Source: Sycon ciliatum
Lineage: Eukaryota > Porifera > Calcarea > Leucosolenida > Sycettidae
Direction of reading: 5' to 3'
DNA: 64,000 nt
NCBI RefSeq assembly: GCF_964019385.1
Contig: NC_088655.1
Location: 2,753,238 to 2,817,237, forward strand
The notes under the pieces were generated by a model. That model was given only the letters and a program-made list of their open reading frames with translations. It searched no databases and was not told the DNA's origin. Shown here in pieces: positions 1 to 64,000 of the stretch. The position numbers and the translations under genes are program-made. How positions within the stretch are numbered: the first letter of the stretch is position 1; each line of letters begins with the position of its first letter.

Positions 1-802
1 GCATTCTGGCCCTTTGCAGTATTTTTCAACTATCTCCCCCCCCCCCCCCCGCATGCGCTCTAGCTCTCACCATGAATTGTTGAGGATTCAGCTGCTACCC
101 ATGACAGCTTGCCATATGCAGCTTAGGATATGCACACAGACATGAATTTTTGATCGAATGCGTCACTTGATCTCGCCTCAATACTTTGTATTTTACTTGA
201 CAACACAAACTGGATAGGACCATGCCCATGGCTTGTCTACTGTACTCGTAGTTTTGAGGAGAAAAAAACTGATTTCCTGTACACACCAGCTACTGGCAGC
301 TACACGTCCCTGTTCGCATGACGTGACTGCATGCACTGATGCATCGATGATGTCTTTGATGAGTCATGAACTTTCTTCAAAACTGGGAGTAGTAAAACAC
401 TACTCCCTAGTTTGGCTTTGTCGGCAAATCTGCTGCGCCGATAGATGCAAGTCTTGTGTTTGACTGGTGCAGTGGGGACTGTGCATGTGTTCAGAGAGCA
501 GAGCGGTTGTTCAGGGCACTGAGCAAAGTTTGTGTTCGATCTTGACGTTTTCCTTGGCTTCAATTCAGCTCATCAACGATCGAGCTCTGTTGGGTTTGTG
601 GAGGACTGTATCACATCGACCAGCGCTGAATTTTTAGTTAGCTTTAGCACCGTCTTCAGGCGGTGTAAAGAAGGCTGTGGTTGTGTAGTATCACACGGGA
701 ACATACAGTTGTGAGTTGACTGAAACTAGTCTTGAGGTCAGTTTCTCGACTCTGACCGTAGATTTCCAGTAGCTGGTTTGGACGTCGTTGTTGCTGCTCG
801 CG
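1..802. other. Upstream flank of the syntaxin-6 gene
   Basis: I see no gene here. The stretch starts with a short C tract (about 37-50) and holds a small palindrome at 385-407 (GGGAGTAGT / ACTACTCCC). The 5' untranslated region and promoter of the syntaxin gene should lie in its last few hundred bases, but no TATA box or other clear signal can be named. Confidence 0.5.
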
Positions 803-2050
803 ATGTCTCTGGAAGACCCGTTCTTCTCCGTCAAAAAGTAAGTGGCATTGATTTACTTTAGTTACTCTTCATGCCCAGAAGCCCCTTGGTTTGAATTTTT
901 TCGGTTCCCAATCATGCTGAATGTTGTTATCGTGACGGTGTACAATGACACAGTGGCGTTCGTTCATGCTCCAGTTGTAGTACATCTAGATAAATGGCTG
1001 CTGCTCGGCTGTATTCATGGAATGGCAAGGCATTGTTCGCGTCTCTGTCTCTGGGAAAACTATTTTGCATTCCGGTGGCATCTCTAAGATAATTATTTCC
1101 AGAAATTTCAAAAATCAAAAATCTCGTTCTGCTTTCGGTAGACAGTTGACTGCGTAGGGCACAGGAATCCTACAATACCCCGCGGAGTATTGGCACTGCA
1201 TTGAGTACATTTATGTGCAGTCTATGCTCCCTGTATGCTCCTTTCGGCCTCTTTCAGTATGCATTGGACCAGGGAGTCACAAAAACACGCACACACACAC
1301 ACGCACACGCACACACGCACACACACACACACACACACGCACACACACAGAGTGCTCATCAAGTGTTTGTGCTTGCACCTACATGTATGTCGAAATACAT
1401 GTACATGTTCTGCCAAGTGTCAACATTCATGTCGAGACATCGGATCGTTTGCCGACAAAAAGTTTATGCTACGCAAGAAGCTGTCCCCGTGGAAAATCGC
1501 GGAAGAAAAGCTCAAAATTTGCGGCACAACTTGCGATAAGTATTGGCATAATTTGCGTCGAAATTGCGGGGAATATGCGACCATTTTTGGTGCACTTGCC
1601 AGTAGATTTGCCAATCGACCTGTTTGACTGCCAGAAAACTGTCTATTTTCACAAAGAACAGTGAAAAGGACATTTACACCATGAAATTTTTTAATGCTTA
1701 CACTTCAGTCCTCAAATCATGTGCCTGCTACTCACATGTACAAACTCAGGAGAGAGAAGACCTTCACCTTGTGCGCGTGATGCAGGGCTACAGGGACAGT
1801 CTTTCAATGTTTTTCATCCATAAAAGCTTCAAAAATCGCGGAAAATTTGCGCAAATTGCGGATTGATAAAATTGTCAATATCACGGGAAAATTTGCATCT
1901 GCGAAATCACGATTTTCCCCGGGGACAGAAGTCGGGAGAGCAGAGCAGATCACCTCAAGAATATGTCAGAAAGTGTGCAAGGATAGCGTGGACTGGCGTG
2001 ATCATAACTGTTGTTTGTTTGTGTGTGTGTGCACGTGTGCGTGTGTGGAC

Positions 2051-2101
<51 letters not shown>

Positions 2102-2625
2102 TGTGCGTGTGTGTGCATGAACTTGCCCGCACCTAGAGATGTACAACAATCACTGAGCAATGCACAGAGCCTATACAGCCGCTGGCAGGGCCTACTGAAT
2201 GACTCCAGCAAGGCTGGTGGACAGGAATGTGAATGGGTAGCCAACGAACTCCGCAATGGTCTCAAGTCCATCGAGTGGGATTTAGAGGACCTGACGGAAA
2301 CGATCAGTATCGTGGAGAGCAACCCAAGCAAGTTTCGACTCACACCGCAGGAGATCGACCAGAGGAAAGCCTTCATCTACGGCACCCGGGATGATGTGAA
2401 GGTAGGGCAGGGCGCAAGCGCGCGCGCGCGTGTGTGTGTGTGTGTCTGAGTGTGTGCACGTGCGCTTGGGAGTCTGTTTCTCTATCATTGTTTGTCTTGC
2501 GTTGCCCATGCTGTGTTGTGTCATTTTTCATGTTCTAGTTTGTCTATTTCTGGACATGTATGGGTTCTACCTTTCATACACACATGCATAACCTCACATG
2601 CGTATGCGTGTACACACACGCGCGC

Positions 2626-2711
<86 letters not shown>

Positions 2712-3656
2712 CGCTGCCACCACTGTGACCGTATACTGCTATTCCTTACAACCTGTGTGTTTGTTACTCCAGCAAATGAAGGAACATCTCAGCAGCGCAC
2801 AAGCGAAATCTAAAGTAGAGCAATCAGCGAGAAAGGTAAGCACAATCTAAGATCTACTGTGCATCTTCAAATTTCGGCCCCTTCAAATTTCGGCCTCCCA
2901 GGACTAAACCCCATTTCGGCCGCATCGAATATTCAGCCTGTACTGCTGCCGCCTGTTTACACTGTCACACTGAACCGTGCAAACAAATTTTCGGCCGCAA
3001 CATGACCAGGCCGATAATAGCCGAAAATAAATATGTGCCGAATATTTGTTGATTTACAGTAATGGTTAGACATCACACCTGCCCAACCAGTTGGCCGGGA
3101 TCGTCCCGATATCGAGGGCGGTGGTATTAGGCACCCGAAAGTGCATTTGTCACATGCCTCACAGCAACATTTGTAGACATTTTCGTAGCTAGGTATGTCA
3201 TTATCCCAATCTCAGGTTTGCAGCGGTTGGCAGGTATGAGACATGGTATTCACAGTACATCACTTTCTGCACTGTGACACACACGCAGTATTTGTCACAA
3301 GGGATATGCTGCCTGGTGTTCGGCGCAACCGTGAGGCCACTGCACTGCTGTTAGAAGTTGATCAAAGTTCCGATTTGTGCGCCTTACTGCACCCAACAAT
3401 GGAGTGTAGGTTCCAATGAGACTCACATTATGTGCAAGTGCAGTGCCTATGCACACCTGTGATATGCACTTCTGTGACTACATGTGTAGACATTGCACAG
3501 GGCAAACTAATTGGGAATTGAGTGGCGTAGTTTGCCGTAGCCACAGCTCGTTATTGTGAACTGTGCTTTATGTCTTGGATGATGTGGATGACTACCAGTA
3601 TGTATTTCTTCGGTTGGACTTGTAAGACCCTCTTGTCCCTTTTTGTCTGCTGTTTG

Positions 3657-3714
<58 letters not shown>

Positions 3715-4865
3715 TGTGTGTGTGTGTCTGTCTGTCTGTCTGTCTGTGCGTCCGTCTCTATCTGGTGATGTACTAGAACTTGATGGGTAACTCTTCGGGG
3801 AAGAAGACGAAAGATCGCTACACACGTCTTGACAACGCTCTGGAGGATGACAATCAGGAGTTCATCGAGTCACATCAGCAACAACAGCAGGTCAGTAGTA
3901 ACATGTTTTCACGGTGACAGCGTCAACAAGGCGAGGATACACTGTATGGGTTCGATTATGCCCGCGAATCGATTCATGAATCCATTCATGAATCGATTCG
4001 CGCTATTCACATCACCCCATGTGAATAGGGTGAATGGATTCCGAATCGATTCCAGGGCTCATGACATGAAAATCGAACGACTTGAATGCATGCGAATGGA
4101 TTCATGAATCGATTCAAGTGCAAAATCGCACGCAGCCAGTGTATGGGAAACATTGCTCCAGGCTTGCATTATATAGGTCAGTAGTAGTTGTGGCATAGCT
4201 GCTCCACCTTTCTGGTGCTAGAGGTGTACCACCGAAGTGATGATGTCACAAGTCCTTAAATAGCAACACCTGGGTCAAATTGGATCCACTCTGACCATAG
4301 CGGAGTACGGTATCCGGAGGGCTGACCCCTCATGTAGCATCATGTCTGATGTGGCTTTTTCAATTCAGTGACAGCAGTGGTCCTCGTCCGGGAGGGACCT
4401 GTGGACGTGCCACCCTGCTGTAAAGGAAAACCACCCAAACAAAACGAGTCCATGGATCCGTACAAAGCTGGATTGAAGTGGATCCTATGTCGGCGTTGTC
4501 ATTACTCCAACCTGGCTGCGACAAGCAGCGCTTTCAAGCCGTATTCTTCTCTTCTCAAAGTTGCAGATCTGAACAGTGTATTACAAGTGTGGCAGGTCAG
4601 GCTTTGCCTGCACCAGTTTGTCATTACCGTAGCATAGACATTGTATCACCGGATCATATTCGTATCTATACACAGTTTCAGCGAATGACCAGAATAATGT
4701 ATAGTTGGGGAAAAGGAAAGTCGGCCAATGCGCTTATGAGAGTTTATACTGAACCCCTGCCCTGGGGTTGATCTTTCTCTAGTGTCTGCCTCTGATCTAG
4801 TCTGTTTGTTTGTTTCTGCCGCTGCATGTGTGTGTGTGTGTGTGCGTATTCCCTGTGTGTGCATG

Positions 4866-4904
<39 letters not shown>

Positions 4905-5485
4905 GTGTGCGTATTCCCTGTGTGTGCATGCATGTGTAGGTTGAAATGGAACGGCAAGATGAACAGCTGGAGATGGTGGGACAGTCGGTCAAGGTGCTGC
5001 GGAACATGGGCGAACAGATTGGTGGTGAATTGGAAACACAGAACCAGTACGTCATAGCCCGCATTGCGTTACACACACGGACACAATTGCATGGTAGCAC
5101 AATATGGTTGTTTGGACGCTACTGTCGTTGTGCAAGAGTTTCCTGTCCTGGATCCGGTCCTGCACAATTTCCCAGTCTGTGGTTGGCATTTTCAAACTCT
5201 CTGCGCACAAGTCTGGTGGTGGTGGGGGTGGGGGTGACTGAATGCATCAGTGCTGCTTTGTGAGAGTGCAGGCAGGGCTTAGGACAGCTCTCTTCTTGCC
5301 TATTTTTATTGATTCCTCTTACTCATGTTGACATTTGCCTCTGGTGTGTGTAATGGCTACCGAGGGTAGCAGTGAGTCGGCTGTGAGAGCGCATGGAGGA
5401 GAGGAAGAGTTCTTGACATTTGCCTCTTGCCTATTTTTATTGATTCCTCTTACTCATGTTGACATTTGCCTCTCTCTCTCCCTCA

Positions 5486-5565
<80 letters not shown>

Positions 5566-5569
5566 GTCG

Positions 5570-5649
<80 letters not shown>

Positions 5650-7022
5650 TCTCCCTCTCTCCCTCTCACTTGTGTCCATCCAGGATGTTGGATGAGTTTG
5701 GTGATGAAATTGACCAGACCCAGTCTAAACTGGACAGCACGTTAATGCGGATGGAGAAGGTGCTTCGCTTGACAAATGGCAAGTCTCTAGTAGTTATTGT
5801 CTTGTAGTCTTGTCTAGCCAGTAATGACCTGTGTCATGCAGTGGCCCAGGTTCCCTGCACATTGCAATAGAAAATGCATGTTATCGCTTGTTACAATAAG
5901 CCCATTGCGCAATGACTTTAATAATTAAAATTTTGTACCGTAAACACCGCACACAGCCACACATGGGCATGGTCGTGTGGGGTGTGTTGAACAGTGCATT
6001 GCTGATCCCAGTGTACTCACATAACACCCAACACAGCCGCCTGGGCATGGTTGTCTGGGGGTGTTGAACGGTGCATTGCTGATCCCAGTGTACTCACATA
6101 CTCATACCTTCCATATTTGGCAATGTGCAATAGGGTTATTGATGACTGTGTGGCTAGGTGGCTACACCTCAGTCGGTGTAAAGAGCCAGTATATACCTGT
6201 ATGTGGCGTAGAACAAACCTGTGTTTGCCCGACCCTGTACCGGGCAGATTCCTGTATTGATCGGACACATTTTCATGCACCAAAGTGCTGTGGATCAAGC
6301 GGAATCCTGTCATATCAGGACAGTTTCCGCTGTACCAAGTGTGTTCGGTCAGGGCAGGTTTTTCTGTATGTGTGTGAAGAGAACAGCCACAGGCTTACGT
6401 GGAGGGGAGGGGCTCATGGTGCCCTCACCCCAGTGGCGATTCAGATCTTGGAGAGTAGGCCCGTCATAGATTACCAGAGCAACAACAGCAGCTGCTGTTA
6501 TACTGCCACACAATGCACATGACTAGAGTAGAGAGGTTCTGCGAAACGAAAATGTGCACGAAGTTTCGCGACGGGCCTTGCGAAAGTTTGTGCGAATTTT
6601 CGCGCGGAATTTGTGTTCTGCACATTTATTTTCGCAGTTCGCCCGCGCCCACGTGCATGTGGTGAACCCATTGACCCCTTACGAGCCCGCGAAACTTCTC
6701 ACGAAAGTTCATTTTGCGTTTCATCCGAAAGTTCGCGCAGTTCTCACTTCCTGACGTAGAGCGAAGGTTTGTTCACATTTTCGTTTTGCAGAACCTTTCT
6801 ATTGTCTAGCCGAGAATGGCATTATTCCGGCTGAAGAAGCTGATGGTCTTAGGCAAACATACCTGCCAGGTCCTAATTCCTCTGTGCTGTGCTGTGTGTG
6901 TGTGTTTGCGTATGCGTGCACATGTTCTTTTTCCTCTTGCAACAGACAAGCGGCAGATGTGCGTAATCTTTGCGCTTCTCGTCATGCTCGTGGTAGTTGT
7001 TCTGCTCTTTGCGCTGACGTAA
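803..7022 (+). CDS. STX6: Syntaxin-6 family Qc-SNARE (7 exons, 251 aa)
   Basis: Tail-anchored SNARE of the trans-Golgi/endosome system; family members pair with Qa, Qb and R SNAREs to fuse endosome-to-Golgi vesicles. CDS exons read from splice signals are 803-837, 2137-2401, 2773-2835, 3777-3890, 4940-5046, 5684-5778 and 6946-7022. Phases all match and give 251 residues, close to vertebrate syntaxin-6 (about 255). The start MSLEDPFF is the family N-terminus. Residues about 5-100 form the syntaxin-6 N-terminal helical domain (IEWDLEDL-ETISIVE block, 2270-2330). The SNARE helix spans about 163-225, with Q193 as the likely zero-layer glutamine, and residues 231-250 are the C-terminal membrane anchor. 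Introns are loaded with GT/CT microsatellites. The last intron begins GCAAGT, a GC-AG intron. Syntaxin-10 is a vertebrate paralogue, so STX6 is the better name. Confidence 0.95.
1481..1928. mobile_element. TIR element (MITE-like) in syntaxin intron 1
   Basis: The left end CTGTCCCCGTGGAAAATCG matches the right end CGATTTTCCCCGGGGACAG in inverted orientation with one mismatch. The interior is rich in GCGG/AAATTTGCG motifs and has no credible ORF. The flanks share only AAG, so the superfamily is open. Confidence 0.6.
2024..2118. repeat. (GT)n microsatellite before exon 2
   Basis: About 90 bp of GT with a few C and A interruptions. It ends only about 18 bases before the acceptor of syntaxin exon 2 at 2137, so it occupies the place where a polypyrimidine tract would be expected. 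Confidence 0.9.
2632..2709. repeat. (AC)n microsatellite, pure, about 39 units
   Basis: An uninterrupted AC run in syntaxin intron 2, just upstream of exon 3. Confidence 0.95.
3659..3745. repeat. (GT)n and (TCTG)n microsatellite
   Basis: A GT run followed by TCTG tetranucleotides in syntaxin intron 3, ending about 30 bases before the exon 4 acceptor. Confidence 0.9.
3937..4144. mobile_element. Short TIR element with nested palindrome
   Basis: The two ends match for about 55 bp in inverted orientation, with a few mismatch blocks (ATACACTG at the start, CAGTGTAT at the end, and a shared GAATCGATTCATGAATCC further in). A TA at each end fits a Tc1/mariner-type duplication. Inside, 3964-4001 is a perfect 18-bp-arm hairpin with a 2-base centre. 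It lies in syntaxin intron 4. Confidence 0.65.
4827..4938. repeat. (GT)n tract with duplicated CGTATTCCCTGTGTGTGCATG segment
   Basis: GT microsatellite containing two copies (near 4846 and 4910) of a segment beginning GTATTCCCTGTGTGTGCATG. The second copy runs directly into the acceptor of syntaxin exon 5, so the duplication may have copied part of a splice region. Confidence 0.8.
5297..5475. repeat. Dispersed repeat inserted between duplicated flanks
   Basis: About 70 bp (5342-5412, starting GGTGTGTGTAATGGCTACC) lies between two copies of a flank containing CTATTTTTATTGATTCC and TTGACATTTGCCTCT. A near-identical copy of the 70-bp core occurs at 41727-41803. Confidence 0.7.
5469..5668. repeat. 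(CT)n microsatellite, about 200 bp
   Basis: Long CT run with few interruptions that ends about 15 bases before the acceptor of syntaxin exon 6; it is effectively a giant polypyrimidine tract. Confidence 0.95.
5894..6142. mobile_element. TIR element, family of the 20145-20306 copy
   Basis: It begins CAATAAGCCCATTGCGCAAT and ends near GCAATAGGGTTATTG, an imperfect inverted match. The middle contains a duplicated GTTGAACRGTGCATTGCTGAT block. A second copy lies in an intron of the TRP gene. Confidence 0.6.
6529..6801. mobile_element. TIR element with TA ends (TAGAGAGGTTCTGC family)
   Basis: The left end TAGAGAGGTTCTGCGAAACG pairs with the right end CGTTTTGCAGAACCTTTCTA; TA may be the target duplication. 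It lies in the last intron of the syntaxin gene, about 145 bases before the final exon. A related element is at 54884-55523. Confidence 0.7.
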
Positions 7023-7127
7023 ATCACCGCAGCAGCAGCTCTACTACGCGTGATTGTCGCTGTCGTCCTACGCGTTGTCCCTTGATCTGTAGTATGTCTA
7101 TACCTGTGCTGCTGTGAAGAGACTGGG

Positions 7128-7175
<48 letters not shown>

Positions 7176-7382
7176 GTGTGCGTGTGTGTGCGTGTGTGTA
7201 CGATATACCACCGCCGTGTGCAGCACGTAGTGGCTATCGTATAGTTCTAACCAAGTGGCTGTTCTTTGGTTGATGATTGTTAGTGATACGGGTAACCATC
7301 GTTGTAACTACACAGGAAAACAACCGCTGGTCATGGCTGTATCTAGTAATATCAACAACGGCATGCACTATTGTGTGTGTGT

Positions 7383-7440
<58 letters not shown>

Positions 7441-7658
7441 ACTGGGGACATTCTCATCCTCGCATCCCTGCCGCTTCTCTCCTATGTGTGTGTAACTTAT
7501 TCTCGGTGCCCGTGTCAGCAAGAAGCAGAGCCGTGTAGTTTCGGCCACATCTGCTGCTCTGCTGTTAGAGCTGTGGCTGATGCTGTTTGCGGTGGTTTGC
7601 TTTCCCAGAGGTTATCGTCCATGCCCAGCGTCTGTTTGTAGTTGTGTTCGGTGTGCCG

Positions 7659-7700
<42 letters not shown>

Positions 7701-8292
7701 TTCATTGCTTTGTTTTCGCCAGTGTCGCCTGGCACGACATTTTCTTTGATTCAATAGCTTCTGCTACCCTTGTGATTCTGTACATTTACCCCCCCCCCCC
7801 CCCCCCCCCGGCCCTGCCCCCTCCCCACACCCTTATAGTCGTGTGTACACACCGCCTATGTTACCCTGCCCCTGCCCCCCCCCCCATACCTGTATAGTTG
7901 GTATGTACAGGCAGCACATAGCTGTGCCCAGAGCGCTCTCCCTCTCTCTCTCGACGCAAATATATCGCTAGGAGTAGTAGTGCTTCTTTTTCCAGCATCT
8001 ATAACGTTGTCTACGATCTTCTTCTACTTCTCCTTCTAACATTTACTACTGCCAAAGTTTTTACTCCATTGTATTCATGAGAGGGAATTGTCATGCTTTA
8101 TGATTATGCTATTTTTTCGTATAGTGCATGCGGTGCGTGAGTTAGTGTTTAATCTTTTCAGCGATGGCTACACATTCCAGTGCTGAGCTGCGGGTGGTGC
8201 TGTGCTCTTTTCTTTAGATACACTCACACACACCAGAGAGAGGCATGTTGAGATGATTTGAATCTTTCTTTCTTTCGTCGTGCTGGCAGATC

Positions 8293-8323
<31 letters not shown>

Positions 8324-9901
8324 GTGTTCTGACTTCGAAGTACATTGATATATGCGTGCACGCACGTTTCAGGCGTCGTGCTAAACGTGGCCAGGAGAGT
8401 GCAGTCCCGCCGGAACCGGTCCGGTTGGTCAGGTTATTACCGGACCAACTTTTCACCTACCAACGCATGTTTGCTGCTAGCCTATTAAAAGAGGTCATAC
8501 ATTATGTTCCAACTACCGGCAAACAAATTGTGTGAACGGCTTTGGTACGACCGGATTGGATACTGCTCCCGGTGGTTCTTGTGTGACCTTACATTTAGCA
8601 TAGAAAGCACCTGTCAGCATAGACGTGCAACTGAAGGGCTGTCAGACATGTAAATAATATTATTATATTAACGAGGAACATGGATTGGGTTGAAATCTAG
8701 AGATATAGACCGGTATAATTATTGTAGTCTGCGGCTCTTCGTTGGAGAATGCACTTGCAGTATGAAGAAAATAGACAACTGTAGATGAGCTTACCACGTA
8801 CATGTACGCCAGTTTTTCATCAGGGGAAAGTGGAACTGACACATTTTGATAAAGCAGCCCACAGACTAGCCGCAAGCACAGTTGAATACGAATATAGTAA
8901 TAATTATTATCATGAGGTCCTGTGCAACAGGGACCTCTGCATAGGCGTTAAAAAATCATGATCCATCATTGATACTCAGGACAGCTTTTTACTATCCTTT
9001 AGCATGCTGCAGTTACTGTTAGCTGGCAACACTAGGCATGGAGTCGCAGGTAGCTGAAGTCTCTAGGCGATTACCGGTAATTGGCAAAACCACTTATGGA
9101 TATGGCACATACCGTACCGGTATGCGTCCTATCAAGAGTATTATAAAGGTTTATGTACTCTTGGTCCTATCTATACCCTCACAATCGGTAGAGCTGCTGC
9201 TAAGAAGGAAGTGCGGCACACACTCTATGCAGCAGTCAGTGTAGGGAGCAACCAGCTTTCTGCGTATATCTACGTTCAAGTACCGGAAGCCTGATGCACC
9301 CAGTGCAAGAATGCACAGAACAATAGTGGTCAGGCTAGTTTGACACTAAACTCAGTTTCATGCAGGGAGTCGTAAAATACTTTTTAATTTTTTTTACGAC
9401 TCCCTGGTTTCATGCAGGGAGTCGTATTTTTACGACTCCCTGGTTTCATGCTTACCTAGTCATCAGGCAACACTCAAGTATTCATCTTGCTAAGCTAGAC
9501 ATCAATGGGTCTACAACCGTGGGGCGTTCTGGCCTGTCGTCCAATCGCAGTGCTCACACGTTCAATTGTATACTAGTAGAGCAGTACGGTGTCCATGTGT
9601 GCGATTCAGAGCCGCACAGCGCGGGCAGTTTTAAACACAGCCGCAGATCGCCACGACTTGGAATAGGCTGCCAGCAGCGGCGTGTGGTGTGACTGGTACG
9701 AAAATCCCGGCAGTACCGGTTTCGTCGGGCGTGCTAGCTATAAGTTAGCAACGATTGGTCAAGGTCAAGAGCGTGTCTGTTCATTGATATTTCAACGTGT
9801 TTCTTTATATTGGCGAGGCAGACTGCATGGGAGTACCCATTGTGACACTAATACCTCTCCGACCACCACACGCCGGGCTAGAATCTCGCTGCATGGCGAT
9901 G
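7023..9901. other. Intergenic region between syntaxin-6 and the TRP channel 3' ends
   Basis: The two genes converge here. I see no gene. Contents: GT tract 7129-7199, GT/CT tract 7371-7434, GT tract 7660-7698, C tracts 7790-7809 and 7876-7886, GT tract 8293-8327, a CCGGAACCGGTCCG-containing repeat near 8408 (relative near 15740), and the double palindrome at 9355-9451. No AATAAA signal could be assigned to either gene with confidence. Confidence 0.6.
9355..9451. mobile_element. Two mini-palindromes separated by three copies of a 9-bp direct repeat
   Basis: GTTTCATGC occurs at 9355-9363, 9407-9415 and 9443-9451. Between the copies lie two palindromes that start AGGGAGTCGTA and end ACGACTCCCTG, of 43 and 27 bp. 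If the C is counted with the element, the ends are the symmetrical CAGGGAGT / ACTCCCTG and the direct repeat is 8 bp. Confidence 0.85.
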
Positions 9902-10485
9902 TCAGATTGTCTCAGAATCGGTACTAGGTGTAGAGGTTGTCATGGTGACCTGTCCCAGTGCGTGGATGCTGCGTAGCTGCTGCGCTAGTTCCTGATTGTG
10001 CTGCTCCAGACGCTGCATGGACTGTCGGAGATCCTGCAGCTGAGTGCTGCGTGTATGACATCACACAAGAGAACATCCAGACACACATGACGTCATACAT
10101 GACATCACACATGAGACGTTAGTTACCTCCGGACACACATGACGTCATACATGACATCACACACGAGAACATCCAGACACACGGATATGACATGTCACAC
10201 GACAGTTCTCACGCCATGGTGTTACCGCCTGCCGTCATCCACACGTACTCAGAGTCAGCAATGGAACAAATAGATCTTCCCACCAGCCACGTGTCCAGTC
10301 AGTACTCACCGGATCAGTACCAGCAGTAGCAACAACAGCAGCAGCAGCAGCAACAACAGCAGCAGCAACAACAGCAGTAGCAACAACAGCAGCAGCAACA
10401 GTAGCAGCAACAACAGCAGCAGAAGCAGCAGCAGCAACAGTAGCAGCAACAACAGCAGCAGCAGCAGCAACAGCAGCAACAGCAG

Positions 10486-10523
<38 letters not shown>

Positions 10524-10560
10524 ACAGCAGCAACATCAGCAGCAGCAGCAGCAACATCAG

Positions 10561-10592
<32 letters not shown>

Positions 10593-11145
10593 GCAATGCC
10601 GAGGCCAGCACTCACTACAACCATAAGCCTGTACTAAGTTTGAATTTATCAGCCGACTCCCGCAATGCAGCCATTTACACGTGACTCAAGGCTCTCCGGC
10701 TCCCTCTATTCCAAATGATCTCTTTCTGCAGACAACTTACTTTGCATTTTACCGCCAAATGTTTCGAGCGTGGTTCACCCACCATCAGTAACTTAAATGG
10801 AACATTACGCTGTCAGCACAACTATGATCCTGCCTGGGTTCATTGACGGCAACACTGCATGCATCATACGCAGTACAGGCATGCACGGTAGACCACCACC
10901 AGTCCACTTACCATTGCTGTTGTACTAGAGTCTTGACCAAGCTTAGCTCCTGATCTGCTGCATGACTGCTTGCTATGCCAGTGGACTGTGTGTCTAGCGC
11001 TCCCTGGGTTGATTGCTGGTGCTGCTGGTGTTGCTGTTGCTGAGGTCCAGCTGTTCCTGCAGAGCTGGGAAGATGGCCTTCCAGCTATAATGAGTGAGAG
11101 ACACGCACATGGTTATAAGGGAACGAGAATTTAGGATAGGGCGGC

Positions 11146-11230
<85 letters not shown>

Positions 11231-14200
11231 GGGGGGGGGAGGGAGGGAGGCACAGAGAGAGGGAGGGAGGGAGGCACAGAAACAGACAGAAAATGAGGGA
11301 AACGACAGTCAGCCAGACAGATAGAGAAACAGGTCAAAAGCAGGTAGAATTCTGCATGAAACCTTTCAGTCCTTCCTCTACGACATACCTGTAAGAGCAA
11401 TGTTTCAAGTCTGTCGTAGCGTTCATTCTGCGTCTTCAGCTGACTGTGGATAGCCTGCCAGGCCCCCCCGGGCTGTGAGTCGACAGTAGCAGTTGCTGGT
11501 ACTACCTGCCAGCACAGCAAGCATAGCGTGAAGACAGGCGGACTGAGAACATGCAATACCGACAGCAGAATCACACTGGTGCCGGGAAGTGTTTTAACCA
11601 ACCTCATGACTGAAAAAGTAGAGACAAGTACAAGTACCACATTTCCACGAATATAAGTCAAACCTTTTCATGCTAAACGTCAAGGGCAAAGAAGGCGACT
11701 TACAATTGAGTGTCACAACCTACTTATGTGAATATCATTGAAACAACAATATGGCTCAGACTTGAAGCGGGGGTGCGGCTTATAATCGGGGAAATACAGC
11801 AATCATTCACCACTCACTACCATGCTGGCAGAGACCCAGGAACAATTCACACATGCATGCAACACTAGGTGCTTACCACCACATACAAGTACTTGTACTG
11901 CAGTTCGCTACCGTCAGTTTGGATAGGGAGTAGTAAAATAGCGGTATTTTACTACTCCTTGGTCAGTTTGGACAGGGAGTAGTAAACTAGCGGTATTTTA
12001 CCACTCCGTGGTTTGGATCCAATCTGATGCAGAAATTGTTATTTGTTGACTTCTGATGTCATCACAGACAGGTCCTATTATAGTAGTGGAAGTCACACAT
12101 TGCTAGCACCCTGTACCTGATTGGCTGTGTTGTCTTGGGTCACGTGATCACCTGTCACCGGGCCAGTAACCTGGGCGACGGCACTGTTGCTATGGGATAC
12201 CAGTGTGAGGTGGTGGCGCTTGGATTGCTCTAGCAGCTGTAAGAAAGAGTACGGCAAGTGAGAGGTTACTACATGAATTACCGTGGTGTCTTGTATTAAA
12301 GCCTGTCTCATATAGCAGCCTGTTTTGAATAGAATACAAGCCTGATTTTCAAGATACACTGTCGGCACATACGCCTGGTTTTAGTGTGGACATGCATAAA
12401 AAAAACACCTGGCTCGAATAGAAGCCTGATGTGAATAGAAGCCTTGCACTGACATCGGTTTCTACAGGAATACGCCCGGCTTTAATAATTCGCGACATTA
12501 CGGGTAGTCAAAATTCATGTGAAGCATGGGGCGGAGTAATGGGAGAGAGAGGCATGTGTGCCGGCAAGAACTTCTGTCGCAAAGGAAGGATACACGTGTG
12601 GATTTCGAACCCAGCATCCCAGTCTTTCCGGGACAGTGCCCTATCGATTAGGCTACCGGGCATCACACACACCCGTGTGTCCTTCTTGCTAAACTTCCAC
12701 CATGCAAAGCATTCATCAGAATCATGTTTTGTCGTGCAAGAGGTTGCATGTTGCAACTGCATGCCAGTCATTTTTACTCTCAGCTTTTGCAGCAAGTCTC
12801 GGTCAGGCAGCCAGCTCCACACTGTGTTGGTCAGTCTGTGACCGTGCGGAACGGACTAACATCGGACCGGCTTTCTCAGACGACGGCACTTGTGATGACG
12901 AAAACACACACCAAGGACACGCGGCAAAGACATACTCCTAATACCAGCCCAGAGCCAGCTGCTAAGGGGTAGTACGGCCCCAGATCTGCTAAAGGATCGA
13001 TTATTTACCCTTGCGCAGTTTCAAATCCTGGGAGGATACATCTCCAGCACTGTACATCGTATCTGTTTGTTTCAGCTACACATTGCTCTAGCAACATATC
13101 ATTATGACAGCTAGCGCAGTAGACCTCACTGGACAAGAAAAACAGTTTAGGAGGAGAGACTCCAGCGAGGAGTGTATGAGGATAGCTTATTACTAGTACT
13201 TCCAGATGATCAATTGCACACTGAGCTGTCCATGAACAAAACACTGGTACAGTCAACTTTGCGTATAACGACACTCAGCGGGGCATCAGAAAAGTGTCTT
13301 TATTCGCGAAGTGTCCTTATACCCAAAGTTTCATTATATGTATTACAGTTAGATGGGACTTTGCTCTGGGCATGGAAATTCTGTCGTTATTCGCGAATTG
13401 TCGATATATCCGCAGTCGTTATTAGCGAAGTTGACTGTACGACCATGGCCGCAGCAGTCGTACCAGTGCCGCCGGCCCTGCACTACGCAACCATGATACA
13501 GACCTGTGCCTACGACTCACACGCGGTCCGCAAACCAACTAGCCAGCTTACCTCCAGGCGGCTGTTCTTGACGGCCTCCAGAATGCCAGTATTCCACTTT
13601 TCCTCCAGTATAGTCTGGTGGTCAATGTGTTGAAGGAGCTGCAGTTGTTTCATCTACATACACGTGCCACGCACATGCCCGCACACATGCACACACACGC
13701 ATTCACATGCACACACCAAAAGCACTCCAGCATATCAGTCTATCCTCTCCTGCTAGGTGTGTTTTACAACGGAACATGCTTTGCGATACATTACGGTCAC
13801 TAAAGCTTAGTGGATCTGACGGTTTAGTGATGAGATTAGCCTGCATGATAATATTTTGACTTTTTACATATTCAGCAACACATTAGTACTCACATCTTGC
13901 TCAGCTTTCTGTCGGAACATGAGCCTCTCCAGGTGCACGAAACCGTCCACCTTCTCCTCCTGCAGCAGCTTTTGCAGGTCCTTGGCACTGATGGTCTCCT
14001 TGTGGTTATAGTAGCGACTGCGCCAGTCACCAAACTGCGAGCAGCAGGGTGACGGAAATTAAAACAAAGAAAGAATGGATGGATGAGAGGGAGGAAAACG
14101 TTTCTAACCACCCGCAGACTCCAGCGCAGCCACTTACACAGCTAATAGGGTACCTCAACTCCAGAATACGGTCCCTTGGCTGCATATGCCACTATAAATA

Positions 14201-15228
14201 ATCATAAAAAATGCATTCAGAAGGGAGGGAAGGGAGATCGGGAAGGGAGATCGGGAAGGGAGATCGGGAAGGGAGATCGGGAAGGGAGATCGGGAAGGGA
14301 GATCGGGAAGGGAGATAGGGAAGGGAGATAGGGAAGGGAGATCGGGAAGGAAGATAGCATGGAATTCAGCTAGTATGTCAGGGCCGTCACACACGGTACG
14401 ACAATACCCCCTCTGTTCCCACATTACCACGACAAGCTCCGGAATTCCAGCAGCCTCACACACCGCTACACTCACTAAGCCCATGACATACCGGAGAGAA
14501 CTTTCCATTGAAGAGGGAGGCCTGTTCTAAACTGGGCAGCACCCAGGAACGGTTGATCTCCAGCTGGTGCACAGCGTCACGGTTCAGCGTGTTGTAAGTG
14601 GCGGCCATTTGAGCGATCAGGATCGTCCTCATGATCAGAGCCACAAACGCCAGCAGAAGCAGGTAGAAGAAGACCGACAGAGCTCTGAAGCACAGGAACC
14701 GGCGCCAACAACGGGAAAATGAATTGCACACACACAAAAAGCACAAGCCATTTTTGTATTGTATTTTATTATTTTACTTGGGCATTCCCAACAGACCCTA
14801 AGGTCTTCCTACAGGGTGCCCAATCTACAGTCGAAAAACACAGATTTGCTTCTAGAGAGCGCGATAGAGACTTCTTTAGAACCACAGTTGCCAATTTTCA
14901 GCTTGCGGAACAAACTTTGATATATCGATCATATGCACACAGAGACAGGCAAAATTACGCAAACACACAACTGAACAGATAAACAGATACAGAGCTAAAC
15001 CCGGCGACGTGAGAAAAATACTTGTATTGATGAAGCCAACATCTAAAGACTACTGCAAAATCTGTAACACGGGCATTTTTTCAGCGAAACCATCCGTCAG
15101 TGATCCAACTCTCAGTTTCCCATCCCTCAGCGGTCCATGGTAGGAATATTCGTCCTCAGGCTGTCCTTCTCAGAGTGAATTCAGAGTCTCGGTTGGCCGG
15201 CACTCAAATAGCCAACACAGGAGCCAGA

Positions 15229-15265
<37 letters not shown>

Positions 15266-15439
15266 GCAGCAGGAGGAGGAGGATGAGGAGGATGAGGTGA
15301 AGGGTACCATTGTCTTACCCTAGCTGTTGTTTGTTATTGTAGTAGTCAATGAGGTTACGTCCTTCAATCATGACACGCACGCCCAGGAAGATGTTTTCCC
15401 AGTAAGAACTGCAGTAGAAACATGCACATATGCAGCACA

Positions 15440-15536
<97 letters not shown>

Positions 15537-16734
15537 GTCGTTCAGGGCTTGCAGATGTGTTGGAGGAGAGGCTTGTGATACGCCACTCGGTGTGGCGAGT
15601 AGCTTGTGATATGCCTTTGGGTAGGGAGCGGTGGTGACAAGCATGTCGGCTAACACTTTCTCAGTGAAACAGTCATTAGTCTGACAGTATGCAGGAACCC
15701 GGAGGAAGTGCTGGGCAACACTGATACGGGTGTTCAGGCCCGGCGGAACCGGTCCGATTGGTCGGGCCATGGACGGACCAACCTTTTGGCCACCAAAGCA
15801 GGTTTACTGCTGATGAGGTCATGTGTATACCCGCCATATCATACACAAACTGTATGAAAGTCATGTGTATACCCCCCTCCATATCATACACAAACTGTAT
15901 GAAAGTCATGTGTATACCCCCCTCCATATCATACACAAACTGTATGAAAGTCATGTGTATACCCCCCTCCATATCATACACAAACTGTATGAAAGTCATG
16001 TGACTACCCTCCATATCATACACAAACTGTATGAAAGACTAGGGTATGGCAGGACCAATCAATGACTGCTTCTGCAGGTCCTGGTGTTGGATGCCTAGGA
16101 ACTTTTCATTTTATTTTCATTTATTATAACCCTCTCAAGGTGCAGTGGGAACACTGGTCAATGTGAAGAGATAAGAGTGGGTGTTAGCCAACCACAGCAG
16201 ATGATTAGGGGTTGCGAGGGAAACAAGACCAGCAGCACTAGGGATAATAAAGTCTTTGTGCTCCGCCCGTACAACACAACACAGAACCGCAGAGTTGCAT
16301 AGCCAGTTTCGGGCACCTTTAAAACAAAAGGAAAAAAACTGGTGAAAAAGGAACGCTGAAATTCTGATCCTATCTGGAAAGTAGGCCACTACGAAGTGAG
16401 GACCACGTTTGGCTGTGTCTGCTTTGCACAGACTTGCAACGAACCACCATGATTGTCATGGCTACGCACAAAGACACGTGCTTTCCAACTCTCTTACGGC
16501 CGTTGGAAAGCGTGACCTTTGTTGCCATGCTCACCTGGTTTCCAGTATGAGGCCAATGTCAGTCTGGGTGGTATTGTCCACCGCCAGTCCACGGCTGTGT
16601 GATCGGAGTGCAGGGTACCATGCCCCGGCCCAGGCAACCAGGACAAAGGCAAAGACCACAATGAACTTAGGCATAACCCTGGCTAGGATACCGGTGATGA
16701 CGCGTGTGTACACACCAAGTAAGCTGTGCATTGG

Positions 16735-16793
<59 letters not shown>

Positions 16794-17679
16794 GTAGATG
16801 AAATGACAGAGAGACATAGACAGGCCGGTACTAGACAGACATACAGCCAAACAGTCACATACCGATACGAATATGCCCAGGTACTGATAAAGAAGCACAG
16901 AAGACCGGGACTAAATGGCTGGATGATTGGTCAAACAGGAAATAGATAAACCGGCACTAGACAGACAGATGAATGCACTGGCAGATACTTACCGTGTTTC
17001 CCCGATTGTAAGTCGCACCTTTTTACACTAAACTTCAAGGGCAAAGAAGGGGGTGCGACTTACAATCGAGTGTGACTTCTTACTTATATGAATGCATCGA
17101 GATGATTTGGTTCGGACGTGAGAATGGGCTCCGACTTATAATCGGGGAAATACGGTATAATGGGACATATCCTCTCCTCCTGTGTCCTCCCTCATTATCA
17201 ACATCATTCTGAAGAATATCAATATGATCAAAACGTTGTAAAAAGAATTGTCAGTGTCAAATCTTGCTCCTGTTGTGTGGCTGCTATCTACTGCTGTATA
17301 GAATACACAGACATATAGACAGAAAGACCCTACATAGGTATTGAGCACTCTTCGGACAGTGAAGTACACCACTTGATTACCTGGATGTGGATATGAATTT
17401 GAATGATCTCGCCATGGTGATAAAGTATCCCACTGACAGAAACACCCACTGTGCCTGCCCGTCGTTGTCTAGGTAACGCAGTGGCACCACGATGGAGAGA
17501 AACGTGAACGACGTTATCTGAGCTAAGTTGTAATGGTCTGTCCAGTAGCCATGGCAATCATGTCTGCAGCGAGAAATGAGACACACGCATGTGCACAGAC
17601 ACACACAAATACACACACACACAGACACACAGACAGACACACACATACACACACACACATACACCCGCATACATACGCA

Positions 17680-17749
<70 letters not shown>

Positions 17750-17822
17750 TACACACACACGCATGCACACACACACACACACACGCACACACACACACAC
17801 GCACACGCACACACACGCACAC

Positions 17823-17853
<31 letters not shown>

Positions 17854-19799
17854 TCAATCGTCTTTAAATGATTCCCGTCATAGCGTGGATCGGGACCGGA
17901 TCACGCAGCACCGTCTCTATTTAGTATTACTGTGATTTGTGATAGGGACTGTGTTATGTTAGACCATTACGAAAAATCCGTACATTCCCGAGCTGCAGAG
18001 AGTGCTCAATGTCAGAGACAGACCATAATTATAATTTATTATGACCGTATGAGGGATCAAAGTACATGTACATGTACACGTATCTATGAAGAGTACACTG
18101 TCTGGTGTACTATCTGTATGATTTATAGGGGGGGGGGGGCAGGGGGGGGGGGGGGGGGTGGGGGGTATCAGCGCCATACTGCCGTAAAGTACCTACATGA
18201 CGAATGACTTCTCCACTACACACAAGTCAGGTCTGAAAAGTTAGTTCGTGCCCGAAAGTCAGTACCCTCCCAAAAGTGAGAGCAGGTGCGACCACTACAT
18301 TCGAAAATAAGTACGCCCTTATTTACAGAATGTTCTTATGGCTATAGCAGTATAGGTAGAAGCCTATCATCCTTGTCCAGCCACGCTAACTCACCTTGAT
18401 TCCACCATTTCTATGATTTCGCCGAGAAAGAGAGCTGCAAGTACCAGCAGTATGACCACCTCACAGAAACCGCGTATGTAGTCTCCCGCGTTATTATACG
18501 ACGTCGGATCCGCTACCGATGTGGCCATCTCCGTGGCAAACGTTAGCACCAAGATGAACAGGAAGAAAGCGCTGGCTGAAATCCTGGATGGGGTAGAAGC
18601 CACAAGATATTGTTTCACGTGTGATATCTCTCTCCCTCTCCCCCTCTCTCTCCCCCCTCTCTCTCCCCCCCCCCCCCCTCTCTCTCCCCCCCCCCCCCTC
18701 TCTCTCTCCCCCTCCCTCCCTCTCCCCCTCTCCCTCCCTCCCAATACATTCATTTTTGCTTTAGTTTAGCACACAGTGCCCAGGATGTTGTAAAGCAGCA
18801 GAGGTGTGTAAAGCAGCAGAGGTGTGGACTGCAGCAGAGGTGTATAAAGCAGCAGAGGTGTGGATTACGAAGACAGTGCAGCTGTGGGACTTACCACAAC
18901 ATCTTCTCACCATACGACTGCCACTTGGCGTTCAGTAACATACGCACAACTCTCTGGTTGCCAAACGCCTGCACATATGCACATACACACCACGTATCAC
19001 ACATATGCACGTGCACACACACACACAACATCAAAGTATTCGTCATCCTGAGCTTTGCTTGCATGCACTTGCACAAACAGCACAGAGCATGCAGAATTCT
19101 GTTTGACTGGCATGCACCAGTCAACCTGAAACAAAGTGTTGTATGCGTGTATCACTGTGCACTGAGGTGCATCAGCCCCAGAAGGGGCAGAGACACAGCT
19201 ACTGGACCGAGGGGGGGGGGGGGGGGGGGGCAGGCCCAAACCCCAAATGGCAGGCACGACCTGACCTCAAAGGGGGTGGGGTAGGACCAACCCCAAATGG
19301 CAGGCAGGACCAAACCTCAAATGGCAGGCAGGACCAAACCCCAAATGGCAGGCAGGACCTGACCTCAAAGGGGGTGGGATGGGACCAAACCCCAAATGCC
19401 AGGCAGGACCAAACCTCAAAGGGGGGGGGGGGGGGGGAAGCAGGATCACAGTCAACAGGACACAACTGCATCCCAAAACGGGACAAACGCGCATCCCAAA
19501 GCCGGGCATGTATAGCCTTAAATGGAGGTGTTCACCATTCAGCACTTGGCAAACCCCGTGGCACTGTCCTTGCTTTGCAAAATCAGTCAGGGGCCACTGG
19601 GAATGCAGAGCACAATTTTTGAAGTGCATAGTTTAATTGTGCACTTTTGTTAGAACAGGGCAACAGGGCAAGTGTTTCTGGGGAAATATTGTGCAGCCAA
19701 ATGGTGGACTCACACTCACATACACATATGCGCATGCACGTACGCACGCGCGCCTCCCTACACCCACACGGGTGCGTTAACGCACGCACGCACACACGC

Positions 19800-19871
<72 letters not shown>

Positions 19872-22800
19872 ACCTGGTAGAGTTTCTTCCTGCGTAGTAT
19901 TGCCATGAAGCAGGAGTTCATTCCATTGTAGCCCTCATCCCCAGGCATCCGTCCCTTGCTATCCGACTCCAGAGGCTGATAATAGAAGTCGAAACCTCTC
20001 TCCTCACCCTCCTCATCCGGCCACTCAGCAACAAGCCTGTCCAGGATAGCGTGTGTAGCGTCCGTCATTTTCGTGTCGTTCAGAATGTCGGCAAAGCGTC
20101 TTCTCTTCTGGAACACATCCCGTACGCTGCAGGGAACAAATGACAATAAGCCCATTGCGCAATGACGTAATTTGTACCATAAACACCCCACACAACCACC
20201 TGTGCTCGGGGTTGTGTGGGGTGTTGAACAGTGCATACCTGATCCCAGTGCACTAACACACATTACCCATGCTTTCCACATTTTGAAATACGCAATGGCT
20301 TTATTGAGGCAAATAATGAAAGCGATGCGTGGCTGGCAAGTCAAAAGTGAAAAATGAACAGACCTTGTAACTGCTGAACACTTCAATAAAATAGCTTGTG
20401 ATGTGGTGGAGTACCTTGACCGATCCCAACACTCTTTGTCATAACACATCATCACATACCAGCGCATCCATTGGGCTTTGTACCAAAGTTAGACTGTACC
20501 TGGACTGTTTTCCCCGGAGACAGAATTCTATAAGACTTCGAAGACAAACACATAGCAGGTCTCGATAAGGAGAAGAAGAAAACACATGCCTGCGTGAAGG
20601 ACTGCGTTGACATTTAACTTATCCGTATCGAAGTTGCTGTCTCCTCGTCACCTCTGTACTTACGCATCAGGTTCTTAAACATTTGAAAGTTTCGGAACTG
20701 GAATGATGCGATATGTAGTGGTTGACTTACTGATCATTGGGCATGTCGTCCATGAGCTTGACAGCAATCTTGCAGCACGAGTTGTCAAAGGCCACCTCCA
20801 GCGGCAAGACTCCGTCTTTGTTCTCAATGCGCCAGAGTTGCGGGTACTGACGGAATAGTACGTGTGCCGACTCCGTGTAGTTGATCCTGGCCAGCTGGTG
20901 CAGCGGAGTGTTGCCAGTCCGAGGGTCTGGGGCAACGAACGCTTCATCTTGTGGCGAGGTGGCCTTGCTGTTGTGGCTGATGAGGCGATCGAGTAGAAGC
21001 GACGTCTGACAATAAAAACAAATACAAGATGCCAAAATAACGTTCAATCAGGGTTCTAGGCAGGAAAAAAGTGTAGGCGGGAGAGGTAGGGGAAAAACTG
21101 TTCACACATTTTTTCCATGTTCCACTATTGCCTTGTTACAAAACATGCAACGTACGGATGCACAGAACATCCGGAGCGATAAGCCTTTTGCGCGTTGTAC
21201 AGATGCACAAAATCCCGTAGAATCCCGTAGACCCGGTAGGGTGTTGAATGTGCAGGACCCTATTGTGTTTTCTGCTATTTCCACTAAGAAATGGGGCCTG
21301 AAGGCATTTCATACGAAAACCTTTTTCTGACAAAGATCTAGCTAGTCATTAGTTCTAACCAAAGTGAAGAAGCTGGAAAAGGGATTGTTTGCCAACTATG
21401 AGGCTAAAATTGGCCAAATGCGCATGCATAGCACACAATGAACACCCAACCGGGTCTGCACACACCTACGCCCTAGTACTGAACTTCGTATATCTGTACA
21501 ACGCGCAAATGGTCTATTGATTTGTGGCTGCATGTTTGCGGTGTACGTATAAACTTGAATGTACAAGTCCAGCTGCATTCGTACCACTTCCAGGGCGTCA
21601 ATGGCCGTGCAAATTGAGGGCGTCAAATATGCACTCTGGGTTGGATTTCATGGAGCACAACTGCACCTGTCTCAGTGTCTGCTCTTCAGCTAAGAGAGTA
21701 GCGTTAGGAAAACAAGAGAAACAGTAACACTTGTCTATGCGACCACTCGGATAAGGTGACCACCTGTCTCAGACCGCCACTCTAACCAGGACCAAGGTAC
21801 TAGTATGTCATTGCCAGTCAAACGACCCTGGATAAGGAGACCACCTGGGAACAGAGACCACATTTTGAAGGTCCCATGAGCGGTAGTTGGCTTAGACCGG
21901 TTTCACTGTGCAGGTCTACCCAGGTGGTAAGTATGACATCGGTTACAAGACAAACCTCATTTAGTAGATAACGGGGTCCAAAATTCCCCTGTCGGCCGAA
22001 ACGTATACATGCAAGTGCGGAGAGTAGATAATACTGAAGTACTCTAGTTACGTACTCGTTACATTTACATCATAGTTATGTCTTTGTCCATCACCACTAG
22101 GCACTTTCTCTAGAATTTGTTCGCGACATCTCAATAAAACCTTCGTGAAATGACGCTTCAGCTACCGTATTTCCCCGAATATAAGTCGCACCTTTGTGCA
22201 CTAAAATTCAAGGATAAAAAAGGGGGTGCGACTTACAATCGAGCGTGACTTACTACTGAAGTCAATATATCAAATCAACAACAACATTGCTCAAACCTGA
22301 AAATAGGGATGCTACTTATAATCGAGTGCTGCTTATAATCTGGGAAATACGATAATTCTGTTGATTGCAATCCTTATACTCGTTGGATGACAAACATGGT
22401 GGAACCCCTGGGGTTGTCTACAAACCGCAGAGGTAGACCTGTACTGTGCACGTTGGTACTTACCACTTTGTCCTCTATCCAGCTGTGCTTGGTCAGAAGC
22501 AGCAGTGCCGAGTTGTAATTGCGACCCAGACGATCGTACACCAGGCGTGCAAACACGTCCAGCTCGGCCGTGGTCTCGTCCAGGCAGTCCTCCGGCAGAA
22601 GACAGTCCAGCTCCTGCTGGCGGAGGAGGTTGCGAACCTGTGCCGGCATCACGTGAACAAGAAGGTGCAGTGGTGTGAAGTTTAACCTAATCCTAGCTGA
22701 CATTGTCATGGACAGATTTTTCTTGTGGCCAGACGAGACCAGACGCGGCTTGCAGACACCAGCACGCCCACTGCACCAGTTACACTCCACTCCGCCGTCT

Positions 22801-25279
22801 CGTCTCGTTTGGTGACAAGGAAAATCTACCACTACTACAGATTGCCGGGCCTAATGAAGATGACATCAACAAAATTATATTGTCATGGCCCTTGTAGGGT
22901 AATGATCTGCCAGGAGAGCATTGAAGATAAATTATCGGTGGCATAAGAACGATCCAGCAGTTAATAACCCACTGCTTATAGCCAGTGGAAGAGCTTTACT
23001 CATCACACAGCAGCCCGGAGTAGTGAATAGCAAACAAACGGATTATAGAAAGCACAGGACTGAAGCTGAGAAAGGCAATGTACAGCTGCAGGTACATGTA
23101 CATTGAACATACCATCACCTCACACACACACACGGTAGATCCACACAGTCACACTTGTCAAGTGATGTTGACATCTCATGCTGAGTAACCATGGCAACAT
23201 CCAATCACCACACCACACTGTACACATGCAGAAGGGTGTTATTATTCATTTACATGTAGCAGGGTTCTAGCTAGGTCAAAATAGTACTAGTAGGGTGGGG
23301 GGGGGGGGGGGGGGGGGGCAGGCATGGGAAACACAGTTACCCACTAACCCATTTTTTCCAAAATTGTCTTGCCATGCAGTGAATGATTGCAGATCAGAAT
23401 CCCTGAGCTGAACCTTCAGGCCACACTCCAGGGTCAGCACACTACGCTCTCTGTCCATGTTACTGTGTAGTTGGGCAATTTACGCAGTTTAGTTGTTCTG
23501 TATAAGCCATTATTCTAAGGAGGCGCATAATAACGATTTCCCAAAATTGACTGGTTTACGTGTACCAAAGGTGACGATTCTCACTCATTCTCAATGCTCA
23601 ATATGACAGTATAATTATTGTATCGATATCTGTATAACGATTTCTATTTTAACGACAGATTTCTCCTCGTTAACTTGTTAGAGTTAGCACTTCGTTATAT
23701 ATATGGCTTTTACAGTAATCCGCCTTTTTACGACTTGTGTGTGGTAACAGTGACAATACACAATGACACTTGCCTTCACGATACACACAACCAGCACCTC
23801 TGCAAGTGCTGCAACTAAGCACAGTCATATTCCTCCCCTAAACACCCCAGGGCCAATGCTAGGTTCTACAGACTACAGTCATGGGCAAAGAAATCCGACC
23901 TGGGACTAGGACTAGGAGTCAACAGCAGTGCAATGTAAGTTGAATTATGTAACCATTTTTAAAAATAATTATTACTGGTAGGTGGCGGGGGAGTCGGACA
24001 CGCTACGGTAACTACGGTATTGACCGTACCACTCTTTGTCCCAGTTACCCGTAAATCAATACAGTACACTAATCTGGGCTCGAAATTTCCAAATTTTTCG
24101 GCTCAGCCATCCCTCCCCCACGAGGAAACTGTAGTTCAGACGGCTGACCGTACCACACTAAAATACCGACGCCCCTGACGTGACTGTGTACGTCATGCAT
24201 GGTTGGGGTTCTTTGGCCACAACCCAGTTTCTGTAGTCAGTGTAGAGTGAAGAGTAGGACTGGTGTTGCTAACCCAGTTTCTGTAGTCAGTGTAGAGTGA
24301 ACAGTAGGACTGGTGTTGCTAACTCAGTTTCTGTAGTCAGTGTAGACGGTAGGTGTTGCTCCCTAGTGTTTCCGAGCAGCACCCACTCTGTCTCTGAGCA
24401 TCACCCCCACTGTCTCTGAGCATCACCCCCACTGTCTCTGAGCATCACCCCCACTGTCTCTGTCTCTGAGCAGCACCCGCTCACCAACTGACTCACTGAC
24501 GGTGTTACTCCAGGGAGGAGGGCATTATCACGCTGTCACACACACGTACACGCACTGGTACACGTACACACACAACAATACACACAGTCATGTTTACAGT
24601 AACAGTTACACGCGTACACTGCACGCCTGACAGCACACACCACGTGGCGACAAACCAACAACAATGCATGCCTCTCGTCTCGCCGTAGCTAGCTAGCTCT
24701 CACCTCTTCCTGAAAGTCGCTTGACTGAGGTGTCTTGGGGTCTTTCACATCACACCACAGGCGACGGATATTGAGCCTCTCGCGCAGAAACGCACTGCTC
24801 TCCTCATCACTCTCATCATAGCTACGCTGAGCGGTGAGATTCTTCAGCGCACGCAACTTCATCTTGATGGAACTTCGCTCCCCAGCCTGCCTCCCTATTG
24901 GCATAGATACCTCAACGATTGCTGCCTTCGTCGGTTCGTATGACAATGGTGTGTCGGCATCGCGTGTGTTGCTCGACGGTCCTTGGTTCAGCCCGTTGCC
25001 ATTGGCGGATCGTGCGCTCGCCGAGGAGCGACGGCTTAGCGATGACCCGTCGAGCGCGTTCGTATCGTCGATACTGAACGCCTTGTGACGAGGAGATTTG
25101 GCGTGCTCCGGAGCGCTGGCCGGGTTGTGTCGTGCTGTTGATCGAGGACTGGACGGAGCCGTCCGCCGTCTCTCTTTATCGCTCTCGGTCTCAGCATCGT
25201 CTCGAATGGCCACAGCAGCCATGTCCAGCAACTCAAGCTGGCCCGGAGCGACTCCAGCTGCAATGTGGCCTGCACTCAT
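9902..25279 (-). CDS. Ankyrin-repeat TRP cation channel, TRPV/TRPA-like (16 exons, 992 aa)
   Basis: Plasma-membrane six-helix cation channel subunit. Exons in coding order: 25279-24704, 22637-22464, 21005-20731, 20126-19874, 18968-18895, 18583-18395, 17563-17381, 16723-16535, 15408-15319, 14684-14492, 14034-13894, 13638-13552, 12236-12117, 11505-11389, 11084-10912, 10046-9902. All donors are GT, all acceptors AG, and all phases agree. Residues 1-192 are Ser/Arg-rich and disordered. Residues about 251-340 hold ankyrin-type repeats (TGNTPLHQLARINY, then a DGVLPLEVA block). S1-S2 lie in 445-510, S3-S4 in 530-575, S5 in 580-615, the pore stretch in exon 9 (EGRNLIDYY) and S6 in 670-700 with LIAQMAATYNTL. 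The tail has helical, Gln-rich stretches. The start codon is the ATG that heads the domain region; an earlier in-frame ATG at 25363 would add 28 residues. The subfamily cannot be fixed by eye. Confidence 0.85.
10085..10196. repeat. Direct repeats with CRE-like TGACGTCA sites
   Basis: A unit with ACACATGACGTCATACATGA is repeated, giving TGACGTCA at 10088-10095 and 10140-10147, plus related TGACATCA variants. It lies in the last intron of the TRP gene. Whether the palindromes bind CREB-type factors is not shown. Confidence 0.7.
10317..10605. repeat. (CAG/CAA)n trinucleotide tract, about 290 bp
   Basis: Mixed CAG and CAA triplets with rare TAG or GAA. It lies in the last intron of the minus-strand TRP gene, where it reads CTG/TTG. 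The neighbouring exon 15 also encodes Gln-rich sequence on the opposite sense, but this tract is outside the exon model. Confidence 0.9.
11146..11239. repeat. (GA)n followed by a G tract
   Basis: About 75 bp of GA then about 20 G, in a TRP gene intron. Confidence 0.9.
11635..11800. mobile_element. TACCGTATTTCCCCGA-family MITE, degraded copy
   Basis: It starts TACCACATTTCCACGAATAT and ends TATAATCGGGGAAATACAGC, with an internal GGCGACTTACAATTGAG block shared with the copies at 16990, 22163 and 36003. Confidence 0.65.
11919..12019. mobile_element. Second double mini-palindrome array
   Basis: Two palindromes beginning AGGGAGTAGTAAA and ending near CTACTCCTTG or CCACTCCGTG are separated by GTCAGTTTGGA(T/C), which is present before the first and between the two. 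A shorter GTTTGGAT follows the second. It has the same architecture as 9355-9451, with a longer and less exact flanking repeat. Confidence 0.75.
12598..12668 (-). mobile_element. tRNA-like segment, probable tRNA-derived SINE fragment
   Basis: On the minus strand it contains TAGCCTAATCGA, which fits the tRNA A box, and about 40 bases later GGTTCGAAATCC, which fits the B box. The acceptor and T stems do not pair well, so it is not a functional tRNA; a SINE promoter or tRNA pseudogene is more likely. Confidence 0.45.
13248..13439. mobile_element. Short TIR element with TA ends (pogo/Tigger-like)
   Basis: The left end TACAGTCAACTTTGCGTATA is the inverted match of the right end TTAGCGAAGTTGACTGTA. 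TA borders and a 192-bp length fit a non-autonomous Tc1/mariner-type element. It lies in a TRP gene intron. Confidence 0.7.
14222..14352. repeat. 13-bp tandem repeat (GGGAAGGGAGATC)n
   Basis: About ten units with C/A variation at the last position, in the intron after TRP exon 10. Confidence 0.9.
15440..15535. repeat. (AC)n microsatellite
   Basis: About 95 bp of AC with two AAAC interruptions, about 30 bases upstream (in minus-strand sense) of the acceptor of TRP exon 9. Confidence 0.95.
15820..16038. repeat. 45-bp tandem repeat, about five copies
   Basis: The units start CATGTGTATACCCCCCTCC and follow at 15820, 15862, 15907, 15952 and 15997. The first and last copies lack a few bases. It is in a TRP gene intron. 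Confidence 0.95.
16738..16791. repeat. (GA)n microsatellite
   Basis: On the minus strand it is a CT run ending about 15 bases before the acceptor of TRP exon 8, again filling the polypyrimidine position. Confidence 0.9.
16990..17157. mobile_element. TACCGTATTTCCCCGA-family MITE
   Basis: It starts TACCGTGTTTCCCCGATTGT and ends ATAATCGGGGAAATACGGTA. TA at both ends suggests a Tc1/mariner-type target duplication. The length is 168 bp. Confidence 0.8.
17582..17853. repeat. (AC)n microsatellite, about 270 bp
   Basis: Interrupted AC run just upstream (minus-strand sense) of TRP exon 7; the purest stretch is 17684-17744. Confidence 0.95.
18127..18170. repeat. Interrupted G tract
   Basis: About 40 G with single A, C or T breaks. 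Such runs are common assembly trouble spots, so the exact length is doubtful. Confidence 0.85.
18629..18742. repeat. C/CT-rich tract
   Basis: Alternating CTCTCTC and C runs in the intron before TRP exon 6 (minus-strand sense). Confidence 0.85.
19205..19440. repeat. G tracts flanking a ~24-bp tandem repeat
   Basis: Two G runs (near 19211 and 19420) bracket about seven imperfect units built on CCAAATGGCAGGCAGGACC. It is intronic and shows no sign of coding. Confidence 0.85.
19799..19869. repeat. (AC)n microsatellite next to TRP exon 4 donor
   Basis: Pure AC run that, on the minus strand, begins within about ten bases after the exon 4 donor (GTCAGT). Confidence 0.95.
20145..20306. mobile_element. 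TIR element, second copy of the 5894 family
   Basis: It starts CAATAAGCCCATTGCGCAAT and ends CGCAATGGCTTTATTG, an inverted match over about 15 bp. It shares the GTTGAACAGTGCAT...CTGATCCCAGTG block with the first copy and lies in the TRP intron just upstream of exon 4. Confidence 0.7.
22163..22354. mobile_element. TACCGTATTTCCCCGA-family MITE
   Basis: It starts TACCGTATTTCCCCGAATAT and ends ATCTGGGAAATACGATA. The 192-bp copy shares GGGGGTGCGACTTACAATCG with the other members. It lies 109 bases downstream of TRP exon 2. Confidence 0.8.
24224..24475. repeat. Two adjacent tandem repeats
   Basis: Three imperfect copies of a roughly 50-bp unit (CAGTTTCTGTAGTCAGTGTA...) are followed by about four copies of a 21-bp unit (CTCTGAGCATCACCCCCACTG). 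They lie in the first intron of the TRP gene. Confidence 0.85.
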
Positions 25280-25754
25280 TCTGTTTCTGATATTTCCGAC
25301 CAGCAGCGGCAACAGCAGTGTCAGCGCTACTCCACCACCACGGCAGGCAACAGTCCTCGACAATCGTCACATCCGCCAACACGGCAGCAGAGCAGCAGAG
25401 ATCGTCTCCAGTCATACCAGTTGTAACGCTTCGTTGTACACGGCGGAACCCTGTCAGCGCTCGAATAACGTCTGAAACTAGAGGCTGTGATCGTGGTGAT
25501 GGCACACCTGCCAGAAACTAGCTAAAACTAGCCGAAAGGGTCCACACACGCACACTGTCAAAACACTGCCTTCCGCTTCGATCGGATTTTCACCTCAGCG
25601 CCAGTGAGGTTGAAAGGCTAGGCGCTCTCTCGTCCTCTACGAATGACGCTCGTGACTAGACTCCACTACGCACTCGCCCGTGACAGTTTTCTACTGCTGT
25701 CATGTGGTCGGGACCAGGGTAGAGAGTAGGATATACGGAGAACGTTCACGGACG

Positions 25755-25797
25755 GTTCAGGACAGGGAGTGTATTTTACTACTCCCTGGTTCAGGAC
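25755..25797. mobile_element. Mini-palindrome with perfect 9-bp flanking repeat
   Basis: A 25-bp palindrome (AGGGAGTGTATTTTACTACT to CCCTG) sits between GTTCAGGAC at 25755-25763 and GTTCAGGAC at 25789-25797. Confidence 0.85.
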
Positions 25798-26498
25798 ATC
25801 CTGGAAGCCGTTCCTGCATGTACTTTATTTCTAGCTCTAGATTTCTTTGTCTTCAGCAGCGGAAGGGAGATTCCCTCGGAACCCACTTCAAACTATGCAA
25901 CAGAAAGAATGCCCAACACTGGCAACAGAAAGAATAGAAAACACAGCAGATCTCTGATGACTGACTGTGCCTGTAGCGCAGTTGGGAACAAGCCGTACAG
26001 CATGTACAGCGACAGAAAGCAATCACTCAGCTATCACCTGGGATAAGTCTTCGATCATCAGAAGCACTCTTTCGCAAAACACAATCCACTCCACCTGCCC
26101 AAAAGTGGCAGAGAACTCTGGCCGCTGGCGAACACTTTCGCCGAGTTTCGGTCACACAGCTAGCCTAGCCAAGACTGATACAGTGAATCTACTGATAGCG
26201 GCTGACCAGGCATTAGACGACAACAAACAGCATACTGGACTGGTGAAACTACATGACTGTATCACTCTATCCAGCCACTGGACTGTAGACATCTACGTAT
26301 CGTCGTTGATTGAATGAAGCCTAGCTGGCTGTGGATTGCCTAGGACAGTAGGACTAGGAGTAGGAGTGGAACTCACTAGATGGACGTTGATTTAACGCCA
26401 AATAACGGTACTACTTCAGAATGGCACCGGAAGGGCATGGCCACACTCAGACATCAGTCCACTACTACTGCAGATTGCAGTAGTGGCAGTACAATAAC

Positions 26499-26858
26499 TA
26501 GACATGGTTAGCATTCTACCGTTCACGCTATTTCGACGGTCGGCGTGTAGAGGGCGAGTCTACTGTTTTTGATGTGTTTTCGAGACACGGTTAGCAGTTC
26601 GGCTTCTGTCCTGACTCTTGACGCAACGATACTACCGGTATACTATAGACGTGTGAGGTAACCCTAGTTAGAATCTTACCGTTTCGTTCTCCCGCTAAAA
26701 AGAGCTTTCTATCGTCGAAACGGTACCAAACCGACGGTATTTTGGGTTTGGGGTACGAGTACCGTTGGATACTGTAAAATGCCATGGCTACACACACAAA
26801 AAACGGTGCAGGCCTACCGCCGAAAATAGCGTGAACGGTAAAATGCTAACCATGTCTA
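26499..26858. mobile_element. TIR element with TA ends, about 38-bp TIRs
   Basis: The left end TAGACATGGTTAGCATTCTA and the right end TAAAATGCTAACCATGTCTA are inverted matches that continue inward through CCGTTCACGCTATTT. TA borders suggest a Tc1/mariner-type non-autonomous element of 360 bp. Confidence 0.8.
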
Positions 26859-28225
26859 ATATGTGACTGCCAGCACAATACAATACCTGACACGCATACA
26901 AGAACGCTGTGTGTATCTTTACATGTTGCTGTGCTACTAATAAAATGAGCACTTCTCTCATCTCTTATGTGATCTCAGTTCGCAGTGTAGTCAAAATGGC
27001 GGTGCCAGACCTTACTACAGAGTACTGCCTCACTGGCATAATGCCCAGTGCCCGTCACATCTCCTGTTTGTAGCAACCACTACTGCACTAGCACTGTAAT
27101 TGTAAAGAACCTTCTGGCTCCTTTAAAATGGCCTTCATTTTTTACATATTCCTTGTACAATGTACTTGTACTAATTCTTTGTAGTGCTCATCTTGTGCTC
27201 TAGATCGTACAATACAACAGTATTGACTATTGTAGACCTTTTTGTAGTAAACTATGAGATTACTATAGCTAGGTTACTGACCCCCAATGACCCGAACTAT
27301 TACTTGCCTAAGGCTATGACTCGTATGAGGCTATGGCTAGTAATAGCGGGGACCGCTCTTCAGTCTAGGCAACCGGTACACGTGAAGCAGCGTGATGTCA
27401 AGTGCCGCGGCCCAGCGTGCAGCGCTAGCGATACTGCCCAACTGCCACTGCCACTGGGCCACCCGCAGGGAATAGCCCGACTCCATAATGCAGTGAGTCG
27501 GACCTGGTGTCACCCTGCCTAATCCTTGGGACGGTCGATATTAGCGGTACAAGTAAGATTAGTGTTCCTCTTTCAGCTACATGTACAAGCAGAACTGGAG
27601 CGTTGGCATGTCCAGCATGCAGCACGTTTTCTGGCAATCGCGTCGGCGAATCGCTTCAAGCAGAAGATTGATTGCTGTACGTTTTGAAAGCATTCAGCAG
27701 TCTCGACTATGATTCGCGACATAGCATAGTCCTGCAGCGATGTGGAGGAATCAACTGAGCCTAGGCTGTCTGCTATTGCTGCTATTGCTACAACTGCACT
27801 CTTTTTCAAGTACAATGTGTACAATCGTGTGCATGTACTCGCGAACTCCTTTGCAGCGTCATGCACATTATTATGATAAGATTTCTTAAACACTTGAGAC
27901 GGTCTCTTCGCTGCAAACCTTTAGAAAGAAGAAAGGTTCGTCAAATTCTCGCACCCGGTCCACCATCAGGGTGACAACAGCAAACTAACTGGAAACAAAA
28001 ACTCAAAAGAGTAGATAATATTATGTTGCGAGGTGCGGTAGGAAAGTGTTGAGAAGAGGGTGAAAGAAATGTGCTTGATATTATCGGTGTGGATGTAATA
28101 ATGTGTGGAGAGTATCAATACTGGACTGGTGAAAGGTGTCGGGAGAAAGGAAGAGAGGGAGGGAAGTGGACTAGTGGAGAGCTGTGTCTGTACATGTACA
28201 TGTATGTGTGTGAATGTGTTAGTGC

Positions 28226-28370
28226 AACATAGAACATAGAACATAGAACATAGAACATAGAACATAGAACATAGAACATAGAACATAGAACATAGAACAT
28301 AGAACATAGAACATAGAACATAGAACATAGAACATAGAACATAGAACATAGAACATAGAACATAGAACAT
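28226..28370. repeat. 7-bp satellite (AACATAG)n, about 20 units
   Basis: Nearly perfect array; the only drift is at the right edge (CATGGAATG). The unit is telomere-sized but is not a known telomere motif. Confidence 0.95.
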
Positions 28371-28726
28371 GGAATGCAGGATCATGCAGTGTAGCTGGAT
28401 CTGTACTTGTCAAGTATTCGTAATGGTATTTGTTGTATTTTTACATCACAAGTCAATCGGGCAATCATGCCCAATGTTAGTAATTGTTATGATGACGATG
28501 TCAAAGATGAAACATTTTATTAAATGTTCTACGGTAGGTGCAATAAAGAGTCGGCGGGGAGAAAACAATTACCGATACATTTTATTGTATAATGTCATGT
28601 TTGCGTTATGCAGAGCTCACTGACTTGTCAGATTGAGCACTCTGGCAAGGTACGTTCGGGCCTGGTTTAAATCTGACCTTGGAAAATTAATTTTTCATTG
28701 CTATCAGGTTCGGCCTCATTTCCTCT

Positions 28727-28782
28727 GTGCTGCGCTGATGAGTCCACAAAGGACGAAACTGTTCTGTCCGCAGATTGAGCAC
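28727..28782 (+). ncRNA. Hammerhead ribozyme, type I
   Basis: All conserved core parts are present in order: CTGATGA (28735-28741), stem II GTCC/GGAC around ACAAA (28742-28754), GAAA (28755-28758), a two-pair stem III closed by AC/GT, and the cleavage triplet GTC (28766-28768). Stem I pairs CTGCG (28730-28734) with CGCAG (28769-28773), and GTG/CAC pairs again beyond an internal loop. Self-cleavage is predicted after 28768. In animals such motifs are known from Penelope-like retroelements, retrozymes and some satellites. GCAGATTGAGCAC at the 3' side recurs as TCAGATTGAGCAC near 28628, which suggests a second, decayed repeat unit. Confidence 0.88.
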
Positions 28783-28877
28783 ATGTACAATCATGTATAT
28801 GTATGTGTATAGATCACGCATTTTCATTTTTTTGGTTTTAGCTATCTTCTTCTTTGAGCTGTTTTACCACCTCTCTA

Positions 28878-30289
28878 TAGGGTCCAGCGGATAATGCTCC
28901 GAAAATGTTCGTATAATGCTAATCATAATGATCCAAAAACTACCTTTTAATGCTGAATATAATGCTTCAACAACGGCTATAACAAAAATGGAAGAAAGGC
29001 TGCACATTGTCAAAATTCCAGGAAAGGATGCATTTAGTCGATCTGCCTCTGAAGCTGCTACAATATCTCTCATGAGCTCCACCTTTTCTTAGCACTATAA
29101 GACATGATCGTGTCTCCATTGGCTGCTCTCCACTGCAACTTTTATGAAGGGCTGTGGCTGAATAGTGGGCGTATCAAGTCTTTCCCCTTGCTTATCCATG
29201 TAGTGAGAGGTGAAACCATTATTGCTGGTGATCATTTGGATGCTGGAAGCATATCATGGGAAGTGGTATTCCTGCCTGCAGACAAGCTGTCACTGCTTCC
29301 ACTCTGTGAAAAATGTCTTCATCTGAAGCTGCTCACGTGAGGCCAGTTCCTGGGAGACGATCTCAGATCGAGATCCCTCCCATTTGCGGAAATCCTGAAA
29401 ACACGTGGTCAGAAGTTATTTTGCCGCTCTACATCCTCTGCTCGCGCTGTCTTCTTCTCCTGAGGTTGTGTGGGGACAAGTGGTTGGCCACAATACTCTT
29501 CTTTTCTGATAGCACTTGACTGTAGGCCTTCCATTACGATCGTCCATAACGAACTGTACGACAGTAGGACAGTAAGACACGCGCTGCTGAGCACTCAAAT
29601 CGTCTTTTGGTACTGCGTCCATGAGAAATTCTTGTTCTTTTCAAGCCTGTTGAGCTTGACTCGGCAAAGGCAGTTATTTGAAACTAGCTCTTTCTTTTTA
29701 TAGCCGCTCCTTCATCCAGGTCTAGATTTATCAATGGATCAATGTTTACGTCAGTTCGCTAGAGATGCCATGGCCAGAACCTGTGGCATAACAGGAAACC
29801 TCCTCTTCGTCTGTTTGATACTTCGAAGTATTCCCTTCGCGTCCAATGTACGTCTAGTCTCCTCCATGGCTCTACATGATTTCTAAAAAAGAACTCGTAA
29901 ATCATCGTTGCGGATTTTGTGTAACAGCCTCAGTTGCAACGTTGGACATGCTACGTCACCTGTACATTTACCTGACTACATTGCTACATAAAGACTTAAT
30001 GTAGCATTACATGCCATACATAGTATGTGGTCAGATGTAGCATTAATTTAGTGCTAAAGGTGTTACGTGTCTACAAAATCACAAAGCCACGTACATGTGC
30101 CGGTACAGTACATGGTGTTGTACCTCATGGCTTTAGCCGATTCACGGTTGCCAAAAACCTGAGATTTCCCGACATTATCCACTATGAAACTCGTAATGCC
30201 GCTCAAACTTCACATAATGCTCGTCTTGTTCCTTTCTAATGCTCCATAATGCTCTGATGCTCGGATAGTCTCATAATCGCTGGACCCTA
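28878..30289. mobile_element. hAT-like DNA transposon, 1.4 kb, with 8-bp target duplication
   Basis: The ends TAGGGTCCAGCG and CGCTGGACCCTA are perfect inverted repeats. The flanks are perfect 8-bp direct repeats, CCTCTCTA at 28870-28877 and 30290-30297; 8 bp is the target duplication length of the hAT superfamily. Both ends carry repeated AATGCT/ATAATGC subterminal motifs. No intact transposase is visible and the short ORFs inside have no motif I recognise, so it is a decayed or non-autonomous copy. Confidence 0.88.
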
Positions 30290-31030
30290 CCTCTCTACTG
30301 CTCATAATCCACTAATCTTCTTCCTTTGTTTCTGCCTGTATTTTACCTGACGAGATGGCTTGACAATAGGCGTGTAGACTTTCAAGATGTTGTTCAAGAG
30401 CCCGAAGTGTGTCCTTCTTCTGAGTATTGGCACTTACGAGTATGCCCCATTATGTTCACATCACGGTACACAACGAGTGTGTGAGATGCTGCAGAAACAG
30501 TGAAAGTCTTTCCAACACTCACCACGGATATACTAGTAGTAGTAGTATTCTTTCGTTGCTACAAATATTGACTTTGAGCTTAGCGAAGGAACATTCCTAA
30601 TTATTTGGAATAATTATTACTTTTAAAAACCGCTACAGATTAGCGTCCAGTATCAAAGTAACTAGTTCATCTCCGATGCTGATCCCAACCCTCTAGCTCT
30701 CTGTAGTCCTGTTGTCTTTTTGAACTTCCTAATTTGCTAAAACAAAGCACTACACCGGACCAATCATGGCTGTGAGTATGAAGCACGACTTACCCGCGCT
30801 GGCTGCTTGAGGTAATTTTATCAAAAATTAATATTCATGTTTCGAGCTGCGCAACACAGCTTGTGCCTGAGTGGTACTGTACCGCGCCTAGCCTGTATCC
30901 GTGTGACTGTACGCAATGGTCCTGCGCGAAGAGCCATTCCATTCTTGTCGTCAGATCTCCCTCACTGAACTCAGAAACTGGGCGTTCGACTTTCACACGC
31001 ACCTCACGGTTGCGGCGCGTTTTCAAAGCA

Positions 31031-34000
31031 ATGGATGACATGGCCGCTGAGGAGCCCGCCGCAAAGCGAAAGCCTCTGCTGCCTTCACTGGTCAAAGCTA
31101 AAAAGAAGCTATTGGAACAGGCCGAAGAGTCAGGAGTTCAGCTGAGCGGCGGACTCGCTTCGGATGAACTCATTCCGCTCGAAGAGATATTCGTAAATTT
31201 AGCATTGGTGTCAGAAAAGCAATTGAAAACCGACTTTGATGAAACGTTCTCGACGTATGCAGAGAGACGTGAACTCGCCGTGCAATAGACCAATCCCGAA
31301 AAGATTGTCTGGGTTCGAAAGGGGGCATGTCAACTGAGAGTACACTGTACAACACATACATGGCACTACCTGATCAGCATGCGGCACAGGACGTGTTTGA
31401 TAGTTCGCGTGTGAATGCGAGGGTAAGTACACGGTTTTCTCGTTAGTTGCATGCAAGAGAGACGATGCGACAGAAAGCAAAGCCCTTTCTCTCTCGCACT
31501 GGTAATGGTCTGCTGTTGGAGTGGAAATGCTAAGACATAATCCTTGTTTCGCTCTTCTGTGTAGTGTGAAGAGGTCAACGAACATGTAGAGCTCACTTTG
31601 ATGAAGTACGCAAGGCTGTGAGCGCTGTGGCTCAAAGCGATAGGCCCTAAATCTTACGAGATATTTCGAGCGCCATTGTTTGTTGCGAGCGCTTCGTCTT
31701 CGATGAGTCTTGCCTCTTTCCTGTCAGGTTTCCTCCAACAGGACCAAGCACGAAGTGACTGTACTCATCTGCAGCCGATCAATGTTCTACTGCGCAAGAA
31801 GATTGCGTTTTCGCCAAGCCAGTGCCCCGCCAAAGACCATCGCCATGTCACAACGTCGGAACGAGTTCATGATGAGAATCATCATTCGCGCGAGCTTGAT
31901 GAAGAACTATTTTCGAAACACAACATAGTCTCTACCTCCGGGACGACAACTATGCGCCGGTCCTGGAAGGGGAGAATGTCTCCAGCGATAAGAACGAAGA
32001 CGACGGCGGTATTTCGGCAACCTGGAGTCAGCGGAGTTCGTCAAGCTCTTCCGCCTCCGCGATTCGGTACATCAACTTACTACATGTGCAGTAGGTGACA
32101 TGTCGACACGAGCGTGCGGGAACACAGCATACACTGTAGTACTGTTGCGAGAGTTTGCGGAAGGAGTCCAAGTCGGGAAATCCATCAGCTCCAAAAGCTA
32201 CCTGTAGGTGGGCGATGAGACTCCAGCTTCAGACTACAACAGTCAGGACTTGTAAATAGTTGAACTTTGTGAAGCAGCAGATCGAGAAGTTAGTTGAAAT
32301 CGTAGCTGTTGCAGTATGTCGGCGCTATGTAGCTTGTATTTTTTACGGAGAGTCGATCGCCACGCGAATGTTTCTCACCTCACCGAGAGCTAGCTGGCCT
32401 CCAAACTCCGTCAGGGTCTTCCTAAGGTACCGAAGGTCCTTTGACTAGCTGCTGGCAGGACTCCATCAAATCCTTTAGCTTCAGCTCGGCGAGCAAAAGT
32501 CTCTCTCTCCTCCGCCATGAGCTGACACACACAAACTGAATACAAAACGATGCACTTCACACGTGCTGGCTTGCACGCGTGCCCCCTTTCACGAACCCAG
32601 ACAATCTTTTCGGGATTGGTCTATTTAGCAAGGCCGATCGAATCGAACTGAAGAACCTGTTTCGTGCCGCAGGTTCGAGTGTTGACGCCGTTTCCCATTC
32701 AACAGGAAAAACTGCACCAGCAGCAGCAGCAGTAGCTACAGCGTCCGAGTCGAGAAAGCTGTGTGGCAAGGTGTTACGGAATGTACTGGCGTACGGATCT
32801 GCAGGGAGTGGCAAGACCACAGTGTTTCTGCTCATGGTTGTATACCTGTGGAGCAGAGGCGAACTATGGCAGGAGGAATTCGATCTGGTCGTGGGACTGG
32901 AGCTTCGTGAAAAAGAGGTGAGGGCAGCCACTAGTCTTGCTGAGCTGTTGACTGTGAAACTGACGAGCCAGGGCCTGTCGCAGACTGAGATATTGGAGCT
33001 GGCAAGCTACTTCGAAGATTCTCCAAGCCGTCTATGTGTCATCATGGACGGCTTGGATGAATGTGATTTCGCCAGCTGCAGTAAGTTCATGAGAGACTTG
33101 CTGAAACGTGATGGCATGGTGAAGACACACGTGATTGTCACAAGCCGTCCATGCCAGGATGCATATCAACTATCGCAGTGTGGCAGATATCAGCAGAAGA
33201 TCCAAGTACTGGGTTTCTCACCGGAGAACGTGAGGGAGTACGCAGAGAAGGTTCTCGGCAAACAACGCGCTGAAATTCTGCTGGCAGAGCTGCAGAGCAA
33301 GCCGGATGTGTCTTGTCTTATGGCAACTCCCATGTTTGCAGCCCTAACATGTGAGCTTTTCGAGAGCAGCAATGCCGTGTGGAAGTGCAGCGCATCCCTG
33401 TACGAATCGTTACTGCGTCGAGTTGTTGAGCGTGCTGGTGGTGCGGTTTGCGAGTCGATTTCACTTGCACCCAGCAAGTTACGTGGTCCAGTCGCTACAG
33501 GAACTGGGGCGTTTTGCGTTTCGCATGCTGCTGCTGAAAAGGATAGTATTCAACACGTCCGACATCATCAGCTCCCACTTGAGCAAGGATGCAATGAGCT
33601 TGGGTCTTCTGCAAACATGCCAGGGCACAATGTCTACGGACGCTCGGCAATACCGCTTCTGTCATCTGTCACTGCAGGAGTTCCTGGCGGCATGGTTCAT
33701 GGCAGAGTGCATGGTGGAAGAAAGACATCATGCCATTGCACTGGTACGGCGACTGGGTGCGTACGATGGCCATATGGCAATGTTCTGGAAGTTTCTTATT
33801 GCTTTATGCCCGGAAGACATGTCGCTGACCATCATGAAGGAGCTATGGCGAGTGCAATGTGCGAATCCCATGCTACTGGATCCTAGCGGTGAGGCCGACG
33901 AATCCACCAAACTAGTTAACAAATGGGCTAGCGCAGGACGAGAGGAATTGGCTGCCCAAGAGACTGGTATAGTCGCCAAACATGCTGCTGCTGCTGCCAC

Positions 34001-35189
34001 TAGGCGTGCTGCCACCACCGCTAAGCTAGCCGAGGACATGCGTGACGACTCAAGTGTCCTGACTGGTGAGATGGAGATGGCGAAGGTCCACGGCAGGCTT
34101 TGCGAGATACTGAAGGCGGAGCAGATGACAGTCCTCGCCGACATTCTCCTCATTCCTCGGCATGACCGTGGCAAGGGCCATGGTGAGCAACGTGTGCGCC
34201 GTTCCATGCCCATCAGCCGAGAGCCCACAGACGCGCTATTCCTAAAGACTCTCCTGATGGTGTGGATGGAGAACGGCAGCATTGCAAATGGCACTGTGCT
34301 GCTGGAAGCGCTTTCCCAGGTGGATGCCGAGCTGGTGCGGCCGTGCAAGAGTCTCCTTCATTCCACTGCTATGCTGCTGAGTCCGGAATACCTGCAAGCT
34401 GCTCCTTCTCGCATTGTAAGTCTAGCTGATGCTGTGCCTGCCGATGTATATTCTCCTATACGTAGGTTGTTTGTTCATCTTGTGGTGGCATATCATGAGC
34501 ATGCAGAGTATCACGGTGTGTCCTGCAACTGGACACACCCTTTCTTGCGTGCTATGCTTGCATCAAAGCTCAATCTCCGTCACGTTTCTCTTTCTTCTCA
34601 TGAATGTGTTGCTCTCAGGTCTTTACTGCGTTGCTATACATGTTGTGATTTGGAAGAAGTCAATCTCTTTGGGTGTGTTATTGGCGATGAGTCATTTCAC
34701 AGCTTATCAGAATGCTTACAGAGGTGTAGCAGTGTACGTGTACTAGATCTACCCTGGAATGCTATTCATGATGGTCAGGCATTGTCCTCCGTGATTTCGG
34801 CCATGTCAGCTAGTCTTGTTCTCGTGAACGTGGCTGGTAATCCTGTTGGTATGTGTGGTTTCGAGCCGGTGTGCCATGCACTCAGTCAGTGTAAGAATGT
34901 ACGCGCTGTCAATGTCATGTGCATGTATAGTGATGGTGCTCAACCGTTGTCTGTAGTCTGTGATATGTTGGAGCAGTGTACACATCTGGAAAGGTTAGAG
35001 TTGGATGGAAATGTGTTTGTGAGCAGTGAAGATAATGAGTTGAGATTCATCGATGGAGTTAAGGCGTGTACACAGTTACGTGTACTGCATGTGTATGGCT
35101 GTGGCTTGAGTGAGAACGTTTGTTCTCAACTTTTCACTGTATTCGCAGAGAGGGAGTGCGTTTGGAAGGCTTGTTTGGTGTCTGAGTAA
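31031..35189 (+). pseudogene. NACHT-LRR (NLR-type) receptor gene, interrupted
   Basis: Cytoplasmic STAND ATPase of the animal NLR type. The N-terminal piece 31031-31288 (ATG, then an LEEIFVNLAL block typical of NACHT flanks) ends at a stop inside an inverted-repeat segment. The NACHT piece is open from about 32540 to 33480: Walker A GSAGSGKT at 32795-32818, Walker B with IMDGLDE at about 33041-33061, sensor HVIVTSRP at about 33128-33151. The frame then shifts by +1 around 33440-33500 and continues to TAA at 35187-35189 with the winged/helical region (FCHLSLQEFLAAWF, about 33660) and three to four ribonuclease-inhibitor-type leucine-rich repeats (about 34560-35130). No death-fold domain is visible. 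It could be a pseudogene, carry an assembly error, or be spliced across the insertion. Confidence 0.75.
31283..32630. mobile_element. Foldback segment with ~46-bp inverted repeats splitting the NLR gene
   Basis: The left end (31284-31330, with AGACCAATCCCGAAAAGATT) and the right end (32579-32626, with AATCTTTTCGGGATTGGTCT) are inverted copies differing by a 2-base indel and a few bases. The interior 1.25 kb has no ORF I can identify. It sits exactly between the NACHT-flanking piece and the NACHT domain, as an inserted foldback or MITE-type element would. No clean target duplication is visible; GCAA flanks both sides at a distance. Confidence 0.7.
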
Positions 35190-36002
35190 GTAAACTGGTT
35201 TTGTAAGATTTCTACAATGTATATTGTGTTTCAACTTGATCACGCAGTCATGCAAACTTTGCAAATATTATTGTTGTGAATTCTTGAGACAATGTAAAGT
35301 TTTGTATTGTTTTGTTCCCCTGTACACCCCTACCCCTAAACCCTGACCATCAATAGTTTTTTTGCCTGCTTTTCTTCATTATTATGTTCTTTGCTTGCTG
35401 CTTGCTTGCTGACTACTCATTTGTAGAGGACGGTTGTAAATACATTTCTGATGCTTTCATGCCTATAATTATCATATCTGCTGCTAATGCTGTGTGTTTA
35501 TACTGTAGTATGTAAGGGGTCATGGCAAACGTTTTTAGTCTTATTATTTATTCTTCTTTTACTAGGGAATTAATTAGTGGTGACTTGAGCTTGTGCCAGC
35601 ATCTAATTTTCACCCTCCATCCCTCCCATCTTATCCTCTTGCTAATGGTACTTCAAGTACTAGGGTACATTTAGCTCCATCGCTCCTAACTGGTCATTTG
35701 CTTCGCTAGTTGCGGCTCATCACGAGCCAGTAGCGGCTCTCCACGAGCCAGTTGTTGCCAATTGGATTGGCTTTGCCTTGCAACCCCATTGTGGCACAAT
35801 GTGGGTTTATTACGGTTCCTCGCGAGCCAGTTGCTGCCAGTGGCCTGGCGTTGCTTTCCAGCCAGCAGTCTATGAGCTTTTGTATTACCAGACCAGTTAC
35901 TCGAACCAGCACACTATCTCCAAAGCAACTCCTTGTTGCTTTGGGCTGAGTAGGAGTGTGTGAGGGATATGGTGCGAATGGCTGTGAAAACAGTCCAATA
36001 AG

Positions 36003-36183
36003 TACCGTATTTCCCCGAATGAAAGTGCACCTTTTTACACTAAAATTCAAAAGTAAAAGGGGTGCGACTTACAATCGAGCATGACTTACTACTGAAGTCA
36101 ATATATCAAAATATGGCTCAAACCAGAAAATGCAGGGGTGTGACTTATAATTGAGTGCTACTTATAATCGGGGAATTGCGGTA
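36003..36183. mobile_element. TACCGTATTTCCCCGA-family MITE
   Basis: It starts TACCGTATTTCCCCGAATGA and ends ATAATCGGGGAATTGCGGTA. The internal TGACTTACTACTGAAGTCAA block is shared with the copy at 22163. Confidence 0.8.
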
Positions 36184-36280
36184 ATATGGAGGATTGGAGG
36201 GATTACAAATATCGGATGAAAAACCAAGTAATCAGAACAAACAAACAAACAACCTGACAATGATAACAACAAAAGTAAAA

Positions 36281-36705
36281 GAATGTTTTCTTGTCACAAT
36301 TATCAATGGAATTCGTGGCTAAAGAGAATGATGAAACTACAATAGGATTTACACACTTGGAGTGAAAAAAAACACGAGGATACAAGAATAGTAAGAAAAA
36401 TAGCACAAACTTTGGAAAAATTGCACGGGTAATAAAGACTATAAACGTTCTGGAATACTTTATTCGTCACTATGGTTGTGATATAAAAACAACAGAAAAA
36501 AATGATAAGGCACCCATTTTGATAATCCAGGGGATGGCCCACGCCTGGTACTGCCTCTGTATAAATCATACGTAATGACTGATAACATGCTACACCTGTG
36601 AAGTAAAAGAAAAAAATGGTTGTGATATGAGTGGACACATAGTTTTATTCATTGCATTATTAAGATTATTGTCTCCACGTCGCCTTTTTAAAAGTAAAAG
36701 ATTTC
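36281..36705. mobile_element. Partial copy of the 43434-43985 foldback family
   Basis: The blocks TTTTCTTGTCACAATTATCA (36283 on), GAATAGTAAGAAAAATAGCA (about 36385) and CATTGCATTATTAAGATTAT (36650 on) occur in the same order as in the 43 kb copy, with other DNA between them. Confidence 0.7.
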
Positions 36706-38223
36706 GTCATTAGAGAGGTTAAGTTTCACGTAAAAACCTTACGTCTGTGAACATTTACATCAGAAATTCAAAAAACTCACGTGAAATTTGACGTGTTTTA
36801 CGCGAGTTGACTCTCCCGCACCCTTTCGAGTGGTCGAATCCGAATCTACCGTATTCCTTTTTTGCCAAAAAACCGCGCCCTGTACGTGATACGTATACCA
36901 TGGTGTACAAATGGCGGGAAAAAGCGATGATGCGGAAATCGTTGCTTTCTCTCATGGAAACCCTCAAAAATCACTAAAATTCCAGATTCGATCAAGGGCA
37001 GCGTTCGATCTGGATCAGGATCCAACCAATTGAACATGCCCTAAGGTTCCACAGTTAAAATTACAGTTTGCGGGATATTCCCGGAATATTTTTGGGAATA
37101 CTATCGTTTAAAATCGTCTTTCCCTCAAACCAGTGAATATTTTTTAAAGGGATTTTTTAGGGAATTCTATCGATTTTTGCCAGATCCATTAGTCTTCAGA
37201 AGAATTGGGGGGGGGGGGGGGGGGGGGGGGAGGGAATTCTGTTAATTTTGACCCGCCAGAGAACGAGCACGCATCCATGGACGCACATACAATCATTGTT
37301 AGATCTGTAGTATAAATTCGGCATGCAGCAGTGCAAATCAGTGATAACGTGCATGACCGTCCATTTTGCACACTAACGCGCATGCGCAATGCACGATTCA
37401 TGCTGGTTTATGGGATGGATTTGAGTAACTATGGAGAATGTTTTCCATGTTTTGGGAGAGTACTTTTTAATTTCCGCGGAAAATATCCAAAAGCATAATA
37501 CCGGGTGTACGGGCATAATCTGCGCACCCCCTTAGAAAGTGTATCCGGATTTGCACACTCTTGGGAGCTTACATGTATTATACATGTACATGTATATATT
37601 CTTGGTAGCGCCGGTAGTGGTAGTACATGTGACCCATGCATAGGATTGACCAGATTTTTGGTGGCGACTGTACGAATGGCCACAGTTATTAGAATGGCAG
37701 TTCTTCAGAACATTCCATCACACGCCGTCTTTTCACATGTTCAAACATGATTGTGTAGCGAGAATGGTTGTGTCTAATAAGTATGTTCCGAAGACTTTTT
37801 AGAGTGCATGGGCCGGTTATTGTACTCTAGCTGCGATGATGGCCTACAGAATGCTGAGGCTGTGACACTGCAGGAATTCTGCAGGCACATTTAGAAATGT
37901 GGGCTTTCAGGGGGGGGGGGGGGGGGCAGGGGGGTCGGGGAGGGTCGGTATTTATGTTAGGGTGGTACAGTGAGCCATCTGAGACTGAGGTATACTCAAG
38001 CTCGAGGTGGAGGCCAGGGCCTCCACTGGAAAAAATTGAAAATATACATCCCAACTTCAGAGCATTTTATTGATTGACAGTGTAGTTGGGGCACATAGAG
38101 GTCCGGTGAAGACGGTGGTGACCGCAGCGTAGCACCGCCGTTGGAGGTGGGAGGGGGGGGGGGGCCCTGGGTGGTGGTTGTGCCCCGGGAATTTTTGAAA
38201 TTATGCTGCAAAATCCTGCATTC

Positions 38224-38442
38224 CAGCACACGAAGCACAGAAGCCATATCATTTTTTTCGACTAGGCCTTTCATTCCATTACTCTTCAGGTCGAATACAA
38301 TGGTGATTAACAAGGTAGTAAGCGAGTCCTTATAATATAACTTTCTTACTACCTTGTTAATCACCATTGTATTCGACCTGAAGAGTAATGGAATGAAAGG
38401 CGTAGTCGAAAAAATGATATGGCTTCTGTGCTTCGTGTGCTG
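38224..38442. repeat. Near-perfect palindrome, 99-bp arms and 21-bp spacer
   Basis: The arms are 38224-38322 (starting CAGCACACGAAGCACAGAAG) and 38344-38442 (ending CTTCTGTGCTTCGTGTGCTG). I see one substitution (AGGCC/GGCGT region) and one T-run length difference. The spacer is AT-rich. It could be a full-length foldback element or a recent inverted duplication. Confidence 0.95.
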
Positions 38443-41106
38443 ATTTGCTTTCCTCCAACCAAAAATCTATTTTAAATCCTGCATTCTGGGCACTTTTGGC
38501 ATCGTGTTAAAAAGTGGTCCGGCTAAAACTGGACTGGCCGGCTGCTATACCCCTGTGTAGTGACCGTAGCGTGTCCGACACCCCTGGGCTTTTGTGTCTA
38601 TGGGATGTCCATGGGATGGACTACAGCTGAAGTACTGTGCTGGGTAAATGCACCGGGAGGGGGGGGGGGGGGGGGAGAGGACTTTGAGAACCAGGGGCAT
38701 ACCATGTACCAGCCGGTCCAGCTGAACCACTTTTTTTATAAACACAATGCAAACAGTGCCCAGAGTTCAGGTTGTTGCGCCCTGATTTCAAAACTTTCCC
38801 GCAGGAAGGTCGAAAGGTCGAATGTTTCCCGAAATGACGTCAAACGGTCCCTATGACTTGATTATGCCCGCAGCGAGAAGACCACCTATTGGTCATGGCC
38901 TGGGCAACGGTCACGTGTCATGTAAGAAATACTACCGTAGGGTTCCAACAGCCAATACATGTACATGTAGTAGATGTACGCTTTTAAGCACGTACACGTA
39001 GCGCCTCAGAGTCCAGGACAAGTACAGTAAGTACAGTAGAGTCATATACACACACCAGTACAACACATGTACAGAGCAGAGAACAGAACTCACATGAACT
39101 TGAAGCCTCGTAGAACTATCCTGCTGTCGACGTCGGTCCGAATCCGAACGACGAAGCCGCGTGCTGCACTAGGAAATCAGCACCATTGTCCAGGTGTCAC
39201 TGTGGGCCAAGGCAAACCAGCAATACCCAAGGCAATGCTGCAGTGATGAATTCCACGGGAATGCGAGACGAAATCGTCGAAAACCAATGTCCGATGTCGT
39301 GGCATAGGCGTTGGGATCCTAGCACCGTTGGCGGCAGAAACGTGCCAGAAAACGATGCGGCACGGCTGTCCTCGGATTCTTGCGGCGGTGATCAGCATTT
39401 GCGGGGAGGAAAACGCTGCTGTCGACGCCCACGAGAACCAGGAACTTCAAGCCGTTCTGTCCTGTCACCCACGCGCACAAATCACTAATAGTGTAATACT
39501 TCGCGGACGCCAACTAACGTTTTAGTGCTCAGGGTCGGGAGTAGGGGGATGGTAGGTTTCGCTTCCCCACGGTCTTCGCTTTGTTCCAGCTGCAAACAGG
39601 AGGCGAAATTCTGCCCCAAAACCGGCGTGGCTGTTAGAGCTTGGCCTGCAACTCGAGGCGGCTCTCGTTGTTGAAGCCGATGATGTCCTTGTGCTGCCTT
39701 ATGCTGAATATGCACCTGTGTCACAGTGTGAATGCCACGGATTGAAGATGCTGTCTACGGAGATGACGAAGTGGCCGTCACGGAGTCCGCCATGCGCATA
39801 TTGCCACTGGCGTAGATCTACACACTGCGAGGCCTGGCGGCATGGCGCATGGCTTGGAAGGTCGTGAGTCGCCAGCGTTGTTCAGTGTTTGTTGGGAGTG
39901 CAGCCAGCTAAGCTCTACTCATGCCATGACAGACAGTCCAGTTCCAACATGGACACACAAACAGCACAAATAAGTGCCGGAAGCAGAAAACGCCAGAGAG
40001 TAGACTCTCTACAACAAGTAACCTGTTCCCTAGAAAAGAAAGCAGAGAAGAATGCTGAAAAGAATGCAGAGAAGAAAGCAGAGAAGAATGCTGAAAAGAA
40101 TGCAGAGAAGAGGGAGCGGAGCGGTAAGAACTGCTCGAGTCACACGAGTGAAATCTGAGAAAGTGAGAAAGATGCACGAAGCGGCGGATATGAACAAAGA
40201 GGTGTGACTTCGAAACGCCGCACGTATTAGAAGGTGAGAAAGAGACGCATGCACGTAGGACTCAACGCGCGCCCCACACCAATGCTTTACACAATAACTA
40301 CGCTTGCGACACGAGGACGGCCCGGAGGCGGAGGGGCCTACCCATATCTCTTCGACCGTCTAGTCGACGCTCGACAGTCCAAATCGGGGCCAGGGCCTAG
40401 GCCTAGGGGTACCTATAGCAAGGTGAGGAAGGAAAAAACTTTTCTGTTTCAAGTAAAGGCGATAAGCCTGATAGAGATTTTTGTTCAATTTCGAACATGA
40501 GATCTCACGGACAACGTGGCGCTCCTCAAGGGTAATCCTGAAAACTAATAAGGATTATAGTCATGTTGCAACGTGAGATTTCCACGCGACAGAGCTAGAG
40601 TAGAGTGCTAGACTAGAGCCTAGAGGGCCAACTAATAAAAAGCGATTCAAAGCAACCTGCGATAAAATGATCAGCTGTAGCACCTACTCCACTTTTATGG
40701 TTATGTATCTATGTCATTGGATCTTGTCCTGTTGAGATACCGAATTCAAAATAAATCAATACCATACCATACCAAAGCACGTTTTTTTCTCACTGTTCGA
40801 AATAGAAAAACGTGCAGCGTAAACTCTCTATTGTCTGTGGACATATGGAGGCACGCAGCGGTAGCCACAAAGCCGGTACAGTCCCGATGTAGGACATGGG
40901 GCTATGCGAATGATTTCAGATGGGAGTCCGTGGACCCAATTTTATGCATATGCCTTATGGGTGCTAAATATACAGCTTCTCGTCAAGGACGATGTGATAA
41001 CAAACAACTGTTAGATTTTCGCTGCTGCACTGTTCAATGAAATTGCATCTACGCAAACCATCCACCCCTAAATGCTTCATCGCACCAAGGCTCCCATCTC
41101 GTAGGC

Positions 41107-41545
41107 ATGGGCGGGTAATGCTAGCATTATGGCTGGCATTATAGTCCCTTTTTTCCAGGTGGCATAATGCTGGCATTATAACACCATTTCGCATGCAAAA
41201 TTGGCATTACAAGCATAATTGCCGGTCGATAACGGTGTCATGCATGAAGCTGGCTAGGTCCAGTTCGGAAAATCGTGCATCTGAACCCGTCCTGCTTCGT
41301 CCGGAGAATTGACATTGCAAATTAACCTTCTCAGTGGATTGTTTCAGACAACATGCTCACTGCTGTTCAAGCTTTTTTCTTCTACGCTTTGCCTTGATCC
41401 AAGACGGCCTTCTTAAATCGACTTTTCCAACTTTCAAACTGGCATTATGGAGTAGGGTGAGCATTATAAGTGGCATTATATCCTCATATCATGAGCATTG
41501 CCTTTAGCATTATCGCAGCAAATAACTAACATTACCCGCCCATCT
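41107..41545. mobile_element. TIR element with repeated GGCATTATA motifs
   Basis: The ends ATGGGCGGGTAATGCTAG and CTAACATTACCCGCCCAT are inverted matches, and CTCGTAGG/CTCGTGG on the flanks may be a decayed 8-bp duplication. GGCATTATA-like motifs recur through the interior. A hAT-type MITE is plausible. Confidence 0.7.
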
Positions 41546-41689
41546 CGTGGATAAGTCACAAGATGGCAAGTTGGCAACTCTATGATGCAGATTTACACGA
41601 AGCCTTTTGTACGGGGCTACGGGCACATTTATTGTCATAAATAAAGCAATACAATCATTTCAAATGGCGAACGGTACTATTCGGCCAAT

Positions 41690-41812
41690 AAAATGTAAGG
41701 AACTCTGTGGTGTGGCTGTGGCTGTTGGTGTGTGTAATGGCTACCGAGGGTAGCAGTGAGTCGGCTGTGAGAGCACATGGAGGAGAGGAGAGGAAGAGTT
41801 CCTTACAATACA
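41690..41812. repeat. Second copy of the GGTGTGTGTAATGGCTACC repeat
   Basis: The core 41727-41803 is nearly identical to 5342-5412. This copy is bordered by GTAAGGAACTCT and AGAGTTCCTTAC, a 12-bp inverted repeat, suggesting the full element has terminal inverted repeats that the first copy lacks on its left. Confidence 0.7.
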
Positions 41813-41879
41813 ATCATGTCATTAAGATTACAAAAGATGACGAAAATGATAAAGTAATAGTGTTTGCGTTCCGGCAGAT

Positions 41880-43032
41880 GCAATGATTACCCCTGAGCCT
41901 GTGCCTCTCTTGGCTGAGGTTGAGCAAGCCATATTGTCCCTGAAGAAGAGGAAAGCCCCTGGACTTGATGGGATCGTGGCGGAACTGATTCAGCATGCAT
42001 CCCCAGTTTGTGTTCTATTCCTACATAAACTTTGTTTGGAGATTTGGAAAACAGGGAGATGGCCAAAAGCGTGGAAACGTCAAGAAATCGTCATGCTACC
42101 CAAATTCTTGACCGAATATCGAGGCTGCAATCACCGTTTGTTGTCTTCCAGGATCCCAGATACTTGAACCCAGGTACTTGAAACTGCTCACCTCTGCGTT
42201 CTCCATCGACCACAAGTGGCGTTGGAGCAGTATCGTTTGCACCAGCAGTACAGGTTCCGATATGCATGATCTTGGTTTTGGACAGATTCAGTGACAGGCC
42301 CTTCTCTCAGCATTGGTGAGGGTAGACACTTCTGATGGATGTGCACACAATCCCGTGTCATCTGCATATCGTAGGTTCGACAGCTGGCGTCCTCCGATTC
42401 TCACACCGACACTGTCCACATCACCAACACGCATAACACTCTCAGTATACAGGCTAAATAGATGTGGGGACAAAATACAGCCCTGCCCAACACCCTTCTT
42501 GATGGCGAACTCTGGCGAAAGAGCGGATGCTGTAGTTAGTTGACAACTGGAAAGACCACAACATCTCCAGACAGCTGAAAATCCGGATAATGCATGCCCT
42601 TGTGTGGTCTGTCCTGCTGTATGGAGCTGAGAGTTGGACTCTGCGGAAGACAGATGAACGACGAATACAGGCAGCAGAAATGTGGTGCTACCGACGTCTG
42701 CTCAGAGTATCCTGGATGGAGAAGCGCACAAATGAAAGTATCCTGGTGGAGTTGGGAGTACAGAGACAGCTGCTAGCCAGGGTCAAGATACGCAAACTGA
42801 CCTATTTCGGGCACACATGCCGCCCATCTGGCTGCGAGCTTGTACGTGACGTGATGTTTGGTGTCGTGGATGGTAAGAGAAAGCGTGGTCGTCCGAAGAT
42901 TTCCTTTGCTGACAATATCGTTTCGTGGTCTGGTATGTCTCGCATGAGAATTGCCAATTGGCATCTGACAGAGATGCCTGGCAGTCACATTGTGCATCTA
43001 CTGCTTACACAGCTGCATAATGCCGTTTATTA
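41880..43032 (+). mobile_element. Non-LTR retrotransposon (LINE) fragment with an internal inversion
   Basis: Reverse transcriptase of an endonuclease/RT-type LINE. 41883-42110 (+) encodes the RT start (KKRKAPGLDGIVAELI ... IWKTGRWPKAW). 42127-42530 is in reverse orientation and encodes, on the minus strand, GQGCILSPHLFSLYTESV, the catalytic YADD box (about 42360) and LNLSKTKIMHIG. 42541-43032 (+) encodes the RT C-terminal region (VLLYGAESWTLRKTDERR ... RKRGRPKISFADNI) and ends at TAG. About 90 residues of the RT between the first two parts are missing. The copy is dead; the clade is not assigned. Confidence 0.85.
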
Positions 43033-43413
43033 GGCCAAACTAAAGAAGGTGTGTGGTTCGACTAACATGGACATTTTTTTTACGGGCGGGCGGGCGGATT
43101 TTTTTTTTTTTAATATATTTTTTAGTACATGTAAATACACTGTATACCATGGTATACGCGTATCGAGTAGACTCTACTACCAGCACAAGGCAGCAGTCGT
43201 ACCACTCACTGCACTGCACTGCAGTACAACTACAAGCCAAGTCCAAAAGGAGCCGCCTGCGTCCGCAGACTCACGCCGCACAGCACGTAGACGTGGACGT
43301 GTTCAGTCCACGTACGTCAGTCACACGACAGCCCGCCGAAAAAAAGTTACGGTCGGGCTGAAATTGTACGGTCGGTCGGGTGAGTCGAACCACACACCTT
43401 CTTTAGTTTGGCC
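43033..43413. mobile_element. PIF/Harbinger-like MITE with TTA duplication
   Basis: The ends GGCCAAACTAAAGAAGGTGT and ACACCTTCTTTAGTTTGGCC are perfect inverted repeats extending to about 33 bp. TTA flanks both sides (43030-43032 and 43414-43416), the usual PIF/Harbinger target duplication. The left duplication overlaps the stop codon end of the LINE fragment. Confidence 0.85.
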
Positions 43414-43433
43414 TTATTTTTATTTTTTATTTG

Positions 43434-43985
43434 TAATGAATATAACTAAATGCGCACTCATATCACAACCATGGGGACGAATCATGTACATGTATTCCAG
43501 AACGTTTTCTTGTCACAATTATCAATGGAATTCGTGACTAAAGAGAATGATGAAACTACAATAGGATTTATACACTTGGAGTGGAACAGCGAGGATACAA
43601 GCATAGTAAGAAGACGCTACTCCAGTAAATTCGCACTCACACACACTTGCACATGCATGTCCATTGTCACACTGCACTTGCTGAATTTCCTATCATTTCT
43701 CACCTCACCTATAGTTTATTACCTGTGCACATTGTTCCTAGGTTTGTGCTATTTTTCTTACTATGCTTGTATCCTCGCTGTTCCACTCCAAGTGTATAAA
43801 TCCTATTGTAGTTTCATCATTCTCTTTAGTCACGAATTCCATTGATAATTGTGACAAGAAAACGTTCTGGAATACATGTACATGATTCGTCCCCATGGTT
43901 GTGATATGAGTGCGCATTTAGTTATATTCATTGCATTATTAAGATTATTGTCTCCACGTCGCCTTTTTACATTTTTTATTTGACT
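43434..43985. mobile_element. Foldback element with ~180-bp arms
   Basis: 43434-43611 and 43755-43932 are inverted copies (left with CATATCACAACCATGGGGAC, right with GTCCCCATGGTTGTGATATG) around a loop of about 145 bp. The sequence after the right arm, to 43985, matches the end of the partial copy at 36650-36705. Confidence 0.85.
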
Positions 43986-45965
43986 ATTATTATTTTTTTG
44001 GCAACGCAGATTCTGCATGCTGTGTTTTGAGTCGTACTACAAATACACAACACGCTCGGATTTAGTGCACACCTGCGTACAGGCATGCAGACGGACAGAC
44101 ACACGCACACACACACTATATACCATGTACCATGTACAGTATACGCCCGTCACAAGAGAGCACGCAAATCAGCAAATGCACTGGATGTGCACCACAGATT
44201 TTCTCCTATAGCAACGGTAGCGGACAAGATCTGGATGAGACAGACCAGATCAAGACTAGCGCCACACACACCAGGGGCGTACGCCGCTCGCCTCCAGGAG
44301 TGGTTCCCATGCCAACTGATGAACCAACATTCCACACAATTGAAGTGCTGTTTTCGTATCCCGCGGAGTTTCTGCACATTCTCCTCAGACTGGGTGAAAT
44401 TAACATCCACAAGCTGCTGGACGATGTCATTGCTACGCATTTTTGATTTTAAAAGACTGAACCTTTCCCCGTTTTATGGATGTTTTGTTCAGCATGACGA
44501 TTGCATGCAGTCTTGAAAGCTGCCTAAGTTTCGAATCATCTGGAGCAAACATCACACAGGGCAAGCAGAAGCCACCATTGCATGCCTGTCAAAAGACTAC
44601 CCAGGGTAATTCCTCTAACAAGGATAGTTGAAAGTGGCGCTGTTTGCCATCCATCTGGACACGCACAGGAAATGAAATCCTTCGCCTTCGGTGGCGCACA
44701 ATGATTGTCGATGACGGAAATCTTTTCCGTGTCCGGCAAATGTCGGGGGACTGGATTCCATTGTAGACGTCGACTTTCAGAATATCCCTTCCAACACACT
44801 CCCATGTCACTGAAGTAAGTTTTGGATGATCGAGCAGCTTCCAACAACGGTCGCTCTACAGCTTCGCCGACGATTTCTTCCTCAGCGCTGCTCGTTGCAT
44901 GCAGTCTTCGCTTGCAAGTCAGGTGCCGCGGTCTGCATTCTCACCTATCTCTTGACCTTCGCCACTAGCACTGGCTACACTCTTTGCCTGCTGCTCAAAA
45001 TAGCTCTGAATAGAGCGCTGGCCCTCTGGATGTCGACGCTTCATTTTTCCTTTCCACAAAGCGAAAGCATCGTTCAAAACACGACGAACTTTGTCAAAAC
45101 AAACTGCAACAGAAAATTCGACTCGGAGATCGAGGCGATGTAGAGACTTTGTTGAACCCAGCTCAGTAGGCTGTGTCCCAGCACCGCTTTCACACCTGGG
45201 CTAGTCATGTCACCATCCTCGACCTCGGACCGTCTGGCCATCAGGCGCGGACTCCAGGCGCTAGGCATGCACTGCACAGCTGCATGCACTTACTTGCACT
45301 GCGAGCGCAGGGCCTGAAAAGGCTGGATCAAAAATATCCGTACTAATATCGAATTTTTTTTACTGGTTCCCGGGCATCCCGGGAACCGCCCTATGTACGC
45401 CCCTGCACACACCCACACCCGTACACACCCACCCACATACTTGTACTTGTTCACTGCCAAAACTGGTCACGTGGGCTCTCCGGGAGAGAGACTGAAAAGG
45501 AATCTTGGAAAGATGACTCAAAAGGCTCAACGGCCAACACCCCCTAAAATCCCCAACCTTGTAAACTTGGACTTGGAAACGATCCCACTTATGGGCTCAC
45601 CACACCACGGTAAGAGGGTGAGGACAAGGTGCAGAAAAAGAATTGACGGCGTCAGGGTATCCGTCCTGGGATCCAACTGCAGTTACCCCTGCCCCCAGTG
45701 AAGGTAATACTTGCTACTAGTGTGGGTGGCTAAATCAGAGTGGATCTTATAAGCTTCACTAGCACCATTGATTACACCAGAGTTTATCTAGCCAGAAGCA
45801 GTCCATGGTTAACAGGTATGTATACTTCAAATAGAAAGTATACGAACCCTGAAATCAACACAGGTAGCAGGTACAACAATAGACCTTCAAGCAGGTGAGC
45901 CCGTTGGCAACAGACCCAACACTTTCTGGCACAAGTGTACCCACCAACCGAACTAGCTGGCAACG

Positions 45966-46018
45966 CACGCACACACATACACGCGCGCGCACACACACAC
46001 ACACACGCGCACACACAC

Positions 46019-46079
<61 letters not shown>
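45966..46079. repeat. (AC)n microsatellite with CGCGCG breaks
   Basis: About 110 bp of AC/CG alternation; long alternating purine-pyrimidine runs of this kind can adopt Z-DNA. Confidence 0.95.
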
Positions 46080-46082
<3 letters not shown>

Positions 46083-46764
46083 CAGTCCGGAAGACCAGAG
46101 ATTGTTTACAACGTGCAAAGTCACTATGGTCGAGGCAGAGACTAAAATACATGAAAAATCAAACACATCGGAAAAGAACAATCTTCCACAGACTGTGTAG
46201 AAGAACATAAATATATTTAGGAGCACAGTAATAGCACAGTAATAAATAACTTGTATATAAATTCTGATTTACATGTTCGCTGAACAAGTCAAATTAAGCG
46301 CGTGTTGGTTATAGAGCCTGTCAGATAGCGAGATGACAAAGACTAGAAGAATATAATGTACACTGAATATCCATCGGTGCTTCGGACATGGGCACAGGTC
46401 ATTCGGTTTGCACGGCGTTGCACGCACACACATACACATACACACAAAAACCTATTAAAACAAGCATACACATATCTACACACATGCGCGCCCACATGCT
46501 CCTATCTCCCTCTTGCACATGCATGCATGCACACGCACGGACACACACACACACACATACACACACATGCAAGCACACGTCACACCCAAGCATGCGCATA
46601 CACGAGTGCAGACAAGCACGCGTTTGAACGCACAGGCAGCACAGGTCAAATCATGCCCGCACACGACTGCCTTGCCATGCAAACTCTCTGCGATGCACAC
46701 ACGCATACACACACTTACGCGAACATGCACACCCGTACGCGAACATGCACACCCTTACGCGCAC

Positions 46765-46767
46765 ATG

Positions 46768-46830
<63 letters not shown>
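46765..46830. repeat. (AC)n microsatellite
   Basis: Mostly pure AC run in otherwise CA-rich DNA (46420-46830). Confidence 0.95.
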
Positions 46831-46836
<6 letters not shown>

Positions 46837-47194
46837 GCACACTCCAATGGGATCATAGCAGATGGCGAGACGGTTCCTTTTTTCTACTTCTGCTGTGTAG
46901 CGTTTTGGTTGCGAACAGGTGCTGTAGTGGGACGTTGATCTTGTCAGTAGGGGTGCGGTTGTGTGACAAGTCTCGTCAGGTAGTGCTCTTGTGTGACAAG
47001 TGCGCTGTTGTGGAAAAGGTAACTGTTGATCTTGTCAGCTAGTGCTGTCAGTACGACAAGCATGCTGTACAAGAGGCTGTCCACAACCTCAGAGCGTTCT
47101 GAAGTTTCATTCATCCCCAGTGATGTGTGAGCAGTGCCTGTGGCTGTGACTCACGTCAGCGGTCACTCACCGCTCTAGGGACGAATGGGTATTG

Positions 47195-47589
47195 TTAGAT
47201 GGGGCACGGCAGGCCGGGCACCATGCCAGCTGTGCAGTATCCCGCACCGGCGGCAACAGGGCCGGGAAATGCCTGTGGCAGCACCGGTGGTGGAGGTGGC
47301 GGGGGCAGAGACATGCCCGGTTGAGTGAGCACCATAGCGGGCATGGCGTGCAGTGCATGTATTGCCTGCGCTGCTTGAGCCTGCGGCATCACTTGAGCCT
47401 GGTGCAAATGCTGCACTGCGGACATCGGCATTGGTACCGCAGCTATATGTTGGCTGTGCTGCAGCTGTGCCACTGACGTTGCTCCTGCAGCTGATATTGG
47501 TAGGTAGGCAGCAGTTTGATCCACTACATCCACCGGCATGGCGGCTGTATAATACTCTACAGCTGCTGGCTGTACTTGGCCGCCGTGAG

Positions 47590-47620
<31 letters not shown>

Positions 47621-50600
47621 ACAGGCAATGTACTGCTGACCCTGTGCTGCTGCTGCTGATGATGTACCTGGAGCAACCACTGGCACTATGTAACCAGCAG
47701 CTGCTGCGTCCTGTAGCGACATGGCTGCATACACTGCAGGACCTGCTGTTGCCGTCGCAGCCATTGCTGCTGCTGCTGCTGCTGCTTGGCCGTTGGCGGC
47801 GGAGGTGGCTGAATGCGCTTGCATGTAGCCGGTTGGTACAACTGTGGACCCGGGGTGCATTGGAGACGCATACGCTACAGATCCACCACCAGGGGTGCAT
47901 TGGGTCACGGTAGCAGCTTGTTGATACTGCATGACCGGCGCTGCTGCTGTCTGTGTGAGAAGTGAACTCTCCGTACCACAGGCACCGACAACAGCTGTTG
48001 CTGGAACCTGGACGGGCATACCTGCGGACGCCGCCGCTGCTGCTGCTGCCATGTTATGGTCATAGTCCACTGGCATACCGTTAGCATCCACAAACACTAC
48101 AGATTGCTGCTGCTGTGGCTGCTGTGGCTGCTGTGGCTGCTGTGGCGCCTCCCCGGCTGGCAACAATGTGTACACAAGCTCACCGTTTCCATTCTGAACG
48201 GCGTACACCGGCTGTCCATTGGCCATGAATTGTGGTCCTGCTGCTGTCACAGCCGCAGGAGGTAGAAGTGTTGGTGGCAGCTGTGGTGGTGGTGGTGGTG
48301 GTATCATGGAGACCGCACCTGCTGCAGCAGCAGCGCCGTTGTTGTCCATGGGTAGTGAGCTGGACAGGGTTGTCATCACGTACGCCTCACTGCCGTCACA
48401 TACGCCCGGCGGTGAGAGCACGCCTAGCGGGCACTGTCCTGACGGCGGTGCGTGGCCGGACTGCTGCTGCCGCTGTGCTGCACCAAGAACGCCGCGTCTG
48501 TGATCTCCGCCATTATAGTTACCATGGTGACGAGAACGGTGGTTTCCATGGCGACCATTCCTACGCCCACCACCATTACCGTTGTGATGGTGATGATGGC
48601 GGGAATCGCCGTTGCTCTCCGCGCCATTCTCCTGCTTCCAATTGAGAAGCAGCTCGGTCTTATCGTCAAACTTTCGTTTGTAGTTGACGGCTACCTTGAC
48701 GTACTCCACTGGTGGTTCGTCGCTGGACTCATCCAGGCTTGCACCATTCCCATCGGCCCCATCGCCGGGTTTTCTGCTGCCGTCGGCATTGCTGCTGCCA
48801 TGGCGACGAGATTGCACGCGCCGCGACGCCAGGTTTGAATCTGCCCACTTGGTGACCAGGTCAACGGTGGATTTGCTGTCGTCCGTTCCGCCGCCTCCGC
48901 CGGCACTGCCAGCGCTCTTCTCTGCACCGTCTTGCTCCAGTACATGTCCCGTCACCTCGCTGTAGTCTGTCGACGTGACCTTGGCGGCATGCTGGTGGGG
49001 GAAGTCCCCCTTTATCCACAGGGCCACCTTCTCTCCGACCGCCAGCATGGCCATGTGCCTCTTATGGATGGCACTCTGCAGGTGTTACCGTGGACAACCG
49101 CCGCACCAAACCATACGCACGCGGGTACACACACATACACAAGCGCACACACAAAGTGCTCGGATGCACGGATACAGAAAACACACACATATACGCACAT
49201 ACACATACACACACACATACACACATAATTATATGTGCACACATATACAAACAATAAGAGGACAGAGACCTAATTAAGTAAGAGACAACCAGCTCCAGTG
49301 GTTGTCGCCAGTCACCACTGCTGTCATTCGCACTTTTCGATTTGCCCTATGATGCAAACATTTACGCTTTGCACTGCCGCCAATCACAACTTTTAGATTT
49401 GCGCCATGAAGCAGCATTTACACTTTGCTTTGTGGGTATATAAACCTATACTGATCCAGACGTCATGCGAAATTACTGGTCAGTCGGCGACACGCATTTT
49501 TCACAAAAATTTGCGTTTCACCTGCTGGGAGAGTATGCGTGCACTCGAGTCTCATCCTGAGCACGTTTTTTTCTTTCTTTTCTCAGCTCCAGTATAGCTG
49601 TATTTTTCATTGCAAAGCCGTCCTCGATTGTTGTGTTCGTTGTTCAAACGAAGTGGACATTCAATCATGAAGGCAGAGGACATAGGAGCCTGATTGGAGT
49701 TTCTCGTGGCAAAGGACGGCCACACAGAGACACTTTGGGATTTTCTGAATATAAAATACCGTACGCACGATGCTGAGATCGATTTGTGCGATATCAAATT
49801 GTTTGTGATCTACCACATCGAGCAGAACGGGATCCAAACACAAGCTTACCGACGGTTAGGCTGCCGACCTGACTGGACAAATGATCCCTGGCTTCACCAG
49901 ACGCCAGAAGTCGGACACCATGTCCTTTGCCGCGACGTCCATCTCCAAAAAGAACTCCATCTTCGTCGTGAAAAGGCTTGAAATACTCAATATTCAACCG
50001 AGATTCGCGGTCTCACCCTTTCTCAGATCGAATCATTTTTTGTTGTAGCAGTTGCAGGGCAGATCCCCGCCACTACTTCAACAGAAGATGGCTCCAAAGC
50101 ATGCCTGGAACAAGCCATATCGAGGTTGCAAGCCACCCCTCTCAGCACATTTTTTTCGAAATTTCAATGGTTGAAGATATACTATGAAGAGAATTTCAAA
50201 AAGTATGTTACGTTGAGCGATCGCTCAACCTACGTCATTCAAACTTTGCAGGATGGTTCAGGCGTACATACTAGGCATGGAACCACAAAAGATGACATCA
50301 TAGCTGACACACAGAGTCACACACACAGCAGATTCGTGTGCACAGATACTAAATTAGTGGACGTCGTCATCTTCTTCCCGCTGATCTCAAATGTACTATG
50401 ACGTGCTATTTCGCCTGACGTTTACTTATTGTTGTTTTCTGATGATCGCTTAGTGCGTGAAACTCAGAGTTAAAACACTTTCTCTGTCCTCTTATTGTTT
50501 GAACCAGCTCTGCCTCTCGGTATTGAGCACTCTCTTGGGCAGCCTGGAACCTCTCTGTTGTACACACATATACACATAATTATACATACTCAGTAAGACT

Positions 50601-53600
50601 ATGCCTGCAGCTGCAGAAAAAGTGCTCAACATCCAATTTCTAGGGGGGAGCAATGACACATGTCTACAAACAATGGATCACCCGTAGTGTTATGCTACTC
50701 TGAGTTTCATTCACTGTGTGCAATGATCAGGCAAACAACATTCACAAAAAATAAATATATACACACACACACACGCGCGCGCACACACACACACGCGCAC
50801 GCGCACCCGTCTCACGTGAGCGCCCCACCTTGATTTTACAGTCGGGGAAAAGGAAAATCGCATGGCAGAGTGAAACGAAGTTTGTACGGCCTGCACCGCG
50901 CGAGAACCTTAGTAAACTAAGGTCACACTTGGCAGGTTTTTGTGTGGAGCTCGTGTCCGCTTGCAGGTAAATTGAGTAGGGATTGACTGCATAACGCGTG
51001 ATATGGGTACACGATTATTTTTCCGTCTGACCTAGTTGATCTACTACTGGTGCAGGCAGGACATCACTTCCACAAGACCACCACAAAAGGACGAGATGGT
51101 GCGGCGCTCTCGTGGTACTCTATGGCACTGCCCGATATATCATATGAGCCAGAGCATGCGAAAAGGGTGCTTACGCTCAAAGTTTGGAAATTGGATTCTT
51201 TAGTGCACCACGTCAAAAACTCCAAGTAAAACCCAAGTTACAAGCAGTTTCGTTGGTTGCCGTCTGACAGTCGTGCACATGAAAGTGCAACTTCAAGTGC
51301 ATTTTTCTCAGTTCAGCGTGCAGTGAGCCAAGCACCCTCTTCGCATGCGCTGGCTCATATACGCAGTATGGGGGATTAGGGTCTAGCGGGACCGATACAA
51401 AACTGTTTCCGCCGATCACGTTATGATCTCTCCATCGATACCGACAGTAGGGTTAGAGCCCAACATACTTCGAAGTACTATCGGGCTTGATAGCGGTGCG
51501 GCTAGGCTTTTCATCAAGAACAAACCCATGTGTGCTCTAGTCAGCAAGTTTCTCCTCTGTCAACACGGAATGGGGGAGTAAAGACGAAAGCAGCCTCCTC
51601 CATGTGACGATGTGTTCCTATGACGCTGCAGACTGGTGTGCAAAATGGTTGGCGCTCTGATCCCCAGTAACCTGTCCCAGTACTACATGGAGAAGGAGTG
51701 AGAGGATGTCACCACCTGGCATGCAAAGGGGAAACTGCGGCTCAAAGCTAGGACTAGACTGCAAGTACAGTACTGGCCAAAGAAATCCAAACTCTTGAAT
51801 AAAATAGCGTTGCCTTACACTCTGTGCACTCTAACGCGGCGCTACTTTATTCATGAGGTTGGATTTCTCTGCGGGCCAGCAATCTATCAACAGTAGACAG
51901 CACAACCACGCTGCCAACGCAAAGAGGAAATACCGTCAAGTTTACTATGAGGATCTCAGTGGGTCTTTCACACCACTGGTGTGTTCAACTGACGCGGTGC
52001 TGGAAGCTACCAGAATCGACTTGCTGGTCGCCTCGCACTCACATGGGACAAGCCATTTTCAATCGTGATGGCATGGGTGGGAATTCGCACCTAATTCGCT
52101 GTGTTCCATGTCACAGTCGAATGTAGCTCAGGGAGTCGTGAAAAAATGGCCTTAAGACTCCCTGATGTAGCTTACTGACTGCTTACTGACTGCTTACTGA
52201 CTGCTTACTGACTGCTTACTGACTGCTTGCTGACTGCTTACACACTGTACAACTCCATACTGCGAGTGCTTGGGTGCGCGAAAATATGCATGGCCAGCAA
52301 TCAAGGAAAATCTGGGAGTTGCAATTTTTGGATTCCTCCGAGTTGTTATTTTGGGCTTGGGCCAAGCACAAGGAGAAGCCTTTTGCCAAAAAAACTGTAG
52401 AAAATGGTTGTTGTTTGATCCTTTGATGCAATCTTTGTAGCTGATCGAAGTTAGTTGCTGTTTGGAGCAGAAATACTGAAATTGACTAATTACTGTCTGT
52501 GCTCCTGTACTCCGGCATGCAGCCTCACTTGCATGTTTTAGCAGCCATTTTGGCCGGAATGGATGCTGCTCTGCTGCCCTTGCTGTGCATTACCTGTGCT
52601 CATGGAGCAGCTGAAAAGGACCACTAGTATGTCTTGTTCCCGGTTTGAAAGTGGAGAGACGACGTTCGTGCCTTGAAAAAGGAGTAGAGAGCGACAAAGG
52701 TACGTCGGTAGCGGATTTTTGAGTTCTCCTCGTGCATTTTGAATGTAGTAGAACATTCTCAGACCAAAGCCTCAGTCAGTGAATTGTGGACACTGTGCAG
52801 TGTACTGTGAAGTTTCCTTGTGGATTTACTACATGTAGGTTCATACCTTTGTCAGTATCGAGATGGTGAAGTGGACCGGATGATTTCCCTCTTCTAGGCT
52901 TTGTTCAGCCAAGACTTTGCTTCGCTCTCGCTGAAATGCGATGCTGTGAAGAAGGTCGATTCGCAGAAATATGTTGATTTTCAATGTACGTGATGACATG
53001 TGATTGCTGGCTATGGAACATCGCGAATACCCGAGTTTGGGACTCTGGCCTTTAGGGCCGATTTCCACAACGGTACCGTGATTGCCGTGAGTACCCATAG
53101 TGATTTGCTCATGTGAGGGGCAGTTTTGGCGAGAGTTCATCCATGGGTCGTGCCGTACCGCGCCGTGGACATTCCGGTGCCTCTGGCCTCTGGGGGGTGG
53201 AAATGGCATGCCGTGGTATTCCGTGAGGTCGAATACAGTGTGTAGTAGGTATTTTACTACTTCCTGATAGGAAGTTTTTTCTTTCTTTTGTATTTGTGGT
53301 ACTAAGTTTTTTCTTGGCTTTTGGCTTTTCGATTGGTTGATTTTGGAGCTTTCTCCAATCATCTCGCCTGCTATTTTCCCTCCAGACCAAAGTCAGAAAT
53401 TGGTAAAAATGGTGATCTGGCCTGCCGACGGAATGCACGGAACGACTGCGCGCAGGTGTAAATCACTCTCTGCTTCGAGCTCGTACCGTGGGGTACACGT
53501 GACCTATCCAAATCGTCAGCACGGCACTCACGGTACCATAGTGGAAATCGGCCCTTAGGATTACCCAAACCCGTTACCTGGTACGACATAATAATTATCA

Positions 53601-54117
53601 GCACCCAGCTCGTATCCATTTTCCTTTAGTTTTTTTCACCCTGGTCAAGCAATCAAGCATCTACCAAAATTATACCCTTCCTGCTGCTATGTACGCACGC
53701 ATGCACACACTCATGGACGCACGCACGCATGCACGCACTCATGCACGCACGCATGCACGTACACTTACATGTACACACAAATACGGGCAAGAGAACCTCC
53801 ATTCGTCTTACCTGCGGGACGAAGACATTCGTGTTGGTGTCAACACGACGAACGTGACCGACCTTCGTTGTCTTGTCGAAGCTCACTACCTCACCGTACA
53901 GCGGTCCGATAGCTTGCTCGTCAATGCGCAGCTTGAGGCGGATAGCCCTCGGACACGGCGGTAGCGGGTTCGTTGGCGTCGTCGTAGCACTCTCCTCTGG
54001 TGCCGTTGACGGGCGAGAGGTGTTTTTTAGCGGTGCTGGGTCGTCGCACTGGCCCTCTACGACGGGCTCCGGTAGCGAGCTGGAACCAGTCGGCTCAATG
54101 CCTTCGATACTGCTCAT
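47195..54117 (-). CDS. Divergent cold-shock-domain (Y-box-like) protein, Q/A/P-rich (2 exons, 728 aa)
   Basis: Probable RNA/DNA-binding regulator. Exon 1 is 54117-53812 (ATG, MSSIEGIEPT) and exon 2 is 49075-47195; donor GTAAGA, acceptor CAG, phase 0, 728 residues. Residues about 72-137 fit a cold-shock domain: GEVVSFDKTTKVGHVRR, VFVPQSAI, LAVGEKVALWI, HAAKVT. The intron falls right after VFVPQ. The RNP1 motif is degenerate: the usual aromatic positions of KGFGFI-type motifs read V and H here. Behind the domain come a basic HHHHHNGNGGGRRNGR stretch, Pro tracts, Ala tracts and a run of ten Gln, all low complexity and probably disordered. Y-box proteins have basic/acidic tails, so this is a distant relative. 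The 4.7 kb intron carries several mobile elements. Confidence 0.75.
50443..50562 (-). repeat. Dispersed repeat, inverted relative to 58055-58190
   Basis: The reverse complement of this stretch matches 58055-58175 at roughly 90 percent, including GAGGTTCCAGGCTG and GTGTTTTAACTCTGAGTTTC. The fragment CAAACAATAAGAGGACAGAG also recurs near 49247. It is presumably part of a longer transposon. Confidence 0.75.
51140..51362. mobile_element. TIR element, about 220 bp
   Basis: The ends ATATGAGCCAGAGCATGCGA and CGCATGCGCTGGCTCATAT are inverted matches extending through AAGCACCCT. It lies in the intron of the cold-shock gene. Confidence 0.7.
52121..52173. mobile_element. Mini-palindrome with 8-bp flanking repeat
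   Basis: A 36-bp element from CAGGGAGTCGTG to AAGACTCCCTG lies between ATGTAGCT (52121-52128) and ATGTAGCT (52165-52172). The ninth base differs (C/T), so the exact repeat here is 8 bp. Confidence 0.8.
52172..52241. repeat. 12-bp tandem repeat (CTTACTGACTG)n
   Basis: About six units starting directly at the right flank of the mini-palindrome. Confidence 0.9.
53055..53554. mobile_element. PIF/Harbinger-like MITE with TTA duplication
   Basis: The ends GGGCCGATTTCCAC and GTGGAAATCGGCCC are inverted repeats that continue inward through GGTACCGTGA for about 40 bp. TTA borders both sides (53052-53054 and 53555-53557). It lies 258 bases beyond exon 1 of the cold-shock gene, in its intron. Confidence 0.8.
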
Positions 54118-54883
54118 ATTGCTTCGCCGTCTGTAGAACAGATAGCTCTACTCTGCTGCGAAAATAAGAAAATTCTCCTTGCTGCACCCCGCTGGCGTCG
54201 TAGCGAGTGGCGTAAATGACCGGTATCACGGAAGACCCGCTGAAGGCTACGACTGCAGAAGCTCTTCGCAACTCGCAGCGCTCTGTCCGACGGTCCAGGG
54301 CGATTCAGGAGGAAACATGAGAGGCGGTGCTGAACAACACGCTACTACAAACATGCAGAGCGCAGACTGAAGATAACGACAAGTAGTAGTTGACCAGAAA
54401 CAATTCGACGTGTTGTCGCCACATTAGCGGTTGCGACGGCTGTTGTTGAGTCCTACGAATGGGTGGAGACAGATTGTAGTGGCCTTCGCTGAACTCGGCG
54501 TGGCTTTGATAAAGGAGACGGGGAGAGAAAGCATGAGGGCAGACGCCTAGAGCCGGGCCGCGCACAGCAAGGCGCAACGGCTTTCACCTTGCCAGCTAGC
54601 TGCAAAACCTAGCACGCGCATGGTCTTTGCGAGGGAGAGCAGAGAGAACACGAGAACACTCTCTGAACCAGTCGAAAAAGGACGTGCACGCAAGAACTGT
54701 ATGAACGATTATGTATCTGTAGATCGGCCATATAATGCATACCGTATCCATGATATCTTCCCCAATAAAAATTAATAATGTAGATCTACATCAGTACAGG
54801 ACATGACCACCACCTCAGTACATGACCATCTTGACCACCTTTTCAAAGGTGGTCAGACCAGTACTACAGACTACAGACTACAG

Positions 54884-55523
54884 TAGTGAGGTTTTGCATT
54901 CCGAATTTCGGTACAGCGTTCTTCGGTCATTTGTCGAACATCAAAATGTCGAACTTTCGCACCAACGTTTGTTTCGGTCATTTGTCGAACATCAAAATGT
55001 CGAACTTTCGCACCAACGTTTGTTTTGCAAGTCGAAAATGATGTGTTTTCATTTCGTGAGCCCCAGCATCAGCAACGTCATGTCCCGTGCTCCCTTTCTT
55101 GCTGATTCCAACGAACTTTGATCGCCCAAAGAGTCGAGGGCCAAGCCTGCCTCCTCAGTCGCCTCAGAAAAACCAACTCCATCGCCAAGTCAAATTTTAT
55201 GCGTGTCGCCATAGTCTTTTCAGCCACACAGATGACGATGAGGACACTCCAGGCGAAAGAGAGTAGACAGGCAGTGGAGAGGAGCAATCAGAGGTAGCTG
55301 ACGATGCTATGTCGCCAAAGACACCTGCCAAGCGATGCCGAGATAAGAAACCTCTTTGAATAAATCACGCGCTAGCGCTCTTCTACAAGAAAATGCATCC
55401 GAAAAATATTTTCGGCAAAGTGAGCTTTTTCCGAACAAACACGCCGAATCTTCGTTTGCATTTTCGACCTCGCTCCCCCGTGCCGAATCTTTTTGCCGAA
55501 TTTCGGAATGCAAAATCTCACTA
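54884..55523. mobile_element. TIR element with TA ends (TAGTGAGGTTTTGC family)
   Basis: The left end TAGTGAGGTTTTGCATTCCG pairs with the right end CGGAATGCAAAATCTCACTA. Inside, 54926-54976 is followed by an exact tandem copy (54977-55027, with TTTGTCGAACATCAAAATGT). The TIR start resembles 6529-6801 (TAGWGAGGTTYTGC). Confidence 0.75.
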
Positions 55524-55701
55524 CTAAGTACTAGTGAGGTTTTTCACATTCTTTGCGATGTGAGTGCACCGCTCAGGGCCCAGGGGTCGGGATTTCAGTT
55601 GCCAGAACTGGAGACGTGTACAGTGTACTTTTATTGTTTCTGGAAAGATTGATTGCCTGGGTGGCAAAAAACCTGTGATAATGATACTGTCAGGCTGTAA
55701 A

Positions 55702-55743
55702 TACACTGATCCAACCATGGCCCACCATGGTTGGATCAGTGTA
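55702..55743. repeat. Perfect hairpin, 19-bp arms, CCCA loop
   Basis: TACACTGATCCAACCATGG and its exact reverse complement. Confidence 0.9.
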
Positions 55744-55917
55744 CAAAGGCACAATGACGATGAACGGGTAAGAAAAACGAAGTAAGGTGGACCCTGGTAT
55801 CTGTACCCCACTAATGCCCATCACATCATTCCGGCATGTACTATTATTAGAGACGTGTCCTTTTATATGCTTGAATGATCCACACTCAACATGTACTACA
55901 ATTGGAGACGTTCTAGT

Positions 55918-56977
55918 TTAAGGTGGCAGACTACCCAAAAATTCGCTGAAAAATCGAATTTGTAAATTCATATTGAGTGCTACGTCAGTTGAAAGAGCAT
56001 GAATAGCTGCAAATTCTCTGAAAATTGTGTCCCTATCTGACCAGCCGTTCAAGAGTTATGCCGAAAATGTGCCCTTGCAAGGAAAGATTTTTTTGTTGCA
56101 TGCTGTCATTTGTTGGCAGCACTGTATTTGAATGTGAGCAGACCGTGCGCAACTTGTCGTATTATGGAAACACGCGAAAGTGTGCAGAATTTTGCCCCAA
56201 GTCCAAAAAAGTCCAAAAAATCACGTTAAAAAACCACGTATTGGGCTGCACGGCGGCGGGCGAAGCCCGCCGCCGTGCAGCAGGACTTTTGCCAGCACCC
56301 TCGTGACGTTGCAGATATGTGGCTTGATTATTGTAGTTGACGTTGATTTAGTGACTTTGGCAAGTTAGTTTGAGTCGTGTCAAGAAGTCAGGTAGGATTC
56401 AGTACTACTAGGCAGTAGTGAAACGTGAGTGGCAGTCTTTGCCGGTTTCTGAGGGCATCCTGGATTTGGTGTGCAGCGCTGTGGAAATGGCTTGCTGTGG
56501 AGGTCCCAGCACTGGATGTTGTATCAAAGGTACGACCTCGTAGCACGTGCTAAACCTAAAAAAATTCAAAAATTGACTTGGGCCTGTGGGAGTCCGCGAG
56601 AGAACGCCCACTCGTTCCGTTGTGACAGATTCCAGGGCCACGTTGAGGGGCCCTACCCCACCACCCATGGCTGCTTCTGGACTTGTTTTAGGTTTGGATA
56701 CCGCGCACGGACAGAATGGGCACGAAAATGTGAAAAAAATGTAAATGCATTTGTTTGGCTCCTGGGTGGCTCGCACACCGTGGCACTATGCCGGAAATTT
56801 GAGTTTTTCCGGCCTGGAAAGCCTGTCAGTGAGGCGCAAGAACTTGTAAATCATGTCCTGAGGGCCAGCATAGTGGCAGGAGTGTGTGGTCAAAATTTCA
56901 CTCAAATCCAGTGAGAAACACCAAAGTTACGGTCAATTGAATGCCATATGAAATTTTTGGGTGATGTGCCCCCTTAA
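55918..56977. mobile_element. TTAA-flanked TIR element (piggyBac-like, non-autonomous)
   Basis: TTAAGGTGGCAGACTACCCA at the left pairs imperfectly with TGGGTGATGTGCCCCCTTAA at the right, followed inward by AAAATT. TTAA target duplications are the piggyBac signature. No transposase is visible in 1,060 bp. It contains a GC-rich hairpin at 56245-56281. Confidence 0.65.
56245..56281. repeat. GC-rich perfect hairpin, 17-bp arms, GAA loop
   Basis: GCTGCACGGCGGCGGGC and its exact reverse complement around GAA; 16 of 17 stem pairs involve or neighbour G/C, standing out in AT-rich surroundings. Confidence 0.9.
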
Positions 56978-57012
56978 TGGGGAAAACACGGTAGTTGGTT
57001 ATTGTACAGCAG

Positions 57013-57501
57013 TACAGTCGTCCATCTCTAATCCGGCACTTGTTTATCCGGCACCCTTGCAAACCAGCACACTTTCTGGCCAAACCGATTTTTTCAGTTA
57101 ATTTTCTACGCCGGCACTTGAATTCCGCCTCCAGCAGCGATTTTCTGCAACAAATCACTCAAACTGTACATAATTCGATTTTCTAATCCAGCAGTAGTAC
57201 ATCGCATACCGTCAGGGAGCATTGCAACATACACAACACATGTAACATACACTTGGGAATATCTTATGCCAGTGCATAGGATATTCCCAAGTGTATGTTA
57301 AAGACATGTATTCCACAAAGTACTTGGATTGACACAGAAAATCTCTACGTTTTGACGTACGACACAAACATGTACATGTACTTCAAAAGTATGTTAACAG
57401 GTGGGCCGGGTTGGAGGGCAGGATTTGATAATCCAGCACCCTTGTTTATCCAGCAGAAAATACCGTTGCAAAAGGTGCCGGATTAGAGAGGGACAACTGT
57501 A
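57013..57501. mobile_element. pogo/Tigger-like MITE with TA ends
   Basis: The ends TACAGTCGTCCATCTCTAAT and TTAGAGAGGGACAACTGTA are inverted matches; the CAGTYGNCCCTCNNTAATCCGGCAC pattern resembles the TIRs of Tigger/pogo elements. TCCGGCACCCTTG and TCCAGCACCCTTG are repeated subterminally. It carries a 21-bp-arm hairpin at 57247-57301. Confidence 0.8.
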
Positions 57502-58054
57502 CTACATGTATTGTATTACGTCTGTAGAGTGGTGAGACCCGGGTTTCGCCACTCCCTGATTCCACCACCTACATGTAGATCTACACGATGACCGTATGCA
57601 TATGCAGTCACATCTGTGGACCTACGCCTAGACGACGGCCCAAAACAAGTGAAATCCGGGCCTTGTAGACCCGCACTTTCATTGTTTCAGCACCGCGATG
57701 TATCACCAGAACAGTGGGGGCCCTGACTCCCTGAATCCAAGCCCTGCAAGGCGGTCGGTCGCAATCATGCACACAGTTGGTGAACAATCCTGGAATCGCA
57801 GGAAGCAAAGCACATTATGTGACAGAACAATTACATGCTGACATAGGGGTGTACGGGTTCGCCAAACACCATGCACAGCACCACACACTTTCCCGCCGGC
57901 TGGGTAGCCCTAAGATTGGCGGATCATGCTCAAAACTTCGGCCGATTCAGCTCGAAAAGCAGAGAAATTGGCGGAACCGCACAAAGCTTATACCAGGCAC
58001 TTCCTTGAAGTCTGTTCCATTCCTTTATCCACATACCAAATTCAAATAAAAACA

Positions 58055-58190
58055 GAGAGGTTCCAGGCTGTCCAAGAGAGTGCTCAATACCGAGAGGCAG
58101 AGCTAGTTCAAACCATAAGAGGACGAAAAGAGTGTTTTAACTCTGAGTTTCACCCACCAAGCGACCATCAGAAAACAGTTACTAAATTCA
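58055..58190 (+). repeat. Dispersed repeat, inverted partner of 50443-50562
   Basis: It has the same order of blocks (GAGGTTCCAGGCTG, GCTCAATACCGAGAGGCAGA, GTGTTTTAACTCTGAGTTTC) as the reverse complement of the 50 kb copy. Confidence 0.75.
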
Positions 58191-58205
58191 AAAAATGCAT
58201 GGCAC

Positions 58206-58545
58206 CTACCTAAGTCCTGAACCTGACCTCAGTCCTGAACCTGACCTCAGTCCTGAACCTGACCTCAGTCCTGACCTCAGTCCTGAACCTGACCTCAGTC
58301 CTGAACCTGACCTCAGTCCTGAACCTGACCTCAGTCCTGAACCTGACCTCAGTCCTGAACCTGACCTCAGTCCTGAACCTGACCTCAGTCCTGAACCTGA
58401 CCTCAGTCCTGAACCTGACCTCAGTCCTGAACCTGACCTCAGTCCTGATTCCTGAACCTGACCTCAGTCCTGAACCTGACCTCAGTCCTGACCTCAGTCC
58501 TGAACCTGACCTCAGTCCTGAACCTGACCTCAGTCCTGAACCTGA
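58206..58545. repeat. 18-bp satellite (CCTGAACCTGACCTCAGT)n
   Basis: About 18 units; a few have lost the first six bases and one is broken by ATTCCTGA. Because the unit is a multiple of three, it stays open in frame (SPEPDL repeats), but no start, splice or neighbouring coding sequence supports a protein. Confidence 0.95.
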
Positions 58546-59131
58546 CTTTCTGGATCTTATTGAACTTCGTTTCCTAGGCTAGCTACGGATAGCCACTGAT
58601 TTCCACTTCAGTTCAAGGCACTGGTGTCTTTCCTGTGCGAGCAGAGAACTGGTAACCAGCATGAGGAGATTGTTTGTTTGTTTGTATTCTGTATTTAGAG
58701 TGGGAAGTCCAAAACAGGCCCTAGCCTAATAACAATGGTCCCACTAGTGAGGGAATGCTGTATATCTGTGCATAAGGATCAGTGAGTGTAACAGCAACTA
58801 GTAGGGAAAGAAAAAGAGAGAAGAAAAACAACTCAAAACAGGAGTTGCGACTTGCAAAGAGAGAAAATAACGTAAAGAGCAGTGCATACAGCATTTGTAA
58901 AAAGGCTTATTTGTCTGGTAAGCAAAAAGGCAAGAGATACCTCCCATACACATGTACATGTGATTTGCGCAAATCACCATGGTGATTAACTCTGGCCTCA
59001 GTGTGTCGTCGGTACGGGAAAGAGCCTACAGAAATTAATACACCATATTTATCAACCATAAGGACAGCTGCAGTGGTGTCTTCAACTTCATTCTCCCGAG
59101 TCAAGCTCCGTATGAAGACATCCAAGAAGAA

Positions 59132-59175
59132 GATTGCCTGATGAGTCCAGCGGGGACGAAACGTACGTCGCAATC
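59132..59175 (+). ncRNA. Hammerhead ribozyme, type I, minimal stem III
   Basis: Core in order: CTGATGA (59138-59144), stem II GTCC/GGAC around AGCGG (59145-59157), GAAA (59158-59161), a two-pair stem III with a GTAC loop, and the cleavage triplet GTC (59167-59169). Stem I is perfect: GATTGC (59132-59137) with GCAATC (59170-59175). The short stem III matches the form known from Penelope-like elements, which is thought to cleave better as a dimer. Sequence beginning CCATATTTATCAACCA lies about 90 bases before and about 230 bases after it, which suggests repeat units. No Penelope reverse transcriptase is visible nearby. Confidence 0.9.
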
Positions 59176-60008
59176 GAGCTATGTCGTTGCTGTGTCATCA
59201 TCTATGTGCCATGCGCTACTTGATGTACCAGCCTGCTATGCCGGATACCGCCAGCCATGCATTGACCAGGCGCCAGGCGCGAACTGATGGTGGTGGTGGT
59301 GAGAAGGAGAGCTCTGTGCCAGAACTTTGCAGCCTAGAGAGCATGTGTGGGCAGGCGTGTGTTTACCGCCATATTGCCAGGTACTAGGTGTGTCTTTACC
59401 ACCATATTTATCAACCAGAATTAATACCAGTAGATCTACTACTGCCAGTACTGGTACTATCTAACAATATACATAATACTACTTCGAGTAGTACCGTTCT
59501 AGATCAATACAAGGGATTGAGTTGAGTCTTTTACACAACGATCTGCCTAGAGTTTCTTTGGATTAGACTATTTCAAATTTTCATTTTCATTTCATCGCCG
59601 AGTTTCATCCCTTGTATCTTTGGTGTTCTTCCTTCTTTCCATGTCGTATTGTTTGAATAAACCCGTTTTGAGAGTAGATCAAGAATAGCAACTGCATTTT
59701 TTTGTAGTATCGGCATATGTTGCATTTGCAAGACATGGAGATTGCTGTTCAGAACTTGAGACAGTCTGCCTAAACGTCAATACTCTTTGGCCAGTTCCGC
59801 AATCCACACGTACATGTATGATGTCTGGTGGTGGTCTTGTGCACGACTTACTGCATTTCAATAGCAGTATTAAAGCGCGTACCAAGCTGAATTTTGTTAT
59901 GCAAAATCTACTGAGACCTGGAGACGCACCCGAGATAGTATGTGTCAGGTGTCCATCAAGTGCTGCCATGACTACAGGATATGCGGGGGAGTTCCCTCTT
60001 TCTCTCCC

Positions 60009-60015
60009 TCCCCAA

Positions 60016-60077
<62 letters not shown>

Positions 60078-60096
60078 CGCGTGCATACGCACGCAC

Positions 60097-60177
<81 letters not shown>
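60009..60177. repeat. (CT)n then (AC)n compound microsatellite
   Basis: About 65 bp CT-rich followed by about 90 bp AC. Confidence 0.95.
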
Positions 60178-60183
<6 letters not shown>

Positions 60184-60753
60184 TACTGTAGTTGCATCCG
60201 ATTGCACATTTTCTTGTGCGAAGATACAATGGTGAAAGCGGACGGTAAGTACTATAGTCCTGATTTAAAAAAAATGTTTCCTAAGAAACTCTTCAACTCC
60301 ACTCAGAGTCCGTTCGGCAAATGTAGGTGTTAACAAGTGGAAGATATTTCTTTACATTTTTGGGTGGTCCCTTGCAACCACCCAATATCTCTTTACACAG
60401 AATGTGCATGTGTGTACGAACAATGTGCATGTGTGTGTATGTATGTGTGCGTGGGCGTGTGTGGGCGTGCATGGGTGTGCGTTGACTACAAGCAGTCACA
60501 TGATCTGTTTTCGTGTTGACTACTGTATAAGTACAAATTAATTTTCGTTTGGAATTAAATTTCGCTATATTCGTTAGGGGCACGAAATAACTACTAAAAG
60601 TTTGTACAAAACTAAAGTTTTTTTCTGAACGTTCGGGGTGACAGACCTCGACCAAAAACGAAATTTAGTACGTAACAAGCCTGCTGGTGGAATGATCTAA
60701 TGAAAGATTTCGTGAGCGAAAATTTGTCCTTATAAGTCCAATAGTCTGTGCGG

Positions 60754-63700
60754 TCATATGATCTCCCCCAGTCCATAGGGTCTCTCCTGCTTGAAGAAAT
60801 CGGGCAAGTTGTAGTAGAACTGATTATACTTGGCGTCACGACAAAGACCACGTATAAGACGCTTCTCACGCTTGGTCAACACCCGCCCCGTCAGCTCAAC
60901 GGCCCTCTCCAGATAGGCCTCGATGTCTGGATCTTGTATTTCGTCGTTGTTCAGCAGTTCCTCCTGTTCCTGTATCTCGGCTATCTGAACGCTGGACTCT
61001 TTACGGGCAATGTTCAACACATCGGCGAAACTCTCGCAAGCGGCGTACGGACGTTTGTCAGCCGCCTCGCCCGCCGCGTTGCCATCCCACTCGGCCTCGA
61101 ATCTCTCCCGGCACATTCTCTTCACCCAGTCCATGTGGTTAGCGCCGTGGATCATTTTCCGACCGTGTTTACCCCCATCGTCCTTCAAGCCGGCGACTGC
61201 AGCTGCCTCTGCCGCCGCCGCAGCTGCCGCCGCCGCATCGTGTGATTCCTTTAAGCTCTCGTACAGCTGGTCCTCAACGTCGATATGATTGTCGTCGTGC
61301 TGCGGGAGGATGATGTCGTCATCGCTCTGCTTGAAGATCCTGGCCTTGATGGCCTTGATCTGGCTGGCCTGGCGCAGCAGCTGCTGGTGTGCCTCATGGT
61401 GGATGGTCGCATGGTCATGCGCCGTGTGGTGAACACGCACCGCACGCTGACGGAAACACATGTTCTGCCCATCCAGAGGTTTATCGCGAGTTTGCGACGA
61501 TTCCAGGGTTCTCCTTCCCTGCCGATTCACGTTGCTGCAGCGCAGGTTACTCTTCCAGAATGGTTCTTGTTCCGGCGCGACGGCAGATGCAGAATTCGTA
61601 TCAGCCGGACCAGGCCTGGGTTTCCGTTGAGCTTTGGCGTGCTTGGGGCTGGCACCGATTTCAGGTTTGCGCTGTTGTGTGGGCACCTTGTACCCGCGTT
61701 TGGACCAAGCATCCGGCATGGCGCCCCCGTCCTCATAGTAATCATCAAAGTCATCACTGCAGCTGATGCTAGAGATATCGTCATCCAGCATCGGCGACAG
61801 TTCCAGATCCGCCATTATTGGCATGGCCCTGGGAGCGAGCAGTGTGTCGGTCTTCAGGTCTATGCTTGGCAGAGTGAAGCCCTGCCTGGCACCGTCAACA
61901 TGTGCTGCGGCCTGCGACTGTTTCCCGTCTTTCTGAGAATCTCGGGTGCTTTGAGAGGATTGAGCTGGATCGGAGCAGACAGATGTGTTGAAAAAGTTGG
62001 GCACATAGAAAGGCAGGTGCGTTGTGCAACCGAGCACACATCCATTCACCGGCAAGCCAATGTACATACATGAATAGATATGCACACATGCATGTAAGTT
62101 CGTGCATGTGAGTTTTCACTTTTGCGCATGTTTCCACGGGCACTTAAAAGAGCACGAAGCGTGCACGTGGTTTTCTACCGTGTGTGGATGCAGCCCAGTG
62201 GATATCCACATTCGCTATATTTGCCACATCACCCCATCATGGGTGGACGTACAGGGATAACTGTGTTTCCACTACTCCGCTTCATACATGAAGCTAGTGT
62301 GAAACTCGGACTTACGAAATCGCAACTGCTCGTTCTTCTGTCTGTGTATCCTGCTCTTTGCCTTCGGCAAATTGAGCCCTCTACGGACGGTGGATGAACT
62401 TTACATGGTACCGTATTTTCCGGGGTATAAGCCGCACCTTTATTCGCTAAAAATCGGACCAAAATCGCCCCCTGCGGCTTATACACCGAATATGCTTGCG
62501 CGAATGAATGCTTAGCATACATCAGTATGCATGCTGACGTCATGTGACATGCCATTCGACTCAGCTTCGCGCCTGTGTTGCTGATCAACATCAGTGGCAG
62601 CGAGACTGAAGATAGTGCAGATGACATGGAGTGATCTGTAGTCAACACAGCAATACACCAACATCTCTGCAGCAACCTGTGGTGCACTAACACTTCATAA
62701 TCTGATCTAACATGGTATTTAGCTCCATAACCATAATAAATTTGTAGAAAGGCCATTGTCAATGAGTGTGAAAAATCTTGGTTTGTGGGTGCGGCTTATT
62801 CTCCGAATACCAACTTTTAGTCAATATTTTGCCTCAAAAAGGGGGGTGCGGCTTATACCCCGGAAAATACGGTACATGAAACTATGGTATACCAAGAGAC
62901 AGGGTGGAGTGGAGGGGAGGGGTGGGAATGCAATCACGGAAACTATGAACTCACCAAAGTTCTTCCGTCTAGCCTGAGCCTTGGTTGATGGTCTGTGATG
63001 ACTATTGGTCGTGTGCTGCAGTGATTGCTTGGTATCCTGCGGATGGTTGATTGAATCAGCTAGCTTCTTGGAGTAGTCCGACAGAGTGCTCCCATGTCGA
63101 GACAAAGCTGTGCTATCACCATAGTTGTGCGCTTGGTGCGGTTGATTCAAGTCAGATGCGTCTTCTACAACGATTTGTTTCCAGCGTGGGAACGGTGTCT
63201 GCGCCAGTGAGGAGGCTTTAGCACTTTGACACTGCATTGGTCTAGGCTTCCTGGTGGTGGCTGCGCGGCCGCGGGATTTCTCCTTCTTCTCGACATTAGT
63301 TGGCGGCTCAGGTTCAGGATACCTGGGTCTGTCGTACTCGGCCAGGTCATCAGGGAATATAACCCGTGTCATAGCATGCTTGTAGACCGGTTCGTACCAG
63401 ATATTCTTCTGTCTAACGTAGCGAGGTCTGCGGAGTTCTGCGAGTCTTTGACGGTGCTCCACCAGGAAACTCACCGTCTCCCTTTTCAGATTCTTTTTTT
63501 CCGTTGCGCTCAGGTAGTTGAGCTTGCCGTGGAAATCCTCTTTGCCGAGCAGAATCTTTTCCCGTAGCTCTGCGATCTTCTCCTGCACGTCCTCCCGGTC
63601 AGCCGCGCTGAGCTTGCCCTTGCACATGACGCGGATCTCTTCAAGGCGCTCTCGCAGAAAACCAAGTGCCTTATCCAGCTCCGCCTCAGCCCGTGCAATT

Positions 63701-64000
63701 TCGCCCTGATCTGGCAGAGGTGCTGCTTCCGCTGGTGGGGGTTTTGCCTTTCGCGCGAGCCTGGATTTTATGCGGCGTCGTTGTTCTTGGTCTTGTTGTT
63801 GTTGCTGAAGGCGTATATGTGGCAGAAGTACAGCTTCTGGGGATTCGGGCAGGTCTTCAGATTTGCGATGTGGCTGATACCGTTCAATAAACTCTAACTC
63901 CTTGTCCGAGAGCTTCTTGCGTCGCGTTGTGGGACGCCTGGGTATGCCCGGAAAGTCTTTGTTTTCCTCTGCGTAGGGGTCAATACCGGTGGGTGATGAT
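60754..64000 (-). CDS. Unrecognised coiled-coil protein, 3' two exons (at least 751 aa, 5' end outside window)
   Basis: I do not recognise this protein. The upstream exon is open from the window edge (codon at 63999) to a GTGAGT donor after 62955; the last exon is 61964-60754, with an acceptor after CCAG. A G plus CT codon joins them in frame, and TGA/TAA-free reading continues to the stop at 60754-60756. The first exon has a Gln/Arg-rich stretch and a charged heptad-like region (EAELDKALGFLRERLEEIR, then an EKIAELREKILLG block) that predicts a coiled coil, followed by RQKNIWYEPVYKHAMTRV. The last exon has an acidic SCSDDFDDYYEDGG patch, an Ala tract and a well-formed C-terminus ending FFKQERPYGLGEII. 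There is no signal peptide or membrane segment in the visible part. Confidence 0.8.
62408..62874. mobile_element. Tc1/mariner-type MITE in the intron of the 3'-terminal gene
   Basis: TACCGTATTTTCCGGGGTAT at the left pairs with ATACCCCGGAAAATACGGTA at the right, and the match continues through AAGCCGCACC. TA is the likely duplication. The same start is found in the TACCGTATTTCCCCGA copies but with a different interior. Confidence 0.85.

Follow-up and report, generated by a model that had tools for sequence, protein, structure and literature searches.

DNA transposons of the hAT superfamily have short inverted ends that begin with CAG or a similar sequence. Hermes is described as preferring nTnnnnAn targets, with 8-bp duplications and ends of about 450 bp (PMC10368747). 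Tol2 is reported to have inverted repeats of 17 and 19 bp, also with an 8-bp duplication, and the minimal Tol2 is given as 200 + 150 bp (PMC8151067). MITEs are described as spanning about 50-800 bp, with internal sequence (PMC6245586). For example, Mar, a hAT MITE family of Drosophila, is portrayed as non-coding and multicopy, with inverted repeats and duplications (PMC3517528). The short IESs of Paramecium, which are partly derived from transposons, go down to 26 bp and are reportedly still excised by a domesticated transposase; the same source states that DNA below the persistence length (about 150 bp) does not join its ends unaided (PMC3464196). The class of Paramecium IESs that would be expected near 38 bp is reported as largely absent (PMC9942856).

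We found palindromic micro-elements in a 64-kb stretch of DNA from Sycon ciliatum (hereafter the window, meaning the whole stretch that we analyzed) and elsewhere in its assembly. They are real, depart strongly from chance, resemble hAT elements, and fall short of the size range of MITEs, and we infer that they are mobile at 27-38 bp. The family probably consists of non-autonomous hAT-type DNA transposons that were reduced to two terminal inverted repeats and that are moved in trans.

The ends of the micro-elements (CAGGGAGT...ACTCCCTG) fit those of hAT elements. Like Hermes and Tol2, the micro-elements have 8-bp duplications, and the nTnnnnAn consensus of these is as in Hermes. But Hermes and Tol2 run to kilobases and their ends to 150-450 bp, while a micro-element has two 19-bp ends or less, with 0-15 bp between them. 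Like MITEs and Mar, the micro-elements are non-coding, have inverted repeats of at least 10 bp and duplications, and are present in many copies. Unlike MITEs, the modal 38-bp form has no internal sequence, and 48 of the 50 copies listed are under the 50-bp floor, which bears out the suggestion in a first-pass annotation of the window that these units are shorter than known MITEs. Paramecium IESs, which are handled at 26-28 bp, raise the same question of how two ends can meet, but they have TA boundaries, are unique-copy, and are removed during development, while the duplications here are varied 8-mers. The lengths show the reverse pattern as well: the 38-bp class that is largely missing from Paramecium IESs is the commonest one here. 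Small inverted-repeat elements in tandem, as at some of our loci, are also described for coral CMITEs (PMC2872659) and for the hAT MITEs at inversion breakpoints of cod (PMC12368964). By these accounts, however, CMITEs are about 100 bp, piggyBac-related, and associated with TTAA (PMC2872659), and the arrays in cod are longer than 1 kb (PMC12368964). When we searched the literature, with most subscription journals outside its coverage, no title on micro-, ultra-short, or shortest MITEs or transposons concerned elements like these. Among the papers listed in a text search for four 12-letter end motifs, the titles were from unrelated fields.

Micro-elements in the window

Six palindromic units in the window carry CAGGGAGT and ACTCCCTG ends, with no more than one mismatch per end, and two further units are degenerate (positions are those of the window):

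383..409, unstranded: degenerate 27-bp copy with no recognizable duplication (6/8 mismatches); relaxed scan
9355..9362, unstranded: 8-bp duplication GTTTCATG, copy 1; read and measured
9363..9406, unstranded: 44-bp palindromic element, CGT end variant; read, measured, shuffle control
9407..9414, unstranded: 8-bp duplication GTTTCATG, copy 2; read and measured
9415..9442, unstranded: 28-bp palindromic element, same CGT end variant as at 9363..9406; read, measured, shuffle control
9443..9450, unstranded: 8-bp duplication GTTTCATG, copy 3; read and measured
11913..11961, unstranded: first 49-bp tandem unit, which is GTCAGTTTGGA plus the 38-bp element at 11924-11961; read and measured
11962..12010, unstranded: second 49-bp tandem unit, with its element at 11973-12010; a derived TAGCGG center is common to both units
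25755..25762, unstranded: 8-bp duplication GTTCAGGA, copy 1; read and measured
25763..25788, unstranded: 26-bp element between exact copies of GTTCAGGA; read and measured
25789..25796, unstranded: 8-bp duplication GTTCAGGA, copy 2; read and measured
52121..52128, unstranded: 8-bp duplication ATGTAGCT, copy 1; read and measured
52129..52164, unstranded: 36-bp element between exact copies of ATGTAGCT; read and measured
52165..52172, unstranded: 8-bp duplication ATGTAGCT, copy 2; read and measured
53236..53266, unstranded: degenerate 31-bp copy with no recognizable duplication (5/8 mismatches); relaxed scan

At 9355-9450, three exact copies of GTTTCATG alternate with the 44-bp and 28-bp units. 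This is just what the first-pass annotation had described (two palindromes with identical ends, and three exact copies of a repeat), and both reading and measurement agree with it. That annotation also listed related palindromes, each with its own flanking repeat, at 11919, 25755, and 52121. The latter two do lie between exact 8-bp duplications, but the flank at 11919 belongs to a 49-bp tandem unit (11 bp of flank + 38 bp). The elements at 11924-11961 and 11973-12010, whose ends have single mismatches, thus form a second double array. The clean palindromes with exact 8-bp flanking duplications span 26-44 bp. The exact pattern matches the window twice, versus no matches in 100 shuffles, and a relaxed scan of 264 kb (the window and 200 kb of sampled sequence) gave 11 matches, versus none in the reversed sequence.

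Thousands of copies in the assembly

The assembly that the window comes from has 538,412,230 bases in 313 contigs. The first-pass annotation had proposed a genome-wide search for CAGGGAGT...ACTCCCTG palindromes, and this search was productive: CAGGGAGTNGTA, followed by 0 to 30 bases and then TACNACTCCCTG, occurs at 2950 places, and its reversed control occurs at none. The 38-mer, with up to 3 mismatches, is found at 1136 places or more (control 0; the first 50 listed are all perfect), and one exact 27-mer is found at at least 102 places (control 0). We also sampled 20 stretches of 10 kb, one per 4 Mb along contig C1. In these 200 kb we counted 7 copies, allowing each terminal 8-mer a single mismatch (and leaving out one 88-bp row), which extrapolates, very roughly, to 19,000 copies in the assembly.

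The perfect 38-mers are clustered: 3 of 49 gaps are under 1 kb, a count that was not reached in any of 20,000 uniform runs. Either local insertion or duplicated host DNA would produce this clustering. Three of the exact 27-mers (C8:35272601, 35287788, and 35302986) lie on the same strand about 15.19 kb apart, which is probably a tandem segmental duplication.

In a collection of prokaryote genomes, the same pattern has 3 matches (L056-L058). These are terminator-like and lack 8-bp duplications, and we rejected them as insertions of this kind. A viral collection had no matches to the pattern.

Target site duplications

To describe the flanks, we used 54 rows from all of the loci collected, each no longer than 68 bp and with no more than one mismatch in either terminal 8-mer. 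(The rows include duplicates of the same insertions, L002/L006 and L009/L010, which are not independent; they also keep one spurious longer pairing, L049, and a different palindrome, L046:261-300.) The flanking 8-mers are identical in 24 of the 54 rows and have at most one mismatch in 33. When flanks were swapped between rows, just 7 of 2862 pairs were identical, and 17 of 2862 had at most one mismatch. At 4, 5, 6, 7, 9, 10, 11, and 12 bp, the numbers of exact flank matches in the 54 rows are 1, 0, 0, 3, 0, 0, 1, and 0. The first-pass annotation had expected duplications of 8-9 bp; 8 bp stands, and 9 bp, with no exact match in the 54 rows, is rejected. The duplication is 8 bp and not 9 because the ninth base, a C, is the element's own first base (CAGGG...). 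At the 9355 array, the C at 9451 is the only one that is host DNA. Across 22 distinct duplications, position 2 is T in 19 and position 7 is A in 16, which gives the consensus nTnnnnAn.

One copy has clear empty sites in the sample. The 39-bp insertion at L041 sits in a repeat, and two relatives of this repeat show that site with a single 8-mer and without the element (L024, 86.6% identity over 179 bp, and L035, 81.2% identity over 138 bp). The proposed check for empty sites therefore succeeded in related repeats, and not in other individuals as the annotation had in mind. Together with the exact 8-bp duplications, these empty sites support its reading of the palindromes as insertions with target duplication. 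It had also named two patterns that would speak against that reading, which were copies without duplications and flanks that belong to one longer repeat family. Neither pattern was seen: a duplication with no more than one mismatch is retained by the 33 rows above, and the flanks sampled do not form one longer repeat family, with shared flanks in only a minority of copies.

It is very improbable that the palindromes are not mobile DNA at all, but are binding sites for host proteins or chance inverted repeats. Short palindromes can be binding sites, and 21 of the 54 rows have no clear duplication (their flanking 8-mers differ at two or more bases); of the 7 copies in the 200-kb sample, a duplication with no more than one mismatch is present in only 3. 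Against this reading stand the flanking 8-bp duplications, the empty-site relatives of L041, which contradict it, and the copy number with controls of zero.

A few loci have unusual flanks. L009:1501-1558 and L010:1501-1549 are two copies of one insertion that have a 9-bp difference beside the element, which is possibly a repair footprint. At L003:1501-1550, the element is followed by CTAGTGCATG and then by a second CTATGCAC, and some of the extra bases resemble an inverted copy of the duplication; they might be the kind of trace that hairpin-type excision repair could leave. The palindrome at L046:261-300 has the same CAGGGAGT end but is otherwise different, and its flanks are inverted (TTTTTTGC / GCAAAAAA), so it is a longer palindrome and not an insertion. 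Inverted-repeat elements of 195-223 bp, with other ends and with exact 8-bp flanking repeats, are present at L024:5274-5476, L028:3799-3993, and L035:2386-2608.

Two fused ends

We described the anatomy of the elements from 50 copies listed among the 2950 matches (two insertions occur twice). These copies are 26-53 bp long, with 19 of the 50 at 38 bp, and their arms are at least 12 bp in 46 of the 50. The commonest form, of 38 bp, is CAGGGAGTCGTAAAATACC joined to its own reverse complement. In other words, it is two 19-bp ends with nothing between them. A second variant of the 19-bp end is CAGGGAGTAGTACAATACC. The two arms of a copy vary together: among the 32 copies of at least 38 bp, the bases read from the two ends agree in 28 at position 9 (16 C, 12 A) and in 31 at position 13. 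When six of the forms were folded as single-stranded DNA, the predicted hairpins had energies of -7.4 to -17 kcal/mol, with the 38-mer at -17.

In longer copies, the arms are separated by unrelated fillers of 1-15 bp, and shorter copies lack the center. These irregular copies (16-35 bp, or with fillers of 1-15 bp) are best read as deletions of the center of the palindrome and as repairs of it. The shortest copy that we saw, at L019:1663-1678, is a 16-bp CAGGGACTACTCCCTG between ATGTGAAT and ATGTAAAT, with one mismatch in the duplication. We considered that the center AATACCGGTATT might be a protein-binding palindrome of the parent's end, and dropped this idea: 19-bp arms are retained in several of the copies that have fillers, which favors two 19-bp ends that were simply fused. 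A 430-bp element that shares the outer ends (L005:945-1374) was likewise rejected as a parent, as its left part holds the fused center ACCGGTATT. It can be read as a 37/38-mer that was possibly split by another inverted-repeat element (AGGGACCTTTCGCA...), with an apparent 3-bp duplication of ATT.

Longer elements and the proposed source of transposase

The two variants of the 19-bp end are found at 1091 + 1085 places (variant A) and 456 + 545 places (variant B), with controls of 0. Using the first 100 rows listed for each variant, we paired opposite-facing ends within 6 kb. Among these rows, 20 of 28 pairings of variant A, and 14 of 23 of variant B, are 38 bp. Variant A also has listed pairings of 53 bp, of 134, 212, and 594 bp (in which the minus end of a 38-mer is used again), and of 2148, 2153, 2169, and 2544 bp. 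For variant B, the remaining pairings listed are six of 39-53 bp and three of 2231, 2920, and 3095 bp. No exact opposite partner lies within 6 kb for 47 of the 100 A rows (one of which has a partner beyond the rows listed) or for 54 of the 100 B rows.

These pairings give seven long elements of 2.1-3.1 kb with the same 19-bp ends, located by the positions of those ends. Examples, identified by paired 19-bp ends, are:

C1:863610-865757
C1:9737057-9739225
C1:24523547-24526641

Kilobase-scale elements exist with each end variant, so inheritance from these is the simplest source of the co-variation between the arms. The two B elements of about 3 kb (C1:24523547-24526641 and C1:38083006-38085925) each have a 38-mer at 970-980 bp from the right end; a micro-element may have landed in a parent copy before that copy multiplied.

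The existence of longer elements with the same ends also raises an unlikely alternative, in which longer hAT elements inserted and then lost their interiors, by abortive gap repair or by palindrome-driven deletion, and nothing ever moved at 27-38 bp. The fillers of 1-15 bp that vary between copies, and the many truncated arms, are what repair would leave. However, one exact 38-bp product prevails in both end variants and an exact 27-mer is repeated at 102 or more places, so very many independent collapses would need to stop at the same base, and long elements are few among the pairs listed. We favor transposition of elements that were already tiny, as a single exact product of 38 bp is the prevailing one in both variants and is found again at sites whose duplications differ.

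We searched the assembly for the hAT dimerization domain (PF05699) and obtained 150 scored matches of 422 candidates, several of which fall in open frames of 400-780 amino acids. None of the matches listed lies inside the seven long elements, so the hAT label rests on the length of the duplication, its consensus, and the CAGGG end. By these marks, the suggestion in the first-pass annotation that the units could be hAT ends reduced to almost nothing holds up. It is quite unlikely, though conceivable, that the same micro-element is moved by another superfamily that makes 8-bp duplications, such as P or Merlin. Such duplications are not unique to hAT (those of P are given as 7-8 bp in PMC5199201), and the matches listed place no hAT domain inside the longer elements. 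On the other hand, nTnnnnAn is the reported preference of Hermes (PMC10368747), and hAT domains, which are the transposase domain that we searched for, are plentiful in the assembly.

Returning to reduced hAT-type elements as the preferred reading, we propose that two 19-bp ends (CAGGGAGTCGTAAAATACC or CAGGGAGTAGTACAATACC) would fuse head to head, with no internal DNA, to give the commonest 38-bp copy. Longer relatives that share these ends would probably provide the transposase in trans, and it would insert the micro-elements at nTnnnnAn sites, which would yield the 8-bp duplication. The enzyme is presumably a hAT transposase, the longer elements presumably supply it or supplied it, and copies presumably moved when they were already 27-38 bp. 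Because the DNA between the cut sites would be far too short to loop, another geometry would be needed: the ends might be paired between sister or neighboring copies, the substrate might be sharply bent or cruciform, or the palindrome might be treated as one double end. We suggest, tentatively, that these are the smallest cut-and-paste DNA transposons known in an animal, with fused 19-bp ends, and even 27-bp forms, moved by a hAT-type transposase.

If the 27-38 bp forms do move as such, they set a new lower size limit for a cut-and-paste substrate and run counter to the view that hAT elements depend on long subterminal regions to transpose. They also pose the puzzle of how an enzyme could move DNA that is so short, given the long ends of the hAT systems that have been studied. 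Repeat finders that are set to 50-800 bp would miss the micro-elements, so they could be common and unannotated. The copies are also thousands of natural tests of short perfect palindromes between 8-bp direct repeats, including center loss, slippage, and tandem arrays.

Double arrays

Adjacent elements should appear as ACTCCCTG, 0 to 30 bases, and CAGGGAGT, and this pattern occurs at 215 places in the assembly (control 3). The 50 places listed include 9 with a spacing of 8 bp, 5 with 13 bp, 5 with 19 bp, and 4 with 12 bp. None has a spacing of 7, 9, 10, or 11 bp, and the remaining 27 are spread over 5 and 15-30 bp. Three of the five 19-bp spacings are from one tandem array (C1:70398045-70398193). 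At least 9 of 50 at one given spacing was reached in 3 of 100,000 uniform draws, which is a simple control that ignores other structure. Besides the array at 9355-9450, L052 has an array of a 45-bp and a 24-bp element with three copies of GATAAAAC. Both arrays have an exact 8-bp period, and each has members of one subfamily.

For double arrays, the first-pass annotation had offered either repeated insertion next to an existing copy or tandem duplication. The array at 11913-12010 is a plain tandem duplication, because its unit is wider than the 8-bp duplication and because the derived TAGCGG is shared. For the arrays at 9355 and L052, the best reading is slippage between the 8-bp repeats on either side of an element that forms a hairpin, but reinsertion into the same 8-mer would look similar, so at 9355 the annotation's two options are hard to tell apart.

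That a second element entered exactly the same 8-bp target, instead of arising by tandem duplication, seems to us somewhat doubtful as an account of the double arrays. It would fit the preference for a spacing of exactly 8 bp in the close pairs listed (9 of 50, with none at 7, 9, 10, or 11 bp), and it would also fit the different lengths of the array members (44 and 28 bp at 9355, 45 and 24 bp at L052). Also, the flanking 8-mers differ between neighbors at C1:17677324, which shows that elements do insert close to a copy already in place. Yet in all three arrays that are readable in full, the members belong to one subfamily; the array at 11913-12010 has its shared TAGCGG and its 49-bp unit; and, by analogy, coral CMITE arrays may point the same way, as their authors put those down to slippage (PMC2872659).

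The window has two other features of note. At 28226-28374 there is a tandem repeat, (AACATAG)n, with about 21 copies. At 32540-35189, an NLR-type gene, of a kind that points to an animal, encodes a NACHT domain and LRR in two overlapping frames, along with an NLRC4_HD2-like region that is below the cut-off.
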